Part shown: positions 1-64,000 of the stretch, in pieces
Numbering within the stretch: the first letter of the stretch is position 1
Layout of the letters: each line of letters opens with the position of its first letter
NCBI RefSeq assembly: GCF_002753895.1
Contig: NZ_NJER01000001.1
Location: 1,550,910 to 1,614,909 of the forward strand
Reading direction: 5' to 3'
Source of the DNA: Halobacteriovorax sp. JY17
Lineage (GTDB): Bacteria > Bdellovibrionota > Bacteriovoracia > Bacteriovoracales > Bacteriovoracaceae
Length of the DNA stretch: 64,000 bases
Notes under the pieces: model-generated
What the model was told of the DNA's origin: nothing
The model's database searches: none
Seen by the model: the letters and a program-made list of their open reading frames with translations, nothing else
Position numbers and translations under genes: made by a program

Positions 1-1
1 T

Positions 2-313
2 TTTGACTATAAACAGAGAACACCATTTTCAAGAAGTTTAAATAATAGTATCTCATCAATGATTTTCTACTTAATTTTAAGTGAGGCATTTACTCTAGGG
101 CATCATCAGAAACTTTTGTCTGGAGAGTTTGATCAAATTAAAATAGAGGTCTTAGAAGAAGTTAACGAAATTAAACTTCGATTTATTCCTGAGATGAAAG
201 TCTACGATGTTATTTCAAAATCAAAATTACTTCTTCACCTAATTAGTCTTTTGGAGCTTGAGATATTAGGTGAAGAAAGTGTTATTTTAATAAAGAATCT
301 TAAAAAGTCTTAA
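2..313 (+). CDS. C-terminal part of an unidentified protein, cut by the window edge
   Basis: The reading frame is open from the first bases of the window to a TAA at 311-313, so about 103 C-terminal residues are visible and the start lies outside. An ATG at 59 exists but the frame continues upstream without a stop, so it is probably internal. The visible part alternates short hydrophobic and charged stretches (IKLRFIPEMKVYDVISKS) and looks like beta-strand sequence. This faintly recalls LolA-type lipoprotein carrier C-termini, but I cannot confirm that. The stop codon overlaps the stop of the convergent exonuclease gene by four bases. Confidence 0.6.
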   Translation, partial: FDYKQRTPFSRSLNNSISSMIFYLILSEAFTLGHHQKLLSGEFDQIKIEVLEEVNEIKLRFIPEMKVYDVISKSKLLLHLISLLELEILGEESVILIKNLKKS

Positions 314-1626
314 ATATAGTATTTTGGATATGAGTGCGGGTTTGGATTTTCTTTTAGAAAAGCTTCCATTTGCTGGAAGAAATTTTCTTGATTTTTAGCG
401 GGTAGACTCTTTTTAAAGACAAATAGATTCCCAGCTTCTTTCTCATTTAAAATATAGATATCTAAGAATTGCTTAAAGAGTGGGTTAAAGAAAGTTTTCT
501 TTAACTTATTATTACTAAGCTTATTAGACTTTGAATTTATATATTGAATTAATTTCTTCTTATGACCTGGATACCTAAAGACAAGTTCAGACTTTTGAGA
601 GAGTGAGTTCACAGGATAAATAATATACTGCTCGGGAACTAAATTATTTATAATAATAAAGTCACCAAAGTTATTCCCAAGTAAGTTGTCACCTCTTATA
701 TCGTCTTTAAGTGGAGGCTTTTCTGATGGGAGATGTTCTTTCCACAGAAATCGAGTGATCTCGCCTCTGTCACTTGAATCTACTTTATTAAATAGGCTGC
801 TATAGTTAATTAAGGCCTCTAAAAATGGTCCAACTAATTTAATCGTTAGGTTCTTCCAGTCAAGAGACTCTAGCTTTGAATAAATTAATTCTCTTTCAGC
901 CGCTGTATTATTGCAAGGAAGAGCGAAGAGGATGACTCCATTCTCTCCCTTAATCGTTACAATGTGCGGAGTTTTAAGAGATTCAAACTTCTCTTTTATA
1001 TCTTCTATTTTATCTTCTGATTTGAAGTTGGCCCTGTCTAGCTCATACCTTCCTCTAGGATAGTAGAGGTGGTTAATCTTAGTGATACCTTTATCAATAT
1101 ATATTCTTAGGTAAATAAGTAACAGATCCGCAGTGGCCAAGGCATCATCAAGGGCCCTATGAGCTTTCTTATGTTGAATTCCAAAAATCTTGCTCATGTA
1201 ATTTAGGTTTGAGTTCATGAGGTTTGGAATTAAGTACTTTGTCATTAGATTCGTACAAAGGCTCTTATTTTTTAAAATCGGCTTTTTTAGTCTTTTTAGA
1301 ACAGAATTAAAGAAAGGAACATCAAAGCTTGTGTTATGTGCAACAAGAATTGAATCTCCCATAAATTCTAAAATCTCATCAATGACATCTTCAATGATAG
1401 GGGAGTCTTTGACGTCATCTTCTTTGATACTAGTCAATTTTTGAATAAATTCAGGGATTCTTATTTCTGGTTTTATTAGATAATTTTTCTGTGCAATGAC
1501 TTCAAAGTTTCTAATCTTTACTAGGCCAATTTCAATGATTTTATCTGACTTATGGTTTCCGCCAGTAGTTTCTAAATCAAAGACGCAAAATTCTAAATTC
1601 TTTATGAGTTCAAATGCTTCTGACAT
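310..1626 (-). CDS. DnaQ-like DEDDh 3'-5' exonuclease with extra C-terminal region
   Basis: The N-terminal 175 residues form an exonuclease domain of the DnaQ/epsilon type, which removes nucleotides from 3' DNA ends with two metal ions. The DEDDh residues are visible: D17 and E19 in FDLETTG, Asp in HNTSFDVPFF near residue 100, and His/Asp in HRALDDA near 160. The remaining 260 residues are not a family I recognise; they could hold a partner- or substrate-binding region. At 438 residues it is longer than PolC/DnaQ epsilon, so a repair or nuclease role is as likely as proofreading. The ATG at 1626 has an AAGG ribosome site eight bases upstream. It is 108 bp downstream of punA on the same strand. 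Confidence 0.8.
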   Translation of the reverse strand: MSEAFELIKNLEFCVFDLETTGGNHKSDKIIEIGLVKIRNFEVIAQKNYLIKPEIRIPEFIQKLTSIKEDDVKDSPIIEDVIDEILEFMGDSILVAHNTSFDVPFFNSVLKRLKKPILKNKSLCTNLMTKYLIPNLMNSNLNYMSKIFGIQHKKAHRALDDALATADLLLIYLRIYIDKGITKINHLYYPRGRYELDRANFKSEDKIEDIKEKFESLKTPHIVTIKGENGVILFALPCNNTAAERELIYSKLESLDWKNLTIKLVGPFLEALINYSSLFNKVDSSDRGEITRFLWKEHLPSEKPPLKDDIRGDNLLGNNFGDFIIINNLVPEQYIIYPVNSLSQKSELVFRYPGHKKKLIQYINSKSNKLSNNKLKKTFFNPLFKQFLDIYILNEKEAGNLFVFKKSLPAKNQENFFQQMEAFLKENPNPHSYPKYYI

Positions 1627-1734
1627 GGATGACCTTCACCGAACATTCGCTCGTGTGGATTTGGGTTATAGTAGTAATATTCTAATAAAGCCTAGTGAAA
1701 TATTGAAGGGGGAATTAACTCCCCCCAGAAGTCT

Positions 1735-2553
1735 CTAAGCTCCGATTCTCTTAACTGTTTCTTTTAGAATTTTTGTGAATTTCTCCATGACTCTAAGAGC
1801 TTCATCTTTAATATCTTCATGTTTTAATTCAACATTCTCGATTCCTGAGGCCATATTTGTCACGCAACTTACTCCACAGACTTTCATTCCAATGTGATTG
1901 GCAGCAATACACTCAGGAACTGTACTCATTCCAACAACGTCAGCTCCAAGAATTCTTAGCATTCTAACTTCTGCAGGTGTTTCATAAGTTGGTCCAAGAA
2001 CTCCGGCATAGATTCCTGTCTGCATCGTGTAGCCAAGATCCGTAGCGGATGCTTGAATAATTTCTCGAAGTTCTGGATGGTAGGCCTTAGTCATATCTGG
2101 AAAGCGAGGACCCATTTCTTTAATATTTGGCCCAAGAAGAGGATTCTTTCCTGTCATGTTAATATGATCTTCAATGATAACGAGATCACCTGATTTGTAA
2201 TTTGTATTAATACCACCAGCTGCATTTGTTAAAATAAGAGTATCAACACCTAAAGTAGAAAGAAGTCTTGTTGGAAAAACAACGTCGTCCATGTCAAGGC
2301 CTTCATAAGAGTGGTATCTACCTTGAAGAATGGCAACTTCTGTATTTTCTATTTTTCCTAGGATTAATTGTCCAGCATGTCCCTCAACAGTAGTTTTATG
2401 AAAGAAAGGAATGTCATCGTAAGAGATAATTGTTTTATCTTCAATTTGGTTAACAAAATCGCCAAGCCCAGAACCTAAAATGATTCCAACTTTTGGACTA
2501 CATGGCTTTATTTTCTTTATATGAGCAGCGGCTGCTCCTAGCTTTTCGTACAT
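1735..2553 (-). CDS. punA: Purine nucleoside phosphorylase (trimeric PNP family)
   Basis: It splits purine (deoxy)nucleosides with phosphate into base and (deoxy)ribose-1-phosphate. Family signatures are GIILGSGLGDF near the N-terminus (phosphate loop), EGHAGQL, LQGRYHSYEG, TNAAGGIN and GPTYETPAEVRML, all typical of the trimeric PNP class. I chose ATG at 2553 (272 residues) because GGAAGAG lies just upstream; a TTG twelve bases earlier would add four residues. The gene follows deoA with a gap of only 14 bp, so both are probably one salvage operon, with nupC nearby supplying nucleosides. A weak G-rich dyad at 1708-1725 lies downstream. Confidence 0.9.
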   Translation of the reverse strand: MYEKLGAAAAHIKKIKPCSPKVGIILGSGLGDFVNQIEDKTIISYDDIPFFHKTTVEGHAGQLILGKIENTEVAILQGRYHSYEGLDMDDVVFPTRLLSTLGVDTLILTNAAGGINTNYKSGDLVIIEDHINMTGKNPLLGPNIKEMGPRFPDMTKAYHPELREIIQASATDLGYTMQTGIYAGVLGPTYETPAEVRMLRILGADVVGMSTVPECIAANHIGMKVCGVSCVTNMASGIENVELKHEDIKDEALRVMEKFTKILKETVKRIGA

Positions 2554-2567
2554 CGTCTCTTCCAATT

Positions 2568-3917
2568 TTAACAGAGTGGGTTTTCGTCAATATCATAAAT
2601 TAACGGTTTTAATACCTTAGGCTTAGTCGCCTTAATCTTTATATTTTGTTTTAAAATTTCTTCTTCAATTTCTTCAACTAGTTTTCTTTGATTATCATTA
2701 AAGTAAACAGTCACTAGTTTTTCGCCTTTCTTAACTTTTTGACCAACACACTTATGGACAATAAAACCAACGCCAAAATCTATGAGGTCTTCCGTCTTCT
2801 TTCTTCCACCACCTAAAGTCACAACGTGCTCTCCAAATTCTTGGCAAGCGATAGAAGTAATATAGCCAGCATTTGTGGAAAGTATTTCTTTTGTATTCTT
2901 TGCGAGTGGAAGTCTTGAATAATCATCAACAACTAGTTCATCACCGCCCTGAAGTCGAATGAGGTCTCTAAAACTTTCTAAGGCCTTCCCGTTCTTTAGA
3001 ACTTCTTTCGCCTTCTTAACTCCAGCTTTATAGGTCTTCGTTATTTCTGCTAGGTAGATCATAGCGCCCGCTAGTTCTACTGAGATATCTGTAATATCTT
3101 TTGGACCACGGTTTTTTAAGACTTCGATACTTTCAATAATCTCTAAACTATTTCCGACAGCTTCACCAAGAGGTTGGTTCATATCAGTAATCATTGTAAG
3201 CATTTTCTTATCAAAGCGAGTTGCTGTATCTCTTAAACTCTTTCCAAGGGCCCGAGCATTAGCGCGAGTTTTCATAAATGCGCCAGAGCCAGTCTTAATA
3301 TCCATGACGATACCATTAGCACCTTCGGCCAGTTTCTTACTCATTATAGAGGCAGTAATTAGAGGGATACTATCAACTGTTGCAGTCACATCTCTTAGGG
3401 CATAAATCTTCTTATCTGCAGGAGCAATTTCTCCTGTTTGGCCAATAAGTGCCATTCTATTCTTGTCTACAGCTTCTTTAAACTCTTTGAGAGTTAGAGA
3501 AGTTTTAAAACCTTTGATGGACTCAACCTTATCAATGGTACCACCTGTGTGACCGAGACCACGACCGGCCATCATCGGAACTTTCACGCCAGCAGCATGA
3601 GCAATTGGTGCTAGGATAAAAGAGGCCTTATCGCCAACACCACCAGTGCTATGCTTGTCGATAACGTCGACGCCTTCAAAGTTTATCGTAGATCCTGAAA
3701 ATAGCATGGCGTCAGTTAGAGAAGCAGTCTCAGACTTATCAAAACCTTTGAGATAAATGGCCATTAGTAGAGCACTCATTTGATAGTCTGAAACAGACTT
3801 GTCAGTGACTCCAGCAATAAACCATTTGATTTCTGCATCGCTTAATTTGTAACCATCGCGTTTTTTTGCGATAATGTCGTAGGCGGAAAATTTATAATTT
3901 GTTTCGAGATTTTTCAT
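2568..3917 (-). CDS. deoA: Thymidine/pyrimidine-nucleoside phosphorylase
   Basis: It phosphorolyses thymidine or other pyrimidine nucleosides in the cytoplasm. At 449 residues it has the usual length. Diagnostic stretches are DKHSTGGVGDKASFILAP (phosphate-binding glycine loop) and MAGRGLGHTGGTIDK near residue 120, followed by the C-terminal beta/alpha domain that ends in the ATKPKVLKPLIYD tail. It heads a two-gene operon with punA. I see no Shine-Dalgarno before ATG 3917. A TAATAA sequence about 13 bases upstream could be a -10 element giving a very short leader, but this is a guess. DeoA versus the broader-specificity Pdp cannot be decided from sequence. Confidence 0.9.
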   Translation of the reverse strand: MKNLETNYKFSAYDIIAKKRDGYKLSDAEIKWFIAGVTDKSVSDYQMSALLMAIYLKGFDKSETASLTDAMLFSGSTINFEGVDVIDKHSTGGVGDKASFILAPIAHAAGVKVPMMAGRGLGHTGGTIDKVESIKGFKTSLTLKEFKEAVDKNRMALIGQTGEIAPADKKIYALRDVTATVDSIPLITASIMSKKLAEGANGIVMDIKTGSGAFMKTRANARALGKSLRDTATRFDKKMLTMITDMNQPLGEAVGNSLEIIESIEVLKNRGPKDITDISVELAGAMIYLAEITKTYKAGVKKAKEVLKNGKALESFRDLIRLQGGDELVVDDYSRLPLAKNTKEILSTNAGYITSIACQEFGEHVVTLGGGRKKTEDLIDFGVGFIVHKCVGQKVKKGEKLVTVYFNDNQRKLVEEIEEEILKQNIKIKATKPKVLKPLIYDIDENPLC

Positions 3918-4036
3918 GTACTTGACTCATTATTAAAAAAAAAGCATCGTAATATATATAACTTTCTAAAAAAGAAAGGAAACAACATCATATTCGCCGG
4001 GCCTTTAACTGTAAATGCCCGTTTAAGGTGGTTTTA

Positions 4037-4465
4037 ATGTTCAATAAAATTAGTAATAGGCTTTTAATACTTTTAAGTGCAATAACTCTTAGTTTTTCGC
4101 CGTGCGCATTTGCTGAAGGTGAAGCAGGTATTTTACAAGAGTCAGTAGGGGATTTGACAACTGTTGCGGCCATAGGGCTCGGCGGTGCGGTCTTAGGTCT
4201 TTCAACTCTATCTTTCACTAAAGAGCCAAAGGATCACCTGAAAAATATTCTTGTGGGTGGCGCTATTGGTATCATTGCAGGTGTTGGAATCGTTGCATGG
4301 CAGCAGGCTACTAAGAGTAAAGGCGTAATAGAGTCTGGCTCAATCGAATCAGCTGAAGAATTCTCAACAGCGAGAAGAGTAGCTTGGCAAAAGTCAGAGA
4401 TTGAAAAGACATTCTTATCTCAAACAAAGAGTATTCCTTCATTTAATTACAACTTCTCGTTTTAA
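4037..4465 (+). CDS. Small exported membrane protein, unknown function
   Basis: The 142-residue product starts with a Sec-type signal peptide (charged N-terminus, hydrophobic run, cut site near CAFAEG). A glycine-rich hydrophobic pair of segments follows (AIGLGGAVLGLSTL and ILVGGAIGIIAGVGIVAW), so the mature protein is probably a two-pass inner-membrane protein with a polar tail. I recognise no family. I chose ATG 4037 rather than GTG 4028 because AAGGTGG lies five bases before the ATG. It stands alone between the divergent deoA and downstream nupC. Confidence 0.65.
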   Translation: MFNKISNRLLILLSAITLSFSPCAFAEGEAGILQESVGDLTTVAAIGLGGAVLGLSTLSFTKEPKDHLKNILVGGAIGIIAGVGIVAWQQATKSKGVIESGSIESAEEFSTARRVAWQKSEIEKTFLSQTKSIPSFNYNFSF

Positions 4466-4491
4466 TTAATTTTTTCTTTCATTGCTGCTTT

Positions 4492-4517
4492 GCGAAGAGT
4501 TTTCATTTGCTCTTCGC
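4492..4517 (+). terminator. Hairpin after the small membrane protein gene
   Basis: GCGAAGAG at 4492-4499 pairs perfectly with CTCTTCGC at 4510-4517 across a ten-base loop; TTTGC follows. The T tract is short, so termination is plausible but not certain. Confidence 0.45.
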
Positions 4518-4558
4518 TTTGCTAAAGTCTATCAGAACTAATGATGGAGTAGATTACT

Positions 4559-5779
4559 ATGGAAAGATTCATTTCTTTTTTCGGCCTATTGTGCATGATT
4601 CTCGCAGCTTATTTAATGAGTACAAGTAAAAAGAAAGTCGCTTGGAGAACCGTCGTCTCAGGTATTGGCTTGCAGATCTTTCTTGGTCTGATCATTTTAA
4701 AAACTTCATTTGGAAAAGCATTCTTTGAATTTGCTCGAACATTTTTTACGGGAATTCTCGCTTACACAAACGAGGGATCAAAATTTATTTTTGGAAGTTT
4801 AACTGGGATAGATAAATTTGGTTTCATCTTCTTCGTTCAAGTTCTGCCTACAATTCTCTTTATGAGTGCACTTATGTCAGTGCTCTATCACTTAGGGTTT
4901 ATGCAAGTGGTAATTCGTTTTATGGCAAAAGTCATGGTGAAGGTTATGGGGACATCTGGTGGTGAATCCCTTGCTGCTGCAGCTAACGTCTTTGCTGGGC
5001 AAACTGAGGCTCCACTTGTGATCAAGCCTTTTATTTCTCTGATGACGAAGTCGGAGTTAATGGCATTGATGACTGGTGGTATGGCCACTGTTGCTGGTGG
5101 TGTACTAGCGGCCTACGTTGGCTTTGGTATTGATGCCGCTCATCTTCTTGCCGCATCAGTTATGTCGGCTCCAGCGGCTTTAGTTTGTGCGAAGTTATTA
5201 GTGCCTGAAACAGAAGAGTCAAAGACTCTTGGAGATCTCAAGCTAGAAGTTGAAAGAGAGACAACGAATTTAGTAGACGCTGCCGCTAATGGAGCAAGTG
5301 AAGGTTTAAAGCTCGCTTTAAATGTAGGAGCAATGCTCTTGGCGTTTATCGCGCTCATTGCAATGTTCAATGGTCTACTTTCTTTTGTTGGTGGGTGGTT
5401 TAACTATCCTGAACTTTCAATGGAGTTAATCTCTGGATATTTATTTGCACCAGTCGCTTGGCTACTTGGAGTTCCTTGGGCCGATTGCCAAATTGTTGGA
5501 AGCTTATTAGGGAAGAAAATGATCTTAAACGAATTTGTTGCATACCTTGATCTGACAAAGGCCATGGCGGATGGATCAATTTCTCCAAGATCTATTGCTA
5601 TATCAACTTACGCTCTCTGTGGTTTTGCTAACTTTAGTTCAATCGCTATTCAAGTTGGTGGAATTGGTGTTCTCGCACCAGATAGAAGAAAAGATCTTGC
5701 CCAGCTTGGATTTAAATCAATGGTAGGTGGTACACTTGCTTGTTTGATGACTGCCGCTGTCGCAGGAATGTTTTTATAA
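4559..5779 (+). CDS. nupC: Concentrative nucleoside transporter (CNT/NupC family)
   Basis: This inner-membrane symporter brings nucleosides into the cell using a proton or sodium gradient. The 406 residues form the usual series of hydrophobic helices. The family signature [19 protein letters not shown] is present near residue 140, and the substrate-site segment [17 protein letters not shown] lies near residue 350. Together with deoA and punA it makes a complete import-and-phosphorolysis set. In a predator this would suit recycling of prey nucleosides, which is inference. A weak GGAG lies ten bases before the ATG, and the gene ends 24 bp before rng. Confidence 0.9.
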
Positions 5780-5803
5780 GAATTAATTAAGGAATAAAAT
5801 AAT

Positions 5804-7384
5804 ATGGGTAAGCAATTAATTATTAATCAAACCTTGAATGAGTGTCGTGCGGCACTAGTTCAAAATGGTGAAATTCTCGACTTCCTCATGGAGAGAATGA
5901 GAGAGGGTGAAGATAAAGTTCCTCAGGTAGGAGATATCTTTAAGGGAAGAGTTTTAAGAGTTCTTCCTGGAATGCAATCTGCCTTTGTTGATATTGGCTG
6001 GGAAAAAGCCGCATTTCTCTATGTAGATGATGCCTATATTCCAACTCTTCAAGAACAGAGAGAGATGGCAGAGAAAACGCGCAAGATGATAGAGTCGCAA
6101 GAGAGAATTGGTGAAGTTATTCCCGATGAATTTTCGACTTTAAATGAGTCTGTAAATATGCGTTTTCGCCCAGAGCACGCAACTATTGAAACTTTTTTAA
6201 AAGAAGGACAAGAGATACTTGTTCAAATAGCGAAGGAGCCAATCTCAACTAAGGGCCCTCGTATTACAAGACAAATTACTCTTGCTGGAAGACACGTTGT
6301 CTTCATGCCATTTATTGAGCACACAGGAGTTTCTAGAAGAATTGAAAATGAAGGTGAGAGAGAGAGACTTCGTGAAATTCTAGACACTATTAGACCGGAA
6401 GGAAAAGGTGTCATCGCTAGGACTGTAGCAGAGGGACAGAGTTATAGAACTTTAAAATCTGACTACAATATGCTTGTGAAGATTTGGAAAGATGTTCAAA
6501 AGAAAGCAGAAAAGGCGAAGCCATCAACTGTTTGCTATAGAGATTTAAATTTCATTCAAAGACTTCTTAGAGATATTACAGATGAGGATGTTGCAGAAAT
6601 CATCACTGACTCGAAAGAAAACCAAAAAGAAGTAGAGAAATTTACAACGAAGTATCTTCCATCAATGAAGGGAAAGACTACGCTCTACGATGATCAAACG
6701 CCGATTTTTGAAAAGTTTGGTGTCGATATGGAAATCGAAAGAGGAATTAGTAATAAAGTTTTTCTTCGCTCTGGTGGATCATTAAATATTGATCAAACAG
6801 AAGCTCTGGTTTCTATTGATGTGAATACGGGAAAATTTGTAGGTAGAAAGAATTTAGAAGAGACAATTCTTAGAACAAATATGGAAGCCGTTAAAGAGAT
6901 CGCTTACCAACTTCGTTTAAGAAATTGTGGTGGGATCATCATTATTGATTTCATTGATATGGAAAGAGAAGAGCATAGAGATATGGTTTACAATCTCTTA
7001 ATTGAAGCTCTGAAAAAAGATAGATCTAAAACAAATGTTCTTCCTATTTCTGGCCTTGGCCTTGTCGAAATGACGAGGAAGAGAACGAGAGATACTCTTA
7101 CACGTGTCCTCTGTGAGCCTTGTCCGTATTGTGAAGGAACTGGGAAAGTTAAATCGACTCTAACGGTTTGTTACGAATTGATTAGAGAGCTACTTAAAGT
7201 CTTAACTAAGGCCTCTGGAAATAAGGTTTATATTTACGCTCATCCAGAAGTTACAGCTAGGCTTTGCGGAGATGATTTAGACTTAATCGAAAATCTTGAA
7301 GAAGGTTATGGTAAGTCTTTACAGATTCGCTCAGAGAATAATTATCATATTGAACAATATGAGATTTTCTCTCAAGAATATTAA
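5804..7384 (+). CDS. rng: Ribonuclease G/E family endoribonuclease
   Basis: It cleaves single-stranded AU-rich RNA, matures 5S/16S rRNA ends and takes part in mRNA decay. An N-terminal S1 RNA-binding domain (GDIFKGRVLRVLPGMQSAFVDIG) is followed by the catalytic core. Metal-binding aspartates sit in VSIDVNTGKFVG and IIIIDFIDM, and the zinc-link cysteines in CPYCEGTGK near residue 445. At 526 residues with no long C-terminal scaffold it is RNase G-like, not full RNase E. AAGGAA precedes the start. The stop shares four bases with the stop of the convergent regulator gene. Confidence 0.9.
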   Translation: MGKQLIINQTLNECRAALVQNGEILDFLMERMREGEDKVPQVGDIFKGRVLRVLPGMQSAFVDIGWEKAAFLYVDDAYIPTLQEQREMAEKTRKMIESQERIGEVIPDEFSTLNESVNMRFRPEHATIETFLKEGQEILVQIAKEPISTKGPRITRQITLAGRHVVFMPFIEHTGVSRRIENEGERERLREILDTIRPEGKGVIARTVAEGQSYRTLKSDYNMLVKIWKDVQKKAEKAKPSTVCYRDLNFIQRLLRDITDEDVAEIITDSKENQKEVEKFTTKYLPSMKGKTTLYDDQTPIFEKFGVDMEIERGISNKVFLRSGGSLNIDQTEALVSIDVNTGKFVGRKNLEETILRTNMEAVKEIAYQLRLRNCGGIIIIDFIDMEREEHRDMVYNLLIEALKKDRSKTNVLPISGLGLVEMTRKRTRDTLTRVLCEPCPYCEGTGKVKSTLTVCYELIRELLKVLTKASGNKVYIYAHPEVTARLCGDDLDLIENLEEGYGKSLQIRSENNYHIEQYEIFSQEY

Positions 7385-8046
7385 TTATCAGGCTCTAAAA
7401 CAGCTTTAATACCTTGCCCCCTTTGAGTGATAATCTTGATCGGGGTTCCTTCTAATTTTATTCTTATATTGGCTAAATGTGTGTTGAGATTATTGGACTT
7501 CGTCGATTTCCAAATCGATCGGATGAGTTTCTCTCTTGAGACTAAAACTTTCGCATGATCAAATAATGTGTAGAGTATATTAAATTCTATTCTTGAGAGA
7601 TTGAGACTTCTCTGTTTGTAGATGGCCGTTTCAAATTTCTTGTCGAGACTTAGATCGCGGTATTGAATGACCTTTCTACTTGTTTTTAAATAGCGCTTAA
7701 CACTTCTCTTTACTCTCGCTAATTTTTCTTCATCACTCATCTCTAAGGAGAGGACATCTTCAAAGCCTTCTTCTAATAGAGTTAACTTTGTTGCTTCTTG
7801 GTCATTGAGAGATTGAATCATTGCTATTGTTGGAATTGACTCTTCAAGAGCTTTGTTCAATAAGTTATGCAAACTTAATTTTAGCTTGTAGTCAAAAATG
7901 ATAAGAAGAGGAGCTTCTTCTGCAATGAGATCTTCTTCAATGCTATCTGTTCTAATAATAGTGAAGTCATCCTCAAGTCCATTAATTAAGGGATGAGTCT
8001 GATTAAAGTTTAATCCAAGTAAATATATTTGAAAGTTATTACTCAT
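7381..8046 (-). CDS. OmpR/PhoB-type winged-helix regulator with degenerate receiver-like domain
   Basis: The C-terminal 100 residues match the trans_reg_C DNA-binding fold: LNLSRIEFNILYTLFDHAKVLVSREKLIRSIW, then the wing with TQRGQGIKAV. The N-terminal 115 residues have a receiver-like alternation (LLIIFDYK could hold the phospho-Asp), but the usual acidic pair and the KPF motif are not clear. It may therefore be a phosphorylation-independent regulator. No partner kinase is adjacent. I chose ATG 8046; a longer start at 8070 would add eight residues. Neither has a good ribosome site. Confidence 0.7.
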   Translation of the reverse strand: MSNNFQIYLLGLNFNQTHPLINGLEDDFTIIRTDSIEEDLIAEEAPLLIIFDYKLKLSLHNLLNKALEESIPTIAMIQSLNDQEATKLTLLEEGFEDVLSLEMSDEEKLARVKRSVKRYLKTSRKVIQYRDLSLDKKFETAIYKQRSLNLSRIEFNILYTLFDHAKVLVSREKLIRSIWKSTKSNNLNTHLANIRIKLEGTPIKIITQRGQGIKAVLEPDN

Positions 8047-8173
8047 AGTCGAAATGATAAAGGGGATCACATTTTGTGAAAACTTAAGTTCTCTTGACTA
8101 TTAATTGAGGTTTTTGTCTAGGCCCTTTCTAGAAGAGCTTGCTTACTTTAGCAGAGACTACTATTATCCAAAA

Positions 8174-8791
8174 ATGTCCAAAATTGTATTTATATTTCCA
8201 CTTCCAAAGATTTCTTTGCAGCCAGGTACGCGTAAGCCTTTGAATATCTTTGAGCCAAGATATTTGCAGATGGTGAAGGATGCTTGTGCCAAAAATATTC
8301 CCATTGCACTTGCTTACGGACTTTTAGAAGGGGATAAAGCTGTTGAGTCTAGTTGCGTTAGTATTCTTCACGAGGCGCTACCTCATATTCATAAAACACT
8401 TTGTATGGGAGTACCAGAAGTCGTGCAAGAGTGTGCTGATGGATCAATGGTGATAATGCTACCCGGTAAAATTAAAGGCAAGGTCACAAAAGTTATCGAT
8501 TCAAGTGCGCCTTATATTATTTGTGAATATGAAGAGCTCTTAGATCAAAATGAATTGAAGCCAGAGAATATACTGCTACTTAGAAGACTTAAAACTCAGT
8601 TGGAGAAATGGGTCTCAAAGACAGTGAAGCTTGAGTGTCAAAAAGATATTTTGAACCCTTGTTTGACGCAGCCCTGTAGGATTGTTGGACTCTACGTTGA
8701 ATTACTGATTGAATCACCTGAAATCAAACAGGAAATTCTAGAAATGAGCGATATTAATGACAAGATTCAGTATCTTATTTTTAATTGCTAG
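8174..8791 (+). CDS. LON substrate-binding (N-terminal) domain protein
   Basis: This 205-residue protein consists of only the PUA-like/helical N-terminal domain of Lon protease. The motif FPLPKISLQPGTRKPLNIFEPRYLQMVKD-type start is visible at residues 7-35, with no ATPase or protease part. Stand-alone LON-domain proteins are common; their role is presumed to be substrate or partner recognition but is generally unknown. I chose ATG 8174 because the family begins with the PLFPL-like stretch a few residues in; the open frame continues upstream to a TTG at 8105. It precedes the ribosomal operon with a 151-bp gap. Confidence 0.75.
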   Translation: MSKIVFIFPLPKISLQPGTRKPLNIFEPRYLQMVKDACAKNIPIALAYGLLEGDKAVESSCVSILHEALPHIHKTLCMGVPEVVQECADGSMVIMLPGKIKGKVTKVIDSSAPYIICEYEELLDQNELKPENILLLRRLKTQLEKWVSKTVKLECQKDILNPCLTQPCRIVGLYVELLIESPEIKQEILEMSDINDKIQYLIFNC

Positions 8792-8896
8792 AAATACCTA
8801 ATAACAGATAGTTATGGGCTATAAAGAAAGAGCTTCGGCCATTTACCTTTCCCCCCTTTTTTGTTATCTTTTCGAAACATTTTTGCGTAAATCTCG

Positions 8897-8942
8897 CTCC
8901 ATCATTAACTAGGTGGGGCCATAAATTGTCCGGGAGGTTTTT
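8897..8942 (+). promoter_or_regulatory. Possible S6:S18-responsive leader before the ribosomal operon
   Basis: CTCCATC (8897-8903) can pair with GGTGGGG (8912-8918), allowing G-U pairs, over an eight-base loop. A CCG (8930-8932) directly abuts the GGGAGG ribosome site (8932-8937). In several bacteria the rpsF leader is bound by the S6:S18 complex through a conserved CCG. Whether this leader adopts that fold is untested. Confidence 0.25.
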
Positions 8943-9566
8943 ATGATTTATGAATTGGCCGTAGTGGCTAAGACGGAAACTACTGAGGAGCAAAGAGCAG
9001 CTCTTCAAACTATGGTTACTGATGTTGTTGGAGCAAATGCTGGTGAAGTATTAATCTCTGATGACTGGGGTAACAAGCATTTTGCACAGGCTACATCTAA
9101 GGGTGTTAGAACTGGTCATTACCTATACTTTGTATACTCTGGTAATGGTGCAACAAACCTTGAAATCGAAAGACGTCTAAGAATTAACGAGACTATCATT
9201 AAAAAGATGATCGTTAAAATCGGTGATACTGCTGAAGAAGGTGTTGAGTTCGCGAAGAAATTCAAGTCTCCATTTTCTAAGAAGTATAACGGAAGTATTC
9301 TTGATGAAAACGATTCTGACAGTGATCTTGAAAAAGACAAGAAGAGATTCTCTAGAAGAAAGTCTTGTTGGTTTGCTTCAAACAACATCACTCCAGATTG
9401 GAAAGACCCAAAAACTTATGGTTGGCTAATTAACGAATTTGGAAAGATTAATCCAGGTCGTGTTTCAGGTATTAGCCGTAAAGCTCACAGACTTGCAGAT
9501 ACTGCAATTAAGAGAGCGAGAAACATGGGTGTTGTAAGTCATATTACAAATACTTTAGCTGAGTAA
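8943..9566 (+). CDS. rpsF-rpsR: Fused ribosomal proteins S6 and S18
   Basis: One uninterrupted 207-codon frame encodes two small-subunit proteins. Residues 1-95 are S6 (MIYELAVVAK start, GHYLYFVYSGNG strand, LEIERRLRINETIIKKMIVK). Residues 96-125 form a charged, Asp/Ser/Lys-rich linker (NDSDSDLEKDKK). Residues 126-207 are S18 (SCWFASNNITPDWKDPKTYGWL, then GKINPGRVSGISRKAHRLADTAIKRARNMG). S6 and S18 normally bind each other on the 30S platform, so a covalent pair is structurally reasonable. No separate rpsR lies nearby. GGGAGG precedes the ATG by five bases. DUF2232, rplI and dnaB follow in the order seen where rpsF and rpsR are separate genes. Identification of both halves is secure; proteolytic splitting after translation cannot be excluded. 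Confidence 0.92.
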   Translation: MIYELAVVAKTETTEEQRAALQTMVTDVVGANAGEVLISDDWGNKHFAQATSKGVRTGHYLYFVYSGNGATNLEIERRLRINETIIKKMIVKIGDTAEEGVEFAKKFKSPFSKKYNGSILDENDSDSDLEKDKKRFSRRKSCWFASNNITPDWKDPKTYGWLINEFGKINPGRVSGISRKAHRLADTAIKRARNMGVVSHITNTLAE

Positions 9567-9586
9567 TTCAAGGTACTGATTGTAAA

Positions 9587-10645
9587 ATGACTAACCAAAA
9601 CGACGATAACAATTACTTAAAAACTTCAAAGGGTTCTGATTCAGAAGCTCGTGAGAAGATTTTTGGTCAATTGACTAATGGGAAGCTCGTATTTCTAGCT
9701 GTCATCTCATTACTATTGTCTGTTGCGGGACCATTATTTGTTTTTGCACCTGTTCCAATGAGTATTGCATTCTTGCTTTACGGAAAAGGAAAGACTTGGT
9801 CACTTATTGTGGCGACAATAGCTATTATCATTGGAGTGTCTTTTGCCTCTGCTGGTCTTGCTAGTGTTCGTATGATGAGTTCATACTTTCTGGTTTCTTC
9901 CATTGTGGCATTTGTAACGGCGCGAGTAGTTTGGAAAAAGGAAAACCCTGTTTCTGGATTTCTTAAAAATGGTTTTTCAATGTTTGCAATTATTGCATTG
10001 ATTTTCGGTACGCTTGTCCTTGTTTCTGGAAAATCTCCAATGGATATTTTCACAGAGGGAGTTATTCTCGTAGGGGATAATTTAAAGACAAGTAAAGGTT
10101 TTGATAATTTTTTAGCTGAAGGCGGAGAGCAAGCCGAGGCCATGAAATATATTATTGAAAAACCAAAAGAAGTAGCTCTCTTAGTTTTAAAGATGACTTT
10201 CGCAGTAGCGTTTGTTGGAACATTTTTCATCCTTTGGATTTCGCAATTTATGCTTATGAGAAACTCTCTCATTTGGCGTCAATTTCACGATTATCCTTAT
10301 AAGATGAAAGACCTTGTTCGCTTTAAAGTTCCAGAGCAATTTGTTTACGTTTTAATCGTTGCGATGGCACTAATTCCTCTTGGAACTTATGTGCTTGAGA
10401 ATGAATTAATGGAAACAATTGGTCTGAATATGGTCTACTCTTTAGGTATTTTCTATTTCTTTCAAGGTTTTGGAATTATCTCAGACGCACTAGATGCTTA
10501 TGGCGTTTTTGGATTTTTTAGAAGTGTTATCGTTATTCTTTCAATATTTATGGGCTATCAAGCGGTAGCAATATTGGGAGTGGCGAACATTTGGATTGAT
10601 TTTAGAAAGTTCTTAAAAAAAAAGAATAAAATGAAGGAGATATAA
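9587..10645 (+). CDS. DUF2232 multi-pass membrane protein
   Basis: The 352-residue protein has an acidic, polar N-terminus of about 30 residues and then seven or eight hydrophobic segments. It fits the DUF2232 (YybS-like) family, which is often encoded between the S18 and L9 genes in deltaproteobacteria-like genomes. No biochemical function is established. It lies 20 bp after the S6-S18 gene and one base before rplI, so all three are surely co-transcribed. Substrate-specific (ECF-type) transporter components share the general topology, but assigning transport here would be speculation. Confidence 0.75.
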   Translation: MTNQNDDNNYLKTSKGSDSEAREKIFGQLTNGKLVFLAVISLLLSVAGPLFVFAPVPMSIAFLLYGKGKTWSLIVATIAIIIGVSFASAGLASVRMMSSYFLVSSIVAFVTARVVWKKENPVSGFLKNGFSMFAIIALIFGTLVLVSGKSPMDIFTEGVILVGDNLKTSKGFDNFLAEGGEQAEAMKYIIEKPKEVALLVLKMTFAVAFVGTFFILWISQFMLMRNSLIWRQFHDYPYKMKDLVRFKVPEQFVYVLIVAMALIPLGTYVLENELMETIGLNMVYSLGIFYFFQGFGIISDALDAYGVFGFFRSVIVILSIFMGYQAVAILGVANIWIDFRKFLKKKNKMKEI

Positions 10646-10646
10646 T

Positions 10647-11267
10647 ATGAAGGTGATCTTAACAGAAAGAGTAAAAACTCTTGGAAATGTTGGTGAGATC
10701 GTAAATGTTTCTCAAGGTTATGCAAGAAACTATTTAATTCCAAATAGAGTTGCTGTACTTGCTGATGAAACAAATACAAAACATCTTAACCACCAACAAA
10801 AAGTTCTTGCAACAAAGATGGAAGGACAAAAAGCAACAGCAGTAGCTGGAGCTAAGAAAGTAGAAGGAACAACTCTTGAATTCGTAAGAAGAGTAGCTGG
10901 TTCTGGAAAACTTTTTGGTACAGTTTCTAACTTAGAAATTGCTAAAGAATTAGAAGCTCAAGGTATCGAAATTGAAAAGAGAATGATTGTAGTTCCTAAC
11001 CCAATCAAAGCTCTTGGAACTTTTGATGTTATTGCTAAATTATTTGACGGTGTTGAAGCAAACTTCAAAGTAAATGTTACTCTTGATCCTGCTCAAGCTG
11101 AAGAAATGAAGAAGAAGCAAGAAGATGCTGATAAGAAAAAAGCAGCAGCTCTTGAAGCAGCAGCTCTTGCAAAAGAAAATGGCGAAGAAGAAGTTACTGA
11201 CGAAGTAAAAGAACTTACTGAAGAAGAAAAACTTAAAGAAGAAGCCAACAGAATCTTAAGATCTTAA
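10647..11267 (+). CDS. rplI: 50S ribosomal protein L9 with long charged C-terminal tail
   Basis: L9 binds 23S rRNA near the L1 stalk and supports reading-frame maintenance. Residues 1-150 carry the family hallmarks: MKVILTERVKTLGNVGEIVNVSQGYARNYLIP, a long connecting helix and the second RNA-binding domain. Typical L9 stops near 150 residues; here about 55 further residues rich in Lys, Glu and Ala form an extension. AAGGAGATAT gives a strong ribosome site. The codon use in the tail is repetitive but compositionally like the rest. A perfect hairpin follows the gene. Confidence 0.93.
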   Translation: MKVILTERVKTLGNVGEIVNVSQGYARNYLIPNRVAVLADETNTKHLNHQQKVLATKMEGQKATAVAGAKKVEGTTLEFVRRVAGSGKLFGTVSNLEIAKELEAQGIEIEKRMIVVPNPIKALGTFDVIAKLFDGVEANFKVNVTLDPAQAEEMKKKQEDADKKKAAALEAAALAKENGEEEVTDEVKELTEEEKLKEEANRILRS

Positions 11268-11305
11268 GATTTAGTCCAGATTTTTTGTAGCGTATGTTAC
11301 ATCTA

Positions 11306-11331
11306 AGGCCCAAGGTTAATCCCTTGGGCCT
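11306..11331 (+). terminator. Perfect 10-bp hairpin after rplI
   Basis: AGGCCCAAGG (11306-11315) pairs exactly with CCTTGGGCCT (11322-11331) around a six-base loop. There is no T tract, so it may be an attenuator or mRNA 3'-end stabiliser between rplI and dnaB. The GC-rich core resembles the hairpin after aspS. Confidence 0.5.
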
Positions 11332-11367
11332 ATATTAAATTAAAAGTCTAATTTCTGGAGATTTCCA

Positions 11368-12711
11368 ATGGAAAAAAATATTAAACAATTGCCCCACGAT
11401 CTACTAGCCGAGAAATCTCTTCTTGGATGTTTAATTATTGATGGAAATTCCTTTGATGAAATGAGTGACTTAAAATTAAAGGGTGAAGATTTCTATCACC
11501 CACAATACGGGGTTATTTATGAAGCAATTGCTGATTTAAATAGTGGAAATCAACCAATTGACTTCGTCACAGTATGTTCAAAATTAACAGAATTAGGAAA
11601 GCTTGAAGTTGTCGGAGGACAATCTTCTGTTATGGAGATTGTTGAAGATCAGGCTTCTGCTGCAAATATATATCACTACGCAAAAGTTGTTAAAGATAAG
11701 TCTGGTATGAGAGAAGTTATCAGAACTGCCGAGCGTGTGGCCTCAATGGGGTATGACTTTGGTGGTAAGTCAGAAGACTTTATTCAAGAAGTAGAGTCGA
11801 GTTTCTTCAAACTTACAAATGAAGCCAAATCTGGAAAGATGCAAAAACTTAATTCATGTCTAAAACTTAACTTAAAAGAGCTTGAAGATACTTCGAGAGT
11901 TCCTGGTGAAATAAATGGATTGCCAACAGGTTATCCAAAATTAGACGAGATGCTCCTTGGGATGCAGCCAGGGCAATTAATTGTTCTTGCCGCTCGTCCT
12001 GCCATGGGAAAGACTGCTCTTGCTCTTAATATTGCGCAAAATGCTTGTGCGACTTCAGGGCTTCCAGTTGCTGTTTTCTCTCTGGAGATGTTATCAAACG
12101 AACTTTCCATGAGACTTCTTTCTCAAAAAGCGAAAGTTGATTCAAAGAGAATCAGACAGAAGAATTTCTTAGATACAGATCTTCGTAGCATTGGAAAAGC
12201 AGTACAAGAACTTTCACAGTTCCCAATCTTTATTAATGACTCCGGTGATTCTACAATTTTAGATATTCAATCTCAGTGCAGAAAAATTAAAACTGAGCAA
12301 GGGATTGGTCTAATCATTATTGACTACCTTCAACTTATGAACTCTCACACTAAGAACCCGTCAAGAGAGCAACAGATCTCTGAGATGTCGAGGGGATTAA
12401 AAGCAATGGCAAAGGAACTTGGTTGTCCTGTTATTGCTCTCTCTCAGCTGAACCGTGGTGTTGAATCAAGACCTAATAAGAGACCAATGACTAGTGACCT
12501 TCGTGAATCTGGAGCGATTGAGCAGGATGCGGATATCATCATGTTCGTTTATAGAGACGAGTATTATAACCCTGATACGAAAGAGCCTGGGATTGCTGAA
12601 ATTATTGTTGGTAAGAATAGGGCCGGGGAAACTGGGACGGCTAAGCTATCTTGGATTGGTCAATACACAAGCTTTGAAAATCCTGCCTTCAATATAGATA
12701 ACCAGAATTAA
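11368..12711 (+). CDS. dnaB: Replicative DNA helicase DnaB
   Basis: This hexameric 5'-3' helicase unwinds the chromosome at the replication fork. The N-terminal helical domain (LPHDLLAEKSLLGCLIID) is followed by the RecA-like motor. Walker A is ARPAMGKTAL near residue 212; Walker B is IIIDYLQLM near residue 318; SQLNRGVESRPNKRPMTSDLRESGAIEQDAD is represented around residue 375. At 447 residues the length is normal. No intein or insertion is present. It is separated from rplI by a hairpin and precedes pabB by two bases, giving an unusual dnaB-pabB couple. Confidence 0.95.
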   Translation: MEKNIKQLPHDLLAEKSLLGCLIIDGNSFDEMSDLKLKGEDFYHPQYGVIYEAIADLNSGNQPIDFVTVCSKLTELGKLEVVGGQSSVMEIVEDQASAANIYHYAKVVKDKSGMREVIRTAERVASMGYDFGGKSEDFIQEVESSFFKLTNEAKSGKMQKLNSCLKLNLKELEDTSRVPGEINGLPTGYPKLDEMLLGMQPGQLIVLAARPAMGKTALALNIAQNACATSGLPVAVFSLEMLSNELSMRLLSQKAKVDSKRIRQKNFLDTDLRSIGKAVQELSQFPIFINDSGDSTILDIQSQCRKIKTEQGIGLIIIDYLQLMNSHTKNPSREQQISEMSRGLKAMAKELGCPVIALSQLNRGVESRPNKRPMTSDLRESGAIEQDADIIMFVYRDEYYNPDTKEPGIAEIIVGKNRAGETGTAKLSWIGQYTSFENPAFNIDNQN

Positions 12712-12713
12712 TT

Positions 12714-13877
12714 ATGTGGTCAGTCTTCTGGCTTGGAGATCACTTCGTAAAGTACTCTAGGCCAAATTATGCGAGATTATTTTTCTTAAATCATTCAATT
12801 GATCTCTTAACAGGAGTGAAGAGTGATATTTCTATTTATGATTTCTTAGAACATTTAGAACAAAGTAAATCGAATTTAGACAGTATTCGAATTCAACGAA
12901 AATATATTTCTCATCTCTTCTATGAGTTAGGTGAAATTCTTAATGAGACTTCAACTCCTTCTACCTCTGTTCCTCTTGCTATTGAAGTAGAGTATAGCGT
13001 GAGAGAGCAGTGGAAGCCTTTAGAAGGTATACCATCCCTTGAGCCTTTACCAGTTAGTGCTGTTTCTAAGAAGGCCTACGAAGATGCATTTAAGAAGGGA
13101 TATGAGCATCTCCTACGTGGAGATTGTTATCAATTCAATTTAACTTTCCCTTTTAGCTATCGATGGAAGCAGGACTTTAGTGCTGAGGAGATTTGCTCCA
13201 AGCTATGGGAGCTTGAAGAGAATCGATCTCTCTATGCACATGCTACATATCTTCCTACTTTAGACAGGCTCTACTTGAGTAATTCTCCAGAGTGTCTCTT
13301 TCAGGGAGACTTGAGTTCTGCTCGTCCAAAAGTATGGACAATGCCAATTAAGGGGACACTACCTAGAGGGAAGAACTGGCGGGAGGCGTGGCGTAAGCTT
13401 AAGTCTTCCAAGAAAGATCAGGGCGAGTTAAATATGATTACAGATATGCTTCGTAATGATTTGACTAGAATTGATCTACAGGTAGCGAGAGTCGCCAAGA
13501 AGTGTGCTCCATTAGTTGTTCCAAGAATTATTCATCAATACTCCGTTGTTGAGGCCGACCTTAGAGAGCAGACATCTCTATTGAATATCTTAAAAGCAAT
13601 GTTTCCTGGGGGAAGTATTACTGGAGCCCCAAAAATTAATGTAATGAAAATATTAAAAAATATTGAATCATCTCCCCGTGGTTTTTACTGTGGAAGCACA
13701 ATTCTAATTGATGAGGAGATATTCGCATCCTCTATAAATATTCGCTCAGCGGAAATTGAACTGAAGTCCAGAATGATGCACTACCACGCGGGTGGAGGGA
13801 TTACACTACTTAGTAAAGTGGATGAAGAGTTTCTGGAGATGTATCTTAAGAAAGATAGCTTTGTAAGAAATCTTTAA
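12714..13877 (+). CDS. pabB: Aminodeoxychorismate synthase component I
   Basis: It converts chorismate to 4-amino-4-deoxychorismate for folate synthesis. The chorismate-binding domain fills the C-terminal 260 residues. PIKGTLPRG near residue 211 contains the lysine that marks PabB rather than anthranilate synthase (which has PIAGT). GELNMITDMLRNDL and FPGGSITGAPK are also present. The N-terminal 120 residues are shorter and more diverged than usual. No pabA (glutaminase) or pabC is adjacent. It begins two bases after dnaB, so it is probably translated from the same mRNA. Confidence 0.85.
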   Translation: MWSVFWLGDHFVKYSRPNYARLFFLNHSIDLLTGVKSDISIYDFLEHLEQSKSNLDSIRIQRKYISHLFYELGEILNETSTPSTSVPLAIEVEYSVREQWKPLEGIPSLEPLPVSAVSKKAYEDAFKKGYEHLLRGDCYQFNLTFPFSYRWKQDFSAEEICSKLWELEENRSLYAHATYLPTLDRLYLSNSPECLFQGDLSSARPKVWTMPIKGTLPRGKNWREAWRKLKSSKKDQGELNMITDMLRNDLTRIDLQVARVAKKCAPLVVPRIIHQYSVVEADLREQTSLLNILKAMFPGGSITGAPKINVMKILKNIESSPRGFYCGSTILIDEEIFASSINIRSAEIELKSRMMHYHAGGGITLLSKVDEEFLEMYLKKDSFVRNL

Positions 13878-13960
13878 ATGACGCTCTATTCTTACCTGAG
13901 TATTTTTCTAATAATCTTATAAATTCAACAATTTATAGTTAATTGAAGAATCTAATAAAG

Positions 13961-13980
13961 TCTTACAATTCGCTGTAAGA
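13961..13980 (+). terminator. Small hairpin downstream of pabB
   Basis: TCTTACA (13961-13967) pairs with TGTAAGA (13974-13980) over a six-base loop. No T tract follows; it may mark the operon end. It lies 13 bases before a strong -35 box. Confidence 0.3.
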
Positions 13981-13992
13981 ACACTCATTTAT

Positions 13993-14022
13993 TTGACATG
14001 GTTAAAACGAGATAAGTATTAT
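13993..14022 (+). promoter_or_regulatory. Strong sigma70-type promoter
   Basis: A consensus -35 TTGACA (13993-13998) is followed after 18 bases by TATTAT (14017-14022). Transcription would start near 14029 and give a roughly 110-base leader before the 72-aa gene. This is the best sigma70 match noticed in the window. Confidence 0.65.
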
Positions 14023-14139
14023 TTTTATGCACCATAAAAAAACATGGGCCTTCGGCAAGGACAGGTCTTTCTAATATTAAGAATAAGATAATCTTAAATA
14101 TTGGAGACTAGCTGAAGTAGGGTACAAAGGAGTGTAGGA

Positions 14140-14358
14140 ATGACACAACAAGATTTGGCCAGTACGGCAGAATTGAATTCACAATCGACCAGTACGGAAG
14201 AAACGGTTTCGTTTTCAGCGCTTTCTGAAATGACAGGGTTTCCAATTGATTTCATCAAAAAGGAACTTTTGTTAGATGAAGAGCCTATTTCAATGTCCCA
14301 GCTTAGAAAGTCGATGGCCATTTATTTGGAATCGACAATTGAACACGTAAGAGGTTGA
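14140..14358 (+). CDS. 72-aa protein, unknown, in a self-contained transcription unit
   Basis: The start has an excellent ribosome site (AAAGGAG, seven bases before ATG). The first 22 residues are Ser/Thr/Gln/Glu-rich and probably disordered. Residues 23-72 look like a compact helical domain (FSALSEMTGFPIDFIKKELLL, then ISMSQLRKSMAIYLEST), reminiscent of a small helix-turn-helix or protein-binding bundle. I know no family. It has its own near-consensus promoter, a long leader and a strong terminator, which together suggest high expression. In the first codons the coding bases repeat CCAGTACGG twice. Confidence 0.75.
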   Translation: MTQQDLASTAELNSQSTSTEETVSFSALSEMTGFPIDFIKKELLLDEEPISMSQLRKSMAIYLESTIEHVRG

Positions 14359-14430
14359 TGACACTCTTAAGCCTTGGGCGGGGAAACATAGGAGTTGTTT
14401 TCAATTTAAGGGTAGACATCTTTTTTAATG

Positions 14431-14454
14431 ACCCGGCTTCGGCCGGGTTTTTTT
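14431..14454 (+). terminator. Rho-independent terminator with TTCG loop
   Basis: ACCCGGC (14431-14437), TTCG loop, GCCGGGT (14442-14448), then seven T residues. This is a textbook intrinsic terminator ending the 72-aa gene transcript. Confidence 0.92.
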
Positions 14455-14455
14455 A

Positions 14456-14483
14456 TTCCCAAAAAGTACTTCCCAAAAAGTAC
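14456..14483 (+). repeat. Tandem 14-bp direct repeat
   Basis: TTCCCAAAAAGTAC occurs twice back to back (14456-14469 and 14470-14483). The second copy runs straight into the palindromic element that follows. Confidence 0.85.
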
Positions 14484-14564
14484 CACGTACCTAATGTTAT
14501 GAGTTGTGTGTCGAAGCCTCTTTATTGACTCAGCACTCATAACGTAAGGTACGTGGTACCTTAC
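14480..14564. repeat. Inverted repeat around GTACCACGTACC / GGTACGTGGTAC
   Basis: The left arm 14480-14504 and right arm 14535-14559 are 25 bp each and match with only two mismatches, separated by 30 bases. Inside the right arm a second dyad, GTAAGGTAC-GTG-GTACCTTAC (14544-14564), is perfect, and another GGTACCTTA follows at 14565. The region could form alternative hairpins or a cruciform. Confidence 0.85.
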
Positions 14565-14690
14565 GGTACCTTATGTCGTTTACCAAAAATTAAGCTTTTT
14601 TAACCTATAAAAAATTCCCATAGGGTTTATAATGGGCTGGAGTAGTGGTTTAAACCGCCCCTTATAAAGAAGACTTTTTTCGGAGAAATT

Positions 14691-15020
14691 ATGAAAAAGT
14701 TAATTTGGATGTTTTTAGTTCTGGCCTCTTTCAGTGCTCAAGCAAGGAAAAGTGTAGTTGAATGTCAAAATGTCCATGCAAATGGAAGCAAGATTAAGCT
14801 TGAGTTCATCAATGGTGATGCCGCTAGAGTGACTATTGAGGAAAATGGTAAAAGCCGAAACCAACTTCTTGAAGTTGTGTCGAAGTCTAGGAAAGGAATT
14901 TTCTTAAAGACTGATAAAGGTACTCTACTAAAGCTTGCTGCAATAGACGATTCTATTGAGTTATCTCAGACAGCGAGTGCATTTGATCTGAACTTTGAAA
15001 CAGCAACTTGTAGCATCTAA
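14691..15020 (+). CDS. Small secreted protein with two cysteines, unknown
   Basis: The 109-residue product begins with a clear Sec signal peptide (MKKLIWMFLVLASFSAQA), so the mature protein of about 90 residues is periplasmic or secreted. One cysteine lies near the mature N-terminus (VVECQNV) and one near the C-terminus (TATCSI), and they may form a disulphide. The rest alternates as beta strands. CGGAG sits seven bases before the ATG. I recognise no family. It stands ahead of two further exported proteins on the same strand. Confidence 0.7.
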   Translation: MKKLIWMFLVLASFSAQARKSVVECQNVHANGSKIKLEFINGDAARVTIEENGKSRNQLLEVVSKSRKGIFLKTDKGTLLKLAAIDDSIELSQTASAFDLNFETATCSI

Positions 15021-15083
15021 ATAGTATCTAGGTAGGTTTTAACCTATCTAGAGCGAAGTGCTTATTTAGCCTATAATAAGTGA

Positions 15084-15782
15084 ATGAAGATTTTCGCAAT
15101 AGTAATTCTCATTCTCTCGACTCCACTGTCATATGCCCAAAAGGCTCCACTTTTAAAAAAATTAAAATGTTCTGATGCTGTTTTTAAGGCCATATCGTCT
15201 CTTGGCGAACCTAAAGAATGGAGGAAGAGTTTAGACGGAAGTGTGTCGACAGACTTTGAGAGTGGGGGAAAGGTACAAGTTGACGCTGGGGCAGATAAGT
15301 CTCTTATTACTTCCATTCAAAATGGAGTGAATCTTAAATTAGAATTTTCAGCGCCAGACTGTAAAATGAAAGTATTAAAAATATCTTCCTCACATGGAGG
15401 ATTCTTGGACCGAGATCTTGATCAGCTGTTGAAGAAGGAGAAGATGGGAGTGATCTATTTGTGGTCACCACATATGTCACTTTCTGTGTATGAGTTAGTT
15501 GAAATGAAGAAGTATCTATCATCTTTAAAGATTTCTGTGACCATTCTTTTAGACTTAAATGCAGATATTGATCTTGCGAATAAATCAATTCAGAAGTTTG
15601 ATTTGCCACTAGATTATCTGAAGCGAATGAACTCTCGAAAGCTTGAAGCCTTTGGAGCAACGATTCACTATCCGAGTACTATTTTTTATAAAGATGGTGA
15701 ATTGATAAAGCGAGTTCCGGGATTTAATGGAAAGAAGTCTTTACAAGATTTAATAAAGAAGCACCTAGGGGTAACTCTTTGA
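15084..15782 (+). CDS. Exported thioredoxin-fold protein without the CxxC motif
   Basis: A signal peptide (cut near SYAQKA) leads to 215 periplasmic residues. The C-terminal half resembles a thioredoxin fold: GVIYLWSPHMSLSVYEL, a helix, then VTILLDLNAD, and later YPSTIFYKDGELIKRVPGFNG, where the cis-proline strand is normally found. The active-site position reads SPHM instead of CxxC, so it cannot be a classical disulphide oxidoreductase. It could act as a chaperone-like or binding partner of the next protein, whose TTG start overlaps this stop codon. The assignment rests on pattern only. Confidence 0.65.
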   Translation: MKIFAIVILILSTPLSYAQKAPLLKKLKCSDAVFKAISSLGEPKEWRKSLDGSVSTDFESGGKVQVDAGADKSLITSIQNGVNLKLEFSAPDCKMKVLKISSSHGGFLDRDLDQLLKKEKMGVIYLWSPHMSLSVYELVEMKKYLSSLKISVTILLDLNADIDLANKSIQKFDLPLDYLKRMNSRKLEAFGATIHYPSTIFYKDGELIKRVPGFNGKKSLQDLIKKHLGVTL

Positions 15783-17236
15783 AATTTTCTCTCCTATTTT
15801 TTCTTATTTCTTTTTCTTTAAATGCAAAAATAGATAAGCGACTTTGTCATTTAGACGAGAACAGAGTTTTAAAGAGAGTAACACCTAAGCATAAGCCAAA
15901 TTATTTCTTTAAAACGTCTCCCGATGGAAGATATATCTACTATATTGGTAATCATAAGAATTGGAGACTAGATACTGAGACAGGAGAGGAATTATTAATT
16001 CCTGGAAGTGCTGACCCTGTTCCAAGTGTTGATGGCAAAGTCATGACCTCTATAAACTGGAGAATTCCAGGGAAGAAGGATTGGACATTGAATCTCATTC
16101 CTATGAAAGATTGGGATATTAAGAGAAGCTTTCGTGGTAATCCTGATGAGTCGTTAGTTACAACTGAGATGGAAACATCAAGAACGTATCAAAGTGTAGG
16201 AACGCTTGGTGGGAATAATTATAGAGTACTAAGCTATGACGAGAGAGTAGGAAGTGTCGCTCTAAGAGATTATTCACTAAACGGAAAGAAGTTCTATTCA
16301 CATACTTCAGAAGATCATCTGCAAAATTTACCTCAACTACGTCTTCCAATGATTTCTAAAGATGGGCAGGAGTTTACAAGTTTAGATGTGAACGAGAATC
16401 AAACTGTAATTTATAGAATAGATAACGGAGGGAAGAGTGTTCAAGAAGTTGAAAGATTGGATTTCCCATCTGGAAAAGCGGACTTCAGTAGAGACAATAG
16501 TAAGGTCGTCTTTCATGTGACGGAGACTGTAAGCAAATGGGCCGCTAGTCAGAATTCTAGAGAATTACAAATGCCTCCAAACTTTAACGATAGGGCTGAA
16601 GTAAGAAATATATTTGTCTACGATAGAAATACAAAATCAGTTATCCCTGTGACTCAAAATAATAAGGGGAATTCTTATTATCCTGTTTTCCTAGAAGATA
16701 ATCGAATTGTTTACTTAGACCAAAGAGGAAGTGATTTAAGCTTCGTCTATAGCTCTTTTCCAAAAGTTATTCCAAAGTCAATAGATAAGGCTAGGGAATG
16801 TTTTGAAGGTGCTAGCTTTGATGATTCCATTAGTAAGCTTGCAAAAATTTGGCAAGATGTTTGTACTGATTGGGAAGGTGCGAATGGAGCGAATAAGGTC
16901 ATGGTTCTAAATATTTCTGGCGAATTGTGTAAGCAAATTGCGGAGCAATCAAAAGATAGAGATATTGCTCTGATGTGTGAGGCTTTAAAGAAGTCTGAAA
17001 TTAAAAAGCCGAAAGTAGTGAAGGTTGAAAATAAGTTTAAGAAAATGGTGAAAGTAAAATGTATGATTTGCCATCAAGGAAGTATTCCTTTCTTTGATAA
17101 GGAAAAAATTAAATCTCATAAAGATGAAATCCTAAAAAGAATTAACTCAAAAGATTCAAGCATTAGAATGCCACTTGGGGGAGAACTCTCTAAAGAAGAG
17201 AAGAAAGAGTTCTCAAACTACCTTAATTCTCTCTAG
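15779..17236 (+). CDS. Exported beta-propeller protein with C-terminal CxxCH haem motif
   Basis: After a signal peptide (MKFSLLFFLISFSLNA) come about 350 residues of TolB/WD40-like strands (SPDGRYIYYIG, FSRDNSKVVFHV, YYPVFLEDNRIVYLD). A short C-terminal domain has CMICH near residues 428-432 and a downstream RMPLGGELSKEEKKEF stretch typical of the Met-ligand part of c-type cytochrome modules. It is therefore probably a periplasmic monohaem protein. The TTG start overlaps the upstream TGA, which implies translational coupling to the thioredoxin-like gene. Function is unknown; surface or electron-transfer roles are guesses. Confidence 0.7.
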   Translation: MKFSLLFFLISFSLNAKIDKRLCHLDENRVLKRVTPKHKPNYFFKTSPDGRYIYYIGNHKNWRLDTETGEELLIPGSADPVPSVDGKVMTSINWRIPGKKDWTLNLIPMKDWDIKRSFRGNPDESLVTTEMETSRTYQSVGTLGGNNYRVLSYDERVGSVALRDYSLNGKKFYSHTSEDHLQNLPQLRLPMISKDGQEFTSLDVNENQTVIYRIDNGGKSVQEVERLDFPSGKADFSRDNSKVVFHVTETVSKWAASQNSRELQMPPNFNDRAEVRNIFVYDRNTKSVIPVTQNNKGNSYYPVFLEDNRIVYLDQRGSDLSFVYSSFPKVIPKSIDKARECFEGASFDDSISKLAKIWQDVCTDWEGANGANKVMVLNISGELCKQIAEQSKDRDIALMCEALKKSEIKKPKVVKVENKFKKMVKVKCMICHQGSIPFFDKEKIKSHKDEILKRINSKDSSIRMPLGGELSKEEKKEFSNYLNSL

Positions 17237-17358
17237 TCTCCGACTGGCTTGCTCGGTCATCACTAGGTAAAAGCTATCATAGCGAAAATACATAGAAACT
17301 TACTTATAATAGAAGTATCGAACTATTTGGACTTTCAATAAGTTTCATTAATTAAATT

Positions 17359-17385
17359 TAAAGGAGCTTCTAAAATTTCCGATAG
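17359..17385 (+). promoter_or_regulatory. Sigma28 (FliA)-like promoter upstream of motA
   Basis: TAAAGGAG (17359-17366), an 11-base spacer and TCCGATAG (17378-17385) match the flagellar consensus TAAAGTTT-N11-GCCGATAA at 5/8 and 6/8 positions with exact spacing. Transcription would start about 30 bases before motA. Confidence 0.55.
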
Positions 17386-17419
17386 TTAGACTATAAAAGC
17401 AATCACAAGGAAGTTGATT

Positions 17420-18196
17420 ATGGATATAGCATCCATTATTGGTTTGGTTGTAGCAACCGCTGCAATCCTAGGTTCGATTCTCGTAGGTGGGGATTTAGGT
17501 ATCTTTATTGATGTTCCTTCAACACTAGTTGTTGGTCTTGGTATGATTGGGGTAACCTTCTTTAAATGGCCAATGGAAGTTTTAAAAAATATTGTTCCAT
17601 TTGCAATGAAAGGTTTCTTCTTTTCTCCAAGTGATCCAAAGGACACAATCGAAGAAATCGGAAATCTTGCAGAGACAGCAAGAAGAGAATCTGTTTTCGC
17701 TCTAGAGAAAGTTCCAATTGATGATCCATTCTTAAAGAAAGCAATGACTCTTGCTGCAGATAATAGACCTCCTGAAGTTATCGCTTCAATTCTTCAATTA
17801 GAAATTGATGCGATGGTGGAGAGACATAAAGTTGGCGCTGATGTATTCTCTGGAATGGCCGATGATGGTCCGGCGATGGGAATGATTGGGACACTGATTG
17901 GTCTCGTACAGATGCTTCAGAACCTTTCTGATCCTTCGGCAATTGGTCCTGCAATGGCCGTTGCACTTCTTACAACATTCTACGGTGCAATTATTGCAAA
18001 CGTTTTTTGTAATCCTCTTAAGAATAAAATTTCTTTTAGGTCGGGACTTGAAACAACTAAAATGAATATAATTATTGCGGGAACTCTTGGAATTGTTGCA
18101 GGAGAAAATCCACGATTAATTAAAGAAAAGTTAAATGCCTTTCTTCCTCCGGCTCAAAGAGATGGTGGAAATGAGGAAGCGGCTGCTGCTGAATAA
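17420..18196 (+). CDS. motA: Flagellar stator protein MotA
   Basis: MotA forms the ring of four-helix subunits around MotB that converts ion flow into flagellar torque. The 258 residues show four membrane segments: IIGLVVATAAILGSILVGG, STLVVGLGMIGVTFF, the GMADDGPAMGMIGTLIGLVQML region with its conserved proline, and AVALLTTFYGAIIANVF. A cytoplasmic loop with charged residues lies between helices 2 and 3. I chose ATG 17420, with AAGGAAG six bases upstream, over TTG 17414. motB follows 33 bp later, and a flagellar-type promoter precedes it. Confidence 0.95.
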   Translation: MDIASIIGLVVATAAILGSILVGGDLGIFIDVPSTLVVGLGMIGVTFFKWPMEVLKNIVPFAMKGFFFSPSDPKDTIEEIGNLAETARRESVFALEKVPIDDPFLKKAMTLAADNRPPEVIASILQLEIDAMVERHKVGADVFSGMADDGPAMGMIGTLIGLVQMLQNLSDPSAIGPAMAVALLTTFYGAIIANVFCNPLKNKISFRSGLETTKMNIIIAGTLGIVAGENPRLIKEKLNAFLPPAQRDGGNEEAAAAE

Positions 18197-18229
18197 AGTT
18201 TATAATCGTTATGGAAGACGAGGTTTAAT

Positions 18230-19090
18230 ATGGCTGAAGAAGCTGAAAATATGGCAGGAGGAGATGATTCTCCTCAAGTTGAAGAAACGAAATGCCCTGA
18301 ATGTGCTCCAGGGCTTCCTGGTTGGATGGCCACATTCTCTGACCTCGTTACACTTCTTTTAACATTCTTTGTTCTTCTACTTTCATTTGCTAAAACTGAG
18401 ACTGCAAAGTATGAAGCAGCTCTTGGTTCAATTCGAGATGCTTTTGGTGGAAACGTTTTAAAGCACGGTGAAGTAATTCAAAGAGGGAAGTCGCCAGATG
18501 ATTCACCGACGATGATTGACTCCCAGGAGCCGGTAAGACCATTCCCAATCGATTTTTTGACTATGGAAGGGATTCTAGATAAGCATGAAATCAATAGAGA
18601 GTCTGATGAAGAATTAAAGACGATGAAGAATGATCTCTATGAATTCAATCTTTCAGATTCTGTAAACATTTATGAAATGCCTGAAGGAATAAAAGTAAAA
18701 GTTAAAGATAAAATTTTCTTTAAGTATGGAACTCTTGAAATAGATAACTCGAAAGTTTCAATTGATGTCTACTCTAGACTTGTAACACTTTTAACTAATA
18801 AAGATTGGTCTGTGTTTGTTCAAGGGTATTCGAGTCGAGGAGAAGTCTCAAAAGATAAAACAAAAGATGCTTATGAACTCTCTGCCGCGAGAGCAAGTGC
18901 TGTGACAAGATCACTTATTAGACGAGGGGTAAAACCTGAACAAATAACAACTGTTTTCTATGGTGATATAAGGCCTGAAAATATTCCTGGTCGTAAGCAG
19001 GAAGAAATTGAAAGAGCATCTAGACGAGTTGATTTTATTTTGAGAAAAGTAGATCTAAACACTGAAGGTCATAAAGTAGATGCAAGATAA
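18230..19090 (+). CDS. motB: Flagellar stator protein MotB
   Basis: MotB anchors the stator to peptidoglycan and carries the ion-binding aspartate. The N-terminal cytoplasmic part contains CPECAPGLPGWMATFSD; the aspartate of FSDLVTLLLTFFVLLLS (D38) is the ion site in the single membrane helix. Residues 140-280 are an OmpA-like domain, with VQGYSSRGE, LSAARASAVTRSLIRRG and RRVDFIL. The length of 286 is normal. The last codons overlap the start of the downstream pseudouridine synthase by 11 bases, so that gene may be translationally coupled. Confidence 0.95.
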   Translation: MAEEAENMAGGDDSPQVEETKCPECAPGLPGWMATFSDLVTLLLTFFVLLLSFAKTETAKYEAALGSIRDAFGGNVLKHGEVIQRGKSPDDSPTMIDSQEPVRPFPIDFLTMEGILDKHEINRESDEELKTMKNDLYEFNLSDSVNIYEMPEGIKVKVKDKIFFKYGTLEIDNSKVSIDVYSRLVTLLTNKDWSVFVQGYSSRGEVSKDKTKDAYELSAARASAVTRSLIRRGVKPEQITTVFYGDIRPENIPGRKQEEIERASRRVDFILRKVDLNTEGHKVDAR

Positions 19091-19955
19091 AAATTTCTGC
19101 ACATTAACTTCATTTAATTCATTTGAAGAGCTCCTAACAAAGGAGCTCTCTTTTTCTAAATCTCTTATAAAGAAATATATTTCCAAAAAGAAATTACAAT
19201 CTTCCTTAAGAGAGAGAGAGGAAGTCTTTATTCCTTTAGAGATTCTCAACTTAGGTTTTGTAAACCCTGTCTATAAGGGAGAAGAGTTAGAGATTTTAAA
19301 AGAGGACGAGAATTTTATCGCTATTAATAAACCAAAAGGCATTCATGGGCACCCGCTGAGCTACGGGGAGAATAGTACTATTGTAAATTTTCTTCGATCG
19401 AGAAACTCTTGGAGTGTATTTTTAGATAAGTCAGAACAGGCTGAATCTGGACTTCTCTACCGCTTAGATCATGAAACTAGTGGAGTTCTGATCTTTGCAA
19501 AAAGTAAGGAAATATACCAAAAGGTACGTGGTACTTTTTTGGAGAGTGCTAAGAAGAAGAGTTATCTGGCTATTGTTTCGGGAGAGTTTCAATTAGAAGG
19601 AAAGCATTCTCACTATCTAGAGAGCTATGGTGAGAAGGGGGCAAGAATGCGCTCATGTGACTCTGGAGAGAGAGAGGTCGCAATAGAGGTTTCCCTTTTA
19701 AAATATGATGAAAAGAGTGACCTCTCCCTTTTGGAAATTGAATTAGGGCAAGGAGTGAGGCATCAGATTCGCTGTCAACTTAGCACTATAGGCTTTCCTA
19801 TCCTTGGAGATACATTATATGAAGGGACCTCAAGTGAGAGAGTTTACCTACATGCCTATAAGTATGAAATAAGAATTGAAGATATTTCTTTTGAGGTTAC
19901 TTCATTAAAAGATGAATTATTTCTTAAGCTCTTTGACTTGAACAGTTGCTTTTAA
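19080..19955 (+). CDS. RluA-family pseudouridine synthase
   Basis: It isomerises specific uridines in rRNA or tRNA to pseudouridine. The catalytic aspartate is D130 in LLYRLDHETSGVLIFAKS; INKPKGIHGHP and GVRHQIRCQLSTIGFPILGD are further family motifs. A short N-terminal S4-like region (residues 25-60) may bind RNA. The target site cannot be told from sequence. It overlaps the end of motB. At 19517-19542, inside the reading frame, lies a copy of the palindromic repeat also found at 14480. The 3' end overlaps an opposite-strand gene by 39 bp. Confidence 0.85.
   Translation: MQDKNFCTLTSFNSFEELLTKELSFSKSLIKKYISKKKLQSSLREREEVFIPLEILNLGFVNPVYKGEELEILKEDENFIAINKPKGIHGHPLSYGENSTIVNFLRSRNSWSVFLDKSEQAESGLLYRLDHETSGVLIFAKSKEIYQKVRGTFLESAKKKSYLAIVSGEFQLEGKHSHYLESYGEKGARMRSCDSGEREVAIEVSLLKYDEKSDLSLLEIELGQGVRHQIRCQLSTIGFPILGDTLYEGTSSERVYLHAYKYEIRIEDISFEVTSLKDELFLKLFDLNSCF
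19517..19542. repeat. Palindromic repeat copy inside the pseudouridine synthase gene
   Basis: CCAAAA-GGTACGTGGTAC-TTTTTTGG is a near-perfect palindrome. Its core with the T tract equals the reverse complement of the element at 14472-14491. Here it encodes part of KVRGTFLES without breaking the frame. Confidence 0.75.
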
Positions 19956-20411
19956 ATGTTCTTTTATTAGCTCAGCTGATTTTATAGTTGAGAGTTTCAC
20001 AATAAAGCGTCCCTCAGTAACAGCATTTATTTCAAGTTTAGAATGATTCATTCTCACTCGTACAATATCAGTTCTCTCTAAACTATCACTTGGAGAGTTC
20101 TTAGCAATTAAGATCAAATCATTAGCAAGGTCTCGGTACATAATGGCCCGCAAGTTCTCAACGTCTTTGAAACTTTTTTCTTCGATGGCGAAATTGATAG
20201 AAATTGCTAGATTATTTCCCTCGCAAGTTGAATCCCAATTGGAAGGAATTCTCTTATTGAGCATCACTCCTACCGCTTTACAGGAACTTGCTGTCATACT
20301 CTCTCTTCGCGATTGAAAGATTCCCTTGTCTCTAAGTTGAAAGAGAAAGAGGGTCATTAGTAGGATACCAACTGCAAGAATAGGGTACTTTGTAAGTAAT
20401 TTCGATGCCAT
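19917..20411 (-). CDS. Single-pass membrane-anchored protein, unknown
   Basis: About 164 residues with one N-terminal membrane helix (YPILAVGILLMTLFLFQL) and a periplasmic domain of about 130 residues containing two cysteines (SSCKAVG and DSTCEGN) that may pair. The distal part alternates strands and helices. No family is recognised. I chose ATG 20411; a GTG at 20426 would add five residues. It converges on and overlaps the pseudouridine synthase 3' end by 39 bases. Confidence 0.6.
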   Translation of the reverse strand: MASKLLTKYPILAVGILLMTLFLFQLRDKGIFQSRRESMTASSCKAVGVMLNKRIPSNWDSTCEGNNLAISINFAIEEKSFKDVENLRAIMYRDLANDLILIAKNSPSDSLERTDIVRVRMNHSKLEINAVTEGRFIVKLSTIKSAELIKEHLKATVQVKELKK

Positions 20412-20446
20412 AGACCTATTATGCACTCTTTTTTAATAAAAATCAC

Positions 20447-20474
20447 TAAAGAGCTTTGAGAGAATAACCGATAA
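20447..20474 (+). promoter_or_regulatory. Sigma28-like promoter upstream of the WYL gene
   Basis: TAAA at 20447-20450 and ACCGATAA at 20467-20474 (7/8 of the FliA -10) are separated by 16 bases, one more than the usual 15. The predicted start is about 35 bases before the ATG. Confidence 0.4.
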
Positions 20475-20516
20475 GAATGGTAAGTTATTTAGATTGTCTT
20501 TATTAAGGAAACGTTA

Positions 20517-21503
20517 ATGCACAATAACTCACTGATTTTAAAGGAAGAATTCTGGACATTCCTTACTTGTCTAGAAAATCTCAACGAGCCCATGCCTTTA
20601 AAACAATTTTTAAATGTATCAGAAATAAGCGAAGACCTATTTACCGACGCAGTCTCATTTCTACAAAACCTAAATTACTTTGTTGAAATATCTGAACTCA
20701 GTGGAACAAATTATATTCATCCTGTAAAAGCAGAATATATGATTTCAATGCAGCTAACTTTCAAAGAGTGGCTTGCCTTTCAGGCCCACTTTCCAAAGAT
20801 GCAAGAAGAGTCGGGAACAGCTCACTATGAAATTCTTAGTGAAAAGCTCAGCGAAGTTGAAGCTGAGTATTCTTCGCATGATCTATTTAAAGCGATTCAC
20901 GATGAAGAAAAGAGGTTTGAATTACTTGAAAACCTTGACTTAAAACATAGAGATTTTTTAAAGAAAACAGAAGAGGCCATGAGTCGAGACTTTTGTTTAA
21001 ATATAGAGCTACACGATAAGAGATGTATAGACTTCTATCCAAGGAAAGCTGTTTTTCTAGAGGGAGAGCTTTGCCTTGTTGGTGAAGACTACAATGATAG
21101 ATGTCTTATCTATTTCAATATTTTAGAAATTAACAAAATTAAAATAGATCTTGAAACAAATTATAGTCCCAACTTTAGCTCTATTGAAATAAATGATTTT
21201 ATTTCTGCTGTGCGAGCTATTACGGGTCAAGAAGAGAGGCTTGTCCTGAAGATAATCTCATCGGAATCGGTGGATCTTAGGCCTGCCTATCAATTTCTTG
21301 GTAATCCATACGTTACAACAAATATGAATGGTGATCTTATTTGGGCAGCATCAGTGGAGCCGTGTGATGAGCTCTTTGAGTGGATATTAAGTATAAAAGA
21401 TCATATTGAAATTTTAGATCCTAGTAGTCTGAAGAAGAAATATTTAGATTACTGTCAAATTAAACTAGAGTCACTAGAGCAGGACTATAAGAAAGCTGGT
21501 TAA
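20517..21503 (+). CDS. WYL-domain protein, probable transcriptional regulator
   Basis: The middle and C-terminal parts match WYL/WCX regulators. CIDFYPRKAVFLEGELCLVGEDYNDRC is represented at residues 165-192, and the C-terminal extension follows (RLVLKIISSESVDLRP to DHIEILDPSSLKKKY). WYL domains sense ligands or nucleic acids. The N-terminal 70 residues (PMPLKQFLNVSEISEDLFTD) could be a diverged winged helix, but a clean helix-turn-helix is not obvious. Known relatives regulate defence, DNA-damage and lifestyle genes. It has an upstream flagellar-type promoter candidate and is followed after 35 bp by the YciB-like gene. Confidence 0.65.
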   Translation: MHNNSLILKEEFWTFLTCLENLNEPMPLKQFLNVSEISEDLFTDAVSFLQNLNYFVEISELSGTNYIHPVKAEYMISMQLTFKEWLAFQAHFPKMQEESGTAHYEILSEKLSEVEAEYSSHDLFKAIHDEEKRFELLENLDLKHRDFLKKTEEAMSRDFCLNIELHDKRCIDFYPRKAVFLEGELCLVGEDYNDRCLIYFNILEINKIKIDLETNYSPNFSSIEINDFISAVRAITGQEERLVLKIISSESVDLRPAYQFLGNPYVTTNMNGDLIWAASVEPCDELFEWILSIKDHIEILDPSSLKKKYLDYCQIKLESLEQDYKKAG

Positions 21504-21513
21504 TGACAAAAGG

Positions 21514-21549
21514 GATTTATCCATGTTAGTTCTATAATATGGATAAATC
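21514..21549. promoter_or_regulatory. Perfect inverted repeat containing the YciB-like start codon
   Basis: GATTTATCCAT (21514-21524) is the exact inverted copy of ATGGATAAATC (21539-21549), separated by 14 bases that include TATAAT. The ATG is the first triplet of the right arm. It could be an mRNA hairpin hiding the start or a protein operator. Confidence 0.6.
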
Positions 21550-22141
21550 ATTTTCTAAGAGTTTCTTTCTCATATCTTTTCTTCCTGCAATTGCATATTG
21601 GTATTTAGATGAATACTATCCTGTTAGAATTGCGATTACTGGTGGCTTAATTCTTGCGATCTTAGAAATAACTGCCGAAAAAATTATAGTTAAACATGTT
21701 CATACTATCTCTAAAGCGAATTTCTTTCTTATTCTATTTCTTGGGTGCTTGAGTCTCTTAGGTGAAGAGGGAATATGGTTTAAGCTCCAGCCTGCGATCA
21801 CAGGAGTTGGTGTTTCTAGCTTTATGTTTTATCGAATAAAAATTGGAAAAGGCCTACTTGTTGAATTCCTAGAAAGTTTACCTTTAAAGTCAAAACCTCC
21901 AATGTTCTTTGTAAGTTCCATGGAGAGACATCTCACTTATTACTTCTTTGTGACAGGACTCTTTATGGGATATGTTGCCATTTATGAGAGTACTGATGTC
22001 TGGGCCTTTTTTAAAACAATTGGAAATTATATTCTCTTCGCTATTTTCTATATCTTTGAAATCTTTTGGAGTCGAAAATTAGCAAAAGATTACGCCAGAT
22101 CAAAGATGGAAAAGGAAGTTCTCTTATCTACTAAACCTTAG
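21539..22141 (+). CDS. YciB/IspZ-like inner-membrane protein
   Basis: The 200-residue protein has about five membrane segments and the general order of the YciB (septation protein A/IspZ) family: FLPAIAYWYLDEYYPVRIAITG, a conserved Lys/His turn (ITAEKIIVKHVHTIS), then paired helices. YciB is linked to envelope and septum maintenance in enterobacteria; its molecular role is not settled. No other start is available, because a stop codon lies four codons upstream. The ATG sits inside a perfect inverted repeat. The stop overlaps the convergent pheA stop by four bases. Confidence 0.55.
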   Translation: MDKSFSKSFFLISFLPAIAYWYLDEYYPVRIAITGGLILAILEITAEKIIVKHVHTISKANFFLILFLGCLSLLGEEGIWFKLQPAITGVGVSSFMFYRIKIGKGLLVEFLESLPLKSKPPMFFVSSMERHLTYYFFVTGLFMGYVAIYESTDVWAFFKTIGNYILFAIFYIFEIFWSRKLAKDYARSKMEKEVLLSTKP

Positions 22142-22959
22142 AATTTTGCTTTTGGGTAACTTCCAAGAATTTTAACTGAGCTTGTATGCTCTTTTAATTT
22201 AAGCAAGCAGTCCTTAACATTTTCATCGTGAATAGAACCAAGAAAATCAACAAAGAAAGTATACATAAACGGATTCTCAGGAATAGGGCGAGACTCAATC
22301 TTTGTTAAGTTTAGTCCAAAGGTTGCAAATTCTTGGAGACAACTAAGTAGGGCCCCTGGCTTGTGGTTGGTGGAGAAAGCAATACTTGTTTTTTCAAGCT
22401 TAAGACCTTCTGGAATATTCTTCTCTTTAACAAAAATGACAAAGCGAGTGAAGTTGGTATTTACCTTTTGAATTTCTTCACAGATTATATCTAGTCCATA
22501 ATATTCAGCACTGAGAGAAGAACTTATAGTTCCTTCATTTGTGATATTGCTCTCTGAGAGAAGTTCACTAGATCCTGCGGTATCAAATTCTGGAATGCCT
22601 TTGATTCCATTTTTAACTAGAAAGTCATGGCACTGGGCAAGAGCGATAGGGTGAGACTTAACCGTCTTTATATCACTGAGCTTAACTCCTTTTCTAGCAA
22701 GTAAGCAGTGATTTATGGAGAGATAGATTTCTCCAATAATAAAGAAGTGATGCTTTAAAAGAAGATCAACATTAACCGCAACATTTCCAACAATACTATT
22801 TTCAACAGGAAGTACACCGATGGCGACATCATCTTCTTCAAGAGCAGAGCAAACTTCTTCACTAAGATTAAAACCAATAGGATCTACAGAATTAGTGAAG
22901 TACTGCCTGATGGCCATTTCACTATAGGCGCCTCGTTTACCTTGAAATGCTATTTTCAT
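22138..22959 (-). CDS. pheA: Prephenate dehydratase
   Basis: It converts prephenate to phenylpyruvate for phenylalanine. The catalytic part spans residues 1-180 (MKIAFQGKRGAYSEMAIRQYF, GVLPVENSIVGNV, and NFTRFVIF for the TRF motif). A regulatory ACT domain covers 190-270, with KPGALLSCLQEF and the phenylalanine-sensing ESRPIPENPFMYTFF. Feedback inhibition by phenylalanine is therefore expected. Unlike E. coli PheA it has no mutase domain; that sits on the DAHP synthase in this operon. The start overlaps the tyrA stop by four bases. Confidence 0.93.
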   Translation of the reverse strand: MKIAFQGKRGAYSEMAIRQYFTNSVDPIGFNLSEEVCSALEEDDVAIGVLPVENSIVGNVAVNVDLLLKHHFFIIGEIYLSINHCLLARKGVKLSDIKTVKSHPIALAQCHDFLVKNGIKGIPEFDTAGSSELLSESNITNEGTISSSLSAEYYGLDIICEEIQKVNTNFTRFVIFVKEKNIPEGLKLEKTSIAFSTNHKPGALLSCLQEFATFGLNLTKIESRPIPENPFMYTFFVDFLGSIHDENVKDCLLKLKEHTSSVKILGSYPKAKF

Positions 22960-23684
22960 TTGAGAGCGCTCTCTAATGTTCTTTCTAGTGAAGAGGAGAG
23001 AGACTCTCTCATCTCTTTGGCATAAGGGTTGTACTTGTTCATATCTTTGAAAAGTTGAACACTATCATTTTCAACTGTTTCTAGAATCTTTAACAATCGT
23101 CTATATCCTTTCGTATCTATCTCCATTTCTTTAGATTGCATATCCATGAGAGTTCTACCAATTGTATGGGTAAGAATAAGACTATTCGCAATTTGTTTGT
23201 CGTGTTCATGAGCTGTTGCTTCAATGACCTTTAAACCATGAGACTCTAAGTATCCTTTTATATTCTTGTACTTTTCTTCTTCTATTCTCTGTTTACATAG
23301 AACAATTTTACAACCATAGAGGCTCTTTGCGGCGGAGTCTGGACCAAACATTGGGTGAGTTCCAAGAATTTCAGTTTCTTCTGGAAGGGCCTTCATGAGT
23401 AAATTCATTGGATGAACTTTTACAGAACATACATCAACCACAAGTGTATCTTTAGTAACAAGTGTTGAAATCTCTTTTGCAATCGTTTCTATTACAGAGA
23501 TAGGAACGCAGAGAATGAGAATAGGGCATTGGCAAATTTCTTCAAGTGAGGAGATTGTTGCTCCAGCTTCAAGTACTTCTCTTTCATTTAATTCTACGTC
23601 ATAGACTAATGTCGTCGCATCCTTAGATAGGTTTCTTGTAAGTAACTTTCCAAGACGTCCAAAGCCTAGAATACCAACTTTCAT
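22956..23684 (-). CDS. tyrA: Prephenate/arogenate dehydrogenase
   Basis: It oxidatively decarboxylates prephenate or arogenate on the tyrosine branch. The Rossmann loop GILGFGRLGKLL is at the N-terminus, LGTHPMFGPDSA near residue 107 is the substrate loop, and the helical dimer region follows. At 242 residues it is a short form with no ACT or mutase domain. The aminotransferase just upstream leaves open a route through arogenate. It overlaps both neighbours by four bases, so all are translationally coupled. Confidence 0.9.
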   Translation of the reverse strand: MKVGILGFGRLGKLLTRNLSKDATTLVYDVELNEREVLEAGATISSLEEICQCPILILCVPISVIETIAKEISTLVTKDTLVVDVCSVKVHPMNLLMKALPEETEILGTHPMFGPDSAAKSLYGCKIVLCKQRIEEEKYKNIKGYLESHGLKVIEATAHEHDKQIANSLILTHTIGRTLMDMQSKEMEIDTKGYRRLLKILETVENDSVQLFKDMNKYNPYAKEMRESLSSSLERTLESALK

Positions 23685-24838
23685 AGTATTGCCTTTATTC
23701 TCTTGTGAGCTTCAATAATTTCTTCTCTGCTTTGAGCAAAAGATATTCTCAGGTGATTTTCCATTCCAAAAGCAATCCCTGGTAGTATTGCAACCTTTGC
23801 CTTCTCAAGAAGATATAGAGAAAGTTCTTCACTTCCTTTTAGTCCAAGCTTCTTTATTAAATCACTAACATCTGGAAAGAGATAGAAAGCTCCATCTGGT
23901 TTTTGAATAGGGAAGAATTCACTGAAGAGCTCATGGGCGAGTTTCATTCTAGTCTCAAGCTCTTTGGTTAAAATTCTAATAAGCCCCGCATCTAATCTAA
24001 GGGCCTCAAGTGCTCCGTACTGAGCAAAAGTACAGTTATTTCCAGAGAGATGTCCCTGTAGTTTATTTACGTCATCAATAAATGATTTTTCTGCACATAG
24101 ATAACCAATTCTAAAGCCTGTCATGCAGAAACTCTTTGAGAAAGACTGAACGGTTAGCGTTCTTTGAAAAGCAACTTCACTTAGAGATGATATATTAACA
24201 TGTTTAACTTTATTGTAAGTGAGTATTTCATAGGCTTCATCAGAGATAATTTTTAAATCATACTTCTCTGCTAAATCTACAACTCCCTGTAAATCTTCTG
24301 CATTGTAAACAGCTCCTGTAGGATTATTGGGAGTATTTATAAGTATGGCCTTTGTTTTCTTGGTGATGGCCTCTTCAATCGTCTTTAGATCTAGTTGAAA
24401 GTTCTTCTTTGTTTCTACAAAGCGAGGTACTCCACCGGCCAACTTAACTGACTCTGGAAAAGTTACCCAGTAAGGTGATGGAATGATGACCTCATCGCCA
24501 TCATTTAAGAGTGTTTGAAAAATAAGATAGAGAATATGCTTTGAACCATTACCTAAGAGGATGTGGTCTTTATTGGCATTTAAAGTATACTTCTTATTTA
24601 AGTAGTAGGCGATGCCTTCTCGGAGTTGATCTAGGCCTTGAACAAGAGAGTAGCGAGTCTCATTGTCTTTCAGAGCGGCTATTGTCGCTTGAATAATTGG
24701 GGCAGGGGTTGCGAAGTCAGGCTCTCCCACATTAAGACCTATAATGTCTTCTCCAAGTTTCTTTAGCTCTGCAATTTTTGCAGATAGTGAAATACTTTTC
24801 GAAGGTTCTATACTGTTTACTCTTTTAGAATTTTCCAT
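23681..24838 (-). CDS. aspC: Class I aspartate/prephenate-type aminotransferase
   Basis: This PLP enzyme moves an amino group between aspartate or glutamate and a keto acid. Class Ib signatures are visible: IGLNVGEPDFATP, NTPNNPTGAVY, DEAYEIL and the PLP-lysine motif VQSFSKSFCMTGFRIGY. Family members can be aspartate, aromatic or prephenate aminotransferases. The position between DAHP synthase-mutase and tyrA favours an aromatic or prephenate role, by inference. I chose ATG 24838; a GTG at 24853 is in frame. Neither has a clear ribosome site. Confidence 0.88.
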   Translation of the reverse strand: MENSKRVNSIEPSKSISLSAKIAELKKLGEDIIGLNVGEPDFATPAPIIQATIAALKDNETRYSLVQGLDQLREGIAYYLNKKYTLNANKDHILLGNGSKHILYLIFQTLLNDGDEVIIPSPYWVTFPESVKLAGGVPRFVETKKNFQLDLKTIEEAITKKTKAILINTPNNPTGAVYNAEDLQGVVDLAEKYDLKIISDEAYEILTYNKVKHVNISSLSEVAFQRTLTVQSFSKSFCMTGFRIGYLCAEKSFIDDVNKLQGHLSGNNCTFAQYGALEALRLDAGLIRILTKELETRMKLAHELFSEFFPIQKPDGAFYLFPDVSDLIKKLGLKGSEELSLYLLEKAKVAILPGIAFGMENHLRISFAQSREEIIEAHKRIKAIL

Positions 24839-24859
24839 GAGTTTATTATACACAGATTT

Positions 24860-25951
24860 CTATTTTTTGCTGTCAAAGTCGTTCACTATTTGGCTTTGAA
24901 TACGAACACTTTCACTGTGAATTGTGTCATAGATATCTTTTACAAAATTTTCAGTTAGTCCTAAACTCTTACCAAGATCAATTCTCTTCTTCATAAGCTC
25001 ATCCATTCTCTGAATTTGAAGAGGCATAATATTCTTCTCTTTCTTGGCCTGTCCTATTTGTGTGATAATCTCCGTTCTCTGTTTTAGCGCTTCAAGTATT
25101 TCTTGATCAACTCTATCAACTTGTGCTCTTAGAGCATCTAATTCTTGTTCAAATGTTCTATCTATACCAAATTCAGTTCTAAGTGAAAGTCCTTGAATAA
25201 TTGCATGTAAAGCTTCTGGTGTTACTTGTTGGGCAGCATCAGATAGAGCAACTGAAGGGTCAATATGAGTTTCTACCATGAGGCCTTCCATGTCTGCGTC
25301 CATTGCTTTTTGACAGACGTAAGCTATGAGGTCTCTCTTACCTGCAATATGACTTGGATCACAGATGATAGGAAGGTTTTGGAACTTGCTCTTTAACTCA
25401 ATTGGAATCTTCCAAAGAGGAAGATTTCTATATTTTGAAGTATCTCCTGTTGAGAAACCTCTGTGAATTGCAGCTATTTTATTTATTCCTGCACCAGCGA
25501 TTCTTTCAAGGGCCCCAATCCAAAGGGCAAGGTCTTGATTGACTGGGTTTTTTACCATCACAGGAATATTTGTTCCCTTTAGTGCATCTGCAATTTCTTG
25601 AACTGCAAAAGGGGATACTGTTGTACGAGCTCCGATCCAGAGAATATCAACTCCGTGCTTTAGGGCAAGTTCAACGTGTTGAGTATTGGCAACTTCAGTG
25701 GTTGTAAGAAGACCAGTTTCTGCTTTCACATCAGCTAACCACTTTAATCCTTCTTCTCCAACACCTTCGAAGCAATTAGGCCTTGTTCTAGGCTTCCAGA
25801 TTCCAGCTCTAAATATTCTTACGTCTGGAATTTTTGCAATCTCTCGCGCTGTACTCATCATTTGCTCATGACTTTCTGCCGAGCATGGACCTGCGATGAC
25901 TAAAGGTTTTTGTAAATTTGGTAACCATTTATTGAGTGGCAAAAATTCCAT
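24860..25951 (-). CDS. aroF: Bifunctional DAHP synthase / chorismate mutase
   Basis: Residues 1-255 are a KDO8P/DAHP-synthase-type barrel (LVIAGPCSAESHEQM, FRAGIWKPRTRPN, CDPSHIAGKRD) that makes DAHP, the first shikimate intermediate. Residues 270-355 form an AroQ chorismate mutase (ELDALRAQVDRVDQEILEAL, RTEIITQIGQAKKE), which turns chorismate into prephenate. In fused enzymes of this kind the mutase part also serves allosteric control. It leads the Phe/Tyr operon, and GGAGAAG precedes its ATG. The symbol is approximate, since naming differs among genomes. Confidence 0.9.
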   Translation of the reverse strand: MEFLPLNKWLPNLQKPLVIAGPCSAESHEQMMSTAREIAKIPDVRIFRAGIWKPRTRPNCFEGVGEEGLKWLADVKAETGLLTTTEVANTQHVELALKHGVDILWIGARTTVSPFAVQEIADALKGTNIPVMVKNPVNQDLALWIGALERIAGAGINKIAAIHRGFSTGDTSKYRNLPLWKIPIELKSKFQNLPIICDPSHIAGKRDLIAYVCQKAMDADMEGLMVETHIDPSVALSDAAQQVTPEALHAIIQGLSLRTEFGIDRTFEQELDALRAQVDRVDQEILEALKQRTEIITQIGQAKKEKNIMPLQIQRMDELMKKRIDLGKSLGLTENFVKDIYDTIHSESVRIQSQIVNDFDSKK

Positions 25952-26328
25952 CGTCTTCTCCAGAAGTAATTAAAGCAGTCTATTACTATAGGTTTCTTTG
26001 TAGTTAAATCAAGGCTAAAATCTCTTCCTTAATACTTGTCTAGCCCTATATATAACTTGTATTGTTTTTAAAATAAAATTAATAATATTCATATTTAGTA
26101 TAATTAAATATTATACTTGTTAAGCATTCTCTTAGTCGCAGAAGCTCTATTTTCTCTCGCTTTATTTAATAATAAGCTAACTTACTAATAATCCACATCT
26201 AAGTGTAATAAATCCCTAGGGTGTAAATGAATTATACGGCCTAAATACTAGTTCAACGTATTGAAATCTAAAAGCATTTAAAGCGATTTCATTGGCGTAT
26301 GCCCTTTCTCGGTATATAACTAAGCAAT
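25952..26328. other. 377-bp divergent intergenic region (aro operon / polB)
   Basis: It is very AT-rich. A perfect dyad, AGTATAAT-TAAAT-ATTATACT (26097-26117), carries a TATAAT on each strand. I find no T-box, leader peptide rich in Phe/Tyr codons or intrinsic attenuator. The right end holds the probable polB promoter. Confidence 0.5.
26292..26320 (+). promoter_or_regulatory. Probable polB promoter with almost no leader
   Basis: TTGGCG (26292-26297), 17 bases, TATAAC (26315-26320). The expected start near 26327 falls two bases before the ATG at 26329, and no ribosome site is present, so the mRNA may be leaderless. Confidence 0.4.
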
Positions 26329-28650
26329 ATGGAAAATACCAAAGGCTTTATTCTCACTTCTAACTTTATTGATTCAACCAGTGGCGTAGAATTGAATTTC
26401 TATCTTTCAACCGATAGGGGGCCGACAAAAGTTGTGATCACAAACTTTCGTCCTGTTTTCTTTATTGAATCAAAGCATCAATCTATAAATATCCCTAAGC
26501 TTTTAGAGAGAAAGAATGTAGGGCTTAAGAGTTTTACAAAGCAAAGCGTAGACGCTCTTTATTTTTCAAAGCAAAGTGATTTGTATACAGCAAGAGACTT
26601 TCTCGCAGAGAATGGAATAAGAACTTTTGAATCAGACATAAGGCCTAATGAACGCTACTTAATGGAGAGGTTTATTAACGGTGATGTTGAAATTCAGGGA
26701 GAATTCCATGAGCGAGGAAGACTTAGAATTTTTACGAATCCTCAAATAAAGAAAGCCAATTACCAAGCTAAACTTAAAGTTCTCTCTTTTGATATTGAAA
26801 CGAGTTTTGGAAATGACCTTTATTCTATAGGTGTTCATTATCAGCTCGGAGAAGGAATAGAGTTTAAGAACGTTTTCATGGTTGCTGATGAAAATAAAGT
26901 CATCAGTGACGAGCTCACTTACTACAAAGGAGAGAAGGAAGTTCTTCTCGCTTTTAAAGAAAATATTCTCGAAAAAGATCCAGATATTATTATTGGTTGG
27001 CATGTCATTGGCTTTGACCTTGATTTTCTCGAAAGAAAGTATACTCAATATGGAATTCCTTTTTATCTTGGAAGAGATGGAGAGAAAGTTAAAATTCATC
27101 AGAGAAAGAGTGGAACCTATACTTGTTCTATTCCTGGAAGAGTCGTTTTAGACGGCCCTCCAACCCTTAGAGGAGCTTTCTATAATTTTGAAAATTTCAA
27201 ACTAGATACAGTTGCTCATGAACTTCTGGGTGCAAATAAAGATATTAGTGCAACAGGTACGAGTAAAGTTGAAGAGATTGAAAGAAGATTTAAAGAAGAT
27301 AAGGAATCTCTCGCAAAGTATAATCTGATGGATTGTACTCTCGTAAGTGATATTTTTAATAAGACAGAAATGATTGATCTATGTATTACTCGTTCGAAAA
27401 TTTCTGGATTACAACTTGACCGGATAGGTCTATCTACAGCAGCTTTTGATCATTTCCTTCTTCCTTTGATTCATAGAAAGGGCTTTGTTGCTCCAAATGT
27501 TTTAGACATTCAAAGAGACGCTCACGCTGCTGGTGGATATGTGATGGAGCCTAAAGTCGGTCTCTACGAAAATGTTGTGGTTTTAGATTTTAGAAGTCTC
27601 TATCCTTCAATTATAAAAACTTTTAAAATTGATCCTTACTCAAGAATTATGAGTGATATTAATCCGGTAAAAACACCTTCGGGTCATGAGTTCTCTCGAA
27701 GTGAAAATATACTTCCTAGCTTTATAACAGAGTTATTTGAGAAGAGGTTGCAGGCTAAGTCTATTGGGGATGATCACCTGTCTATGGCCATAAAAATACT
27801 AATGAATTCATTCTATGGAGTTATGGGCTCTCCTGGTTGTCGCTTTTATCATGCGGATCTTCCAAGTGCTATTACAGAGACAGGACAGTGGATTCTTTTA
27901 GAGGCGATAGAGTTTTTTAGGAGCCTCGGTTATGAAGTCCTATATGGAGATACGGATTCTGTTTTTGTTCAATTAAGGCAAGAAGATATTTATAAGATTA
28001 AAGAAAAGTCCAATGAGCTTGCAAGACGTGCAAATGAATTTCTTACCAAGAAGCTAGAGGTAAGGTTTGGTGTAGAGTCTCACCTTGAAATGGAATTTGA
28101 AAAAGTTTTTAAGAAGCTATTTCTTCCATATGCTAGAGGAGGAGAGGGAGGGGCCAAAAAGAGGTATGTAGGACTTCTTCAGACAGAAAGTGGGGATAAA
28201 CTTTATTTTTCTGGAATGGAGTTTGTTCGCTCTGATTGGACAAAACTAGCGAAGAATTTTCAATACACTCTCTTTGAAAAAATCTTTCATGATGAAGATT
28301 ATGAAAATTATATTAAAGGTTATGTTGATAGACTTAAGAATGGCGAGTTTGATGATCAACTTGTTTATAGGAAGAGATTAACAAAATCTATCTCAGAGTA
28401 TACTAAGTCAATTCCTCCCCATGTGAAGGCTGCAAAAATTCTTGAAGAAAAGACTGGTCAGAGCAAAATGAAGAGTATTGAATATATTATGACAACATCT
28501 GGTCCTTTTCCTATAGAGCTTGAATATTCAAATATTGATTACGAGCACTATATCGAAAAGCAAATAAAACCTCTCGTTGATTCTGTGTTAGGAATTTTTG
28601 ATAAGAGTTTTGATGATATCATTTGTGGAGATCAATTATCTTTCTTTTGA
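26329..28650 (+). CDS. polB: DNA polymerase II (family B)
   Basis: This repair and translesion DNA polymerase has proofreading activity. The exonuclease domain shows LSFDIETSFG near residue 153 and IIGWHVIGFDLDFLERK. The polymerase palm shows DFRSLYPSII near 419 and YGDTDSVFVQL near 538. The 773-residue length is close to E. coli Pol II (783). It is on its own at the left of a plus-strand run and six bases before a small membrane protein gene. In E. coli polB is SOS-controlled, but I see no LexA-like box here. Confidence 0.93.
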   Translation: MENTKGFILTSNFIDSTSGVELNFYLSTDRGPTKVVITNFRPVFFIESKHQSINIPKLLERKNVGLKSFTKQSVDALYFSKQSDLYTARDFLAENGIRTFESDIRPNERYLMERFINGDVEIQGEFHERGRLRIFTNPQIKKANYQAKLKVLSFDIETSFGNDLYSIGVHYQLGEGIEFKNVFMVADENKVISDELTYYKGEKEVLLAFKENILEKDPDIIIGWHVIGFDLDFLERKYTQYGIPFYLGRDGEKVKIHQRKSGTYTCSIPGRVVLDGPPTLRGAFYNFENFKLDTVAHELLGANKDISATGTSKVEEIERRFKEDKESLAKYNLMDCTLVSDIFNKTEMIDLCITRSKISGLQLDRIGLSTAAFDHFLLPLIHRKGFVAPNVLDIQRDAHAAGGYVMEPKVGLYENVVVLDFRSLYPSIIKTFKIDPYSRIMSDINPVKTPSGHEFSRSENILPSFITELFEKRLQAKSIGDDHLSMAIKILMNSFYGVMGSPGCRFYHADLPSAITETGQWILLEAIEFFRSLGYEVLYGDTDSVFVQLRQEDIYKIKEKSNELARRANEFLTKKLEVRFGVESHLEMEFEKVFKKLFLPYARGGEGGAKKRYVGLLQTESGDKLYFSGMEFVRSDWTKLAKNFQYTLFEKIFHDEDYENYIKGYVDRLKNGEFDDQLVYRKRLTKSISEYTKSIPPHVKAAKILEEKTGQSKMKSIEYIMTTSGPFPIELEYSNIDYEHYIEKQIKPLVDSVLGIFDKSFDDIICGDQLSFF

Positions 28651-28656
28651 GGTTTT

Positions 28657-28926
28657 ATGAAGTATCAATATAAAATGGCCGCCTTTGTCTTTATCATTTT
28701 CATGGCGACAGTTCTTTACACAAGATATGAACTCGAAGTCTATAGCTGGTTCTGTGATAACGAGGAAAATGGGGCTGCTTGCTTTGTTGCGCATAAGCTC
28801 CACTCGGGAGAGAAGAGTCCTGATGAGGCCCAGAGATATTTGAAGAAGAGCTGTAAGCTTAAATATGAATTGGCCTGTGAGGAAGTAAATAAAACAAATT
28901 TACTAAAGAACGAATTAGACAAGTGA
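28657..28926 (+). CDS. Small membrane protein with a Sel1-like cysteine pair
   Basis: The 89 residues start with one hydrophobic segment (MAAFVFIIFMATVLYT) followed by a soluble tail. The tail has an Hcp-like half-repeat: GAACFVAHKLHSGEKSPDEAQ, then YLKKSCKLKYELACEE, where Cys pairs space helices as in cysteine-rich Sel1 repeats. It probably faces the periplasm. It is six bases behind polB, so at least partly co-transcribed, but a functional link is not evident. No established family match can be claimed. Confidence 0.6.
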   Translation: MKYQYKMAAFVFIIFMATVLYTRYELEVYSWFCDNEENGAACFVAHKLHSGEKSPDEAQRYLKKSCKLKYELACEEVNKTNLLKNELDK

Positions 28927-29240
28927 TTTACCCCAATTTTCCAACTTCTTAATATTATTCACTGGACGCTCTGTGCGTTAAAAAAGACTTAAACATTTAT
29001 CAAATCATCTATTAATTCTTTTGCAAAAAAGTCGAAAGTGATTTATCAATGAGGTAGGAACTTAATCTTTAGGTGGATTAAGTTGTTGAAATTAAAGTGT
29101 TATTTTGATTTACAAAGACTTACATATCCATTGACATTCTCCTGGTCTTTGTAACATTACCCTCTCAGATTTTTAGCTGGATCTGAGAGGGTCCTTAACT
29201 TTTCCTCACAAATTTTTATTTTTTAGTAGAATAGATTTCT
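28927..29240 (+). other. 314-bp gene-free region holding a three-hairpin RNA candidate
   Basis: The first 90 bases show nothing notable. From 29021 onward a promoter-like pair and three successive perfect inverted repeats occur (separate entry). A TAGAAT at 29227-29232 lies eight bases before the yihY-like ATG. Confidence 0.6.
29056..29205 (+). ncRNA. Candidate structured RNA or riboswitch-like leader
   Basis: Three perfect stem-loops follow one another: AACTTAATC/GATTAAGTT (29059-29084, 9 bp), TTACAAAGAC/GTCTTTGTAA (29110-29154, 10 bp, 25-base loop) and CCCTCTCAGAT/ATCTGAGAGGG (29160-29191, 11 bp). A plausible promoter, TTGCAA-17-TATCAA (29021-29049), sits just upstream. The last hairpin could be a terminator, though no long T tract follows. 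It may be an independent small RNA or a control leader for the yihY-like gene. I match it to no known class. Confidence 0.45.
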
Positions 29241-30152
29241 ATGATGAAAGATATTTATAATTTATTAGCAACTTCAATTTTGTTGTTTCAGAAAAAGAGG
29301 GGAACGACTCTCGCTTCTTCTTCTACTTTCTATATGCTCTTAACAGTTGTTCCATTCTTCTTACTTTTAATTAGAGTGGTCGGATTATTTATTGGGGATA
29401 TTAACTCCACCCAATTACAGATTTTCAATCTTGTTGAAAGTTTCTTTCCCGATGTCGCACCAGAAATTCTTACTCAAATTCAAACTATTGTAAAAGGTCC
29501 ACTCTTTGCTGGGGGAGAGTTCACTATCCTTAACTTTGGAATTCTTTTGATTTCATCACTTTCGTTCTTCGATTCAATTTGGAATGGTTTATATTTAATT
29601 ACAGAAGATAGAAGTTATTTAAAGTTTGTTAAACATTTAAAAGGAATTTTTGTTATTGGTGTTACAATTCTTTCTCTAAGTTTCTTCTTCTTTCTTCCAT
29701 CCATTTTCTTTTATTCAGGTCAATTTCTAACAAATAATATTGTAGTAAATTTTCTTACCACTAACTTCCCAAGCTTATTAAAAATAAGTGCCTATTTCTC
29801 TAATGTTAATTATGGATTTTCTTACGTATTAAAATCAAATGTCTTTCATGGAGTTATTTTTACTACCTTCTTTGCTTTCTTGTATAGGTGGTTCTTTTCT
29901 TGGAAACTTACTCTTAAGCAGTCAGTAATAGCGGCTATGATTTTTAGTCTCTTAGTGATAATTGGAAAAAATCTCTTTTGGATTTACTTTATATATGTGA
30001 GAGATGGATTGATTAAAAACTATGGTGATTACTATACACTTATAGTTGGTGTGATTTGGATTTATTTTACAATGAGCTTCTTCTACTTTGGAACATGTAT
30101 TTGTACAACATTATTAGACAAGAAGTTATTTCTTAAACGTATCGCGACTTGA
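29241..30152 (+). CDS. YihY/BrkB-family membrane protein
   Basis: The 303-residue protein has six predicted membrane segments and the YihY (formerly RNase BN) pattern: an N-terminal amphipathic helix, LASSSTFYMLLTVVPFFLLL and later GVIWIYFTMSFFYFGTC. The family's molecular role is unknown; the older RNase BN assignment was wrong. No ribosome site precedes the ATG, but a TAGAAT eight bases upstream would fit a leaderless transcript. The gene follows the hairpin-rich region and precedes the yggT-like gene by 42 bp. Confidence 0.75.
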   Translation: MMKDIYNLLATSILLFQKKRGTTLASSSTFYMLLTVVPFFLLLIRVVGLFIGDINSTQLQIFNLVESFFPDVAPEILTQIQTIVKGPLFAGGEFTILNFGILLISSLSFFDSIWNGLYLITEDRSYLKFVKHLKGIFVIGVTILSLSFFFFLPSIFFYSGQFLTNNIVVNFLTTNFPSLLKISAYFSNVNYGFSYVLKSNVFHGVIFTTFFAFLYRWFFSWKLTLKQSVIAAMIFSLLVIIGKNLFWIYFIYVRDGLIKNYGDYYTLIVGVIWIYFTMSFFYFGTCICTTLLDKKLFLKRIAT

Positions 30153-30194
30153 ATTATCTTGGAAAAGAGATATATTTTCTAAGAGGAGAATATT

Positions 30195-30422
30195 GTGGGT
30201 CTAATTAGAACACTTATTGAATTATATATTTTACTATTATTTGTAGATGTCATTTTGACATATCTACCTCAATATAGAAGAAATATTTGGGTAATGAGAA
30301 TTCATAAGATGGCCAATTACACATGTGGACCAGTGAGAAGATATCTTCCAAATGATTTACCTTTCGATTTTTCTCCTTTAATTGTTGTTGTCATTCTTTC
30401 TGTTCTAAAAGCTCTCTGGTAA
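30195..30422 (+). CDS. YggT-family membrane protein
   Basis: The 75-residue product holds two membrane helices (TLIELYILLLFVDVILTYLP and FSPLIVVVILSVLKALW) around a loop with PVRRYLPNDLPFDFSPL, the YggT signature. One YggT unit is present; many homologues have two. Genes of this family are often near division or envelope genes, and an ftsB-like gene lies 1 kb downstream. The start is GTG, supported by AGAGGAG upstream. Confidence 0.8.
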   Translation: MGLIRTLIELYILLLFVDVILTYLPQYRRNIWVMRIHKMANYTCGPVRRYLPNDLPFDFSPLIVVVILSVLKALW

Positions 30423-30497
30423 AAGCTTGTCTTTTTAATTCGTTTAGTACACAATTTTAGTATGTTTACTTTTTTTCATGGATGAAAAAGGGGCTGA

Positions 30498-31415
30498 ATG
30501 GATTCGCCATATATAGATATAGATTTTTTAGCAAAAGAAACAATGGCCTTGAGCGAAGCTCTCAAAGGTTCAGAGGACTTTGGACAACCATCACTCTTTG
30601 ATGGGGATTTTCAATTTTCTAAAAATGAAGAAGTTGTTGTAGAAGTCAGCGAAGAATCTAGTTTTGATGAAAAACTCCCACAAGAAATTGCAATAGACTT
30701 TGAAGAAGAGGGTGTAGAACATTCTCTTGAATCAGTTTTTCCAGTATCTCCAGGTCTTATTTTTAAAATAGACTCAGGCGTTTCAACCTTCTGTGTAAGA
30801 GGAATTCTTTGCCACAATATTAATGAGTCAGTTCATAGCGTGATGAATGATGAAGAAGGTAGTTGGAAGAAGTTAAAAATTAATGACCGAGAGGAATTAT
30901 CTGGTATTCATTACTTTGAAACATCTTCGATCGAACAATCTGAAATGATAGCAGAATATATTCTTAATAAGAGATTTCCAATTCAAGAGGAAATGGTTTG
31001 TAATTTGAGCGATCCTGGTTTTAGCTGGTGGCTTGAAAGTAATGAAAATGGAATGAAAGTCTACTTTAAGGCGCAGTCTGTAGAAAGAGATCAACAGTTC
31101 ATGAGGCTAGGTCCAATAGGGGATAGAGGAATTTCTTCCCTTAAGTTTTCAAAGTGTGAAGGTCTTCTTAGAAGATTGTTTTCAATTTCTGAGTATTCTA
31201 CTTCGGATAAGAGTTTTGAAATAAAACCATTTAATTTAAATGACAGTAATTTTTTAAATTTTAAAGATATTTTTGAAAAAGGTGAATTTAACTTTGAATT
31301 TGATCCGGCCGATTTAACTGTCGATCATCAGAGATTAGTTATTTTCCTACAGGAAGTTGCAGCGGTTAGAGGTTTTTGGATTTCAGTGGAAGAAATTCTT
31401 AATAATAACCCTTGA
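30498..31415 (+). CDS. Acidic cytoplasmic protein, unknown
   Basis: The 305 residues lack a signal peptide or membrane segment. The first 80 residues are strongly acidic and low in complexity (FDGDFQFSKNEEVVVEVSEE); the rest looks globular with mixed strands and helices. I recognise no motif. AAGGGG precedes the ATG by four bases. Its place between the yggT-like and ftsB-like genes suggests a division or envelope setting but proves nothing. Confidence 0.7.
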   Translation: MDSPYIDIDFLAKETMALSEALKGSEDFGQPSLFDGDFQFSKNEEVVVEVSEESSFDEKLPQEIAIDFEEEGVEHSLESVFPVSPGLIFKIDSGVSTFCVRGILCHNINESVHSVMNDEEGSWKKLKINDREELSGIHYFETSSIEQSEMIAEYILNKRFPIQEEMVCNLSDPGFSWWLESNENGMKVYFKAQSVERDQQFMRLGPIGDRGISSLKFSKCEGLLRRLFSISEYSTSDKSFEIKPFNLNDSNFLNFKDIFEKGEFNFEFDPADLTVDHQRLVIFLQEVAAVRGFWISVEEILNNNP

Positions 31416-31502
31416 GCAGAATGCTCTCTTCCTTTAGAATAGTAATAACAGGATGTTGTCACAAAATTAGGATGGTTTTGTGAGTACTAAACTTTAAACA
31501 GG

Positions 31503-32354
31503 ATGTTTAAATTGGAATTTTCGTTCGACTCCCATCAAAGGGGAGCTCAGAGTGCACCGTCAGCTGGTGCAGATCCGGCAAGTGATCGTCTAAGAAAAGC
31601 AATTGAGCGCAATCGCGCGAAACAAGCAAAGAGAGATAATATTCAAGGTCAGGCGAATAGTGCTTCGACCGATGGACCATTATTTTCTAGCTCTACTGGT
31701 CCTAGACCTGTTGGAGCAGGATCTCGAAATATATCTGAAAGATTGAGGGCCGCTCAAAATTCAGGAACGCCGTCAGGAATTCCAAAGAGACCGGCCAGCC
31801 GATTTAGTAGTGAGCCTAGTGCTCAAATGTCTTCAAGTGGAGAGAGTGGTAGATCTTGGGGTGGTGGTCTTTTAAAAAAGAAAGAAGCTAGTGAAGCAGA
31901 GCCCTCTGTAACAGCAACAAGAAGAACAGTCGGAAAGCCTGATGAAGCAGAATTTCTAACTCCAATGAGAAAGGCGGCGGTTAAGGCCCCTGCAAAAGTT
32001 GGTTATACGAGCGCAAAGAGAAAAGTTAATACTAAATCTAAAAATAATAGTGACAGAAGTCTTGTTGGTTATCTTGTAAAGTTTGGATGGGCCTTTTGCA
32101 CGTTCTTACTTTTTAGACTCGTATTTTCTGGAGGAGGAGTGATGGATTATTATTCATCGCTAAATCTTTTAGAAGAGAAGCAATATGAACAAGAAAGAAT
32201 CATACTTGAAAACAAAAACTTGGCGATTGAAATTAAGAAAATTGGAAAGAACTCGATGTACCAGAAAAAACTTGTAAGAGATAATTTAGGTTTTATCGCA
32301 AGAGATGAGTACTTAATTCTCTTCCCTAGAGATAAGAGCCTTTCGAAGTTATAA
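31503..32354 (+). CDS. FtsB/DivIC-like septum protein with long disordered N-terminus
   Basis: Residues 1-185 are Ser/Pro/Arg/Lys-rich and probably disordered in the cytoplasm. One membrane helix follows (VKFGWAFCTFLLFRLVFSGG), then a periplasmic coiled coil (NLLEEKQYEQERIILENKNLAIEI) and the C-terminal RDNLGFIARDEYLILFP, the hallmark of FtsB-type septum initiators that join FtsL and FtsQ. Usual FtsB proteins have about 100 residues, so the N-terminal extension is large. The leader contains a CACAAAA/TTTTGTG hairpin (31460-31482) and two copies of ACAGGATGTT. The 3' end overlaps the convergent DUF192 gene by 29 bp. Confidence 0.75.
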   Translation: MFKLEFSFDSHQRGAQSAPSAGADPASDRLRKAIERNRAKQAKRDNIQGQANSASTDGPLFSSSTGPRPVGAGSRNISERLRAAQNSGTPSGIPKRPASRFSSEPSAQMSSSGESGRSWGGGLLKKKEASEAEPSVTATRRTVGKPDEAEFLTPMRKAAVKAPAKVGYTSAKRKVNTKSKNNSDRSLVGYLVKFGWAFCTFLLFRLVFSGGGVMDYYSSLNLLEEKQYEQERIILENKNLAIEIKKIGKNSMYQKKLVRDNLGFIARDEYLILFPRDKSLSKL

Positions 32355-32838
32355 CCTTTTCTCCCACCTCTAGCTCTTTTGCCAGGGGTGAATCACTTCT
32401 CATTTCTAAGACGTGTCTACAATTATAAACTTTTGTTCTGTAAATTTTCGGAGGCTCTTGGACGCCGGGATGATGAGGAACATTTCTTTCAACTGCAATT
32501 ACTTTCATATTGGAATCAAGAAAGAAGATATCTAGGTCAAAAAGTGTGTTGGGCATCCAGAATTTGCGCAGTCCGTCTTTCTTGTAATGAAAGAGCATTG
32601 CGTGGTCTTTTTTAAATTCTTCTTTCTTCGTTCCACTTAGGCCTAGATTTTTTTCTTCATCACTAATTGAGAGAATGGTCTCGATAGAGTGCTTACCGTC
32701 AATGAGTAGAGTAACTCTCTTTCTGTCTTTAAATACAGTATTAGAAGAGCTACAGCTAGAGAGACAGAGCAATATTATTAGGGTTTTAAGAATATTTTTA
32801 ATGAGCATCGGTGCAAAATGCGTTATAAATGTCTTCAT
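32326..32838 (-). CDS. DUF192 lipoprotein
   Basis: A type II signal peptide ends in the lipobox LCLSSC, so the mature protein is a lipoprotein. The rest is a DUF192 fold (LLIDGKHSIETILSISDEEKNLGLSG, AMLFHYKKDGLRKFWMPNTLFDLDIFFLD, VGEKVI). Family members are small periplasmic proteins of unknown role. I kept ATG 32838; an internal ATG at 32808 would give a shorter signal peptide and is equally possible. The gene is divergent from aspS, with 35 bp between the starts. Confidence 0.8.
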   Translation of the reverse strand: MKTFITHFAPMLIKNILKTLIILLCLSSCSSSNTVFKDRKRVTLLIDGKHSIETILSISDEEKNLGLSGTKKEEFKKDHAMLFHYKKDGLRKFWMPNTLFDLDIFFLDSNMKVIAVERNVPHHPGVQEPPKIYRTKVYNCRHVLEMRSDSPLAKELEVGEKVITSKGSYL

Positions 32839-32873
32839 GACTTAACTCTAAATTATGAGGGGAGATAAAGCAA

Positions 32874-34661
32874 ATGGCCGAATTAAAGGGACTAATGAGA
32901 ACTCACAATTGTGGTGAGCTTAGAGAAGATCAAGTAGGGCAAACTGTCACGCTTTGTGGATGGGTAAATAAGTATAGAGACCTTGGGGCACTTCACTTTA
33001 TTGATGTTAGAGATAAGTATGGATTAACTCAGCTTGGCTTTGAACAATTCAAAGGTGACCTCTCTGTTTTAAAAGATTGTGCTCTTGAGTCAGTCATTAA
33101 AGCAACGGGGAAAGTTGCAATGAGACCTTCTGATGCTCAGAATAAGAAAATGGATACAGGACTTGTTGAAGTTCAAGTAGAATCACTTGAAGTTCTTTCT
33201 AGAAATGATATTGATAATATTCCTTTTCTTCCATATGGACAGGTCGAGGCTACAGAAGATCTACGCCTAAAGTATAGATACCTAGAACTTAGAACGAAGA
33301 AGTTACAAGATATTCTCGCTCTAAGATCTAAGACGACAAATACGGTTAGAAGAATTTTACAAGAAGAGAAGTTCATTGAAGTTGAAACTCCTATTCTTTA
33401 TAAATCAACTCCGGAAGGAGCGAGAGACTATGTTGTTCCGTCTCGTGTTCATCCTGGAAAAGTTTACGCTCTTCCTCAATCTCCACAGACTTTAAAACAA
33501 CTTCTAATGATTGGATCTACTGATAAGTACTTTCAAATTTGTAGATGTTTTAGAGATGAAGATTTGAGAGCTGACAGACAACCTGAGTTTACTCAAATTG
33601 ATATGGAGATTTCTTTTGCGACTCCTGAATATATTAAAAATATTGTAGAGAAAATTCTTGGAGAGCTTTTTGAACTTGAAGACGGATTTACTCTTCCTAT
33701 GATGTCTTATGATGAAGCTCTTGCTCGCTATGGTTCTGATAAACCAGATCTAAGATTTGGGCTAGAGCATAGAATTGTAACAGATATTTTTAAAGACTCT
33801 GACTTCTCTGTATTCTCAAGTGTCGCTAAGGCAAACGGATTAATTAAAGCGATTTTTGTTCCAGCTGCTATGGGAGCTTTTTCAAGAAAGGATACAGATG
33901 CTCTTACTGATGTGGTTAAGCCACATGGTGGAAAAGGTGTGGCCTTCTTTAAAGTTGCGGGAGAGGAGAGATCTGCAGGAATTTCTAAATTTATTACTGA
34001 TGAAATTTACCAGTCACTATGCGCATTTGAAGAGAATGCTGGAGATGGGACTTGGCTATTCTGTGCTGATACTGATTTAGATGCGGCCCATGCTTGTGCA
34101 GATGCTCTTAGAAGATATCTTGGAAAGAAACTAGAAATAATTGAAGAAGGTTATAAGTTCTTATGGGTTTATGACTTCCCACTTCTCGAATGGAATCCAG
34201 ACGGTAAGAGATATATTGCTCGTCACCACCCATTCACAATGATTAAGCCTGATCAGAAAGCGACTTTTATTGGCGCAGATCCAAAAGATTCAGAATCACT
34301 AAAAGATATGCCAGCACAAGCTTACGATGTTGTTTGTAATGGTTATGAACTTGGTGGGGGATCAATAAGAATTCACGAACAAGATATTCAAAAGAAAATG
34401 TTTGAAGTTCTTGGAATGGAAGAGGAAGAAATTCAATCACAATTTGGATTCTTTGTTGAAGCTCTCAATTACGGAGTTCCTCCACATGGTGGGCTTGCTT
34501 TTGGTCTTGATAGAATAGTAATGCTATTAGCGAAAACGGATTCTATTAGAGATGTAATTGCATTTCCTAAGACAACTTCTGCAAGCGATTTAATGTCTAA
34601 AGCTCCTTCTGCTCCGGCCGAAGCTCAGCTTAAAGAACTTCACTTTAACTGGACGAAGTAA
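32874..34661 (+). CDS. aspS: Aspartyl-tRNA synthetase
   Basis: This class II synthetase charges tRNA-Asp (or both Asp and Asn tRNAs). It has an N-terminal OB anticodon domain ([25 protein letters not shown]), motif 2 ([20 protein letters not shown]), a bacterial GAD insertion in the middle and motif 3 ([14 protein letters not shown]). The length of 595 is that of bacterial AspRS. Strong SD GGGGAGAT. A perfect hairpin follows the gene. Confidence 0.95.
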
Positions 34662-34669
34662 ATAACTCA

Positions 34670-34696
34670 TTTAGGCCCAAATTCTCTGGGCCTAAA
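34670..34696 (+). terminator. Hairpin terminator after aspS
   Basis: TTTAGGCCCA (34670-34679) pairs perfectly with TGGGCCTAAA (34687-34696) over a seven-base loop; TTCTCTTTT follows. The GGGCC core recalls the hairpin after rplI. Confidence 0.7.
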
Positions 34697-34747
34697 TTCT
34701 CTTTTAAATAATTAGAATTCTGATATCCTAATAGGATAGAGGAATTT

Positions 34748-35029
34748 ATGGCCATTAGTTTAAGTGACATTAATAAGAAAGCATCTAATGGAGTAAAATC
34801 TATTTTAGATGTTATTCTTGAGAGAAAGGAAGAAAAACTCTCTGGTCGATCTAGAAAGAAGAGGGTTCTTCGTCCTTGGGAATCTGGGAGTGCTGAAGTT
34901 ACAGTTGAAAAAGTGAAAGTCATGGCACCTTTTGAAAAGACTCGTCACTTATCTGATGATGAATTTATGGCCTTAAAGATCCAAGAGAGAGCTGAAGAAT
35001 TATTTCAAGATATTTCTGATTTTCTATAA
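34748..35029 (+). CDS. Small basic protein, unknown
   Basis: The 93 residues have no signal peptide or membrane segment. A basic middle (SGRSRKKRVLRPWESGSAE) is flanked by two helical stretches (SDINKKASNGVKSILDVILE and SDDEFMALKIQERAEELFQD). AGAGGAA precedes the ATG by three bases, which supports translation. No family is recognised; nucleic-acid binding is possible from charge alone. It sits between aspS and a convergent solute-binding gene, overlapping the latter by six bases. Confidence 0.65.
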   Translation: MAISLSDINKKASNGVKSILDVILERKEEKLSGRSRKKRVLRPWESGSAEVTVEKVKVMAPFEKTRHLSDDEFMALKIQERAEELFQDISDFL

Positions 35030-35773
35030 ACCATTTGGCATATATTTCTTTCTAGCTTTTGCTAGTTCTTCAAAGAACTTCTTTGTTTTCTTCGGGGACT
35101 TCTTTTCGAATTCCTTACTGACTGGAATATAGAGATAGTCAGTAAGAAAATCTTTTTCTAATTCCTTTATTAAATACTTTCTAGGGTATTCACTTAAAAT
35201 GATATCGGCGACTTCTTTGAGCACAACGTAGCCATCAAGTCTCTTTTTTAAAATGAGATCAAATGCCTGTTTAACTTTAATATCAGTTTCTTTAAGTACT
35301 TTCATACCTTTTAGCTTTTCACTTGCAATATAGCTCTTTGGTGCGCTAATCCCCTCATTTATATTGGAAAGTGAGTGCCCATCCCAAGATAATTTTGAAT
35401 CTATATGGGTATAAATCTTATAGTGGGCCTTTAAGAGATATAAACTCTTATCTAATTGGTTATTACTATTCTTAGGAAAGCTGGCTACTTTATCTCTTTC
35501 CTTTGTCCATAGAGACGTTAAAAGAGCATCAACTTTATTTGATTCAATGTCTTTAAGGCACCTATCCCATGAGGCCCTAATGTATTGAACTTTTAATCCT
35601 GTTTCCTTACTTGCTTCATTGATTGTTTTAATTACAACGCTGAGCCTTTGACTCTTATCTCCATCTGTGTCGTATGGAAAGAAGTGAGGACTTTCATAGC
35701 AAATTTTAAAAGGGAGTGCATGGCTTGTTGAGGTCATTACTAGAAATAGTAAAAGAGATAATTTTTTTGTCAT
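35024..35773 (-). CDS. Periplasmic solute-binding protein, family 3-like
   Basis: A signal peptide (MTKKLSLLLFLVMTSTSHA) leads to 230 residues of the amino-acid-binding-protein fold: FKICYESPHFFPYD, then GLKVQYIRASWDRCLKDIESNKVDALLTSL, and a second lobe with VKQAFDLILKKRLDGYVV. No ABC permease or ATPase is adjacent, so it may be an orphan binding protein or sensor. I chose ATG 35773 because it gives a proper signal peptide; the open frame runs to 35857. It is 46 bp downstream of the RDD gene. Confidence 0.75.
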   Translation of the reverse strand: MTKKLSLLLFLVMTSTSHALPFKICYESPHFFPYDTDGDKSQRLSVVIKTINEASKETGLKVQYIRASWDRCLKDIESNKVDALLTSLWTKERDKVASFPKNSNNQLDKSLYLLKAHYKIYTHIDSKLSWDGHSLSNINEGISAPKSYIASEKLKGMKVLKETDIKVKQAFDLILKKRLDGYVVLKEVADIILSEYPRKYLIKELEKDFLTDYLYIPVSKEFEKKSPKKTKKFFEELAKARKKYMPNGL

Positions 35774-35819
35774 TCCAATATTGTAATGCTCTATAAGGTT
35801 TGAAACAAGGTGAGATTTA

Positions 35820-36425
35820 TCATGAAGCTTTCTTATTACTTGAAATTTTCTTTGCAATAGGATCTTCTGGAAAGAGTAATGTCACTTTAGAAGAGCCAGT
35901 GTCTTCGAGAGATTCAATGTAATACTCTTCATCGGAATTCATTACAAATGAATCAGATAGCCAGTCAGGAATTCCTTTCTTATCTTTTCTAAAACAAGGT
36001 ATTAGTAAAAGTGTAAAACCTGTAGGTATTGTTACAAAGTATCCAATAGTTCTAAGAATAGAAGTTTTAAGAGAGAGTTGATCACTATGAGTGTGAGGGC
36101 ACTGTACCTTTAAGTTGAACATTATTTTTCCTGGAGTCTTTCCCTCTGAGAGATAGTAGGAAAGTAAAAAATAACCTGTGAAGACAACTAGAAAGTTTAT
36201 AGAATTTACCGCGTAGAGCTTATCTTCTAGGTTTGCTCTAACTCCAAGAGGGAGTTGAAAGAAGAATGCTTTAATGAAGTTTAGGTAAGTAAACATTATC
36301 GCTTTATTAATAATGCCAATAAGAAATAAGTCCATAGTAAAAGCATACATACGATCTTTAACTAGACTCTTCTTTGGAGGTTTGGCCGCTGATAAATGTG
36401 TTACGTTTTCTTCATTCTTCCACAT
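35820..36425 (-). CDS. RDD-family membrane protein
   Basis: The 201-residue protein has about four membrane segments with the RDD layout: DRMYAFTMDLFLIGIINKA at the first helix (the Arg and Asp), SEGKTPGKIMFNLKVQ after the second, and LRTIGYFVTIPTG. RKDKKGIPDWLSDSFV follows near the end. RDD proteins are poorly characterised, and some act in ion or small-molecule transport. A polar tail of about 40 residues extends beyond the family core. It precedes the solute-binding gene on the same strand. Confidence 0.75.
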   Translation of the reverse strand: MWKNEENVTHLSAAKPPKKSLVKDRMYAFTMDLFLIGIINKAIMFTYLNFIKAFFFQLPLGVRANLEDKLYAVNSINFLVVFTGYFLLSYYLSEGKTPGKIMFNLKVQCPHTHSDQLSLKTSILRTIGYFVTIPTGFTLLLIPCFRKDKKGIPDWLSDSFVMNSDEEYYIESLEDTGSSKVTLLFPEDPIAKKISSNKKAS

Positions 36426-36497
36426 AGTAGGCGTATCGACTTTTCGAGAGGGAATCTTGAATGAATAGAGGATATTTTGAGCTTTTCTTTAGTCGGG

Positions 36498-36527
36498 AAA
36501 AAAATGCTCCCGACCTATGTGGTCGGG
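36498..36527 (-). terminator. Intrinsic terminator of the L,D-transpeptidase-like gene
   Basis: Read on the minus strand, CCCGACC (36527-36521), a five-base loop and GGTCGGG (36515-36509) form a perfect stem; after GAGCA there is a run of seven T (complement of 36504-36498). Confidence 0.75.
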
Positions 36528-36534
36528 TATGTCC

Positions 36535-37227
36535 TTAGCACTGTGGAACGTAAGAATAGTAAAGACTTCCACCTTTTATTTTAGGTAGAACTGTCTTCAT
36601 TCTGCCAACTGCTATTGCTGGGCAACCAAGGGTACGTCCCTGAATCTTTGAGTAGTTTTTAACGTAGTCAGCTTCGTGAAAGACAACAGCATTGGGTCTA
36701 ACATCTGAGGAGGAACTCTCAAGACCTGTTAGTCTAATGGCATTATGTCCTTCCATTGAATTGTAATTGAACTTACTTGAAAAGTAGGTGCTATCTACTC
36801 TCATAAATCCAGGACGAGTCATTCCAAAACGTCTATGTTTTACGAGTCTAATTCTTCTACTGAACTTTGAATGCATGCACTTGTCTAGGTATCCATCGTG
36901 ATTTCTATCTCCGTTTGGAAAACCAATTCTATTTCTTCCACTTCCGTGAGCGACGTACTCCCTTTGAAGTTCTCCCGTTTGAAGATCCATAATATAGAGT
37001 CTCTTCTCTCTAGAGCTTTGGGAGAAATCACCAATTGTAATAAATCTCTGATTACTAAGAAGATGAGATTTTCTTTCAAAGAAATCCATTGCCTCAACTA
37101 GAGGAGTCTCAGGAACTCCCTCTGCTACAAAGTGATTAATAGTCTCTTCACGTCCTTCAATATGGTATCCATCGAAGGCCAGAGTGTTAAAAGAAAACAA
37201 GAATGTAAGTAAGATTAATTTTTTCAT
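36535..37227 (-). CDS. Murein L,D-transpeptidase-like exported protein (YkuD_2 type)
   Basis: After a signal peptide (cut near TLAFDGY), about 210 residues carry the motifs of the secreted L,D-transpeptidase-like family: ITIGDFSQSSREKRLYIMDL, VVFHEADYV with the catalytic His near 184, and GRTLGCPAI with the nucleophile Cys near 202. Such enzymes cross-link or edit peptidoglycan, and predatory bacteria use several during prey-cell remodelling. That role is inference here. The start codon lies in a perfect 13-bp inverted repeat just after mutS, and a terminator follows the stop. Confidence 0.8.
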   Translation of the reverse strand: MKKLILLTFLFSFNTLAFDGYHIEGREETINHFVAEGVPETPLVEAMDFFERKSHLLSNQRFITIGDFSQSSREKRLYIMDLQTGELQREYVAHGSGRNRIGFPNGDRNHDGYLDKCMHSKFSRRIRLVKHRRFGMTRPGFMRVDSTYFSSKFNYNSMEGHNAIRLTGLESSSSDVRPNAVVFHEADYVKNYSKIQGRTLGCPAIAVGRMKTVLPKIKGGSLYYSYVPQC

Positions 37228-37254
37228 AGCTTACTTCTCGGAGTAAGCTATGAA
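37223..37254. promoter_or_regulatory. Perfect 13-bp inverted repeat covering the start codon
   Basis: TTCATAGCTTACT (37223-37235) and AGTAAGCTATGAA (37242-37254) are exact inverted copies with a six-base loop. On the minus strand the ATG of the L,D-transpeptidase-like gene is within the 3' arm and the GAGAAG ribosome site is in the loop and arm, so an mRNA hairpin would hide the initiation region. Confidence 0.7.
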
Positions 37255-37282
37255 TATTTTAGGGATTTATACTTGAGCGAAA

Positions 37283-39913
37283 TTATTGTCTAAGAGATTC
37301 TTTGAGCTCACTAAGCTTATTCAGTGCTTGAAGTGGAGTCATATTCATCACATCGACTTCACTTAAATTGAGTTCAAGCTTTTGAAGATGCTCAGGTATT
37401 TCTCTTTCAACAATCACTTCTGGACTTGCGAAGAAGCTCAATTGTGAATTAGAATTTTTGATCATTTCTTTTTCTGAACTTACAGAAGGAAGTGAATTCT
37501 CATGACTACTATCGTGCTCTAAGCTTTTTAAGATATGTGAAGATCTATCAAGAATCGATTTTGGAAGACCTGCAAGCTTGGCAACATAAATACCAAAACT
37601 CTGTGAAGCACCTTCTTCAATTAGACGATAGAGAAATTGAACGTTTCCATCTTTATTAAAAGTTTCAACTGTTAAATTCTTCGCACCAGGAAGTTGATCT
37701 ACAATATCAATTAGTTCATGATAGTGGGTCGCGAATAGAGTTAGTGCCTTTGTCTTATTCACAAAGTGCTCAACAAGGGACCAAGCAATACTAAGACCAT
37801 CATAAGTAGAAGTTCCTCTACCAACTTCATCTAGAATAATAAGAGACTTATCGGTCGCGTGTCTTAGGATTTCTGCTGTTTCGGCCATTTCAACCATGAA
37901 TGTTGATTGACCCTTTAAGATATCATCACTAGCGCCAAGACGGCTAAAGAGGTAGTCGCAGAGACCAATTTCCGCTTTCTCTGCAGGAACAAAAGAGCCA
38001 ACTTGAGCAAGAAGTTGAATAATTGCAACCTCTCTCATAACTGTTGTCTTACCGGCCATATTGGGACCTGTAATTAAACCAAAGTAACACTCTTCATCTA
38101 ATCTTAGGTCGTGAGCAACAAATTGATCTTTAATAATTGATTTTATAAGAGGATGCCAAGCGCCTTCAAGGTTAGAAAGTTTTCTATCATCACGCATCTC
38201 TGGTTTAATGAATTCTTCTTGGTTTGCTACCCATGCAAAACTTTGAAAGACATCTAGCAGTCCAAGTGATTTTGAAAGCATCATGATGGCAGCATTATTT
38301 TCAGTAACTTCAGCAATAAGACCTTTAAAAATTTCTCTCTCTAATCTTTCTAACTTTTCTTTTGCTGAGAAGATTTCTTTTTCAAATTCAGTTAGCTCTT
38401 TTGTCGTATATCGCTCAGAGTTAACTAGGGTCTGTCTTCTCTTGAAGCTTTCAGGGATTTTATCAGAGTGGGTTTTGGAAATCTCGATAAAGTAGCCTGC
38501 AACATTATTAGACTTTACTCTAAGTTTAGGAATACCTGTTTCTTCTCTGTAGCGCGCTTCAAGTTCTAAGAGCTCATTTGCTGTGTTAGTGCTCATTTTA
38601 GCGAGGCGGTCTCTTTCTTTGTCGCAACCTTCTCGGATTAAGTTTCCTTTCTCCAGAGCTGCTCCAATTTCGTCATTGATAGTTTCTTCAATTCTCTTAG
38701 ATAATTTCTTTAGAATACCAAGTTCATTTTTCTTAAGAGTTGAAAGAAAGTTTGCAGACTCATGTGAGAAAACATCTTTTAAATCTTCGTAAGTGGCAAC
38801 AGCTCTTGAAAGGTTTAAGAGGTCTCCAGCCGTTGTCTTATTAGTTGAAACCTTCGCCATAATTCTTTCTAGGTCTCTTACATCACTAAGTTTTTCTCTA
38901 ACGTCAGATAAAATCTCTGAATTATCTAAGAAGTAAGTTACAAAGTTTTGTCTTTCAGTAATCTCATTTAAATCATTCAGAGGGTTGATAAAAACTTGCT
39001 TTAAATTCCTTGAGCCCATCGCCGTCTTTGTTTTATCGAGAAACCCAAGTAGAGAATCTTTGTAGGTCTCTCTAGATTTTGGAAGAATTTCTAAACCAAT
39101 TAGTGTTGGAGCCGTTACCTTCATGTGACCTTTTTCACTAGTCATTTTAAAAGGTCTAATATGGCAGAAGTTCTCTGTAGTTTGTGTTGAACAAATATAG
39201 TAGGCGAGAGCTCCAATTGGAGCTAGGATTTCACTACAAGTAGAAATAACTTTATCTCTCTTATAAGAAGGAATAAGTTTTTCAATATAGATTTCTGTAT
39301 ATTTTTCAGAAAAATATTCTTTAGAGAGATGAGTCTTTAGTACTCCTAGTGCACCAAGAAGAGTGTCTAGCTCTTTTAACTCATCCCAATCTCCCATGGC
39401 GCAGATAAACTCTTTTGGTGCGAGCATTCTAAGCTTATCTAAGAAGTCTTCTGTACTAGTGAGCTTATATCCGCTGAATTCACCTGTCGTAAAATCAATT
39501 GCAGACAAGTAGTAATCATTTTCTATTTTTACAGCAGAAGCAATATACTTGTGATCAGCTCCATCTGCTTTTTCTAAATCATAAGGTAATCCTGGAGAGA
39601 CAACTTGAACAACTGCTCTTTTTACAATTCCCTTAGCTTCTTTTGGATCTTCAATTTGTTCACAGATCGCAACCTTAATACCAAAGGCACTCAGCTTATC
39701 TATATAGACAGCTGCTGCATGATGTGGAATTCCCGCCATTGGGATAGGGAAGTCTCCAAGTTTTCCACGTTGAGTGAGCGTAATATTTAAAAGCTTAGAG
39801 GCCTTCTTTGCATCATCAAAGAAAACTTCATAGAAATCACCCATTCTAAAGAGAACTAAGTGCTCTGAATATTCTTTCTTTATATCGTAGAATTGAACCA
39901 TCATCGGAGTCAA
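37283..39913 (-). CDS. mutS: DNA mismatch repair protein MutS
   Basis: MutS recognises mismatches and starts repair. The mismatch-binding Phe-x-Glu lies in FRMGDFYEVFFDDAKKAS near the N-terminus. The ATPase has GPNMAGKTTVMREVA (Walker A), DEVGRGTSTYDGLSIAW (Walker B) and FATHYHEL. The C-terminal tail has the TPLQALNKLSEL helix. I prefer TTG 39913 (876 residues), which yields MTPMMVQF as in other MutS proteins; the open frame extends to a GTG at 40009 without a ribosome site. No mutL is near. It is divergent from the lpt operon. Confidence 0.93.
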   Translation of the reverse strand: MTPMMVQFYDIKKEYSEHLVLFRMGDFYEVFFDDAKKASKLLNITLTQRGKLGDFPIPMAGIPHHAAAVYIDKLSAFGIKVAICEQIEDPKEAKGIVKRAVVQVVSPGLPYDLEKADGADHKYIASAVKIENDYYLSAIDFTTGEFSGYKLTSTEDFLDKLRMLAPKEFICAMGDWDELKELDTLLGALGVLKTHLSKEYFSEKYTEIYIEKLIPSYKRDKVISTCSEILAPIGALAYYICSTQTTENFCHIRPFKMTSEKGHMKVTAPTLIGLEILPKSRETYKDSLLGFLDKTKTAMGSRNLKQVFINPLNDLNEITERQNFVTYFLDNSEILSDVREKLSDVRDLERIMAKVSTNKTTAGDLLNLSRAVATYEDLKDVFSHESANFLSTLKKNELGILKKLSKRIEETINDEIGAALEKGNLIREGCDKERDRLAKMSTNTANELLELEARYREETGIPKLRVKSNNVAGYFIEISKTHSDKIPESFKRRQTLVNSERYTTKELTEFEKEIFSAKEKLERLEREIFKGLIAEVTENNAAIMMLSKSLGLLDVFQSFAWVANQEEFIKPEMRDDRKLSNLEGAWHPLIKSIIKDQFVAHDLRLDEECYFGLITGPNMAGKTTVMREVAIIQLLAQVGSFVPAEKAEIGLCDYLFSRLGASDDILKGQSTFMVEMAETAEILRHATDKSLIILDEVGRGTSTYDGLSIAWSLVEHFVNKTKALTLFATHYHELIDIVDQLPGAKNLTVETFNKDGNVQFLYRLIEEGASQSFGIYVAKLAGLPKSILDRSSHILKSLEHDSSHENSLPSVSSEKEMIKNSNSQLSFFASPEVIVEREIPEHLQKLELNLSEVDVMNMTPLQALNKLSELKESLRQ

Positions 39914-40135
39914 TTTTACACCGTGGTTTATTATTTCATTCAAGGTGTCTAGTGTGTGTGTGGACAAAGTTAAATCCCTGATTAAATTGAAGTTTTTTCG
40001 TAGGGGCACAGTAACATAGGGGGAATTTGATCGTAAAATAAAACCTCTAAGTAATTCCAGAGTGAGCTAATAAGTTATTGAAAAATAATGAAAAAAACGA
40101 GACTATATTAGCCATGTGCTACCCGAGAGGAAGAG

Positions 40136-40144
40136 TGATATAAT
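40136..40144 (+). promoter_or_regulatory. Extended -10 promoter of the lpt-rpoN operon
   Basis: TGATATAAT is a perfect extended -10 (TGnTATAAT) with no good -35. The start would be near 40151, leaving a short leader with GGAG at 40160. Confidence 0.5.
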
Positions 40145-40170
40145 CTTCTCTAAAGGTGCGGAGCGTAATT

Positions 40171-41178
40171 TTGCTTAATATTATCAAGAAATCAGTCATT
40201 GTCTTTAGTTTCTTACTTACCATGGGTTTCATAGCTCTATGGGGTGAAAGTGTAGAATGGAAGAGATCTCAGGCCTTAAAAAATCAAGGTCAAGACGATT
40301 CACAGAATTACGATCAAGAAAGTTACTTTGAAACTGTTTCATTTTATCGAGTAAAAGATCAGAAGCCAGTTCTTCACTTAGATGCCAAAGAACTTTCTAT
40401 GAATTCAGCGACGGGGAAATCTCTCTTTGTTGAACCCCGTGGTGTTGCCTTCACTAATAATGGGGAACCTGTTCAGTATGAAGCCAGAAAAGGTTTTCTC
40501 TTTAGGCAGGAAGACCAAGTCATTTTTGAAAACGAAGTGAAGTTCAATATGGAAACTTCAACTTTAACTGCGGATAAAACAATCTATCATATGAATAAAG
40601 ACGAAATCGTTTCAACAGGAAATGTAGAAACGACGAGTATTTCCATGAAGAACAAGAGTAAGGAAGATATTAAGGTCTGGTCCAATAGTGCTGTCACTTG
40701 GCCTTCAAAAGATAGAAGTCGCTATCAGGGTGATGTGAGAGGAATCATTAAAAGAAAACGTGTTTACGAGGAAAGTATTAGGTTTAAGGCCCAACAAGTT
40801 GACGTAAATATGGTGACTCTACAAATCGATTTACTTGAAAAAGTGCACTTGGAAAAACAACAACTTAAGGCGGATTCTCACCGCGGAGAAATATTTCTGG
40901 AAAACTATAACAAAAAGCTCAAGTATTTCGTTCTTTATGACGATGTGAAGGTTGTAGAGAAAGTAAAACTGGAAAAGGATGGTCGTGTTTCCTCCTTTGA
41001 AAGACGTGCTTTTGGTGAAAAACTTGAGGGTATGATGAGTGAGAGTAAAATTATTCTCACTGGCTACCCGAAGGTTTTTCAACAAAGTGATGTAATTACT
41101 GGAAATAAAATAGTGCTCCGTGAGAATAACGAAGTTGTTGAAGTAGATGATGCGAACACTAATTTTATACTAAGGTAA
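40171..41178 (+). CDS. lptC: LPS-export protein: LptC and LptA parts in one chain
   Basis: One N-terminal membrane helix ([18 protein letters not shown]) is followed by two OstA-like jellyroll stretches. The LptC-like part is about residues 50-180 ([37 protein letters not shown]). The LptA-like part is about 190-335 ([54 protein letters not shown]). Such proteins carry LPS from LptB2FG to LptD across the periplasm. No separate lptA stands between it and lptB, so one chain seems to do both jobs. I chose TTG 40171, seven bases after GGAG; a GTG at 40156 is in frame. Confidence 0.75.
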
Positions 41179-41180
41179 TT

Positions 41181-41912
41181 ATGGAAGAAAGAAGCTTTCT
41201 AGAGGCCACCAACCTCAGGAAAACCTACTCGGGTAGAACTGTCGTAAAAGACGTAAGCCTTAGAGTAGAACAAGGTGAAATTGTCGGTCTCTTAGGACCT
41301 AATGGAGCTGGAAAAACTACATCATTTTATATGATTGTAGGATTAGTAAGGGCAGATGAAGGAAGGATAGAACTTTCTGGAGATGAACTCACTGAGTATC
41401 CAATTCATATTAGAGCACTTAAAGGGGTAGGCTACTTACCACAGGAAGCTTCTGTCTTTAGAGATTTAACAGTGGAAGAAAATATCTACGCTGTTTTAGA
41501 GAATAGAAAATTGCCTAAAGTGAAAAGGCAGAATCTACTCGAATCTCTACTGGAAGATTTTGGACTAGGACATATTAGAAAGTCACTTGGTTCAGCACTT
41601 TCAGGAGGGGAAAGAAGAAGGGTTGAGATAGCAAGAGCACTGGCATTGGAGCCAAGGTTTATACTTCTCGATGAGCCCTTCGCTGGTGTTGACCCGCTTG
41701 CGGTAAGTGACATCCAGGGAGTGATTCGAAGTTTAAAGAATAGAAATATTGGAGTCTTGATCACAGACCATAATGTAAGGGAAACCTTAGGGATTGTTGA
41801 TAGGGCCTATATTATGAATAGTGGTGAACTACTTGTTAGTGGAACACCAGATGAAATTGTAAATAATGAAAGAGCACGGAAGTTCTATTTGGGTGACGAA
41901 TTTAAGATGTAA
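41181..41912 (+). CDS. lptB: LPS export ABC ATPase
   Basis: LptB powers extraction of LPS from the inner membrane. All ABC motifs are intact: [20 protein letters not shown] (Walker A), [16 protein letters not shown] (Q loop), [16 protein letters not shown] (signature), [13 protein letters not shown] (Walker B) and the switch His in TDHNVRETL. At 243 residues it has the standard length. It starts two bases after the LptC/A gene and is followed 36 bp later by rpoN, the order common in proteobacteria. Confidence 0.95.
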
Positions 41913-41948
41913 TGTCACCCAACTTTTTTAATAATAAAAGGTGGAACT

Positions 41949-43421
41949 ATGGCAGTTAAGATCTCACAAAGTCTTAAACAATCTCAAAACTTGATGATGA
42001 CGCCGCAATTGCAGCAGGCGATCAAGCTCTTAACGTTAACTCACCTTGAAATGACTTCTGTTATTGCCGAAGAGATGGTTGAAAATCCAATGCTCGAAGA
42101 GTTTGGTAATGGAAACGAATCTCCTGATAAAAAGTCTGAAGACGATTACAATGTTGAAAAATTAGAAAGCCAAGGAGCAGAAGCAAGAAGTGAGAACTTC
42201 GATGAAGCTCCAGTTATTTCAAAAGATGATGACTTTGATTGGCAAAAGTATGTAGAGACTTATAATAATTCTTCATCGACACCTTCGATGGTTGGTCCTG
42301 CTTCAAATGACGATACACCAAATTATGAAAATATTATTTCTAAAGGAAAGTCTCTTGCGGATCACCTTGAGTGGCAACTTCGCATGGAAGAGCTTACTGA
42401 TCAAGAGCTAGATCTTGGAATTGAAATTATTCACAATATTAACGACGATGGATATCTTGGAGTTTCGTACGATGAGATTATTTCTAAGACTGAACTAGAT
42501 AGAGATCACGCATTTGATGTTTTTGAAATGGTTCAACGTTTTGACCCTGTTGGGTGTGGAGCTGCAAACTTAACAGACTGTCTTCTTGCTCAAGCAAGAA
42601 TTGCTGAAGAGAGATCTCCACTATTAGAAAAAATAATTACTTTTCACCTAGAAGATCTTCACCGAAAAGACTTTACTAAAATTAGTAAAGAAACTGGTGC
42701 TTCGACAGATATTATTATGGAGACAGCAAAACTTCTTCATCAATTTCATCCAAAGCCAGGTCGTTTAATTGCCGATCAAGATACTCACTATATTACTCCT
42801 GATATCTATGTTGTAGAAGTTGGAGGAGAGTTCGTGGTTCAGGTTAACGATGAAGGGATACCACGTCTTAGAATTTCAAAACTCTATCAAGAGTTACTTG
42901 CGACTTCAAAAGGTGAAAAGAGTGAAGCAAGTGAATACGTTATGGATAAGCTTAAATCTGCAAGATGGCTTCTAAAGTCTATTCAAACTAGACAACAAAC
43001 AATTTATAAAGTTTCAAAAGCAATTGTGAGACAACAGCAAGAATTTTTTAAGAAAGGTCCAAAGTATTTAAAGCCTATGATTCTTAAAGACGTCGCCAAT
43101 GAAATTGGAATGCATGAATCGACAGTTTCAAGAGTAACTACAAATAAATATATGCACACTCCAATTGGACTATTTGAATTAAAGTACTTCTTTAATACAG
43201 GAATCGGTGGAAAAAATGGGGCTGATGATATTTCGAGTGAAGTTCTAAAGCTTAAAATTAAAGAACTTGTTGCTAATGAGAGTCCTAAGAAGCCTCTGTC
43301 TGATCAGAAAATTGCCGACCTTTTAAGTCGTGATGACGTTAAGGTTGCAAGAAGAACAGTAGCTAAGTACCGAGAGATGCTAGGAATCGAATCTTCTTCA
43401 AAAAGAAAGGTAAAATCTTAA
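41949..43421 (+). CDS. rpoN: RNA polymerase sigma-54 factor
   Basis: RpoN directs polymerase to -24/-12 promoters that need enhancer-binding activators. Region I is visible (SLKQSQNLMMTPQLQQAIKLL), then an acidic region II (residues 45-115), the core-binding region, a helix-turn-helix (VANEIGMHESTVSRVTTNKY) and the RpoN box ARRTVAKYRE near residue 467. Length 490 is normal. A sigma54-like site lies 500 bp downstream, before the metalloprotease gene. Confidence 0.95.
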   Translation: MAVKISQSLKQSQNLMMTPQLQQAIKLLTLTHLEMTSVIAEEMVENPMLEEFGNGNESPDKKSEDDYNVEKLESQGAEARSENFDEAPVISKDDDFDWQKYVETYNNSSSTPSMVGPASNDDTPNYENIISKGKSLADHLEWQLRMEELTDQELDLGIEIIHNINDDGYLGVSYDEIISKTELDRDHAFDVFEMVQRFDPVGCGAANLTDCLLAQARIAEERSPLLEKIITFHLEDLHRKDFTKISKETGASTDIIMETAKLLHQFHPKPGRLIADQDTHYITPDIYVVEVGGEFVVQVNDEGIPRLRISKLYQELLATSKGEKSEASEYVMDKLKSARWLLKSIQTRQQTIYKVSKAIVRQQQEFFKKGPKYLKPMILKDVANEIGMHESTVSRVTTNKYMHTPIGLFELKYFFNTGIGGKNGADDISSEVLKLKIKELVANESPKKPLSDQKIADLLSRDDVKVARRTVAKYREMLGIESSSKRKVKS

Positions 43422-43491
43422 TAATTTATTACGATAAGTTTCATACACTGACAAAGTGTAGGAATAATATAACGACAGGAGTAGGACGTTT

Positions 43492-43860
43492 ATGAAAGTG
43501 ACTATCACATTTCTTCATTTAGAGCACACTCAATCACTTGACGACAGAATCCACGAAAAGTCAGCTAAGCTTAAGAAGTTTATTGACGGTGAGATTAATC
43601 TAAAGTGGAGTTGCTACGTGAAAGAGGGCAACCACTACGCAGAAGTAGACCTTGGTGGACCGACTTTCCATTATCATGCAACGGGACACTCCGACAGCCT
43701 TTATAAGACTATTGATGTAGTTGTTGATAAATTAGAGAAACAATTACAAAAGAAGAAAGGCAAGTGGAAAAACAGTAAGCAGAGACAAGGCGTTAGGGAA
43801 ATGCAAATCAATGACCCTGAAATGGCCTGGGCAGAGTACGACGAAGATTACGTAGCTTAA
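43492..43860 (+). CDS. hpf: Ribosome hibernation promoting factor (short HPF type)
   Basis: It binds the 30S decoding site of idle ribosomes and helps form inactive dimers in stationary or starved cells. The 122 residues have the HPF/YfiA fold (THLEHTQSLDDRIHEKSAKLKK-like start, YAEVDLGGPTFHYHATGHSDSLYKTIDVVVDKLEKQLQKKKGK represented in the middle) with no C-terminal dimer domain of long HPFs. It lies in its conserved place after rpoN. A GACAGGAGT ribosome site precedes the ATG, and a strong terminator follows. Confidence 0.9.
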   Translation: MKVTITFLHLEHTQSLDDRIHEKSAKLKKFIDGEINLKWSCYVKEGNHYAEVDLGGPTFHYHATGHSDSLYKTIDVVVDKLEKQLQKKKGKWKNSKQRQGVREMQINDPEMAWAEYDEDYVA

Positions 43861-43890
43861 TCTACTCCAAAAAAGTTAAACTACAAAAAT

Positions 43891-43914
43891 GCCTCCTGAA
43901 TTGGAGGCTTTTTT
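43891..43914 (+). terminator. Rho-independent terminator of the lpt-rpoN-hpf operon
   Basis: GCCTCC (43891-43896), a six-base loop, GGAGGC (43903-43908), then six T. The stem is perfect. Confidence 0.9.
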
Positions 43915-43924
43915 GTTTCTATCT

Positions 43925-43985
43925 TGGCACTGAATTTGGATTATATTAAGTAGCATTCATGCTTTAAGCATATTTTAGCTACTTA
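43925..43985 (+). promoter_or_regulatory. Sigma54-like site followed by a nested inverted repeat
   Basis: TGGCACTGAATTTGGA (43925-43940) matches the -24/-12 consensus TGGCAC-N5-TTGCA with correct spacing but GG instead of GC at -12. Then TAAGTAGC (43947-43954) pairs with GCTACTTA (43978-43985), enclosing the dyad ATGCTT-T-AAGCAT. The right arm touches the TAGGAGA ribosome site of the metalloprotease gene. Confidence 0.4.
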
Positions 43986-43995
43986 GGAGAATTTA

Positions 43996-45168
43996 GTGTC
44001 TAAATTTTTGACATTATTCGTACTTTTATTCACCTCTTTAACTCTTACGTCTTGTGGAGTTAAGAAGAACTCGAAAAGTGATGTGGATGATAACGCTGCT
44101 TATATAGAAGCCGCTCTATCATCAAAGAGCTGCGGTGGAGAAAGAGTGCTTGATTTGAACTCTAGAATAATTGCGCTTGAAGATTCTCTTAGTGAACTTA
44201 AAGTCTTTGATCCTATTTTAAAACCTCAAAAGAGAAATTTTAAATCGAATAGGTCTTCTTTTTCTCCAATTATATTAAGTGAAGTTCTCATTGAAGAAAG
44301 TATTGAAGATATTCAAAATGTAATTACTTTAAAGAGTGAGACAACTGTTACAAATAGCGAATTTAGAGAGATTAAGAGAAGAGTTCAAAAGCTTAGAATT
44401 AATTTTGATAGATGGTCTTTTCATCAGTGTCACTTAACTAATCTTATAGATAATAATGCAAAAGAGCTCAACGACTTTATTGAACTTGAAACAATGTTCT
44501 GTGAAGAGAATTGTCTTTCTACATTAATGCCTGATAGAGAAATTCTTCAAAAGGAAAAAAGAGAGAAGACAATTAATATATGCTCGCTTTTTAAGAGGAA
44601 GAGCTACTGTAGAGTCCACTATGATATTGCATCAATTTATGGCGGAGAAGATGAGTTTGTAAGAGAAATTCTTAAACAAGTAAGAAGCTTCTTTAATCAG
44701 GAAGTTTTTGGAATGAATGAGTCGCCTTTAGAAATTGAATGCGAACAAACAGATAAGAAAGTATTAACAATTCCGATATACCAAAATACAAATAGTGTCT
44801 CTCTCATGAATGCGATCTCTGAGAACTGGAAAAGAGATGATATTGAAGTAAAGTTTAAATTGGGAAGTAGTGGAGCAAGGTTAGAGCTGGTAGATGCTGG
44901 ACTCTCTAGAGTGTCCTTAAATGATTTAAGTACAATTTATTTAAATAAGAATTTATTTGGAACCGAGAGAGTTAAGACAATTGCTCATGAGTTCGGACAT
45001 ACTTTGGGGTTTAAAGATTGCTATATTGAATACTTTGATACAAAGAGTGGAGAAGTTGTTTATTATGAACTTGAAAGAGATAAGGGTAATTTAATGTGCT
45101 CTTTAGAATTTGGAACAAAAATTCCAGAGAAGTACCTAGAGAAGGTCGTCTCTAAGTACTGTAAGTAA
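43996..45168 (+). CDS. Zinc metalloprotease lipoprotein
   Basis: The signal peptide ends in the lipobox LTLTSC, so this is a lipoprotein facing the periplasm or outside. The zinc site HEFGHTLGFKD (H331, H335, D341) fits the HExxHxxGxxD arrangement of snapalysin-like metzincins, with a Met-containing turn (NLMCSLEFG) downstream. Six or more cysteines suggest disulphides. The 300 N-terminal residues are not recognisable. The start is GTG with TAGGAGA eight bases upstream. Secreted proteases are abundant in predators, so a prey-digesting role is possible but unproven. Confidence 0.75.
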   Translation: MSKFLTLFVLLFTSLTLTSCGVKKNSKSDVDDNAAYIEAALSSKSCGGERVLDLNSRIIALEDSLSELKVFDPILKPQKRNFKSNRSSFSPIILSEVLIEESIEDIQNVITLKSETTVTNSEFREIKRRVQKLRINFDRWSFHQCHLTNLIDNNAKELNDFIELETMFCEENCLSTLMPDREILQKEKREKTINICSLFKRKSYCRVHYDIASIYGGEDEFVREILKQVRSFFNQEVFGMNESPLEIECEQTDKKVLTIPIYQNTNSVSLMNAISENWKRDDIEVKFKLGSSGARLELVDAGLSRVSLNDLSTIYLNKNLFGTERVKTIAHEFGHTLGFKDCYIEYFDTKSGEVVYYELERDKGNLMCSLEFGTKIPEKYLEKVVSKYCK

Positions 45169-45179
45169 AATATTTTATA

Positions 45180-45683
45180 TTATTTAAGTGCTCCAATAAA
45201 TTTTGCAACAGTTGCTCTCGCCGCAATGAAGTGTTTATGTTCTAAGAGAAACCCAGTTGTTATGATTCTAATTTCTTCGCTTTCATGTTCTTCTACATTT
45301 CCATCTGCTGCTGAAACTTGAAAGAGTGTTTCTAAGACATGTAGTTTTTCTGAATTGTCTAAGATATCATTTAAAGCTGTACAATATTTTCTAGGCTCAA
45401 TACCTGATAATTCCTTAACTTCTTCTAAGGCCTTACTTGCAACAAAGTCAGCCTCTTTCTCGCTTAGGTTCATCCATTGTATTAAAGATCTTTCAATAGC
45501 TTCTTTTTCAGTTGATGAAATGTCGAAGTCAACATAAGCGACTCTTGCACAAAGTCCGGCTAGACAAGTGAGGAGAATACGCTTTTCCTCTGTATAGTTA
45601 GGAAATTGCTCAAGTATGCTTGATTGTAGTTTGGAAATCGGTTTTGACTCCGTTTTTCCAATAAATATGTCCCAAAAACTCAT
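45180..45683 (-). CDS. TerB-like protein
   Basis: The 167 residues fit the TerB/TerB-N helical fold. Acidic metal-site-like segments are AYVDFDISSTEKEAIERSL in the first half and AADGNVEEHESEEIRIIT in the second. No signal peptide or membrane segment is present. TerB proteins are tied to tellurite resistance, phage defence or envelope stress in some bacteria, but single-gene homologues like this one have no known function. No other ter gene is adjacent. Confidence 0.7.
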   Translation of the reverse strand: MSFWDIFIGKTESKPISKLQSSILEQFPNYTEEKRILLTCLAGLCARVAYVDFDISSTEKEAIERSLIQWMNLSEKEADFVASKALEEVKELSGIEPRKYCTALNDILDNSEKLHVLETLFQVSAADGNVEEHESEEIRIITTGFLLEHKHFIAARATVAKFIGALK

Positions 45684-45793
45684 AGTTATAACCTTTTTGT
45701 TTAAATTTATATCAATTCAGCTTTGTTTAGTTGAAAAGACTATTTAATAAAAGGATAATAATATTAAACACTAAAGGCAAATGAGAGTTAACA

Positions 45794-46165
45794 ATGTCTA
45801 TATATGAAAAAATGAATAACCTTGACGATAGAAGATTCAACCCCATCTTAAGTGAGGAGGATGAGTACGGCGAAGGAGGTGTCGCCACTATTAAAAAGGT
45901 TAAAATTAAGAAGCCTCGTAAATATAAAGTACTCATTCATAATGATGACTACACCACCATGGAATTTGTCATCTATATTTTGCAGAAAGTTTTTGCAAAG
46001 AACTTAGAAGAAGCTCAAGCAATTATGCTTAAAGTACACAACGAAGGAATTGGTATTTGTGGAGTTTATAGCTTTGAAATTGCAGAGACGAAAGCAGAGA
46101 AGGTAAATCAAGAAGCGAAGGAGAACGGTCACCCGTTGAAGTGCACTATTGAACCAGAAGCCTAA
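45794..46165 (+). CDS. clpS: ClpS adaptor of ClpAP
   Basis: ClpS hands N-degron substrates to ClpA. Residues 38-115 show the family core: YKVLIHNDDYTTMEFVIYIL (substrate pocket DDYTTM) and the pair AIMLKVHNEGIGICGVYSFEIAETKAEKV represented after it. An unstructured acidic N-terminus of about 35 residues precedes. It is nine bases ahead of clpA, the standard pairing. The ClpP subunit is not in the window. Confidence 0.93.
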   Translation: MSIYEKMNNLDDRRFNPILSEEDEYGEGGVATIKKVKIKKPRKYKVLIHNDDYTTMEFVIYILQKVFAKNLEEAQAIMLKVHNEGIGICGVYSFEIAETKAEKVNQEAKENGHPLKCTIEPEA

Positions 46166-46174
46166 GAGGAAATT

Positions 46175-48532
46175 ATGATGTCAAAAAAGCTAGAAGAAAT
46201 TATTAATCAAGCTATTCAAATTGCAAATGAAAAAAGTCATGAGTACTTAACTCTCGAAACCGTTCTCATTGCAATGTTAGATGATGATCAGGTAATTGAC
46301 GTTCTTCACGACTTGGGTGCCAATGTAGATGAGATTCAGGAAGACTTAGTTACATTTTTAAATGATCAATCAAATTTCAGTATTCTAACAGAGGATCAAG
46401 TTCAAAATCTAAGTAAGCAGCAATTTGTAGACGAAGAACTTAGAAAGCTTGCTAGTGAAAATGGAATAAAATATCAACCAGAAATTTCTCTTTCTCTACA
46501 AAGAGTTATTCAAAGAGCTGCTATACACGTTCAGTCTTCTGGAAAGAGACATATTATGGGAATTAATATTCTTATTTCGATGTTTCAAGAGAAAGAAAGC
46601 TTTGCTCTCTACTCAATTCAAAAACATGGTATCGAAAGATTCGATGTTGTGAAATATATTGCACACGGAGCAGATGAGCCAACTTCAAGTGATGATGAGT
46701 ATGTTGACAACTCTGAGGTCGAAGGCGGAATAACACCTTCTAGACTTAGAAAAGAGAAAAAAGAGAATGCTGCGCTTGAAGAGTATTGTGTAAATCTCAA
46801 TATTCTAGCTAGAAAAAATAAAATTGATCCTCTCATTGGACGAAGTTCTGAGTTGGACCGAATTGTTGAAATTCTTTGCAGAAGACGAAAGAATAATCCT
46901 CTTCTAGTTGGAGAGGCCGGGGTCGGAAAGACCGCAATTGTTGAAGGACTTGCTAAATGTATTGAAGAAGGAAGTGTTCCTGAAGTTCTTAATGGAACTA
47001 CTATATTTAGTTTAGATATGGCCGCTCTACTTGCTGGAGCTAAGTTTCGTGGAGACTTTGAGCAGCGACTAAAAAATGTTTTAAAAGAATTAGATGATAT
47101 TCAAGAGAAAGGTGAGAGAGCAATTCTCTTCATTGATGAAATTCATACCGTAATGGGAGCAGGAGCAACTAATGGTGGAAGTATGGATGCTTCAAATCTC
47201 TTGAAGCCAGCGCTTTCATCCGGAAAAGTAAAATGTATTGGAAGTACAACACATGATGAATTTAGAAAATTTATCGAAAAGGATCATGCTTTTAGTCGTA
47301 GGTTCCAAAAAATTGATGTGGATGAGCCGTCTTTAGAAGATACTTACCAAATTCTAAAAGGTCTTAAGTCTAAGTTTGAAGATCACCATGGTGTGAAGTA
47401 TTCAAATGTTGTCTTAAGAACAGCTGTTGATCTTTCAAATAAATTTCTAGGGGATAGAAAAAATCCTGATAAGTCTATTGATGTTATCGATGAGGTCGGT
47501 GCGAGAGTTCACTTACTTCCAAAGAATAAGAGAAAGAAAAATATAACAAAGAAAGATATCGAAGCTATTATTTCGAAACTGGCTAAGATTCCAGAGATTA
47601 GTGTTACTGGAAATGATAGGGATCGTTTAAAGAATTTAAAGTCTAATCTTGATCTCGTTATTTATGGACAAGATGAAGCCGTTGTAAAGGTCTCAGATGC
47701 TATTGTCCTCTCTCGATCAGGTCTTGGGCATGAAGGTAAGCCAATGGCGAGTTTTCTCTTCGCAGGACCTACTGGGGTCGGTAAAACGGAATTAGCGAGA
47801 CAATTAGCGCACAATTTAGGTTCTCATTTAGAAAGATTTGATATGTCTGAATATATGGAGAAGCATTCAGTTTCTAAATTGATTGGAGCGCCTCCAGGTT
47901 ATGTTGGATATGATAACGGGGGAATACTAACTGACGCTGTAAAGAAGAATCCACATTGTATTTTATTACTAGATGAAATTGAGAAAGCTCATCCAGATAT
48001 TTATAATATTCTTCTTCAGGTCATGGATCATGGATCTCTAACTGATGCGCAGGGAAGAACAACTGATTTTAAGAACACTGTCATTATTATGACAACAAAT
48101 GCTGGTGCTAAACAAATGGAAGCAGGGTCTATTGGCTTAGGACAAGCAAAGTCAGAAGGTAATACTGCTAAGAGAGACCAAACTCTTAAGAACTTCTTTA
48201 GCCCAGAGTTTAGAAATAGACTGGATGCAATCATACACTTTAATAAATTAGGTAATGAATTTATAGTGAAGATTGTTGATAAGTTTTTACTCGATTTAGA
48301 AAGTAGACTTGCTTCTAAGAATGTTGAAATTGAAGTAACTGAGAATGCTAGACAGTGGTTAGCTAAGACTGGTTATGATCCTAAGATGGGAGCAAGACCT
48401 ATTGGAAGAATTATTGATCAGCAAATAAAGAAGCCACTTTCAAATGAAGTTCTATTTGGTGAACTATCGAAAGGCGGAAAAGTTATTATCGATTTAGACC
48501 ACAAAGATGAAATTACTTTTAAATATTCCTAA
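46175..48532 (+). CDS. clpA: ATP-dependent Clp protease ATPase ClpA
   Basis: This double-ring unfoldase feeds proteins to ClpP. It has an N-terminal Clp repeat domain (residues 1-145), first AAA+ module with GEAGVGKTAIVEG and LFIDEIHTVMGAG, and a second AAA+ module with GPTGVGKTELARQ and LLLDEIEKAHPD. No ClpB-type coiled-coil middle domain is present. The IGL-type ClpP loop is not clear by eye. Length 785 is close to E. coli ClpA (758). AGAGGAA precedes the ATG. A long-loop terminator candidate follows. Confidence 0.94.
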   Translation: MMSKKLEEIINQAIQIANEKSHEYLTLETVLIAMLDDDQVIDVLHDLGANVDEIQEDLVTFLNDQSNFSILTEDQVQNLSKQQFVDEELRKLASENGIKYQPEISLSLQRVIQRAAIHVQSSGKRHIMGINILISMFQEKESFALYSIQKHGIERFDVVKYIAHGADEPTSSDDEYVDNSEVEGGITPSRLRKEKKENAALEEYCVNLNILARKNKIDPLIGRSSELDRIVEILCRRRKNNPLLVGEAGVGKTAIVEGLAKCIEEGSVPEVLNGTTIFSLDMAALLAGAKFRGDFEQRLKNVLKELDDIQEKGERAILFIDEIHTVMGAGATNGGSMDASNLLKPALSSGKVKCIGSTTHDEFRKFIEKDHAFSRRFQKIDVDEPSLEDTYQILKGLKSKFEDHHGVKYSNVVLRTAVDLSNKFLGDRKNPDKSIDVIDEVGARVHLLPKNKRKKNITKKDIEAIISKLAKIPEISVTGNDRDRLKNLKSNLDLVIYGQDEAVVKVSDAIVLSRSGLGHEGKPMASFLFAGPTGVGKTELARQLAHNLGSHLERFDMSEYMEKHSVSKLIGAPPGYVGYDNGGILTDAVKKNPHCILLLDEIEKAHPDIYNILLQVMDHGSLTDAQGRTTDFKNTVIIMTTNAGAKQMEAGSIGLGQAKSEGNTAKRDQTLKNFFSPEFRNRLDAIIHFNKLGNEFIVKIVDKFLLDLESRLASKNVEIEVTENARQWLAKTGYDPKMGARPIGRIIDQQIKKPLSNEVLFGELSKGGKVIIDLDHKDEITFKYS

Positions 48533-48946
48533 GAATTAACTTTAAAGGACACTATTTTTGGATAAAAACATAGAAATATGCCAATTATAGTTGTCCTTTT
48601 TTCGCTTCCAGAGGCATATTTTGCGCTTTTTACTCAAAATAATTAAAAATAAATCAAAAAAATAATTCCCTTCATTTTTGTATTCAAATTCATTCAAAAG
48701 AGATGATATTTTTATAAAAATCATAAAAACATTAGAAAATGAAGTTGTGAAACTCCTGTGTTCATCGACGGTTTCGTTGTGGTCATTTTTTTTTGTAAAG
48801 TAATTCTAAATTAAAACCGAAATCAGTTTATAAACTGTTTAATTTTTTTTTTAACAGATTCGTAATAAAAGGGTATTTTTTTATTTGCGTTAAAATAAAA
48901 TTATGTTTATTCTGAATCTATAAGTGTTAAAAGCCGGGAGGATGTC
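48533..48946. other. 414-bp AT-rich gene-free region between clpA and the H1-like gene
   Basis: After the terminator candidate the region is dominated by A and T runs, including two tracts of about ten T (near 48787 and 48843). No convincing promoter pair or conserved frame was seen. Intrinsic DNA curvature is likely and could matter for the histone-like gene downstream. Confidence 0.5.
48544..48602 (+). terminator. Possible terminator after clpA
   Basis: AAAGGACA-CTA (48544-48554) pairs with TAG-T-TGTCCTTT (48588-48599) with one bulge and a 33-base loop; a run of six T covers 48597-48602. The long loop lowers certainty. Confidence 0.45.
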
Positions 48947-49357
48947 ATGGCAGTAAAGAAGAAAGCTACTAAAAAGGTAGCGAAGAAAGCCACTAAGAAG
49001 GCAGTAGCTAAAAAGACAGTTGCGAAGAAAACAGCTAAGAAAGCAACTAAGAAAAAAGTAGCGAAGAAGAAAGTAGCAAAGAAGAAAGTTGCTAAGAAAG
49101 CTACAAAGAAAGCAGTAGCTAAAAAAGCTACTAAAAAGAAAGTTGCTAAGAAAGTTGCTAAGAAAGTAGCAAAAAAAGCAACTAAGAAGAAAGTTGCAAA
49201 GAAAGCTACTAAGAAAGTAGCAAAGAAAGCAGCTAAGAAAACAGTAGCTAAGAAAGCTACAAAGAAAGCAGCTCCTAAAAAAGCTACTAAGAAAGCTCCA
49301 GCTAAGAAAGCAGCTCCTAAAAAAGCTACAAAAAAAGCTCCAGCTAAGAAAAAGTAA
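48947..49357 (+). CDS. Histone H1-like Lys/Ala-rich DNA-binding protein
   Basis: The 136 residues consist almost only of Lys, Ala, Val and Thr in tandem units like AKKATKKVAKK, with a Pro-containing end (KKAAPKKATKKAPAKK) that mirrors eukaryotic H1 tails. Such proteins compact DNA without sequence preference and are known from Bdellovibrio, Chlamydia (Hc) and others. No globular domain is present. CGGGAGGATG gives a strong ribosome site, and an efficient terminator follows, so it may be abundant. The opposite-strand 193-codon frame here is a shadow of the repeats. Confidence 0.88.
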   Translation: MAVKKKATKKVAKKATKKAVAKKTVAKKTAKKATKKKVAKKKVAKKKVAKKATKKAVAKKATKKKVAKKVAKKVAKKATKKKVAKKATKKVAKKAAKKTVAKKATKKAAPKKATKKAPAKKAAPKKATKKAPAKKK

Positions 49358-49380
49358 TTGATTTTTACTCAAATACTTAA

Positions 49381-49409
49381 AGGGCCACTCAATGAGTGGC
49401 CTTTTTTTT
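49381..49409 (+). terminator. Rho-independent terminator after the H1-like gene
   Basis: GGCCACTC (49383-49390), AAT loop, GAGTGGCC (49394-49401), then eight T. A strong intrinsic terminator. Confidence 0.93.
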
Positions 49410-49725
49410 GGTTCAAATTTAAGAAATCTACATTTTTGTAAATAAAATCTATAAGTTAGAGGCCTTCTCATTTGCTTTCTCTCAATTTACCCTGACTGAC
49501 CCACAGGCTATTTTAACAGTGGCCGTTTTTAAATTATAGTAATTTCAGCTGTTTACATGAAGTAATAATGACATTTTCTAAAATGAATATTTACTTTCAA
49601 ACGTGTTATTGATAACTTGCGGCCAAATAAAACTAAATCAGCAGGCTTAACAACTGTGTGAGTTTCGAGGACTTTTTGATCTGAATGGTTGAAGGTTATT
49701 GATTCTTTTGATTCGGAGATTACTT
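49410..49725. other. 316-bp gene-free region before miaB
   Basis: Only a short palindrome, GTTATTGATAAC (49605-49616), stands out. No clear promoter or second hairpin was found. An in-frame extension of the miaB frame to 49699 is not expected to be translated. Confidence 0.4.
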
Positions 49726-51204
49726 ATGGATACTACTGAAGCACCAAGCGGATTGGGACTTAGAACTATTGATGGACCAAGAGAAGAATGGTTTACTGAT
49801 GAAAAGTCAGGAGTTCGATTAGTTCAAATGGGAGAAGTTATATTTCCTCCACGAAAAGTGTGGATGAAAACATACGGCTGTCAGATGAATTACCATGATA
49901 CAGACAGAATTATGGCACACCTTAAAAACTTGAACTTTACTCAAACCGAAGAAGTTGAAGACGCCGATCTTGTTCTCTTCAATACATGTGCTGTTAGGGA
50001 TCTTGCAAATAATAAATTCTATTCACATCTTGGAAATATGAAGCATCAGAAAGCAGCGAAGAAAGATAATCTAGTTGTTGGAGTTGGTGGTTGTGTTGCT
50101 CAAACTGAAGGAAAGGAATTAATTCAAAAATATAAACATTTAGACTTTGCTTTTGGGCCAGACACAATTGATTCAATAAACGATATGGTTTATAGAACTT
50201 ATGCTGGAGACTCAAAGTTCTTTATCAATAGCTGGGATAGATCAGAAAATTTTTCTATTGAAACAAAAATTTCTCATGGAACACCACAGGCCTTCGTGAA
50301 TATTATCAAAGGTTGTAATAAATATTGCACATATTGTATCGTTCCTTATACTCGTGGAAAAGAGCGTTCAAGAAAAGTAAATGAAGTCGTAGAAGATATT
50401 AGAAGACTTGTTAAGTATCAAGGTATTCAAGAAGTGACTTTACTTGGACAAAATGTGAATTCATTTGGAAAAGAAAATGGAGAGTCACTTGCCCAACTTA
50501 TACTTGAACTTGAAAAACTAGAAGGACTGGAGATCATAAGATATACAACTAGTCATCCTTATGACATCTCAGATGAGCTAATTATGACTCATGGAGTTTC
50601 AAAGAAGCTATCAAAACATCTTCATCTTCCAATTCAATCAGGATCAAATACTGTCTTAAAGAGAATGAATAGAGAGTATACAGTTGAGCACTACTTGGAC
50701 CGAGTGGCGAAGCTTAGAGAGATTCAACCTGATATAATTATTTCGACAGATATTATCGCGGGATTTGTTAATGAAACAAATGAAGAACATGAGGCAACTC
50801 TAAAACTCTTAGATGATGCGAAGTTTGATTTCATTTACTCATATGCCTATTCTAAGAGAAATAAGACTAGGGCCGCTAGATCTGAAGATCATTTAACTGA
50901 TGATATTCGCGGAGCAAGACTTAGAGAGATTCAACTTCACCAATTAAAAATTCAGGCCGATGTTAGAAAAGAAATGGAAGGTAAGACTTTTAGAATTCTA
51001 GTTGAAGGAAAGAGAACTTTTAAAGGTGAAACAAAGTGGAAGGGAAGAACTAATTGCAATAGAATTGTTCACTTTCTGCCGAAGGATCCAGAACAAAATC
51101 TTCAGTGGAATTGGGTAGATGTGAAAGTCATTGAGACAACGGCCCTCTCTTGCCAAGGAGAATTACAAACCGTAATAGGGAAGAGAATACCAACACTCCA
51201 GTAA
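49726..51204 (+). CDS. miaB: tRNA-2-methylthio-N6-dimethylallyladenosine synthase
   Basis: This radical-SAM methylthiotransferase modifies A37 of tRNAs reading UNN codons. The N-terminal auxiliary cluster is bound by C52 (KTYGCQMN), C88 and C123. The radical-SAM cluster is in GCNKYCTYCIVPYTRG (C197, C201, C204), and a TRAM domain ends the protein. I chose ATG 49726 (492 residues), which has GGAG seven bases upstream. The first 40 residues are an extension before the usual start. Family distinction from MtaB/RimO rests on the YTRG and NCAV-type motifs. Confidence 0.92.
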   Translation: MDTTEAPSGLGLRTIDGPREEWFTDEKSGVRLVQMGEVIFPPRKVWMKTYGCQMNYHDTDRIMAHLKNLNFTQTEEVEDADLVLFNTCAVRDLANNKFYSHLGNMKHQKAAKKDNLVVGVGGCVAQTEGKELIQKYKHLDFAFGPDTIDSINDMVYRTYAGDSKFFINSWDRSENFSIETKISHGTPQAFVNIIKGCNKYCTYCIVPYTRGKERSRKVNEVVEDIRRLVKYQGIQEVTLLGQNVNSFGKENGESLAQLILELEKLEGLEIIRYTTSHPYDISDELIMTHGVSKKLSKHLHLPIQSGSNTVLKRMNREYTVEHYLDRVAKLREIQPDIIISTDIIAGFVNETNEEHEATLKLLDDAKFDFIYSYAYSKRNKTRAARSEDHLTDDIRGARLREIQLHQLKIQADVRKEMEGKTFRILVEGKRTFKGETKWKGRTNCNRIVHFLPKDPEQNLQWNWVDVKVIETTALSCQGELQTVIGKRIPTLQ

Positions 51205-51301
51205 AATTAGATAGATAGAACTCGAGTGGTGTGAAAATAGTGCCACTTGAGGAAAGTACACTCAGAAAATAGTAGAATATTAGATGACTGAGGTGTCCAC
51301 T

Positions 51302-51919
51302 ATGCGCTTAAAAATTTCTACAATTCTATTAACATTACTACTTTCATTGAATTCATATGCCATGATTGAACTTGGAATGGATTTTAGTTATGACAAAGAT
51401 GTTTTTGGAACTAATAGAGATAGTAAGAATACATCTAGAACTTGGTCTGGCTCAATTGCTACTTACCTTTGGCAGTATACAGCTCTTGAAATTAATTACA
51501 TGGAAAATAGTGATAAGACAGTGATCAATGAAACTGTTACTTATGATGATTTAGATATTTCAATATTAGGACAACAAACCAATATTGAAACTAAATCCTA
51601 CGGTTTAGGACTTAGACAATCATTTGCATCTAGAAAAGCATTAATTCAACCTTCAATTAGTCTTGGTTACGCTAGGACTTTTAAAAGAACTCAAACGAAC
51701 TATACGGTAAGAAGTGATATTTCCGGAAATAGCTTCACATCAGTCTCTCCAGAAATTAAGCAAAGGCAAGACTCTATGTTTGGAACCTTTAGTTTGAAAT
51801 TTAGATTAACTCAAAGACTTAGTTTAAGAGGTTCTATTCAAACCTATATTAGGGCCTTTGACTGGAATAGTGCTAAAGATGATTTAAGATACACTGCTGG
51901 CTTCACTTGGTTACTTTAA
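51302..51919 (+). CDS. Outer-membrane beta-barrel-like protein
   Basis: A signal peptide (MRLKISTILLTLLLSLNSYA) precedes 185 residues of alternating amphipathic strands ending in an aromatic/hydrophobic strand (DDLRYTAGFTWLL), the typical last strand of outer-membrane barrels. About eight strands fit its size, as in OmpA/OmpX-like proteins. No specific family is assigned. GAGGTG seven bases before ATG 51302 supports this start. The next gene overlaps its 3' end by 13 bases, which suggests coupling. Confidence 0.7.
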   Translation: MRLKISTILLTLLLSLNSYAMIELGMDFSYDKDVFGTNRDSKNTSRTWSGSIATYLWQYTALEINYMENSDKTVINETVTYDDLDISILGQQTNIETKSYGLGLRQSFASRKALIQPSISLGYARTFKRTQTNYTVRSDISGNSFTSVSPEIKQRQDSMFGTFSLKFRLTQRLSLRGSIQTYIRAFDWNSAKDDLRYTAGFTWLL

Positions 51920-52998
51920 AACTCTTCCTCTTTTCATCTCTTTTATTTCTTAGTTCATGCGCAAAATTTGGCTACTTGGTTGAGCAGGGAACTGGACAAG
52001 TCAAGTTGCTTGCAACGGCTAAAGAAAATGAAAGTATTCTAAACGATGTAAGATATTCTAAGAAAGACAAAGACAAGATTAAGAAAATTCAAGTTTATAA
52101 AAAGTACTTCTATAAGTATTGGAATAAGAAAGAAACTAGTATTTATAATAAGACAACGATTCTTCACGATGCTGCTGTCACTTATTTAGTTATTTCTTCT
52201 GACTTTGATAAAATTGAAGCGAGGAAGGAGTGCTTTCCAATTATGGGATGTTTTCCTTATTTAGGTTTTTTTAAGAAGTCTTCTGCCGATTCTTTTGCTG
52301 CAGATTTAAATAGGAAAGGAATTGTTACATATACTCGACCTGTCTATGCATATTCTACTTTAGGCTACTTCACAGACACAATACTTTCTTCTTTCTTTTA
52401 CTTTGATGACTTTGAATTAGCAGAACTGATTTTTCATGAATTATTTCACACTATCTTCTTCATCAAAGATGAAGTTGAGCTTAATGAGAACTTGGCCAAC
52501 TACTTTGGAAAAGAAATGGCCTTAGAATATTTCAAAGATGATTTAAGATTGAAAGAGAGAGTAAAAGAAGAAAGTCAGTTAAATAAAGAAATGGCCAAGA
52601 ATTTAGTTCAATTGGCCAGAAAGTTAGATAAGGACTTAAGAGCTCAAAATTTTAAAACAATAGAGGAAGCTAATCCTTTTGTTGAGAAATTTGTTAAAGA
52701 AGTTATTAAGCCTAAGCTGAAGTCTACTTGTAAGTCATTCCAAATTGCTGACGATAAGTGTTATTATCTCAAGAGAGAGTGGAACCAGGCTTCTTTGGCA
52801 GCATTTATGACTTATGAAAATAAAGTAGATGAATTATTAGTTCTACGAAACCGAATATCAGGTGACCTAAAAGACTTTTTTCATTATATTGAAAAAGAGT
52901 TCAATGAATTTGAAAGAGCAGATAAGGAGAAGAGTTTCTCTAAGTGGCTCTTCAATAAAAATAGGTCTTCAGATGAAAAAGCATATTCTCTTAATTGA
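51907..52998 (+). CDS. Aminopeptidase-like lipoprotein (COG4324 type)
   Basis: A lipobox (FLSSC) follows a short hydrophobic leader. The body matches the predicted-aminopeptidase lipoprotein family: YLVEQGTGQVKLLATAKE near the N-terminus, CFPYLGFFKKSSADSFAADL, RPVYAYSTLGYFTDTIL and the metal site IFHELFHTIFF with NENLANYFGKE downstream (HExxH plus Glu). It would be a periplasmic zinc peptidase, though activity in the family has rarely been tested. The start is TTG, overlapping the upstream stop region. The 3' end overlaps gshB by 26 bases. Confidence 0.75.
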   Translation: MVTLKLFLFSSLLFLSSCAKFGYLVEQGTGQVKLLATAKENESILNDVRYSKKDKDKIKKIQVYKKYFYKYWNKKETSIYNKTTILHDAAVTYLVISSDFDKIEARKECFPIMGCFPYLGFFKKSSADSFAADLNRKGIVTYTRPVYAYSTLGYFTDTILSSFFYFDDFELAELIFHELFHTIFFIKDEVELNENLANYFGKEMALEYFKDDLRLKERVKEESQLNKEMAKNLVQLARKLDKDLRAQNFKTIEEANPFVEKFVKEVIKPKLKSTCKSFQIADDKCYYLKREWNQASLAAFMTYENKVDELLVLRNRISGDLKDFFHYIEKEFNEFERADKEKSFSKWLFNKNRSSDEKAYSLN

Positions 52999-53923
52999 TC
53001 CCCTTGAAAAATTAGTTATTAAAAAAGATTCAACTCTGATGTTTGCCCTCACTCTAAAGAAACGAGGTCTGGATGTTGCATTAATTTTTGAAGAAGATTT
53101 CTATGTCGTAAATAATGAAATCCCTAAACTTAAGGTCTTTGATTTTGAAGGGGAGTTTGAAGATGACGGCTGCTACATTAAGAACTTCAAGATGACTGAG
53201 TCCCGATTTTGGGAAGCAGATGATAAGAGTTGTTTTCACATGAGATTAGATCCTCCTTTTGACGGTAGATACTTAAGATTTTTGTGGATGCAAAGATATT
53301 TTAAAACACTCGGTGTTGAGATTTTGAATGATCCTGATGGAATTTTACTATTCAATGAAAAACTCTACGCGTATGAGCATGAATCAAGCCTAGAAACATA
53401 CGTAGGAAGCTCCCTAGATGGTTTTTCCATATACGTTAAAGGAATTATGGCAAAAGGCCATACAGAGCTTATTTTGAAGCCTCTAGACTTATATCAAGGA
53501 ATTGGTGTTGAGAAGATTTCACTAGAAGGTGATTTTCTCTCTATTTTTAAAGAGAAGGTTAAAGATTATCAAGGTCCTGTTGTGGCTCAGCCTTTTGCCA
53601 AAGAAGTTCAAGATGGTGAGGTGAGAAGCTTCTATTTTAAAGGGCAAGAGTTAGGATCTATTCTAAAAGTTCCAAAGAAGGGAGAGTTCTTAGCGAATAT
53701 TGCTCAAGGGGCAAGTTACACTCGTTATGACCTCACTGACTCGCAGAGAAAGTCTTGTGAAGATATTTGTAGAGAGCTAGCTGAACACGGAGTTCATTGG
53801 ATTGCGTTTGATATTCTTGGAGAATCAATTTCAGAAGTAAATATTACTTGTCCAGGATTAGTGGTAGAGGTTTCTAAAGCCTATGGTAGAAACCTCTGTG
53901 AAGATATTATTGACTTGTTCTAG
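52973..53923 (+). CDS. gshB: Glutathione synthetase-like ATP-grasp ligase
   Basis: It joins glycine to gamma-glutamylcysteine. Typical GshB motifs appear: FHMRLDPPFDGRYLRFLWM, LILKPLDLYQGIGVEKI (ATP-grasp), DGEVRSFYFKGQ, LANIAQGAS and IAFDILGESISEVNITCPG with the metal-binding Glu and Asn. Length 316 is right. I chose ATG 52973; the frame extends upstream inside the aminopeptidase-like gene. No gshA is in the window. Because the substrate loop differs somewhat, a related gamma-glutamyl ligase role is possible. Confidence 0.8.
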   Translation: MKKHILLIDPLEKLVIKKDSTLMFALTLKKRGLDVALIFEEDFYVVNNEIPKLKVFDFEGEFEDDGCYIKNFKMTESRFWEADDKSCFHMRLDPPFDGRYLRFLWMQRYFKTLGVEILNDPDGILLFNEKLYAYEHESSLETYVGSSLDGFSIYVKGIMAKGHTELILKPLDLYQGIGVEKISLEGDFLSIFKEKVKDYQGPVVAQPFAKEVQDGEVRSFYFKGQELGSILKVPKKGEFLANIAQGASYTRYDLTDSQRKSCEDICRELAEHGVHWIAFDILGESISEVNITCPGLVVEVSKAYGRNLCEDIIDLF

Positions 53924-54660
53924 TATCTTCCTCCTGGAAGATCTTGAGTTCCGTCAGTTGAGACCTGCATTTTAAATCTTACGCAGTCTTGATCCCATAC
54001 TCCACTATAAGGACAGTAACTTGAATTATTGCTTCCATCCCAAGTGCAGCTGAAGTCCCATTTGACATCGATAATGTCGATTACAAGTGGATCATTTGTA
54101 TTTGATGGAATGTTGAATTCTTTTGTTAGCGACCATTCATTTACATACAAATCATTAAATAAGTGCATATAAACACAAGCTCCATTTTGTTTTCTTACAC
54201 AAAGACTTACTTGAAGTTTTTGATATCCAACAGGAAGTTGAGAACACTTTGTTCCATTTGAGTCTGTAGTATTTTGATTTGGAGCTGAAAGCGCCATCAA
54301 CCTAATGTTAAATCTAGAATCTGTTTTTAAGATCTGTTGGTTACTTGAACTCATATTTCGTTCTGATGACCAGAAAATTCCATTTGGAGGTGGATTTCGA
54401 TTTGGATGATTTGTTCCGTGAACAATTACGCCTTCAGGACCTCCACTTACTGGAGGTAGGTCGTAGTAGCTTGGAAGATCTGAATCATCTACGTATCCAT
54501 CATCGGAATCTCCATTACCTGCATTATTATTAGGCAAGAGTACTGTCGATTGAGTTGTTGAAGTATCTGAGCTCTTCTTATTTGTTTTAGTTTCCACACA
54601 CGATGTAAGTGTGAGTGAAGCGATTAAAAGAATAATAAAATTTAAATTGTTCCATTTCAT
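53920..54660 (-). CDS. Lipoprotein, unknown
   Basis: The signal peptide ends in SLTLTSC, giving a lipoprotein of about 225 residues. A Ser/Thr/Asp/Asn-rich linker (residues 25-80) leads to a C-terminal domain with six or more cysteines and Trp-rich strands (IDIIDVKWDFSCTWDGSNN). This looks like an extracellular beta-sandwich, but no family is recognised. The lipobox region is nearly the same as that of the metalloprotease at 43996. Its stop shares four bases with the gshB stop. Confidence 0.65.
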   Translation of the reverse strand: MKWNNLNFIILLIASLTLTSCVETKTNKKSSDTSTTQSTVLLPNNNAGNGDSDDGYVDDSDLPSYYDLPPVSGGPEGVIVHGTNHPNRNPPPNGIFWSSERNMSSSNQQILKTDSRFNIRLMALSAPNQNTTDSNGTKCSQLPVGYQKLQVSLCVRKQNGACVYMHLFNDLYVNEWSLTKEFNIPSNTNDPLVIDIIDVKWDFSCTWDGSNNSSYCPYSGVWDQDCVRFKMQVSTDGTQDLPGGRY

Positions 54661-54814
54661 AATTGGCCCTTATATTTATTCCTTAGTTTTATCGACTCAA
54701 AGTTAATAAAACTTTAGCTTTTATGTTGAGTAGTTTCGTGGGATATTTAAGTGTATGAAATGATTATGGTCTTAGCTATTGCGCTCACTAGTGGGCGAGA
54801 GTAAAATATTAGTA

Positions 54815-55288
54815 ATGAACGAACACTTAGAACAATTCTTTAAAACAAAATCTAATGAACTTTATCCTTTTGCATATAGCTTGCTACCAGATGATTTACA
54901 GGCTGGGCAGTTAGTTATAGATGCGATTGACCTAATCTTAATTGATAAGGATGTGGCAGAGAAGTTTCCAATTTACTATGTAAATGAAGAACGTCTCAGA
55001 AAGGATCAGTTACGTTTAACAACTATTCTCTATTCTCATGTCTATAGATTGGCAAAGAGAAGAGTTGGTCAACTAAGTGGAAGTTTTACGATTCCTCATG
55101 GCTTTGGGCCTTTTTATAGAACCTCATTGGAGAGTAGAGCGGTTGTCTTTGTTAGAGAAAAGCTTTCTTTTTCTTGGGAAAGAATTGGAGAAATCATTGG
55201 CGCTGATAGAATCGTGGCCATAGAAAAGTATCATATGGGAGTAAACTCTGTTTACGAATATCTAGGAAGACCAACAGATGTCAACTAA
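54815..55288 (+). CDS. Diverged ECF sigma factor-like protein
   Basis: Residues near the N-terminus (NELYPFAYSLLPDDLQAGQLV) resemble sigma region 2. The C-terminal 55 residues (LESRAVVFVREKLSFSWERI, then GEIIGADRIVAIEKYH) resemble region 4 with its helix-turn-helix. The core promoter-melting residues are not conserved by eye, so it may be a degenerate or specialised regulator. An overlapping downstream gene encodes a zinc-finger membrane protein of anti-sigma type, which strengthens the idea. ATG 54815 is preferred over earlier TTG/GTG codons. Confidence 0.55.
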   Translation: MNEHLEQFFKTKSNELYPFAYSLLPDDLQAGQLVIDAIDLILIDKDVAEKFPIYYVNEERLRKDQLRLTTILYSHVYRLAKRRVGQLSGSFTIPHGFGPFYRTSLESRAVVFVREKLSFSWERIGEIIGADRIVAIEKYHMGVNSVYEYLGRPTDVN

Positions 55289-55703
55289 TCACATGGACGT
55301 AGTAAGTAAAGAGGAATATGGATGTCCTCATTCGCATAAAGCATCATTGATTTTAGAAAATGGAGAGCTGGCTGGAGAGTTTCTTTCAAGACATTTTGAA
55401 AATTGTGATACTTGCAATAAGAAATTATTAAGACTGAAGAACGATCGAAAAGTCTTCTTAAAGCAAATACCTTTTGTTACTTCGACTGAGGAAGTAAAAG
55501 TGATTTTCTCTTCTGAGGCCGTTCTTGCTACAGAGAAAGTAAAAAGAAAAGTACATCTACTGAAGAGAAAGAGAATGAATGAAGTGAATAGACAAGCACT
55601 CATATTCTTTTCTGATTTCAAAGACGCTATTTTAAGTAAGCCTGTTGTTTTAAGCTTGTGTCTTGTGACAACGGTTTGGAGCTATCTGAAAATTTTTAAT
55701 TAA
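55278..55703 (+). CDS. Anti-sigma-like membrane protein with HxxxCxxC motif
   Basis: A cytoplasmic N-terminal part contains SRHFENCDTCNKKLLRL, matching the zinc-binding H-x3-C-x2-C of ZAS anti-sigma factors. A basic linker leads to one C-terminal membrane helix (PVVLSLCLVTTVWSYL) with almost nothing beyond it. That topology fits a membrane-tethered regulator without a periplasmic sensor. Its start overlaps the sigma-like gene by 11 bases. The C-terminus overlaps the convergent TonB-like gene by eight bases. Confidence 0.6.
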   Translation: MSTNHMDVVSKEEYGCPHSHKASLILENGELAGEFLSRHFENCDTCNKKLLRLKNDRKVFLKQIPFVTSTEEVKVIFSSEAVLATEKVKRKVHLLKRKRMNEVNRQALIFFSDFKDAILSKPVVLSLCLVTTVWSYLKIFN

Positions 55704-56586
55704 TATATAGTGAGTAGTAGATCGTAAAGTTTCCATCTTTTCCTAGAAGGTCTTTAGGAGGATTGGGGATTGACCTCATTTGATCTAATGTCGTTTCAAA
55801 TAACTTATGGACAGAGTCACTCTCAGAAGACTTTAGGATCTTTACTGAAACGATGTTTCCTTCTCGGTCAAATTGAACTCTCGCATTTAGTCTATGTCTT
55901 TGAGAAGTGAGATCTTTTTTGAGAGCTGGGTTTGTCGTCAAATTTCCATAGTAAGTTTTTAAAAATGAATTTAAGTAAGTCTCATAGGTTCTCTTTTGAA
56001 AACTATAGAATATCTTCTCAACACTATTGAGTTCATCTTCAGGTATTCCTTCAGGTGGATCGAATTGAACGTTAAATCCTTTGTTGCTAAGAGCACTTGC
56101 AAAACTAGGGTTGGCCGCAAGATTTTTAAGTACGTCGCCTTGTAGCTGTTGCTGCTGTTTATGTAGTCTCTGCTTTAAAGGGGGTTTAGCTGTGAATGAA
56201 AAATTAGATTCAGATTTCTTATATTCAATAGAGCGGGTTGGGGAGACTCTCTTCGCTGCCTCCGTGCTAGATTTTTCAGCTACAGAACCTAGTTGACTTA
56301 GGCTAACTCCATTGGGACCACTTTTTTTTGAAGGGGAAGATTGCTTGGTAGGGTTCTTCGTTGGCATTGAGAAATCTTTTTTCTTTCCATTTTTTACCCC
56401 AACAGTTCTGAAAGATTTTATATTAATAACCTGCTTACCATCGAGTAGTGGATTAGAATTCTCCGGGATTCGTGGGTCTATTTTAAATACGAGCGAAGTC
56501 AATATCACAAGAAGGATATTGAGAAGAACTGAGAGTGCTAGTGAAGTTCCATAACTTTCGAATTGAAATTTTGACCGCGTATTCAT
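55696..56586 (-). CDS. TonB/TolA-like periplasm-spanning protein
   Basis: One N-terminal membrane helix (LALSVLLNILLVILTSLVF) is followed by a long Lys/Ser/Pro/Gln-rich linker (residues 60-150) and a C-terminal TonB-like domain (RLNARVQFDREGNIVSVKIL, then TTLDQMRSIPNPP). TonB proteins pass the energy of ExbBD to outer-membrane receptors; TolA has a similar plan. No exbBD or tolQR gene is adjacent, so its partner is unknown. It could also be a structural envelope protein. Confidence 0.7.
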   Translation of the reverse strand: MNTRSKFQFESYGTSLALSVLLNILLVILTSLVFKIDPRIPENSNPLLDGKQVINIKSFRTVGVKNGKKKDFSMPTKNPTKQSSPSKKSGPNGVSLSQLGSVAEKSSTEAAKRVSPTRSIEYKKSESNFSFTAKPPLKQRLHKQQQQLQGDVLKNLAANPSFASALSNKGFNVQFDPPEGIPEDELNSVEKIFYSFQKRTYETYLNSFLKTYYGNLTTNPALKKDLTSQRHRLNARVQFDREGNIVSVKILKSSESDSVHKLFETTLDQMRSIPNPPKDLLGKDGNFTIYYSLYIN

Positions 56587-56783
56587 CTTTATAATGTATA
56601 CCAGATAACAAGTGTTTAGATAGGGTTTATTAAAATATCAAGGCATTTTTCACCACTCCTTGACTCGGCAATCTCAACTTGCAAAAATAGTAGTAGCAGC
56701 TTGTTTACTGCTACAGATTTTCAATAAGTTAAAGGATTTAATTTACTAATAGTCCTCAATTGTTTTTCCAAGGATAGGAAAAT

Positions 56784-58235
56784 ATGAAGTACGAAGTTCA
56801 AAATTGGTTGAAAAGTAAGAAGGCCATCATTGGAGTAGGAGCTACTGCACTACTTATTATGACTGGTGTTTTTCAGCATAAATTGAATGTTAAAATATCA
56901 GATATCTCCTCTTTAAAGAGTAATCTTTCAACTTGCTTTTCGAGATTAAATCAAAGTTACACAGCTAAAGTAATTGGAGACTCTACATCAATGTACTTAG
57001 AGTCTGGTTTTATGAAAACTACTGAAGAGTGTTTAGGTGAGGTTAGTGGTTTTGCTGAAGAAATCTTTGCTGCAAATGCTGTGAAGCTAGGGCAGACTCT
57101 TAATGCTCTTATTTCAGACATTCATTGGTTTCATGAGAGATTAGAAGAAAGCTCGAATTCATTTTCTGGAAAAGATATAGAAGTCATCCTTAGCAATCTT
57201 AGCGATAGATTTGAAAAGTTAGAAATGAAATACGATAATGTTGATGGAGAGCTTATGAGTAAAGAGAGTAGTATCTCTCTTTCAAAGAGTAATCTAACAA
57301 TACTCTTAATAAGTCTATGCTTTATTGTACCTCTCTTACTTCTATGGGATTTTGCTCAAAGAAGAGGCCTTGAGCAGAGAAATTCAAATTCAGAAAAAGA
57401 TGCTAGAGATAGAATTGAAAGTGGTGATGCTATTGTTCACTCTGAAGTTGCAACAATTATTAAAGATGCCCTCGAGCAAAATCAATTAGTTTATTGCTCT
57501 AAGCTATTTTCTCAATTCCATGCACTAAGCACTCTTAACCCTACTAAAGATTCCGTAGGGAAAATTCAAGCAATGGTTACAAATAGAAATGTAACAGAGG
57601 TTGAAATTGATAATATCTGGAACCAATCGGAAGCGATTGACTCTATCGTTAGAAGTGCAGAAGGCAATTCTATCTCTGAAGCCATAGAGGAAACTTATCA
57701 GGGTCCTGTAGTTGGTCTTGATCAAACCCTTACAAAGGTTGTTAATCACCTAAGTAATAAATTGCTGGCAGAAGGTGTAATCATTGATTTAAACATTGCT
57801 GAAAATCTTGGTGTTCAAGGGGAAGATGAAGCTGTTGAGCAAGTTGTTTATAATATTATAATGAATGCAGTTAAGAATTGTCAGGTGGGAGGTACCACAG
57901 GGCGAATTTCAGTAGATGCTAAAAGAATTGGATCAAATGTTTGCGTAAATCTTGTAGATACAGGAGAGGGATTTTCAAAAGATTTCTTATCCGCAGTTAA
58001 TGGATTAGGTGATATTGATCAACATATGCCTCTATCTCTTCAAATCTCTAAAGAGCTTATTGAAGACTCCCTAGGTTCAATTTCTTTTGAAAATCTCTAC
58101 CGAGACGGAAAAATTTCAGGTGGAAAAGTTCAAGTTGTGATGAAATCTGCTGAACTTAATAGTAAAAGAGTGGCGAGTGTTCAAGCGGGAACTAAGAGGG
58201 ATATCTTAGAGGCCATTAAGCAACAATCATTCTAG
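56784..58235 (+). CDS. Membrane sensor histidine kinase-like protein without clear H-box
   Basis: Two membrane helices (residues 13-31 and about 172-190) flank a periplasmic helical sensor domain. The C-terminal part is a GHKL ATPase: N-box YNIIMNAVKN near residue 355, G1 box LVDTGEGFSKDF near 391, and a G2-like PLSLQISKELIE. I cannot find the usual phosphoacceptor pattern (HE-x-x-T/N-P) in the stretch 210-300. It may be a kinase with a divergent dimerisation helix or a non-kinase ATPase. No response regulator lies beside it. GGATAGGA precedes the ATG. Confidence 0.65.
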   Translation: MKYEVQNWLKSKKAIIGVGATALLIMTGVFQHKLNVKISDISSLKSNLSTCFSRLNQSYTAKVIGDSTSMYLESGFMKTTEECLGEVSGFAEEIFAANAVKLGQTLNALISDIHWFHERLEESSNSFSGKDIEVILSNLSDRFEKLEMKYDNVDGELMSKESSISLSKSNLTILLISLCFIVPLLLLWDFAQRRGLEQRNSNSEKDARDRIESGDAIVHSEVATIIKDALEQNQLVYCSKLFSQFHALSTLNPTKDSVGKIQAMVTNRNVTEVEIDNIWNQSEAIDSIVRSAEGNSISEAIEETYQGPVVGLDQTLTKVVNHLSNKLLAEGVIIDLNIAENLGVQGEDEAVEQVVYNIIMNAVKNCQVGGTTGRISVDAKRIGSNVCVNLVDTGEGFSKDFLSAVNGLGDIDQHMPLSLQISKELIEDSLGSISFENLYRDGKISGGKVQVVMKSAELNSKRVASVQAGTKRDILEAIKQQSF

Positions 58236-59863
58236 AAGAATCTCTTCTTGTAAGTCTTGTACTTTCTCTTAGGAAGTACGGACTTGCTAAGTTCAATAAA
58301 ATTTTCTTGTGTAATATCCCTTGAGCAAAGAATATTTAAAATATCTTGATATTTTTTTGAGTTCTTTTCAAAATGAAAATCAAAAATTAAATCTCCAAAC
58401 ATATAACCAATAATCTTTGCCATTTTATAAGTCTTATCGAGAGGCATTCCTTTGAGAGTATAGTTTATGTCTATATCTCTTTGGTCGTGCTCTATAAGTT
58501 CTAAACACTTCTTTAAATAGATACTATCGCTATTCTCCTTCATTTTTGATTTTTCAAATATATCAGCGTAGAGGTCACACTTTCGGTATGGATTAATCAC
58601 CTTAGAGCAAAAGTAGGCAAAGCAGAATTGATAAACGAGGAAAGTGAATTTCTTTTCTTGAGAACTACTAGAGAGAATCTTTACTGTCTGTAATTTATCT
58701 AGACTTCTCTTTAAGTGCCAAATATGTACTCCACCTAAATAGGAGAGCCTATTAATAGAGTAGTTTGAGCAGTAGTAGTCATTGGTATTAGGTACTTTAA
58801 AGCTTCGACCTTTTACAACCAAACCCTTGAAATATTTAGAAACAGATGAAGACTTGATAGATTCGGCCTTTTTTAAAATAAAGCTCATCTTTTGGTGGTC
58901 GTGGAGATTAAAGTCTTCTAGGGAAGATTTTGGAATTTTAAAGTTTAATGCTGTAGTCATTTTCTCTGTTAGAAATAAGAAGGTGTCATTAGCATTTTCT
59001 GTAAAGCTCTTTAGTCCAGACTCCATCATATATTGATGTATATCAAATTCAGGATCTTCGAGTAGGTTTTCATACCAGTAAATCATACTTTCGTATTTAA
59101 CCCAAGGTGCTGAAGACTGTATGGAGAATTCATTTTCATCAAACTCAATCACTTGAGTTTTCTTTCGCCCCATTTCTGTTTCTTCAAGTTTCCAGTAAAC
59201 CTTATCGAGATTTTGATGCACAATTGTTTGAGTAAATTTAGGGCCTATTTTCTTTAGAACCTGCCTAGGGAGTTTACTTGGAGTAATGTGATATTCTCCA
59301 AAGAGTACAAGTAATTTATCCTTTGGATTATTTTTTATATACTCGTTTAAAATTTCAGCGGCCCTCTTATCTCTTTTGGAAAGGGTACCATTGGAGTTTA
59401 GAGCTAAGATTTTATAGCCATTTTTTCTGGCAAGATCAAAGAAGACTTTATATTGATTCCAAGGAAATCTCCACGATTCGTAGTAATGAATATTCTCAAG
59501 AAATTCAATTTCTGTAATATTATTTTCTAAGTAGTTATCTATATGAACTTGATTTTCAAAGTGAACAAATTCTACACCTAAGGTAAGAGGATTCTTTGAG
59601 CTTGTTAAAGGTCTCATTATTCTTTGAAAGTTTCTTGAACTTTGATCAAAGGAGTGAAAATCTCCAAGATAGATAACTTTAGACTTCTTTAGTGATTTAA
59701 CAAGAGCTTGAAAACTTGAAATAAGAAAATCTCTATTAGAGTATCTATTTTGACTTCTCTGATAAGAGATTAACTCTTCTGACAAATTCCCTTCAAGTGC
59801 ATGGGCCTTTGTCTTCATATATTGGTAAATATTTTTTCGTATCTTCTTTATGTCCGTTTTCAT
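58232..59863 (-). CDS. ChaN-like (haem-binding uptake, Tiki superfamily) protein
   Basis: Residues 60-260 match ChaN-type domains: KVIYLGDFHSFDQ, LTLGVEFVHFENQ, HYYESWRFPWNQYKVFFDLA and LLVLFGEYHITPSKLP, with the His/Glu residues of the superfamily in place. The other 280 residues (C-terminal) are unrecognised. It has no signal peptide, so unlike enterobacterial ChaN it is probably cytoplasmic, and a haem role is uncertain. It follows the 942-aa methyltransferase-like gene on the same strand after 54 bp, and its stop shares four bases with the kinase-like gene stop. Confidence 0.65.
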   Translation of the reverse strand: MKTDIKKIRKNIYQYMKTKAHALEGNLSEELISYQRSQNRYSNRDFLISSFQALVKSLKKSKVIYLGDFHSFDQSSRNFQRIMRPLTSSKNPLTLGVEFVHFENQVHIDNYLENNITEIEFLENIHYYESWRFPWNQYKVFFDLARKNGYKILALNSNGTLSKRDKRAAEILNEYIKNNPKDKLLVLFGEYHITPSKLPRQVLKKIGPKFTQTIVHQNLDKVYWKLEETEMGRKKTQVIEFDENEFSIQSSAPWVKYESMIYWYENLLEDPEFDIHQYMMESGLKSFTENANDTFLFLTEKMTTALNFKIPKSSLEDFNLHDHQKMSFILKKAESIKSSSVSKYFKGLVVKGRSFKVPNTNDYYCSNYSINRLSYLGGVHIWHLKRSLDKLQTVKILSSSSQEKKFTFLVYQFCFAYFCSKVINPYRKCDLYADIFEKSKMKENSDSIYLKKCLELIEHDQRDIDINYTLKGMPLDKTYKMAKIIGYMFGDLIFDFHFEKNSKKYQDILNILCSRDITQENFIELSKSVLPKRKYKTYKKRFF

Positions 59864-59917
59864 TTCGCACTCAATTGTTAATTCTATTATAGTCGAAAAC
59901 GAATTCTTGGGAAGTAA

Positions 59918-62746
59918 TTAAGAATTGATATTTGTAGTAAGGATTGAAAGTATTCTCTTAGAGCATCTCTCTTGGAGGTCAATGAGTGCATCTTTTAAAC
60001 TTGAATGATTTGAAAGAATCATATCAATATTAGTAGCTGATGGAACTTTCATATTCTGAAGTATAGAAGAGATTTCCATTCCTAGAGCAGAGGATAGGAT
60101 GAATTTTATAAATTGGGCGAGATTACTCGAAGTATAGAGTTGAATAATAATACTTTCCCCTGAGAGTAGCTCAACGTAGTGATTCTCTCCCTCTGTTCCA
60201 ATTTCAACTTGAGTTAGTGGAAGATGGATGTGAGCAGGGTTTTTTAGAGGCATTCTTACAAATATATCGGCGCTCTTAGGGTAAATACTCTGAGAGGATG
60301 TACTTACTAATTGCTCAACAATTACAGGATTCTTAAAAATTTCTGTAGGGGTATGATCGAGCTTTTCTAATGCTCTAGTAAGTGAAAGCTTGAAATGAGA
60401 AATCATTCCTAGAGTGTGCCAAGGATACTTTTGTTCAGTAGTATTTAAGAAGTTTACTGACTGATCAAATGCTCCAGTTAACTCTATTGGGTGAGAGTTT
60501 AAAATTTCACTTGAGCTATTATTGAATACCTTAAAAGCATCCAAGATATGAGTCGGTATATGATTATTTTCAAGGAAGAACTTAGGCACTAAGAGAGATC
60601 TTAACTTTGACTTAATCTTAGTGTCACCACCATTTAAAAATAATTGAATAATTTGTCTTCCAAGTTGAGTATTAAAATACTCTCTAAAAACATTTAAATT
60701 AATATCATTTCTCTTTGGAATAAGGCCGAAGTATTGAAAATAGGCCATTCCGTATTCTTCTAATTTTGCTTGGTAGACATCTGCGCTAGTTAGTTCAAGA
60801 GTGATATCTTTAGGATTAGTGTAGTTCACAATGAGAAGAAGAGGGAAGCGCTCTTCTTTTCTTATCGTAATACCCAGTAAGTCTGAAGTAAGATTTCCTT
60901 TCTTAGATTGAGCTTGTTCAGATGCAAAACTTTCAATTTGAAAAAATGAATCAAGAGGAACACATGACTTTGTTAAATTCTTAAAGAAGCTAGGGTGTGT
61001 AATACTCGAAGAGTCTTTACTCGTAGAACTTAAGAGTAGTCCATCAAGAATAGCGTCTTGGTGAAAGTCAAAAGATAGATTAGCGCAAGGCTCTGCTTGA
61101 TAGACAGGTGTTGCAGCACATGACTTTGTGTCCATAAAATTTTGAAACTCGTCTACAAAAGTTTCAAATTTATTAAATATTTCTAAATTCCCACTCCAGT
61201 TAAAGCTTAAACATGCTTCTTTTTCTGAACTTGCAATTGGAGTTAGAAAAGCTGGTTGTGTAAATTGTTTTCTCTTTTTGAAGACATAGAGAAAGCTCGC
61301 TATCTCACCACGACCATTTAGTTGATCTAGGTTAAACATAGCTTCAATTCTTACATCTTTTAAAAACTGTTCCACTTTATCGTTATGAGATGGAACAAAG
61401 AATTTTTGATTCGTAAAGACGAATAAGTATCCATCTCTATTTAGATCTTTTAACTCATTTGAAACTTTTCCCATTAAGAAGTGATGAGGGTTCTTCTTCG
61501 GTAAGTCTGTCAGGTTTAAAACAACTCTGTCATAAGTTGTGCGAGTTGTTTTTATGTCTGAACTTCCAAAAATTGACATCTGTCCGGCATCATTTGAATT
61601 AGACTTTGTGAATTTATCATTCATGATCTTGCAGATAAGACCAAGAAGATCGTGTCCTTGATAAGTTGCAAGATCAACTAAGAATGTTAGAAATTGTATT
61701 TCTTGGCAAATCTGAGTGAACTTGCCTTGAAAAAATTCATCGCCTTTAAACTCTGGGCAGATGACTTCACTCCAGTTTTGAATGACGTTATTTTCTTGGG
61801 CCATCCAATGGGAAAGACTCAGAGAAGAGAGATTATTTCCTGCAAACTTTGTTGTTAGGGCGCTAACTCTCTCGCTGGATTTTCCGTTAAGTAAACCATA
61901 GAGTGGGTAGGCCTTCTCTGATTTTGAATTCTCTAACCACTTTGGAAAATGAATAAGTAGCTTATTAATTAGAAGTCCAAATGACTTATGGGAGTATGAG
62001 TGAGAATACTCTAATTTACTTAGATCATAGGTCGCGAGCTTAATCATTTCGGTTGTTGAAATAAGAGTTAAGCATTCTTTAATTTCTCTAATACTTTCAG
62101 AAACAAAGTGTGATGGTCTGTACCAGCTGAATTGGTGAATTTTAAAAGATTCACACTTTAGCTCAGAGCTAGAGCCAGTTTTAAATATTCTACTTAGAAT
62201 AGAGTTCGGGTTGTGTAGATCAATTTTGTCAAAGCTGATTTCCATTCTCTTTGCAAGTACGAGAAGAAATCTAGCCTTATAAAGATAAACAATAACTGAT
62301 CGAAAGCAGTAGAGGTCAATGAACTCGGTTACAACTTCATCAAATTCTTTAGCGCTAGAGATATAGTTCGAGAATTTAATTGGGCTATCAATTGGGTAGC
62401 CTTCAATTTTTCTAGCCTCTAAGAAGATTGAGAATTCATTATAGATGATTTTGTGCTGAGAAATATTTCTATTTATAATTTCTTTGAATTGAGACTTCGC
62501 GTCTGAGATCAAATGCTTGTGCGCCTTTTTTACAACGAAACCTGGCTTGGAAAATAGGCCTTCTCCGCTCCAACCTGGAACGAGAAAGTTTTGAGGTTTA
62601 AAGACGTAGTTCTTCGCGCTAGCTTCCATTGGAAGCTCAAGATCAAGGCTGCCTTGAAGAGTATTTTCTAAATCTTCAGGGCGCAGGCCATTTCTAGAAG
62701 GTGTTGAGTTTAGCCAAGATTGGGCCTTGAAGTACTTAGTACTCAA
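59918..62746 (-). CDS. 942-aa methyltransferase/TRD-like protein lacking catalytic motifs
   Basis: The overall layout recalls Type I/IIG restriction-modification proteins. It has an all-helical N-terminal part (residues 1-330) and a class I methyltransferase-like core (TYDRVVLNLTDLP near 410, where NPPY is expected, then GYLFVFTNQKFFVPS and FLYVFKKR). A C-terminal segment resembles a target-recognition domain (YFNTQLGRQIIQLFLNGG). No NPPY/F motif or SAM-binding FxGxG motif is seen, so methyl transfer is unlikely. No restriction subunit is nearby. The start is TTG with GGTGAAGAG upstream. The family call is by eye and uncertain; the gene itself is secure. Confidence 0.6.
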   Translation of the reverse strand: MSTKYFKAQSWLNSTPSRNGLRPEDLENTLQGSLDLELPMEASAKNYVFKPQNFLVPGWSGEGLFSKPGFVVKKAHKHLISDAKSQFKEIINRNISQHKIIYNEFSIFLEARKIEGYPIDSPIKFSNYISSAKEFDEVVTEFIDLYCFRSVIVYLYKARFLLVLAKRMEISFDKIDLHNPNSILSRIFKTGSSSELKCESFKIHQFSWYRPSHFVSESIREIKECLTLISTTEMIKLATYDLSKLEYSHSYSHKSFGLLINKLLIHFPKWLENSKSEKAYPLYGLLNGKSSERVSALTTKFAGNNLSSLSLSHWMAQENNVIQNWSEVICPEFKGDEFFQGKFTQICQEIQFLTFLVDLATYQGHDLLGLICKIMNDKFTKSNSNDAGQMSIFGSSDIKTTRTTYDRVVLNLTDLPKKNPHHFLMGKVSNELKDLNRDGYLFVFTNQKFFVPSHNDKVEQFLKDVRIEAMFNLDQLNGRGEIASFLYVFKKRKQFTQPAFLTPIASSEKEACLSFNWSGNLEIFNKFETFVDEFQNFMDTKSCAATPVYQAEPCANLSFDFHQDAILDGLLLSSTSKDSSSITHPSFFKNLTKSCVPLDSFFQIESFASEQAQSKKGNLTSDLLGITIRKEERFPLLLIVNYTNPKDITLELTSADVYQAKLEEYGMAYFQYFGLIPKRNDINLNVFREYFNTQLGRQIIQLFLNGGDTKIKSKLRSLLVPKFFLENNHIPTHILDAFKVFNNSSSEILNSHPIELTGAFDQSVNFLNTTEQKYPWHTLGMISHFKLSLTRALEKLDHTPTEIFKNPVIVEQLVSTSSQSIYPKSADIFVRMPLKNPAHIHLPLTQVEIGTEGENHYVELLSGESIIIQLYTSSNLAQFIKFILSSALGMEISSILQNMKVPSATNIDMILSNHSSLKDALIDLQERCSKRILSILTTNINS

Positions 62747-63013
62747 TTCTCTTCACCGAATATATATCTTTTCGCGTAGTGCATTTTGTAATAGTTCTCA
62801 GTTATTAATTGTGGGTAGGACTTTCTACAATAATGGGCCTAAAAAGTCATTCACAATCAATTTTTATCTTTGTGAGTAATAGTGGATTACTATTGTAAGG
62901 TATTGAAATAAATAAAGTTTTCTGAAATGTTAAAGTTTCTTACATCTGAGGTCGATGAGTCTATGTAAATTATTGTTACGCGCAGTATTGCTAGAAATTG
63001 TAGGAGAAATAGC
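62747..63013. other. 267-bp divergent intergenic region
   Basis: It contains overlapping small dyads around 62874-62890 (AGTAAT/ATTACT and AATAGT/ACTATT) and a possible promoter, TTACAT-16-TATGTA (62940-62967), for the acidic protein gene. Nothing else is recognised. Confidence 0.35.
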
Positions 63014-63637
63014 ATGGAAGACACGAAACTTGACGAAGCAATGGAAGAGATCGCAGAGCAGAGTTTTAACGACTCAGAACTCAAAGATATAATGAGTGAA
63101 ATTGAGAGTCTCGAGAAAGAATTCGTCGAAGAGGGTGAACGTACTCCAGAAGAACTAGCGGTTGTAAGTTCTGAGAAAACTAACCTACAAAATGAAATTG
63201 ATAATGAAGTCGCCTCAATGGCTTCGGAGATGGCAACAGAGGCAACAAGTCCTGAAGCCTCTTTAGAAGAATTTGAAGACTCTGAAGATGATATGATGGC
63301 CGATGAGTTAATCAATGAAATGGAAGATGATGTTGTAGCTGAAATTGCTGACAACGTTGTTACTTTGCCTACAAGCGAAAGAAAAGTTTCAACAGCAGAC
63401 GGTGCAGCAATGGACTTTTCCGCAGAGGGAACAATGAACTTCAATTTAAACTTCAAAATAGGAACTGAAGCTGCAACTTTGAAAGTTGATGGTGAGCAGG
63501 GACTATGCGTTGAGATGGGTGGAGTTCTAATTGAAATTACTAGTGAGCACGGTTGCACTGTGACAATGGATGGGGGAGTGAACTTCAATATTCCTTTGAC
63601 CACTTCTGGAAATGCCGCTAAAAAGAAAGCTGCATAA
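63014..63637 (+). CDS. Strongly acidic cytoplasmic protein, unknown
   Basis: The first 120 of 207 residues are Glu/Asp-rich helices (MEEIAEQSFNDSELKDIMSE), probably a coiled coil. Residues 130-200 form a beta-rich domain with regular spacing (MNFNLNFKIGTEAATLKVDG, CVEMGGVLIEITSEHGCTV, VNFNIPL), and the tail is KKKAA. No signal peptide is present. GTAGGAGA precedes the ATG by six bases. No family is recognised. A long opposite-strand frame over this gene (62890-63603) is a shadow. rsmD starts 19 bases after its stop. Confidence 0.75.
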   Translation: MEDTKLDEAMEEIAEQSFNDSELKDIMSEIESLEKEFVEEGERTPEELAVVSSEKTNLQNEIDNEVASMASEMATEATSPEASLEEFEDSEDDMMADELINEMEDDVVAEIADNVVTLPTSERKVSTADGAAMDFSAEGTMNFNLNFKIGTEAATLKVDGEQGLCVEMGGVLIEITSEHGCTVTMDGGVNFNIPLTTSGNAAKKKAA

Positions 63638-63656
63638 TCATAAAACGGTTTAATAA

Positions 63657-64000
63657 ATGTCTATAAAAATATTAGGGGGTTTGGCCAAAGGTCAGGCCCT
63701 TTTAGTTCCTAAGGGTGATTTAATTCGTCCAACCTCAGTAATGCTTCGAAGAAAGATATTTGATGCCAGGCAAGATATGTCTGGCTATAGATTTTATGAC
63801 TTGTGCGCAGGAACGGGTGCAATGGGTCTCGAAGCTCTTTCAAGAGGAGCTGAGTCAGTAACATTAATTGAACCAAACTCAAAGGTTTTTGCACTTACTA
63901 AGAAGAATGTAGAATCCATTAGCAAAGCCTCAGGTGAATTGGGGGAAGTGGAGTTAATAAAATCAAACGCTGTAAAGTGGCTTGAGAGCTTTTTGCACAC
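63657..64000 (+). CDS. rsmD: 16S rRNA m2G966 methyltransferase RsmD, 3' end outside the window
   Basis: The frame opens at ATG 63657 and runs to the window edge, giving 114 codons of an expected 180-190. The family features are IRPTSVMLRRKIFDA near residue 23 (substrate-loop RPT) and the SAM-binding motif YDLCAGTGAMGLEALSRGAE near residue 50, followed by LIEPN. RsmD methylates G966 of 16S rRNA. The catalytic NPPY-type motif lies beyond the edge and cannot be checked. Its short gap to the acidic protein gene suggests co-transcription. Confidence 0.88.
   Translation, partial: MSIKILGGLAKGQALLVPKGDLIRPTSVMLRRKIFDARQDMSGYRFYDLCAGTGAMGLEALSRGAESVTLIEPNSKVFALTKKNVESISKASGELGEVELIKSNAVKWLESFLH

Follow-up and report, generated by a model that had tools for sequence, protein, structure and literature searches.

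A ribosomal protein S6-S18 fusion gene in nearly a whole class of mostly predatory bacteria

Introduction

Ribosomal proteins S6 (bS6) and S18 (bS18) meet early in the life of a ribosome. In E. coli, the two form a heterodimer before binding the complex of rRNA and S15 (PMC4647458). The locus described here raises the question of what happens when both are encoded by one gene. It lies in a 64,000-nucleotide stretch of the genome of Halobacteriovorax sp. JY17 (the window; positions below are those of the window), where S6 and S18 share a single open reading frame. Is this frame real, does it give one protein or two, and how widely is it shared? We consider it likely that the gene makes one bS6-bS18 polypeptide, which would act as a cis-paired unit of the 30S platform and repress itself through its leader.

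Results

Two complete domains in one frame

The frame runs from 8943 to 9566 on the plus strand and has 207 codons. Its translation holds a complete S6 followed by a complete S18, and the gene and its conserved neighbours are laid out as follows.

8943..9230, plus strand: S6 (bS6) domain, residues 1-96, with its own ATG (PF01250; AlphaFold2 mean pLDDT 92-96 here)
9231..9365, plus strand: C-terminal extension of S6 and charged linker, residues 97-141 (start-codon scan, pN/pS, pLDDT)
9366..9566, plus strand: S18 (bS18) domain, residues 142-207, and stop codon (PF01084, TIGR00165); zinc-ribbon cysteines 2 and 3 are lost (cysteine table)
9587..10645, plus strand: gene for a DUF2232 membrane protein, a conserved neighbour (PF09991, E 4.3e-12)
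10647..11267, plus strand: rplI (L9), a conserved neighbour (PF03948 and PF01281)

Both domains are full-length members of their families. Pfam Ribosomal_S6 (PF01250) matches residues 3-92 with an E-value of 2.9e-18 (66.3 bits against a cut-off of 27) and covers model positions 2-90 of 90, and Ribosomal_S18 (PF01084) matches residues 147-196 with an E-value of 6.9e-14 (52.1 bits against a cut-off of 21), covering model positions 1-50 of 52. The NCBIfam equivalogs agree: TIGR00166 for S6 at residues 1-92 (45.6 bits, cut-off 42.9) and TIGR00165 for S18 at residues 136-202 (47.4 bits, cut-off 38.75). These NCBIfam domains are about 44 residues apart, and there are 31 residues from the end of the S6 extension, a YKSP-like motif, to the S18 cysteine. 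The preliminary description of this DNA, which had seen complete S6 and S18 joined through a charged linker without an internal stop, is borne out by these matches.

It had also proposed that adjacent genes fused, with no duplication involved, and that DUF2232 and rplI keep their usual order. Both genes do come after the fused gene. The order rpsF-rpsR-DUF2232-rplI is kept in the unfused relatives from the same class and in several outgroups, and searches with both families found no second S18 or S6 and hence no separate intact rpsR or rpsF in the window's own genome (3.47 Mb in 5 contigs, rated 100% complete); the other S6 row was a 13-bit non-match. Further downstream, rplI is followed by dnaB, assigned by its sequence. 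Upstream of the fused gene are genes for RNase E/G, a response-regulator-like protein and a Lon-domain protein; the last of these, a stand-alone Lon substrate-binding-domain protein (PF02190, 8105-8791), is encoded directly upstream of the ribosomal operon. At L125-L135 and in other Bdellovibrio-like outgroups, profiles built from the class did not detect S6, DUF2232 or rplI beside S18. The operon has probably been dispersed in these outgroups, in contrast to the class and to some other outgroups.

Probably one polypeptide

When species of the window's genus are compared, the linker has about 9-20 synonymous differences per 25-26 synonymous sites and 4-17 non-synonymous differences per about 110 non-synonymous sites. 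The resulting pN/pS of about 0.1-0.2 is well below 1, which tells us that the linker is translated and selected as protein. AlphaFold2, run with 90 fused sequences, folds both domains (mean pLDDT 87, pTM 0.81). The S6 domain is well ordered, residues 97-106 are predicted as a helix, and the linker is uncertain at residues 121-140 (pLDDT about 57-62). Foldseek matched the S6 part of the model to ribosomal S6 chains. By sequence, the two parts matched chains of bS6 and bS18 in solved structures; no chain among the matches listed spanned both.

A chain that is translated whole could still be a precursor. If a protease cut the acidic, poorly ordered linker, S6 and S18 would be separate in the ribosome. 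The pLDDT near 60 at residues 121-140 is consistent with this, and the linker, whose length and sequence vary among genera, could serve as a loose protease substrate. However, inspection of 114 linkers revealed no conserved cleavage motif, and the unfused relatives show that two separate genes would serve equally well, with no cleavage needed. We regard a cleaved precursor as unlikely.

Another way to obtain free S18 would be to translate it alone from an internal start, beside the fused protein. Many genomes of clade B (one of the fused groups discussed below) do have an in-frame ATG seven codons ahead of the S18 cysteine. Against this, 46 of the 99 fused genomes that we fetched, including that of the window, lack any ATG, GTG or TTG in the stretch from the S6 extension to the S18 cysteine, and the best internal Shine-Dalgarno matches in the remaining ones are mostly 3-4 bases, compared with mostly 5-7 at true starts. 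Such a double output is very improbable.

For a single bS6-bS18 polypeptide, then, the window gene offers complete, single-copy domains in one frame, selection at the protein level and no internal start for S18. RimK and RimI were considered as a hint of unmodified free ends, and turned out to be uninformative: three RimK-family genes score above the cut-off and RimI below it.

Distribution across the class

The class sample comprised 129 genomes. S18 was detectable in 118 of them, including all 73 with at least 90% completeness and at most 5% contamination. Comparing the locus among relatives, as the preliminary description had suggested, we found S6 and S18 in one frame of about 200-250 codons in 110 of the 118. 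In five genomes (G020, G058, G059, G060 and G064), rpsF and rpsR are separate genes that lie side by side. Two more, G110 and G120, look fused and are at contig ends; in G110 the S18 frame opens with S6 tail and linker sequence. In G071 (L052 ~2299-2301, minus strand), S6 and a fused-type S18 are in the same frame with a single in-frame TAA between them. This S18 has no ATG, GTG or TTG start available; the TAA could reflect recoding, a fusion that has broken, or a mistake in the draft genome.

About 40 of the 46 genera have the fusion. The same gene is present in Bacteriovoracaceae UBA3083 (90% identity), in an isolate of Halobacteriovorax marinus (78%) and in the isolate Bacteriovorax sp. DB6_IX (57%); the loci at 90% and 78% identity (L034 and L035) come from separately sequenced relatives. 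A sequencing or assembly error that hides a stop between two genes can be dismissed because the same frame is found in these relatives, in 110 genomes of the class and in an isolate genome. Nothing in the window points to such an error; one other genome, G071, does have a stop at the corresponding place.

The fusion is fixed in nearly the whole of this class of mostly predatory bacteria. Our survey covered the phylum to which the class belongs. In the rest of the phylum, S18 frames have at most 155 codons among the matches listed, and there was no fused locus among the outside loci that we read. One draft genome of the class, G074, has a second, better-scoring S6 (contig C102:487-744, 96.7 bits, frame 189) beside its fused gene, perhaps through contamination.

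S18 contacts and the zinc ribbon

In E. coli S18, K60 and R63 contact C719/C720 of the rRNA, and K24 is a residue at the S6 interface (PMC4647458). By eye, these correspond to K190, R193 and K154 of the fused protein, which are invariant in 90 fused proteins.

The zinc ribbon has fared differently. S18 keeps the first cysteine and lacks the second and third in 99 of 99 fetched fused genomes, and thus does not have the four ligands (CxxC...C..H) of the zinc-binding C+ form of bS18. The unfused members of the class keep all four (5 of 5). Bdellovibrio-like outgroups, which are unfused, also lack the two cysteines, so loss of the zinc ribbon does not need fusion.

One fusion or several

The unfused lineages fall between two fused groups in trees built from the operon neighbours, from rpoB-rpoC and from the two sets combined. 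AU tests of a single fusion gave p values of 0.073, 0.18 and 0.058. A single fusion is therefore disfavoured by these trees, with AU p of 0.06-0.18 that stays above rejection, and they cannot decide between one fusion and several. If they are right, there would have been several, because otherwise two cysteines must have been regained, or the operon transferred; if they err at the weak nodes, there was one. Tentatively, and with some leaning against it, we entertain the idea that the class saw two to four independent fusions of S6 with S18 (clade A, clade B, G057 and G109), each time with loss of the zinc ribbon. Were this true, the link to S6 would seem to stand in for zinc in stabilising S18.

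A leader that resembles the rpsF leader

The E. coli S6:S18 heterodimer represses translation of rpsF by way of a leader structure, of which the Shine-Dalgarno sequence and a pair of conserved cytosines are part (PMC4647458). A candidate counterpart is found just upstream of the fused gene.

8893..8937, plus strand: rpsF-leader-like cis-regulatory RNA, candidate (covariation in 87 leaders)
8893-8895, plus strand: CTC
8896-8903 and 8912-8919, plus strand: hairpin arms
8930-8931, plus strand: conserved CC
8932-8937, plus strand: Shine-Dalgarno sequence

Nearly all loci of the class have the same series upstream of the fused gene: a hairpin with a CTCGC-like motif at its start is followed by a conserved CC and, after that, by the Shine-Dalgarno sequence. 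In 87 leaders, the arms of the same leader pair over 6.8 bp on average. When the 5' arms were exchanged among leaders and the same 3'-arm optimisation was applied, the mean was 4.26 bp, with a maximum of 4.63 in 500 trials. All pair types are present at stem positions 5-8. The CTC is complementary to the GAG (8934-8936) of the Shine-Dalgarno sequence; both are conserved and nearly invariant, and hence give no covariation signal. RNAalifold returned no pairs from the MAFFT alignment of the leaders, in which the 3' arms are misaligned.

A covarying hairpin and a conserved CC just ahead of rpsF are the architecture of the rpsF leader, and the window leader resembles it, as either a divergent relative or a look-alike. 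No Rfam leader family matched the window's operon or leader, and RF02893 was not matched even at an E-value of 10; a control search with the E. coli leader gave 110 bits for this family. By analogy with E. coli, this hairpin probably lets the fused protein repress its own translation.

Discussion

The mechanism that we propose begins with the S6 and S18 domains pairing in cis. As a pre-formed unit, the fused S6:S18 would then dock on the 30S platform at 16S helices 22-23, following S15, so that a bimolecular association would become intramolecular and the 1:1 ratio would be fixed. The same protein would bind the rpsF-leader-like hairpin, whose structure can include the Shine-Dalgarno sequence, and repress its own translation. 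The preliminary description had connected the fusion with co-regulation of the operon and with changed stoichiometry and assembly. The covarying leader hairpin supports the former; the latter effects we infer.

It had also known of no standard bacterium with this arrangement. This stands to the extent that we found no description of an S6-S18 fusion in a literature search that covered few subscription papers. The fusion is not confined to this organism, given the genera that share it. Databases may well contain S6-S18 entries that annotation software has labelled as fusions. The parts are known, and what appears to be new is their covalent arrangement, almost class-wide.

These bacteria provide a natural experiment on a classic step of assembly, the pairing of S6 and S18 ahead of rRNA binding, and a naturally tethered ribosome part that can be tested for effects on ribosome assembly. 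For feedback control, the fused protein would measure the S6:S18 pair directly, because the known repressor of the operon is that pair. The fusion is also a marker for the clade. Phylogenies of ribosomal proteins and gene counts are affected by it where they assume that rpsF and rpsR are separate.

Comparison with known systems

One close known system is that of separate bS6 (rpsF) and bS18 (rpsR) with an rpsF leader, known from E. coli and B. subtilis (PMC4647458). The two proteins are the same, the rplI neighbour is shared with E. coli, and the leader likewise has a hairpin beside the Shine-Dalgarno sequence and a CC that is conserved. The window differs in that one polypeptide takes the place of two, and in that its leader does not match the Rfam family on which the E. 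coli leader scores so highly.

With respect to the C+ and C- forms of bS18, in which the zinc ribbon is present or lost (PMC9976891), the fused S18 is a C- form. In this class, C- coincides with fusion; the sole C- gene that is not in one frame is that of G071, which is of the fused type with one stop.

The ubiquitin-ribosomal protein fusions of eukaryotes (PMC10296562) are likewise cases of a ribosomal protein made within a larger chain. Their partner, however, is ubiquitin and is cut off, whereas both halves here are ribosomal proteins in mutual contact.
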